Shown here: positions 1 through 12,941 of the stretch, in pieces
Layout of the letters: every line of letters begins with the position of its first letter
How positions within the stretch are numbered: the first letter of the stretch is position 1
Position numbers and translations under genes: made by a program
Origin: Candidatus Dadabacteria bacterium
GTDB lineage: Bacteria; Desulfobacterota_D; UBA1144; Nemesobacterales; JADFKM01
Assembly: GCA_022564935.1 (NCBI GenBank)
Contig: JADFKM010000058.1
Location: forward strand, 1 to 12,941
Direction: 5' to 3'
Length of the DNA stretch: 12,941 nucleotides
The notes under the pieces: model-generated
Databases searched by the model: none
What the model was told of the DNA's origin: nothing
The model's input: only the letters and a program-made list of their open reading frames with translations

Positions 1-447
1 TTGGTGCTGTTTTTTTTGGGTGGGTGCGCCGGCTCTACTACGGGCGGGATGAAAAATATCCGTGTATTGGTTCTCATAAAAAAGAGCTATCACGAGATCT
101 ATAAGCTTATTTACCCTAAAGTAGTATTGCCTCTGAGGGTCGGGAAGAAGCCCCTAGATAACGCAGTGGTCACAGGCATGGGGAGTTTTTGTCTGATATA
201 CATAGGTCTGTTTATCGTGGCGTCGCTGCTCATCATGGCCGAGGGGGTTCCCATGATTACGGCGATCTCGGCCTCCGCGGCCTCCTTGGGCAACGTTGGC
301 CCGGGCTTTGAGCTCGTTGGCCCTGCCTCAAACTTCGCTTCTATGTCTAATGCGACAAAACTGAACCTGTCGGTGCTTATGCTTCTGGGACGGCTCGAGA
401 TTTTTACCATAGTCGTTCTTTTTATCCCGGCGTTCTGGAGGGAATGA
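1..447 (+). CDS. trkH: TrkH-family potassium uptake protein, C-terminal part (5' end outside window)
   Basis: Membrane-embedded, ion-conducting subunit of a Trk/Ktr-type K+ uptake system in the inner membrane. The reading frame is already open at base 1, so only about 148 C-terminal residues are present. The first visible segment, GGCAGSTTGGMKNIR (residues 7-21 of the fragment), is the third selectivity-filter loop and its following helix. A second loop, ASLGNVGPGFE, lies around residues 94-104 and is the fourth filter repeat, with the glycine expected in these loops. The end, MLLGRLEIFTIVVLFIPAFWRE, is the conserved TrkH C-terminus. Hydrophobic helices flank both loops. The partner regulatory subunit TrkA would be expected upstream, outside the window. 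The family call rests on the two filter loops and the C-terminal motif; TrkH versus KtrB is less certain, though GRLE and FW favour TrkH. Confidence 0.93.
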   Translation: MVLFFLGGCAGSTTGGMKNIRVLVLIKKSYHEIYKLIYPKVVLPLRVGKKPLDNAVVTGMGSFCLIYIGLFIVASLLIMAEGVPMITAISASAASLGNVGPGFELVGPASNFASMSNATKLNLSVLMLLGRLEIFTIVVLFIPAFWRE

Positions 448-529
448 ACGAATTGCTGTCTTTGAGTATAGATGCTGCGGTTAGATTTTATGAAGGAAGA
501 TATCCTTTAATTCATGACAGCTTTGTCTA

Positions 530-565
530 GGCTCCGGGTTGTGGAGCCGTTAATTGAAAACCCGG
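530..565 (+). other. Hairpin with possible pseudoknot downstream of trkH
   Basis: GGCTCC (530-535) and GGAGCC (543-548) form a perfect 6-bp stem around a 7-base loop. The loop bases GGGTT (536-540) are complementary to AACCC (559-563), and the wider CCGGGTT (534-540) to AACCCGG (559-565). So the segment can form either two alternative hairpins or an H-type pseudoknot. No T-tract follows directly, so it is a poor intrinsic terminator. It lies between trkH and ribF but does not match the FMN riboswitch consensus. Confidence 0.35.
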
Positions 566-702
566 GCAATTTATATAATATTAGTCGGTCATATACGGGG
601 GGGTGCTGTGAATAGTGCCGCATCTTAGGTTTGCAGCGTAGTCATTTATGCATTAATTTTATTGGATATTCTGAAAAATCAGATAGAGGCAAAAATCAGT
701 AC

Positions 703-1623
703 ATGAAGTTTATCAGCGACCCGGTTGAGCCACTGGAATTTGATACGGTGGCAACAATAGGTGTATTCGACGGAGTTCATTTAGGACATAAAAAGATACT
801 GAGCCTCCTTGTAGACGCGGCCGCACTGAGGGGCTTGAAGTCCGCCGTCGTCACCTTTGACCCGCATCCTGAGACTGTTCTTAGAAGCGTTGACCTACCG
901 CTGATAGTTCCGCTGCCCGAGAGGGTCAGGCTGCTTGAAGAAGCGGGGGTCGATGTTACAGTTTGCTACAGGTTTACCAGGGAATTTTCCACATATACGG
1001 CTAAAAAATTTATTGTCGACATCGTTGTAGGAACATTGAATGTAAAGAGCCTATTCGTAGGAAATGATTTTGTCTTCGGTAGGGATAGAGAGGGCAACGC
1101 AGGAGTGCTCGGGGAGCTTGGTAGATGCGCCGGTTTCGAAGTAAACGTCGTGGAGCCCGCAATCGTAGGCGGCGAGGCCGTAAGCAGCACGTCTATCAGG
1201 ACTATGTTACAGGCGGGCGAGGTTAAAAAAGCTGCAGAACTCCTCGGGCGGGTTTTTTCTTTGGAGGGTGTGGTGAGTGAAGGGGAGAAGAGGGGAAAAA
1301 AAATCGGGTTCCCGACGGCCAACCTGGACACAGAGTGGGAAATACTCCCCAAGATAGGGGTGTACTCCACATGGGCTATACTCAACGGGAAGAGGCATAA
1401 GAGCATCACCAATGTGGGCAAGAGACCGACATTCGGAAACAACGAGCTTTTGGTGGAAACCCACATCTTCGATTTCGACGAGGATATTTACGGCGAGCGT
1501 CTCAGGGTCGAGTTTGTGGGCAGGTTGAGGGATGAGAGGCGCTTCGACGGCGTCAAGGCCCTCGTGGAGCAGATAACTAAAGACGTCGAGCGCGCTAAAG
1601 AGGTTTTGGCGGCACTGGAGTGA
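703..1623 (+). CDS. ribF: Bifunctional riboflavin kinase / FAD synthetase
   Basis: Cytoplasmic enzyme that phosphorylates riboflavin to FMN and adenylylates FMN to FAD. The N-terminal adenylyltransferase domain shows GVFDGVHLGH with the nucleotide-binding H26 and H29 (HxGH motif), and SSTSIR at residues 161-166. The C-terminal flavokinase domain shows GFPTAN (residues 202-207, with T205 and N207 as Mg/ATP ligands), NVGKRPTFG, and VETHIFDFDEDIYG containing the catalytic-base glutamate E252. An in-frame TTG lies upstream at 631, but the ATG at 703 gives 306 residues, the usual family size, and places the protein start a normal distance before the HxGH motif. The extra 24 residues look unlike the family. 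The Shine-Dalgarno is weak (AGAGG, about 12 bases upstream). The gene stands alone, far from the neighbouring aroE. Confidence 0.95.
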   Translation: MKFISDPVEPLEFDTVATIGVFDGVHLGHKKILSLLVDAAALRGLKSAVVTFDPHPETVLRSVDLPLIVPLPERVRLLEEAGVDVTVCYRFTREFSTYTAKKFIVDIVVGTLNVKSLFVGNDFVFGRDREGNAGVLGELGRCAGFEVNVVEPAIVGGEAVSSTSIRTMLQAGEVKKAAELLGRVFSLEGVVSEGEKRGKKIGFPTANLDTEWEILPKIGVYSTWAILNGKRHKSITNVGKRPTFGNNELLVETHIFDFDEDIYGERLRVEFVGRLRDERRFDGVKALVEQITKDVERAKEVLAALE

Positions 1624-1655
1624 TATTGACCTTCCCCCCCATTTTTATAACAAAT

Positions 1656-1687
1656 TGAGAAGAAAAGCTTCTCAGCGAACCTTTTTT
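1656..1687 (+). terminator. Possible terminator after ribF
   Basis: TGAGAAG (1656-1662) and CTTCTCA (1668-1674) form a perfect 7-bp stem with a 5-base loop 32 bases after the ribF stop. A run of six T (1682-1687) follows, but 7 bases separate it from the stem, which weakens the call. It fits the position of a transcript end. Confidence 0.4.
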
Positions 1688-1715
1688 CCGCAGGCTGTCT
1701 TCTTTTCGGTAAAAT

Positions 1716-1743
1716 TTGACCGGGGATAAACCTCTTTTACTAT
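1716..1743 (+). promoter_or_regulatory. Candidate promoter for aroE
   Basis: TTGACC (1716-1721, five of six matches to the sigma70 -35) is followed after 16 bases by TACTAT (1738-1743), or after 19 bases by TATATA (1741-1746), within an AT-rich tract. aroE starts about 90 bases downstream. The -10 choice is ambiguous. Confidence 0.35.
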
Positions 1744-1830
1744 ATATAATTTCCTGGAATGATATATTTTCAAGGTTTGTGAACTGTTCATTAGTGAGTC
1801 AGTCCATGCTGTAAAGCGAAGGAGCTAACA

Positions 1831-2682
1831 TTGAAGATATCGGGGGCAACAAAGGTATATGGGATATTCGGTCACCCGGTAAGCCACAGCTTTTCTCCCG
1901 CAATGCACAATGCCGCTTTCGAGGCTTTGGGTCTCGACTGCGTCTATGTGGCCTTCGATGTGCAGCCAAAGGACTTGGAGGCCTCCGCAGGAGCGTTGAG
2001 GACGATGTCGGTTGCGGGCATTAACGTTACGGTGCCCCACAAAGAGAGCGTTATCCCATTCCTCGACACCGTATCCCAGGAGGCTGAGCTTGTCGGGGCC
2101 GTGAATACGGTTAAGAACGACGGCGGCGTATTGAAGGGCTACAACACAGACGTCGGCGGGTTCCTGCGCGCACTAAAAGAGGACATTGGCTGTGAGCCCG
2201 GAGGCATGAGAGTGGCGCTTCTTGGGGCCGGAGGGGCTGCGAGAGCGGTGCTTACGGCGCTGTGCATGAATGGGGCACGGGAGATAAACGTCATAAACAG
2301 GACGGTTGCCAAGGCGCAGGGTCTGGCGGATGAGTTTCAAAATAGCTTCGAGCAAATCGTGATCAATGCACACGGCCTTGCCAATGCCGATTCGGTGGAA
2401 AGCTGCCTTGCAGGGGCCGACCTGCTAGTGAATTGCACTTCAGCGGGTATGAAGGGAGTGGAGTCGCTTGCGCTGCCCCTTGAGGCGCTTGGAAGTGAGA
2501 CGCTTGTATACGACCTGGTATACAACCCCCTTGAGACCGAGCTTGTAGCGGCGGCCAGGCGGCGCGGGAACCTCGCCGAGACTGGTCTAAGCATGCTCCT
2601 CTATCAGGGAGCGGAGAGTTTTGAGATCTGGACGGGGGCCCGAGCGCCTGTTGAGGTTATGAAACAAGCCTTATCCTTTTAA
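1831..2682 (+). CDS. aroE: Shikimate dehydrogenase (NADP+)
   Basis: Reduces 3-dehydroshikimate to shikimate with NADPH in the aromatic amino-acid (chorismate) pathway, in the cytoplasm. The substrate-binding domain shows GHPVSHSFSPAMHN (residues 14-27, with the S-x-S-x-S pattern at 18-22), NVTVPHK with catalytic K71, and GYNTD with catalytic D107. The nucleotide-binding domain shows GAGGAAR (132-138) and NRT (156-158), the signature of NADP preference. The C-terminal LLYQGAESFEIWTG is the conserved closing motif. The length of 283 residues is normal. It starts at TTG, chosen because GAAGGAG lies 6 bases upstream (1818-1824) and the frame begins directly with the family N-terminus. No other aro gene is adjacent. 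Confidence 0.96.
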   Translation: MKISGATKVYGIFGHPVSHSFSPAMHNAAFEALGLDCVYVAFDVQPKDLEASAGALRTMSVAGINVTVPHKESVIPFLDTVSQEAELVGAVNTVKNDGGVLKGYNTDVGGFLRALKEDIGCEPGGMRVALLGAGGAARAVLTALCMNGAREINVINRTVAKAQGLADEFQNSFEQIVINAHGLANADSVESCLAGADLLVNCTSAGMKGVESLALPLEALGSETLVYDLVYNPLETELVAAARRRGNLAETGLSMLLYQGAESFEIWTGARAPVEVMKQALSF

Positions 2683-2752
2683 GTCATTATGATTTATTAC
2701 GAATAATATATGCTTTGATAAAATCCTATTTAACTTCAAATGCCGTAATCAC

Positions 2753-2782
2753 TTAAGAAAAATCACCCTCGTATGGTAAAAT
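2753..2782 (+). promoter_or_regulatory. Candidate extended -10 promoter of the DUF1285 gene
   Basis: TGGTAAAAT (2774-2782) is an extended -10 (TG-N-TAAAAT). TTAAGA (2753-2758), 18 bases before it, is a weak -35. Transcription would start around 2789-2790, at the ATG itself, which would give an mRNA with no leader. A second similar box, TGATAAAAT (2716-2724), lies further upstream. Confidence 0.4.
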
Positions 2783-2789
2783 AAGACTT

Positions 2790-3272
2790 ATGGCTGATTT
2801 TGCCACGGGTATACGAGAACATCAGTATTATCTGGACAAAGAGGGAAGGCTTTTCTTCGAGGGCGCTCCGATAAACGACCCGTGGACATTCAGGCTTTTT
2901 CAAAGGAACTTGGAGGTCGCCCCCGACGGCAGGTACGTCGTTGTATGCGATGGGGAGTACTGCTACATACGGGTCGAGGACGTTCCTTATGTGGTGACAG
3001 ATATTGAAATTGCATATGATTCAGAGGATGCAATCGATGGGATTACGCTTTTGTTTAACGGGGGCTACAGGGAGAGACTCGACCCCAGCACGCTTTTTGT
3101 GGGGGAAGGTAATGTGCTTTATTGCAAGGTCAGGAAGGGCAGGTTCCCCGCCAGGTTTAACAGGAGCTCTTACTACAGCTTGACTAGAGTCGTGGAATTT
3201 AATGAATCTGAGAAATTCCATATAAAAGTTGGGCAAAAGCCCTACAGGATTGCGATAAAAAATCAAATATAA
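2790..3272 (+). CDS. DUF1285-family protein
   Basis: A 160-residue soluble protein with no signal peptide or membrane segment. It matches the DUF1285 pattern I know: a beta-rich N-terminal part with YYLDKEGRLFFEGAPIND (residues 13-30), then FRLFQRNL and DGRYVVV, and an IRVEDVPYVV motif followed by a second beta domain rich in charged residues. The family is widespread in proteobacteria and has no established biochemical role, so no function is assigned. It is too short to hold more than the DUF1285 core. The ATG at 2790 is the only reasonable start, but no Shine-Dalgarno precedes it (the bases before it are AATAAGACTT); see the promoter entry at 2753. It is flanked by AT-rich spacers on both sides and is not obviously in an operon. 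Confidence 0.85.
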   Translation: MADFATGIREHQYYLDKEGRLFFEGAPINDPWTFRLFQRNLEVAPDGRYVVVCDGEYCYIRVEDVPYVVTDIEIAYDSEDAIDGITLLFNGGYRERLDPSTLFVGEGNVLYCKVRKGRFPARFNRSSYYSLTRVVEFNESEKFHIKVGQKPYRIAIKNQI

Positions 3273-3351
3273 GCTTTTATTATTAATTGGTAGCCCTTTT
3301 AATTATGTATTTATTTTGCGTTTAATAAAATCTTTAATAAGGAGGTTAAAA

Positions 3352-3885
3352 ATGGATGGCATTCGTGAGAGAAAAAATTACGTACTACTAATTATTTTCT
3401 CGCTATTTCTTGCTTTAGGCTGCAGCGCTAGAAAGACCGTCTTTCATAAGCCCTTGCAGAATACTTCCACTCAATATGTCGTTATAGAGATTCCGAATTT
3501 CGCTCATTCGGAAGAAAATTGGGTGCCTTATGATTCCGTTTCAGTAATTCCCGATATGGTTGCCGAGAGACTCAGGATAGACGGCAACTTCAATGAAATA
3601 AGACGAAACGGTGAGGCATCGGCTGAAAATGCTCTTCTATTAATGGGCAAGGTTATAAACTATGACCCGGGCTGCAAGTTTTGCGAATGGTTTTTTGGGT
3701 TCAACGACCATGGGAAAAGCTCGGTTGCCGTTAGAGTGGAGTTTATTGATAAGATGTCCGGCGAGATAATAGTGGACGTGGAAATCGAGGGAAAGGCCAA
3801 GAAGCCGGGCACCGGCAGAAGCAGATACATTAGAATAGTCGATGAGCTGGTGTCGATCGTGAAATCTGTGAACCAAAAGGGTTAG
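3352..3885 (+). CDS. Small lipoprotein, DUF4410-like
   Basis: A 177-residue exported lipoprotein. The N-terminus is positively charged (RERK), followed by a hydrophobic stretch and the lipobox LALGC, with the lipidated cysteine at residue 24. The mature part has no recognisable catalytic motif. Its pattern (a central LLMGKVINYDPG strand, then SSVAVRVEFIDKMSGEIIVDVEIEG, then a C-terminal helix RYIRIVDELVSIVKSVN) resembles DUF4410 proteins, which are periplasmic lipoproteins of unknown role. Two cysteines in CKFC (residues 104-107 region) sit in the mature domain and could form a disulphide. An in-frame TTG exists at 3316, but ATG at 3352 is chosen because GGAGG lies 6 bases upstream (3341-3345) and it gives a normal signal peptide. 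The family assignment is tentative; the lipoprotein call is firm. Confidence 0.8.
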   Translation: MDGIRERKNYVLLIIFSLFLALGCSARKTVFHKPLQNTSTQYVVIEIPNFAHSEENWVPYDSVSVIPDMVAERLRIDGNFNEIRRNGEASAENALLLMGKVINYDPGCKFCEWFFGFNDHGKSSVAVRVEFIDKMSGEIIVDVEIEGKAKKPGTGRSRYIRIVDELVSIVKSVNQKG

Positions 3886-3915
3886 GATAGCCCTCTAAAG
3901 TATTACAAGGCTATC
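3886..3915 (+). other. Hairpin after the lipoprotein gene
   Basis: GATAGCC (3886-3892) and GGCTATC (3909-3915) form a perfect 7-bp stem with a 16-base loop, starting right after the stop codon. No T-run follows, so it may protect the 3' end rather than terminate transcription. Confidence 0.3.
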
Positions 3916-3928
3916 ATCCCCTGGTTCT

Positions 3929-3958
3929 TTGAAATCGGATTATTTACTATGATATAAT
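3929..3958 (+). promoter_or_regulatory. Promoter of the PIN-TRAM gene
   Basis: TTGAAA (3929-3934, five of six) and TATAAT (3953-3958, perfect) are 18 bases apart. The -10 is preceded by TGA, which makes it an extended -10 (TG-N-TATAAT). It lies 48 to 87 bases before the possible starts of the next gene. Confidence 0.6.
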
Positions 3959-4044
3959 GGACGGAAAATCGACTGATTCGTTGAAGTTGCTTTTTTGTTG
4001 ATTTCATGAAGAACTTGGGGATGACGGCAAGTGGTGAGGAAGAT

Positions 4045-5067
4045 ATGATATTAAAAACAATTTTATCAATATTTGCTGCGGTCTTAGGATTTTGGATTTT
4101 ATTTCCAGTCTATGGTTTGGAAATTTCTGCTGCAATCGGTCTAGGGGCCGGAGCGCTCGTATTTTTGGTTTCCTGGGTATTGGATTACGAGCTCAAAAAA
4201 TTACAACTGAGGTCACTCTTGGGATTGTCTCTGGGCATAGCCGTTGCTTCGCTTACGTATTTTGCGTTTAACTCCCTTGTTCAGTACGTGTTTGAGGCGC
4301 AGAACATACCCGTTGATGGTCCGATTTTTAAACTGATATCATCGCTTTTATTTATCACCCTTTTCTACATGGGGGTAAAGATAGGGGTGAGCAAAGGCGC
4401 AGAAGCTGACCGGCTTGCAAAGGCCGAACAGGGCTACGGCGGTGAGACAAGCGCTAAGATTTTGGACACAAGCGTAATCATCGACGGAAGGATCGCCGAT
4501 GTGGCTGAGGTGGGCTTCATCGACGGCGTGATTATAATACCTAAATTCGTGATCAAAGAGCTACAGTACATCGCCGATTCTCCCGATCCGATAAAAAGGG
4601 TCAGGGGGCGCAGGGGACTGGACGTGCTGAAGCATATGCAGGAGGAGATCCCCGGAGTGGCAATTCAGATTACAGACCAGGATTTCCCGAATATAAGGGA
4701 GGTTGATCTGAAGCTGGTGGATCTGGCCAAGCAAATTGGCGGCATTGTCATAACCAACGATTTCAACCTCAATAAAGTGGCAGGGCTGGAAGGCGTAAAA
4801 GTGCTTAATTTAAACCAGCTTGCAAACGCTCTAAAGCCTGTCGTGCTTCCCGGCGAGACCATGAATATACACGTGGTCAAAGAAGGCAAGGAAGAAAATC
4901 AGGGAGTGGGCTACCTTGAGGACGGAACTATGATTGTGGTAGATAACGCCAAGAAGTTCATCGGCAAGGATGTCGAAGTGTCGGTCACAAGCGTGCTTCA
5001 AACCCCGACCGGCAGGATGATCTTCACCAAGGTAAAGGGCCAGCGAATGAGCGCCGATTATTATTGA
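4045..5067 (+). CDS. Membrane-anchored PIN-TRAM domain protein (YacL family)
   Basis: Predicted inner-membrane protein with a cytoplasmic nuclease-like domain. The N-terminal ~110 residues hold about four hydrophobic helices. A PIN domain follows from about residue 138: KILDTSVIIDGRI with acidic D141 and D147, PKFVIKEL with a conserved glutamate, RRGLDVL, and VITNDFNLNKVA carrying a further acidic residue. These are the usual metal-binding acids of PIN ribonucleases. The C-terminus (GETMNIHVVKEGKEENQGVGYLEDG and on) is a TRAM RNA-binding domain. This is the YacL architecture of Bacillus and many other phyla; its substrate is unknown. In many genomes it sits directly before ispD and ispF. Here ispF follows, but ispD does not. 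Starts at 4006 and 4021 are also open; 4045 is preferred because GAGGA lies just upstream (4036-4040) and the membrane helix begins at once. Length is then 340 residues. Confidence 0.9.
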   Translation: MILKTILSIFAAVLGFWILFPVYGLEISAAIGLGAGALVFLVSWVLDYELKKLQLRSLLGLSLGIAVASLTYFAFNSLVQYVFEAQNIPVDGPIFKLISSLLFITLFYMGVKIGVSKGAEADRLAKAEQGYGGETSAKILDTSVIIDGRIADVAEVGFIDGVIIIPKFVIKELQYIADSPDPIKRVRGRRGLDVLKHMQEEIPGVAIQITDQDFPNIREVDLKLVDLAKQIGGIVITNDFNLNKVAGLEGVKVLNLNQLANALKPVVLPGETMNIHVVKEGKEENQGVGYLEDGTMIVVDNAKKFIGKDVEVSVTSVLQTPTGRMIFTKVKGQRMSADYY

Positions 5068-5324
5068 CGTTGACAGCAAGCTCATGAGTGATTTAACAAT
5101 AGCGCCATGGCAAAGAGTTAAGGTTTCACTCAGTTTTGTAGCCTCGACCTCTGATGGATTAAGTGGCCCTGAGTGAATTTTGTAGACTGTGTTTCTGTTG
5201 AGTGATTAGCGCGTGAGGCGGAGGGTTGCGGGTTTTCCCGTTCAATGATCTCCGGGCCGGGCCAGTTTGAGATTAGAGGGGAAGTCCAGAGACTTAATTT
5301 ACGAGATACAGGAGGTTCACAGCC
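5068..5324 (+). other. 257-base non-coding gap before ispF with inverted repeats
   Basis: No credible gene is seen. TTCACTCAG (5125-5133) and CTGAGTGAA (5169-5177) are a perfect 9-bp inverted repeat 35 bases apart, each arm followed by TTTTGTAG (5134-5141; 5178-5185). A nested hairpin lies at 5219-5254: CGGAG and CTCCG outside, CGGG-TTTT-CCCG (5229-5240) inside. These could form a structured ispF leader or the end of the PIN-TRAM transcript. ispD, often found at this place in other genomes, is absent and I see no remnant of it. Confidence 0.45.
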
Positions 5325-5327
5325 ATC
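5311..5327 (+). promoter_or_regulatory. Shine-Dalgarno and ATC start codon of ispF
   Basis: GGAGGT (5311-5316) is a near-perfect Shine-Dalgarno, with GGAGG ending 9 bases before ATC (5325-5327). No ATG, GTG or TTG exists in this frame between the stop at 5295 and the GTG at 5391, and that GTG lies past essential residues. The placement is therefore used to decide an unusual ATC start. Confidence 0.65.
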
Positions 5328-5813
5328 AGGGTAGGGAACGGTTTCGATGCCCACAGGTTCACCGAGGGGAGCGCCGTTGTACTGGGCGGGGTGCAAATTC
5401 CGTTTGATCGCTCGCTGTCCGGTCATTCCGACGCCGACGTGCTGACCCACGCGGTAATCGATGCAATGCTGGGAGCGATAGGCGAGGGGGATATCGGGAC
5501 CCACTATCCTGACAGCGACCCTCGATTCGAGGGGCTCTCAAGCCTGGTCATGCTCCAGGAGGTTATGGGCATTCTTGGCTCGCGGGGTTACGGCCTCGTA
5601 AATGTGGATACGGTCTTGATCTGCGAAGAGCCGAAGCTGAAACCCTATGTCGGACGGATAAAAGAAGCGCTGGCTAAAACCCTTGGTGTATCGGGAGACC
5701 GTGTAGGCATTAAAGCCACGACTACCGAGGGAATGGGCTTCACGGGCAGGGGTGAGGGCATAGCGGCGTACGCGGTGGTTCTTTTGGAGAGTCTGGGAGA
5801 AGTGGATGAATGA
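5325..5813 (+). CDS. ispF: 2-C-methyl-D-erythritol 2,4-cyclodiphosphate synthase
   Basis: Converts CDP-methylerythritol 2-phosphate to the cyclodiphosphate in the non-mevalonate (MEP) isoprenoid pathway, in the cytoplasm as a trimer. Counting the ATC at 5325 as residue 1, the sequence begins (I/M)RVGNGFDAHRF, so the zinc ligands fall at D8, H10 and H42, exactly the numbers of the E. coli enzyme. GHSDADVLTH (33-42), GDIGTHYPDSDP and the C-terminal TTEGMGFTGRGEG are all canonical. Length is 162 residues, normal for the family. Starting instead at GTG 5391 would give 140 residues and lose D8 and H10, so a working enzyme needs the upstream start. The last bases overlap the comEC start (ATGA). The family call is very sure; the start codon could alternatively reflect a base error (ATG read as ATC). 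Confidence 0.93.
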   Translation: MRVGNGFDAHRFTEGSAVVLGGVQIPFDRSLSGHSDADVLTHAVIDAMLGAIGEGDIGTHYPDSDPRFEGLSSLVMLQEVMGILGSRGYGLVNVDTVLICEEPKLKPYVGRIKEALAKTLGVSGDRVGIKATTTEGMGFTGRGEGIAAYAVVLLESLGEVDE

Positions 5814-8185
5814 GTTTGTTCCTCTACAAATACCGCATCCTTCCCGTTGCTTTAGGGTTTATTCTCGGAATACTCATAACGGAGTACAGCGGGTGGAGAT
5901 GGGCGGCGGTAATACTGCTTTGCCCCGTTCTTGGGGCTTTGATCCTTTATAGGCCCAATCTCTCGTTCCTGCTGTTCATACCGATCGGAATTGTGGTGGG
6001 GACTAAACCGCCACTGCCGGATAATCACATACGAAACTATGTGGATGGGCGTATAAACATCGAGGGAGTGCTGTACTCCTCTCCACAGAGCAGGGTGGTG
6101 GGGAGCAGGTTGTTTATCGATGTGGACAGGGTATTTGTAGAGGGGATTGAAAGACAGGTTTCGGGGAAGGTTGTCGTCGCAACCACCGAGAGCATAAAGG
6201 GGCTTGTCAGGGGAGACAGGGTCAGGGTTATAAACCCGAGACTCCGCCGGGTGGGTTCTTATAAAAACCCGGGCGGAGTCGATATTAAAACCCGCATGGA
6301 AAGGCGGGGGATTTACGTCAGGGGTTATGTAGAGGGAGCGGAGTCCATCATATTCTTCGGCAAAAGCCGGTCGTACAGTTCTGCGCTCCATGTGATAGAC
6401 GGGTTGAGGTTGGGGTTTGCCGATTTCATCAGAAAAAACACTTCAATGCCTGGGAACGAGCTGCTAGCCGCCATCACCGTGGGAGATAAATGGGGGATAC
6501 CGCCTGAAGTAAGGGAACGCTTTTCAAGGGTTGGGGTGGCCCATTTGCTGGCAATCTCTGGACTTCACCTGGCCGCTATCGGGTTTTCGTTCTATTTCCT
6601 TGTCAAATGGCTGATGAAAAGGTCTGAATACCTGCTATTGAAGTTCCTGGTTCCAAGGTTAGCCGCTGCTCTCACCATAGCGCCCCTGGTTTTCTACCTG
6701 CTCGTGGCTGGGTTCGCGACCCCCGTGACAAGGGCATTTATAATGGCCGTAATTTTTTTGATAGCGGTTATTGCTGGAAAACAGTCCTCGAGGATAAACA
6801 TACTCTCTTTAAGCGCACTTGTGATACTGCTGCTGCATCCTGAGGCTCTTTTTGAGATTTCGTTTCAACTGTCGTTCATCTCTGTGCTGGGGATAATACT
6901 GATTCACAAACTAACCCCGTTCAAGACAGCCACGTTCAAGGGTAAGGTTATTAGCTCTGCAAAGACAACCGTTGGGGCTGGCTTTATGACTCTGCCCATT
7001 ATCATTAACACCTTCGGACTTATTCCTGTTCTCTCAATCCCGGCTAATCTTGTTTTTATACCTCTGGTCGGATTTTTCATTGTACCTATGGGAATGCTGT
7101 CTTTCCTTGTGTTTTTGCTCTCCGATTCCCTCTCCTTACCGCTGATAAAGATCACCATGGCGGGGGTGAATATCCTCATGTGGGGAGTCGAGGGCATATC
7201 CGGTCTGTCTCTCTCGGCTTTCACCCTGCCCAGGCTAAGCGCGCTGAGCTGGGCGCTTTATGGATTGAGCGTGGTTAATTTCATCTTGATCGGGTTTAAT
7301 CGCAGGTTTAGATACACGCTCCCCGTTACACTGGCTTGTTTCTTCACATTTTTGTTCTGGAGCCCGTTTGGAGGAGGAGGTAATTCTAACCTGAGGGTTC
7401 ATTTTCTGGATGCCGGACAGAGGAATATGCTCGTGGCCGAGCTGCCCGGGGGCAGGTCGCTGGCTCTTGACGGAGGCCGGTCGCGCAGGGGAGACAGCGG
7501 ATATATCGAAAGGGCGGTCTTGACCCCATTCCTTCTCAATTTGGGCCTGACGAAGATCGACTACCTATTCATGAGCTCGGTTGGAGAGGGTCATCGCGAG
7601 GGGATGAAATATTTGCTTAAGAAGATTAAGCTGGATGTGATGTTTACCCCCGGGCAAAAGCTTGATGGGGCTCTGTGGGAGATGATTCGCAGCGGCAGGT
7701 TCAGACACATAGATATGAGAACTCAGATGGAGCCCCTGGAGATTGGAGGTGTGCGAGTTGAGGTCTTTCAGCTAAACGGTATGGGAGAATCACGTACACG
7801 TGGAGACTCATACCCGATTGCGTTGAAGTTAAGTTTTAAAAAAGTAGCGGTCTTATTTACAGATGTCGGCGCTAAAGACGCTCCTATACTGCGGGAATTT
7901 GCCCGCTCTTACCCCGATAGGCTCAAATCTCGTGTGGTCTATGTCCCTGGATTAATTGAGAATGAAGAATATTATCAGGAGTTTTTACGTGCCGTGTCCC
8001 CTGAGATTGTAGTAACAAACGTAGCAGGTGGTAAAAGACAATCACCTAAAAAGATAGTATTAGAAGGCACTACTAAACCCCTCAGGGTATTAGAAACGAG
8101 CCGCAGCGGGTCGATAACTGTTGAAACTGACGGGACTCGTTTATGGCTGAGGACCTTTGTGGATGAAACGGAGGATATTATATAG
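5810..8185 (+). CDS. comEC: ComEC/Rec2-family DNA internalization channel
   Basis: Polytopic inner-membrane protein expected to form the channel that passes single-stranded DNA into the cytoplasm during natural transformation. Length of 791 residues is typical. Order of parts: N-terminal helices and a soluble OB-like region (about residues 1-200) with the conserved NPGGVDIKTRMERRGI; the Competence domain (about 215-510) with LLAAITVGDKWGIP, VGVAHLLAISGLHLAAIG, and VTRAFIMAVIF followed by many membrane helices; and a C-terminal metallo-beta-lactamase-like domain from about residue 526 (VHFLDAGQRN). That last domain is degenerate: the HxDxDH metal motif reads SVGEGH (590-595) and the HHGS region reads GLIE, so nuclease activity is unlikely. 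The start overlaps the ispF stop by ATGA, with GGGAGA upstream, so translation is probably coupled. The last ~250 bases are noticeably more AT-rich than the rest. Confidence 0.94.
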   Translation: MSLFLYKYRILPVALGFILGILITEYSGWRWAAVILLCPVLGALILYRPNLSFLLFIPIGIVVGTKPPLPDNHIRNYVDGRINIEGVLYSSPQSRVVGSRLFIDVDRVFVEGIERQVSGKVVVATTESIKGLVRGDRVRVINPRLRRVGSYKNPGGVDIKTRMERRGIYVRGYVEGAESIIFFGKSRSYSSALHVIDGLRLGFADFIRKNTSMPGNELLAAITVGDKWGIPPEVRERFSRVGVAHLLAISGLHLAAIGFSFYFLVKWLMKRSEYLLLKFLVPRLAAALTIAPLVFYLLVAGFATPVTRAFIMAVIFLIAVIAGKQSSRINILSLSALVILLLHPEALFEISFQLSFISVLGIILIHKLTPFKTATFKGKVISSAKTTVGAGFMTLPIIINTFGLIPVLSIPANLVFIPLVGFFIVPMGMLSFLVFLLSDSLSLPLIKITMAGVNILMWGVEGISGLSLSAFTLPRLSALSWALYGLSVVNFILIGFNRRFRYTLPVTLACFFTFLFWSPFGGGGNSNLRVHFLDAGQRNMLVAELPGGRSLALDGGRSRRGDSGYIERAVLTPFLLNLGLTKIDYLFMSSVGEGHREGMKYLLKKIKLDVMFTPGQKLDGALWEMIRSGRFRHIDMRTQMEPLEIGGVRVEVFQLNGMGESRTRGDSYPIALKLSFKKVAVLFTDVGAKDAPILREFARSYPDRLKSRVVYVPGLIENEEYYQEFLRAVSPEIVVTNVAGGKRQSPKKIVLEGTTKPLRVLETSRSGSITVETDGTRLWLRTFVDETEDII

Positions 8186-8191
8186 TACAAT
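8186..8191 (+). promoter_or_regulatory. Possible -10 box just before the NTF2-like gene
   Basis: TACAAT (8186-8191) ends 6 bases before the ATG at 8198, the distance expected if transcription starts at the ATG. No good -35 is seen upstream (ATGAAA at 8163-8168 is the best, at 17 bases). The gene may equally be read through from comEC. Confidence 0.25.
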
Positions 8192-8197
8192 GAAGCT

Positions 8198-8668
8198 ATG
8201 AAAAAACTGATTCCTGTAATAATAATTGCCGCCGTTTTAGTATATTTTTTCTTCCCCTCCGGGGATGACCCTTCTGAGATTGAGGCCGTTGTGAAGAAAA
8301 CAATAGCGGCAGGTAAGAAGAAGGACTTGGACGGGGTGATGGACAGCTTTTCGCGCCGATACAAAGACGAGTATGGCTTGAATTACGTTGTGGTCAAAAA
8401 AATAATGAAAAATGTTTTTTCTAAGTACGACAGCTTTGACGGGGATTTCTTCGACTTGACGGCTTCAATAGGGAAGTCTGAAGACGGCGAAAAACAGGCC
8501 GTCGCCAATTTTAACATCTACATCAGCGGTTCGAAGTCCGAGATACCCGTGGCAATCCTCGGAACCGCCAATTCCCCTGAAAACATCACCGTCACATTCC
8601 GTAAATCGAAGCTCGGGGGGTGGAAGATCGTCTCCGTGGAAGGGGTCGAGTTCGAAGAGGGTTTCTGA
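8198..8668 (+). CDS. Small membrane-anchored NTF2-like protein
   Basis: A 156-residue protein with one N-terminal hydrophobic segment (residues 4-19, KLIPVIIIAAVLVYFFFP) that is either an uncleaved anchor or a signal peptide without a clear cleavage site. The rest, starting with an amphipathic helix (SEIEAVVKKTIAAGKKKDLDGVMDSFS), then RRYKDEYG, alternating beta strands and a closing GGWKIVSVEGVEFEE, has the order of an NTF2/SnoaL-like fold: helices that line a pocket followed by a curved sheet with a terminal W-x-I strand. Such domains are often ligand- or partner-binding and not catalytic. No family-specific catalytic residues are recognised, so no function is given. It begins 12 bases after comEC. 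No Shine-Dalgarno lies at the normal distance; GGAGG at 8170-8174 is 23 bases away. Confidence 0.75.
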   Translation: MKKLIPVIIIAAVLVYFFFPSGDDPSEIEAVVKKTIAAGKKKDLDGVMDSFSRRYKDEYGLNYVVVKKIMKNVFSKYDSFDGDFFDLTASIGKSEDGEKQAVANFNIYISGSKSEIPVAILGTANSPENITVTFRKSKLGGWKIVSVEGVEFEEGF

Positions 8669-8754
8669 GCGCGCGGGCAGGGCGGGGTTAAACGGGGTCG
8701 TGTAGTGTCACAACCACTTTAAAAGTTCAGCAGCTCAAAAACCCCTGGTAATTT

Positions 8755-9549
8755 TCAGATTGGAGGATAGGGATTCCGGGGTAATAAGTTGTTCTCATCC
8801 CTGAGTTTTGCGTGGATAAAATCGTTCAGGACTTCAATATCGGAGTTCTGTGCTTCCTCGACCGTGCCGACGAAAATAATTTGGCCATCGTGAAGGAACG
8901 CAATTCTATCTGACACTACGAAGGCGCATTTTACATCGTGAGTTATGATCACCCCCGTTACCCCGAACTTTTGCTGCATGTCCTGGATAAGCTTGTTAAT
9001 CCTGCTTATGTTGGGAGGGTCAAGGCCTGTGGTCGGCTCGTCGTACAGGAGTATCTCCGGGTTCATGGCTATTGCCCTTGCAAGTCCGACTCTTTTCTTC
9101 ATGCCGCCGCTCAGTTCGGAGGGCATTATGTCCTCTATTCCGCTGAGGCCTACAAGCTCCAAGTTCATTGCGACGACTTCGTTTATCCTTTGCTGTGTGT
9201 AGTCTGTATGCTCCAGGAGTGGGTAGGCGATGTTCCCGGCCACAGTGAGCGAGTCGAAAAGGGCAGAGCCCTGAAAGAGCATCCCCATTTTCTTTCTGAT
9301 TCTGATAAGCTCGGTCTCGTCCATCTGCACTACGTCTTCGCCGTCGATAAGCAGCCTGCCGCTGTCGGGTCGTATCAGGCCTGTGATCTCCTTGAGCAGC
9401 ACGCTCTTTCCCGTCCCGCTTCCCCCAAGCACCGTGATGCTCTCGCCCTTTTTGATGGAAAGGTTAAGCCCGCGATGAACGTGCTTCGAGTCGAACGACT
9501 TATGTACGTCTATGATTTCTATTACGTGGTTATTGTTCGCAGTATCCAT
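8755..9549 (-). CDS. mlaF: MlaF-type ABC transporter ATP-binding protein
   Basis: Cytoplasmic ATPase of a MCE/Mla-type transporter that moves phospholipids between the two membranes of a Gram-negative envelope. All ABC motifs are present and intact: Walker A GGSGTGKS (residues 42-49), Q-loop Q93, signature LSGGMKKR (146-153), Walker B ILLYDEPTTGLD (166-177) with catalytic E171, and switch H204 in THD. The stretch FQGSALFDSLTVAGNIAYPL (92-111) and the use of GGM in the signature are the MlaF subgroup pattern. Length 264 is normal. The usual partners, permease MlaE and substrate-binding MlaD, are not next to it: downstream is a convergent unrelated gene and upstream a divergent one. It may act with subunits encoded elsewhere. 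The ATG start at 9549 has only a weak GGACGG before it. Confidence 0.9.
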   Translation of the reverse strand: MDTANNNHVIEIIDVHKSFDSKHVHRGLNLSIKKGESITVLGGSGTGKSVLLKEITGLIRPDSGRLLIDGEDVVQMDETELIRIRKKMGMLFQGSALFDSLTVAGNIAYPLLEHTDYTQQRINEVVAMNLELVGLSGIEDIMPSELSGGMKKRVGLARAIAMNPEILLYDEPTTGLDPPNISRINKLIQDMQQKFGVTGVIITHDVKCAFVVSDRIAFLHDGQIIFVGTVEEAQNSDIEVLNDFIHAKLRDENNLLPRNPYPPI

Positions 9550-9885
9550 AGTTACCGTCCGACGCTAACGCCCTTAGCCTTTAACAGTTTAGACGCTCTA
9601 TTGTACCTGAAGAGGCGCTTTTTAATTATAATGCGTGATTTAAGGAAAAGGACGTAGCATGCCCTGTCCCTCGAAGCTTGACTGTTGCAACGAGGGTTCA
9701 CCCCGGAGCCGCATGTGCCCCGGGCGCTGATTTCATGACCGATTGCCTTTGAACGAGGCCTATTGAATAATAAAATTGAGCGGGAATTATGGCTGGCAGC
9801 GGGAAAAACTTTGGGGCGTGGCGAGATGACTGAACTCGGAAAACAAATGACGACAGCCCTGATTAGCAACGGCGGAGAGGGAGTT
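9550..9885. other. Divergent spacer between mlaF and the Mut7-C gene
   Basis: About 210 to 336 bases, depending on the start of the + strand gene. ATTATAAT (9625-9632) contains overlapping -10 boxes on both strands (TATAAT at 9627-9632 on + and 9630-9625 on -), so it could serve divergent transcription. No strong -35 is seen on either side; TTGTAC (9601-9606) on + is 20 bases away. The stretch 9763-9885 is open in frame with the next gene but does not resemble its domain. No other gene is seen. Confidence 0.3.
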
Positions 9886-10635
9886 TTGAGGGAGCACGAA
9901 GCGTATTTCCGCTTTTACGAGGAGCTTAACGATTTCCTCCCCCCGGACAAACTCAAAAGGTCGTTCCCTTACCGCTTCAACGGCAACCCTTCAATCAAAG
10001 ATGCGATCGAAGCAATAGGAGTGCCCCACCCTGAAGTCGAGATGATTCTCGTAAACGGTGCCTCAGTTGGGTTCGAATACCATTTACGCAATTATGACCG
10101 TGTATCGGTTTATCCGGTGTTTGAAACGATCGACGTATCGCCGCTGCTCAAGATCAGGGAAAAGCCGCTTAGAAGAAACGCGTTTGTGCTTGACGTCCAT
10201 TTGGGAAAACTGGCGCGGATGCTCCGTATGCTTGGGTTTGATGCTCTATATAGGAATGATTACAAAGACCGTGAAATTATAGATTTAGCGGTCAAAGAGC
10301 AGCGGGTCGTTTTGACAAGAGACCGTCGCTTATTACGCGTGAAAGTGATAACACATGGGTATTGGGTCAGGTCTACAGACCCCGAAACGCAAGCAAGAGA
10401 AGCGCTTAGAAGGTTTGACCTTTCTTCACAAATAAAGCCCTTTCATAGATGCATGGTGTGTAATGGAGAAATAATAGCAATTGAGAAAAGCGCAGTCTTG
10501 AACCAGCTTGAACCTCTTACAGTTAGGTATTATGACGAATTTTACAGATGCGTAGATTGCAATAAGATTTATTGGAGAGGCTCACACTATCAAAGGATGA
10601 TAGATAGAATCGATAGATTAAAAGCAAACAGTTGA
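9886..10635 (+). CDS. Ubiquitin-like / Mut7-C PIN-like RNase / zinc-ribbon protein
   Basis: Predicted cytoplasmic RNA-cleaving protein of the Mut7-C family. Residues about 5-80 (AYFRFYEELNDFLP to VYPVF, including VEMILVNGASVGF) match the N-terminal ubiquitin-like (ThiS/MoaD-like) domain often fused to Mut7-C. The PIN-like Mut7-C domain runs from about 98: FVLDVHLGKLARMLRMLGFD with acidic D103, D128 in KDREIIDLA, and VVLTRDRRLL with D146, the acids expected of the metal centre. A C-terminal zinc ribbon has C189-x2-C192 and C222-x2-C225. The frame is open back to TTG 9763, but TTG 9886 is preferred: GGAG (9874-9877) lies 8 bases upstream and the domain begins directly after it, giving 249 residues. 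The substrate is unknown. The first half is GC-rich, the last 400 bases more AT-rich. Confidence 0.87.
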   Translation: MREHEAYFRFYEELNDFLPPDKLKRSFPYRFNGNPSIKDAIEAIGVPHPEVEMILVNGASVGFEYHLRNYDRVSVYPVFETIDVSPLLKIREKPLRRNAFVLDVHLGKLARMLRMLGFDALYRNDYKDREIIDLAVKEQRVVLTRDRRLLRVKVITHGYWVRSTDPETQAREALRRFDLSSQIKPFHRCMVCNGEIIAIEKSAVLNQLEPLTVRYYDEFYRCVDCNKIYWRGSHYQRMIDRIDRLKANS

Positions 10636-10709
10636 ACTTCAGTGCCAATAGTTGACTGCGGTTCTATTCAACTCACCTTCTCCCCGTTAAACGCCCAATA
10701 TAAATTATA

Positions 10710-10719
10710 CCCCCCCCCC
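10710..10719 (+). repeat. Ten-base C homopolymer
   Basis: A run of ten C between the Mut7-C and superoxide dismutase genes, directly after an AT-rich TATAAATTATA stretch. Such tracts slip during replication and are also prone to sequencing error. Confidence 0.8.
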
Positions 10720-10758
10720 GGATAAGCACAGAGGGTGGGTGAATACTGAAAAGACGGT

Positions 10759-10786
10759 TTGCCGAGGTGCCCTCGCTTGTTATATT
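10759..10786 (+). promoter_or_regulatory. Possible second promoter upstream of the superoxide dismutase gene
   Basis: TTGCCG (10759-10764) and TATATT (10781-10786, five of six) are 16 bases apart. The spacer contains a short hairpin (CGAGG 10763-10767, CCTCG 10771-10775). Much weaker than the consensus promoter 80 bases downstream. Confidence 0.25.
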
Positions 10787-10838
10787 AAGTGGGAATAACG
10801 TCCCTTGTCTTCTCCGGCTATCCCCCTTTTCAACTGCT

Positions 10839-10867
10839 TTGACACTCTATACCAACATAGTTATAAT
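10839..10867 (+). promoter_or_regulatory. Perfect-consensus sigma70 promoter of the superoxide dismutase gene
   Basis: TTGACA (10839-10844) and TATAAT (10862-10867) are both exact consensus hexamers with the ideal 17-base spacer. Transcription should start near 10874, giving a leader of about 50 bases. A dyad ATACC-GCGAG-GGTAT (10872-10886) lies over the expected start and could be an operator or a leader hairpin. Confidence 0.85.
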
Positions 10868-10924
10868 GGGAATACCGCGAGGGTATAAGGTTAATTCCTC
10901 GTTGGTTGTGAGCGGAGGATGTAG

Positions 10925-11698
10925 ATGAGTGACGAGCCGGAATGGTCTTGCGACATTGACCAGCGAAGGAGAGAGCTTCTGAAGCTCGGGCTTTATTCGT
11001 TGCCCTTCATGCTTTTTTCTGCTCAAGGATTAAACCAAGCGTTTGCAAAAGTACCAAGAGATAAAACCACAAATAAAGGAGGAAAAGTTATGGCTTTTGA
11101 ATTACTCGCGCTGCCTTATTCCTATGACGCCTTAGAGCCTCATATCGATGCGAGGACGATGGAGATACATTACGGCAAACACCACAGGGGATATGTTGAC
11201 AAGCTCAACGCCGCCCTGGAAGGCCATTCGGGCCTTCTGACCAAAAGGGTCGAAGATTTGCTCAAGAACATAAATTCGCTCCCTGAGGACATTCGCACCG
11301 CCGTGCGCAACAACGGCGGCGGACACGCCAACCACACCCTTTTCTGGGCCGTGATGGGCCCCGGTGGAGGAGGCGAGCCGAGTGGAGAGCTTGCCGACGC
11401 CATTAACTCTGCGTTCGGGAGCTTCGGCGATTTCAAGGAGCTGTTTTCAACCACTGCGGCCGGTCGCTTCGGGAGCGGTTGGGGCTGGCTCGTGGTTGAC
11501 GGCGGCAATCTTGCCGTGACGTCCACCCCCAATCAGGACAACCCAATATCCCAGGGACAGACCCCCGTTCTCGGCCTCGACGTATGGGAGCACGCGTATT
11601 ACCTGAACTACCAGAACCGACGCCCCGACTACATTGCGGCGTGGTGGAACGTGGTCAACTGGGAGCAGGTTGCAAGCAACTACGCCTCTGCAAAGTAG
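10925..11698 (+). CDS. sodA: Superoxide dismutase (Mn/Fe family), with N-terminal Tat-like extension
   Basis: Converts superoxide to oxygen and hydrogen peroxide. From residue 56 on, [20 protein letters not shown], this is a normal Fe/Mn enzyme with metal ligands H82, H137, D219 and H223 (27, 82, 164 and 168 if counted from M56). [11 protein letters not shown] and [18 protein letters not shown] favour the Mn type. Before it lie 55 residues with QRRRELLK (13-20), a hydrophobic stretch [16 protein letters not shown], and a possible AFA cleavage site after residue 41: a twin-arginine export signal pattern. The upstream ATG has GGAGG at 10914-10918; the internal ATG at 11090 has AGGAGG at 11077-11082, also ideally spaced. 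So both a 257-residue exported and a 202-residue cytoplasmic form seem possible. The gene is alone, with its own promoter and terminator. Confidence 0.93.
11077..11092 (+). promoter_or_regulatory. Internal Shine-Dalgarno and ATG within the superoxide dismutase gene
   Basis: AGGAGG (11077-11082) followed after 7 bases by ATG (11090-11092), in frame with the long form. It is at least as strong as the Shine-Dalgarno of the upstream start and falls exactly at the conventional start of the enzyme domain. Confidence 0.7.
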
Positions 11699-11720
11699 GA
11701 GGTATTCCGAGTTTGAAAAC

Positions 11721-11772
11721 AAGCGGCGGCCCTGATGCCGGATTTATTAAAGCACTGGTTCGCCGCTTTTTT
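11721..11772 (+). terminator. Intrinsic terminator after the superoxide dismutase gene
   Basis: AAGCGGCG (11721-11728) and CGCCGCTT (11761-11768) form a perfect 8-bp GC-rich stem, extendable by flanking AAAC/GTTT, and a T-run (11767-11772) follows directly. The loop is long (32 bases). It begins 22 bases after the stop codon. Confidence 0.6.
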
Positions 11773-12018
11773 GTTTCCGGTGGTCTTGCGGAAATTCCCT
11801 TCAAATAATTAGCTGCGGCTAAAGCCCATCAATACCTTTTGGCATAGTATGTGTAAATGGCTGCCTCTATGCTGCTATGAGTAAAACACGTTGTCTTTTA
11901 TATGCAGTCGTTGTACTTTCCCCCATTTGAGCGGAAGAGACTGTAGGGTACAATTTGAATCTCTTCGGTTTAAGAAATGCCCGTATTTGTAGACGGACAT
12001 TTGGACTGAGATGCGATC
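11773..12018 (+). other. Spacer before fxsA
   Basis: About 245 bases without a credible gene. It contains an inverted repeat GCATAG (11842-11847) and CTATGC (11867-11872), and the candidate fxsA promoter at 11927-11954. Nothing else is recognised. Confidence 0.4.
11927..11954 (+). promoter_or_regulatory. Candidate promoter for fxsA
   Basis: TTGAGC (11927-11932, four of six) and TACAAT (11949-11954, five of six) are 16 bases apart, about 65 bases before the fxsA ATG. Confidence 0.4.
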
Positions 12019-12417
12019 ATGTTTTCTAAACTGGTTTTGCTTTTCGTCGGGGTGCCGCTTCTGGAGCTATTTATCCTGGTAAAGCTCGGCGGCGCTATAG
12101 GGATTTGGCCCACTATTGGGATAGTGCTGGTCACGGGTGTGCTTGGGGCTTCGGTTGCGCGTTATGAGGGTCTGCGGGTTTTAAATCGCATAAACGATGA
12201 GCTGCGGTACGGCAGAATGCCAGCCGAGGAGCTGTTCGACGGGTTGTTGATCCTGATAGGGGGCATCGTGCTACTGACACCCGGGCTTCTAACGGACCTT
12301 TTTGGATTCTCCCTTCTTGTCCCCGTTACAAGGCGGATGTACAAAGAATGGTTGAGGAGGAGATTCGATAATATGATTCGCTCGGGGGAAACGAGGTTTA
12401 CATACATCATTCGCTGA
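12019..12417 (+). CDS. fxsA: FxsA-family membrane protein
   Basis: Small inner-membrane protein of 132 residues. FxsA was named in E. coli because overproducing it suppresses phage T7 exclusion by the F plasmid; its normal role is not established. The sequence matches the family along its length: FVGVPLLELFILVKLGGAIGIWPTIGIVLVTGVLGASVAR (a first hydrophobic hairpin of two helices), a conserved middle RYGRMPAEELFDGLLILIGGIVLLTPGLLTDLFG (third hydrophobic segment with the LTPG-x-LTD motif), and a basic C-terminal tail (RRMYKEWLRRRFD) that should lie in the cytoplasm. The start is ATG 12019, with only a weak Shine-Dalgarno-like GGACTGAGATG context. It is convergent with the following gene and not in an operon here. 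Confidence 0.94.
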   Translation: MFSKLVLLFVGVPLLELFILVKLGGAIGIWPTIGIVLVTGVLGASVARYEGLRVLNRINDELRYGRMPAEELFDGLLILIGGIVLLTPGLLTDLFGFSLLVPVTRRMYKEWLRRRFDNMIRSGETRFTYIIR

Positions 12418-12493
12418 CTGGGGTGATTCGCTCAAGGTAGATAAACGATTCGACTGTCGTAGGTATGATAGAGGGTAGTTGTCGTAATGGTTT

Positions 12494-12517
12494 AAGCGAG
12501 CCTTGTTTGGGCTGCTT
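12494..12517. terminator. Weak hairpin between convergent fxsA and PEGA genes
   Basis: AAGC-G-AGCC (12494-12502) pairs with GGCTGCTT (12510-12517) as an 8-bp stem with one bulged G and a 7-base loop. There is no clear T-run on either strand, so it is only a candidate bidirectional terminator. Confidence 0.3.
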
Positions 12518-12534
12518 ACGGGCGGGAGCTGAAT

Positions 12535-12941
12535 TTAGTTAAAACCCGGTCTTTTTTCCAGGTATACGCTAAGCTCAATTTTGCCGTTCTCCGGAATATC
12601 TACCTTTCCCTGATATGTGCTATATCCTGCCGCAATCACCCTGATATTATGAGACCCTGTTGGCAGAGCGATTACACCGTTTTTAAGCTCCATTGCCGTC
12701 GCCAAGGGTTTTCCATCTATATATATACGGGCACCAGCGGGTTCGGCGTCCAGTTTTAGAAGACCTGTAGAGTCCTGAAGGTAAACGGTCGGGGAATATT
12801 TGTAAGATAGCGGCGTAGATGACTTCTTCGATGAACGAGGAATAGGTGAGAACTGTCCGCTTACAACAGATTCAGAGCCCGAAGCGACGTAAGTTGTGGT
12901 TGTGGAGATTGAACTGTTGTATCTAAATTCCACCACGTGGC
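12535..12941 (-). CDS. PEGA-domain protein, C-terminal part (5' end outside window)
   Basis: The frame is open to the window edge, so the N-terminus is missing. At least 133 C-terminal residues are visible. A Ser/Thr-rich linker (about residues 5-45: SSISTTTTYVASGSES and on) with little predicted structure leads into a PEGA-like beta domain: LLKLDAEPAGARIYIDGKPL, then ALPTGSHNIRVIAAGYSTYQGKVDIPENGKIELSVYLEKRPG. The xPAGARIYIDG and TGxHxIRVxAxGY parts are the PEGA consensus. PEGA domains are short beta-sandwich modules found on cell-surface or periplasmic proteins, often C-terminal to sensor, kinase or secretion modules. What lies N-terminal here is not visible, so no further role is proposed. 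A GTG at 12936 is in frame but is probably internal, since coding continues upstream. Confidence 0.82.
   Translation of the reverse strand, partial: HVVEFRYNSSISTTTTYVASGSESVVSGQFSPIPRSSKKSSTPLSYKYSPTVYLQDSTGLLKLDAEPAGARIYIDGKPLATAMELKNGVIALPTGSHNIRVIAAGYSTYQGKVDIPENGKIELSVYLEKRPGFN

Follow-up and report, generated by a model that had tools for sequence, protein, structure and literature searches.

Introduction

Initiation at an ATH codon (ATA, ATT or ATC), in place of an NTG codon (ATG, GTG or TTG), is known in bacteria from several genes. The gene infC starts with AUU in Escherichia coli, ATC in Streptomyces and AUA in Staphylococcus aureus, and is subject to autoregulation by IF3 (PMC5472188, PMC13009471). 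Apart from infC, such starts have been described for E. coli pcnB (AUU) and for S. aureus ccpN (AUA), cvfC1 (AUU) and citZ (AUA), with the AUA and AUU starts in S. aureus reaching ca. 10–30% of the AUG level behind strong Shine-Dalgarno (SD) sequences (PMC13009471). In addition, sigR of Streptomyces carries a GTC start that is repressed by IF3 (PMC5472188).

The ispF gene described here lies in a window (the whole stretch of DNA analysed) of 12,941 nucleotides from the genome of an uncultured bacterium of the Candidatus Dadabacteria lineage, and can be read with good confidence as a working gene that would initiate at ATC 5325. Like infC, it combines an ATH start with an SD sequence. Unlike infC, whose ATH start is widely kept and which encodes IF3, ispF encodes a metabolic enzyme and has its ATC in this genome only. 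The nearest parallel is citZ of S. aureus, likewise of metabolic function and with an AUA restricted to a single strain lineage, although pcnB, ccpN, cvfC1 and citZ were measured in culture, whereas the ispF start is known here from sequence alone. With sigR, ispF shares a rare start that is misannotated by software; the restraint by IF3 is that of sigR, which also differs in starting with GTC rather than ATH and in having a conserved regulatory role proven by experiment.

The ispF frame and its candidate start

The ispF frame spans 5298–5813 of the forward strand, opening after a stop codon that ends at 5297, and from 5298 onward reads TTT ACG AGA TAC AGG AGG TTC ACA GCC ATC AGG GTA GGG AAC GGT TTC GAT GCC CAC. 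As the original prediction stated, positions 5298–5390 contain no ATG, GTG or TTG, and the first canonical codon of the frame is a GTG at 5391. An NTG-free run of 31 codons has a chance of ca. 26% at the local composition, and the missing NTG per se was dropped as evidence for the ATC start. The missing start matters because the gap falls within conserved IspF sequence, upstream of every canonical start. The SD sequence noticed earlier as GGAGG was read as AGGAGG, at the predicted and usable distance from the ATC (Table 1). No NTG codon can yield a complete IspF, and ATC 5325 appears, from the reading frame and its homology, to be the best-supported start of the gene.

Table 1. Positions of the features of the ispF locus and of genes with candidate ATH starts elsewhere in the genome.
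Feature	Location	Strand	Remarks
Intergenic region, PIN/TRAM-like gene to ispF	5068..5324	+	257 bp
Shine-Dalgarno AGGAGG	5310..5315	+	read directly; spacer to ATC 5325 of 9 nt
ATC, most likely initiation codon	5325..5327	+	sole ATH at conserved N-terminus and SD distance
ispF CDS from ATC	5325..5813	+	162 aa plus stop; D8, H10, H42
GTG, first in-frame canonical codon	5391..5393	+	start there removes residues 1-22, including D8 and H10
ComEC-like gene	5810..8185	+	from ORF list, named by reading the sequence; ATG overlaps ispF stop (ATGA)
rsfS	L180:17525 (G000:C59)	minus	relatives L229-L255
bioB	L295:2301 (G000:C74), L308	+	relatives L306-L335
ruvC	L174:5576 (G000:C53)	+	ATT, or ATA three codons earlier

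Identity of IspF and the need for the gene

Counting the ATC as residue 1, the product carries D8, H10, H34, D38 and H42. E. coli IspF (1jy8) aligns to it from 1–154 to 1–154, which confirms without any offset the E. coli numbering first given for D8, H10 and H42, and PDB IspF chains match from residue 1. The full frame matches the IspF profile TIGR00151 (NCBIfam) over its whole length, from profile position 1 (1–154), with 201.1 bits against a curated cut-off of 116.45, and PF02542 matches 5325–5786 (E 2.3e-63). The product from GTG 5391 scores 162 bits on TIGR00151, its match beginning at profile position 23. The product has the complete set of metal ligands D8, H10 and H42 only when initiation takes place before GTG 5391; the predicted loss of D8 and H10 from a GTG start thus holds, as does the expected truncation, and an annotation limited to NTG codons would cut 22 residues of IspF including these two metal ligands.

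A genome with the MEP pathway as its only route requires IspF. The genome under study (1.99 Mb in 104 contigs, 88.6% complete) contains one ispF, one clear ispD on another contig and ispG; neither a second ispF nor an HMG-CoA reductase was found in it at this completeness. With a single ispF beside ispD and ispG, and HMG-CoA reductase not found, the MEP pathway would need this ispF and a working start is to be expected. A dead ispF is therefore unlikely.

The ispF start in relatives

The start of ispF was compared with that in 30 other genomes of the class, the named ones being Candidatus Dadabacteria assemblies, comprising 29 genomes of the same order and one of the sister family f8; the set contains no genome of the same family. 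All 30 start ispF with ATG. This ATG mostly stands one codon earlier, in the form ATG-Tyr/His-Arg/Lys-Ile/Val-Gly, whereas the present genome reads GCC-ATC-AGG-GTA-GGG, the Tyr/His being lost and the ATC directly preceding the Arg. Since every relative has ATG, the ATC appears to be derived, peculiar to this genome among those sampled, and no conserved control of ispF is indicated. Comparison of this codon in close relatives had been proposed as a check on the prediction: it speaks against a control shared across the group, while the ATC start of this genome itself remains supported.

The ancestral ATG-Tyr/His start would have been replaced by ATC. One deletion of three bases could have produced the present sequence, ATG TAY AGG losing GTA to become ATY AGG, which would account for the new codon as well as for the absence of the Tyr.

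Candidate ATH starts elsewhere in the genome

ATH starts were surveyed in 1.10 Mb of the 1.99 Mb of this genome and, for comparison, in 800 kb of G004, another member of the order, whose genome is a single contig. Genes were counted as testable where a homologue and an upstream stop lay within the stretch, of which there were 452. Among these, the conserved N-terminus extends upstream past every NTG, to an ATH codon, in ispF (ATC), rsfS (ATA), ruvC (ATA or ATT) and bioB (ATC), while the remaining start-less cases are frameshifted or interrupted genes, or alignments that lie outside real coding sequence. In ruvC the candidate start is the ATT, or the ATA before it, which stands 7 nt after GGAGG; most relatives have ATG, with a TTG further upstream in family f6. 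The infC gene of this genome has an ATA 8 nt after GGAGG, an SD that overlaps with a GTG five codons before the ATA. In G004, ATA is found in infC, at SD distance, and in rsfS, ATC in bioB, and an apparent ATA start after GAGAGG in the aconitase-like acnA (L222, minus frame 16533-19215), the ortholog of which has ATG in the present genome. Judged by their frames, infC and ruvC of this genome and acnA of G004 thus appear to begin at ATH.

A separate test considered codons upstream of the first NTG that are backed by a coding stretch and spaced 5–9 nt from a strong SD. ATH made up 8 of 27 such codons against 1.6 expected (p ~1e-4); the genes named above account for four of the eight, and the other four are weaker. 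Several candidates were not counted as ATH genes, namely rsmH (ATC, L301 minus 2787), which is without an SD, a purN-like gene (L146) and other SD-spaced matches, where canonical starts fit, and pgpA of G004 (ATC or ATT). No initiator tRNA was found among the scanned stretches of the genome. As a side observation, the minus frame 1717-3652 of L127 (G000:C6) has an ATA behind AAAGGAG and a signal-peptide-like N-terminus, its first NTG lying inside the signal peptide.

Candidate ATH starts of rsfS and bioB across the order

Conservation of the ATH start among relatives, absent from ispF, is found in rsfS and bioB. The start position of rsfS, which encodes the ribosome silencing factor, is ATH in all 25 genomes examined from the order (ATA in 23, ATT in one and ATC in one). 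An SD is present in 24 of the 25, the ATA immediately follows the preceding stop codon in three, and an ATG occurs a few codons upstream only in G002. The sister family f8 has GTG or ATG in rsfS. The main bioB likewise starts with ATH in all 23 genes examined from 22 genomes (ATT 14, ATA 5, ATC 4), always 63 codons before a GNCPEDC-type motif, and nearly all have an SD-like sequence of at least 4 bases. Only two of the 23 have an in-frame NTG upstream, and the NTG of L317, one of the two, is separated from the ATT by the SD. The present genome carries two tandem copies of bioB, with ATT and ATC. A second bioB paralogue and the bioB of f8 begin with ATG; the use of ATG or GTG in the paralogue and in f8 shows that the ATH result is not forced by the method.

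The order-wide starts of rsfS and bioB are a more interesting finding than ispF alone. A limited search of the literature found no account of them, and these two cases seem to be undescribed so far, the kind of gene itself being known from infC, pcnB and sigR.

Sequence error and other explanations

The main rival to an ATC start is an error of sequencing or assembly, by which ispF would be an ordinary gene with a true ATG, obscured by one wrong base call or by the loss of a triplet. The ATG of all 30 relatives would fit this reading, as would the fragmented assembly with some broken conserved genes (four frameshifts and two in-frame stops). A single miscall, however, leaves the missing Tyr unexplained, and the ATH starts of rsfS and bioB recur across independent assemblies. 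The rate of nonsense codons gives a bound: the 135,100 aligned codons contained only two in-frame stops, and since ca. 4% of random substitutions would create a stop, the error rate would be near 1e-4 per base if both stops are errors. About 0.05 ATG-to-ATH events would then be expected in the 452 genes, against the two seen, in ispF and ruvC, neither shared by relatives (Poisson p ~0.001, a post hoc estimate made by hand). This low nonsense rate lowers the probability that 5325 was miscalled or misassembled, and on balance such an error is rather improbable. The original claim that ispF starts at ATC is in turn sustained, most strongly by the recurrence of ATH starts in rsfS, bioB, infC and ruvC.

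Translation only from elsewhere is very unlikely. The truncated product of GTG 5391 has in its favour that this is the first canonical codon, but it drops D8 and H10; the upstream ACG 5301 lies before the SD; and the frame that starts at an ATG (5245) and extends past 5325 in another phase, from which ispF would be reached through a frameshift, would add an extension that the relatives lack. Least probable of all is a decaying pseudogene that has lost its start and is untranslated. The lost ATG and an ATC without conservation in relatives would be compatible with decay, but apart from its start the frame is undamaged, all ligands and the SD are in place, and it is the only ispF of a genome that has ispD and ispG and in which no HMG-CoA reductase was found. 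Real ATH initiation at 5325 is thus favoured as the best explanation.

Conserved genes with an in-frame stop (the two noted above) or a frameshift were observed at L181:401-403, L183:9621-9623, L145, L147 and L293 (rmuC-like, a ClC channel, a permease and others), the stop in L181 occupying a Cys position of the homologue. These interrupted genes are errors or pseudogenes.

Proposed mechanism and implications

For initiation at ATC 5325, the AGGAGG 9 nt upstream would position the ribosome at this codon, fMet-tRNA would read AUC with a mismatch at the third position, and the first residue would remain Met. IF3 would discriminate against such a weak start, and IspF output probably amounts to a fraction of what an ATG would give. 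Initiation at ATC 5325 is thus probably weak and restrained by IF3, and what is known of infC, pcnB and sigR makes the low or IF3-dependent expression of ispF first suggested plausible.

Across the Dadabacteria order, ATH starts may act as a standing translational control, an idea put forward here tentatively. The starts of rsfS and bioB, like that of infC, could be held at ATA, ATT or ATC by selection so that output tracks the IF3 level and the state of the ribosome, while those of ispF and ruvC in this genome and of acnA in G004 would drift in and out. The order-wide starts suggest that IF3 may govern the output of rsfS and bioB. In the present genome ca. 1% of testable genes have ATH starts, two of them conserved order-wide, which suggests that such starts are undercounted in uncultured lineages, where many proteins are perhaps annotated too short by gene-finding software that misses them. 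In addition, an AUC start found in one lineage only, on the gene of an essential enzyme, would illustrate by what route such starts originate and how cells tolerate them.

Surroundings of ispF

The spacer upstream of the ATC contains TGAGTGA-type repeats and a 9-bp inverted repeat (5125–5133 and 5169–5177). No significant second copy of it was found in the genome, and a repeat or mobile element was rejected, the repeats being short and weak. RNA structure at the ispF start did not go beyond that of shuffled sequences (z = +1.0). Downstream, the ATGA overlap at 5810–5813 makes translational coupling of ispF with the ComEC-like gene possible, and through such coupling a weak initiation of ispF might also limit the ComEC-like gene.
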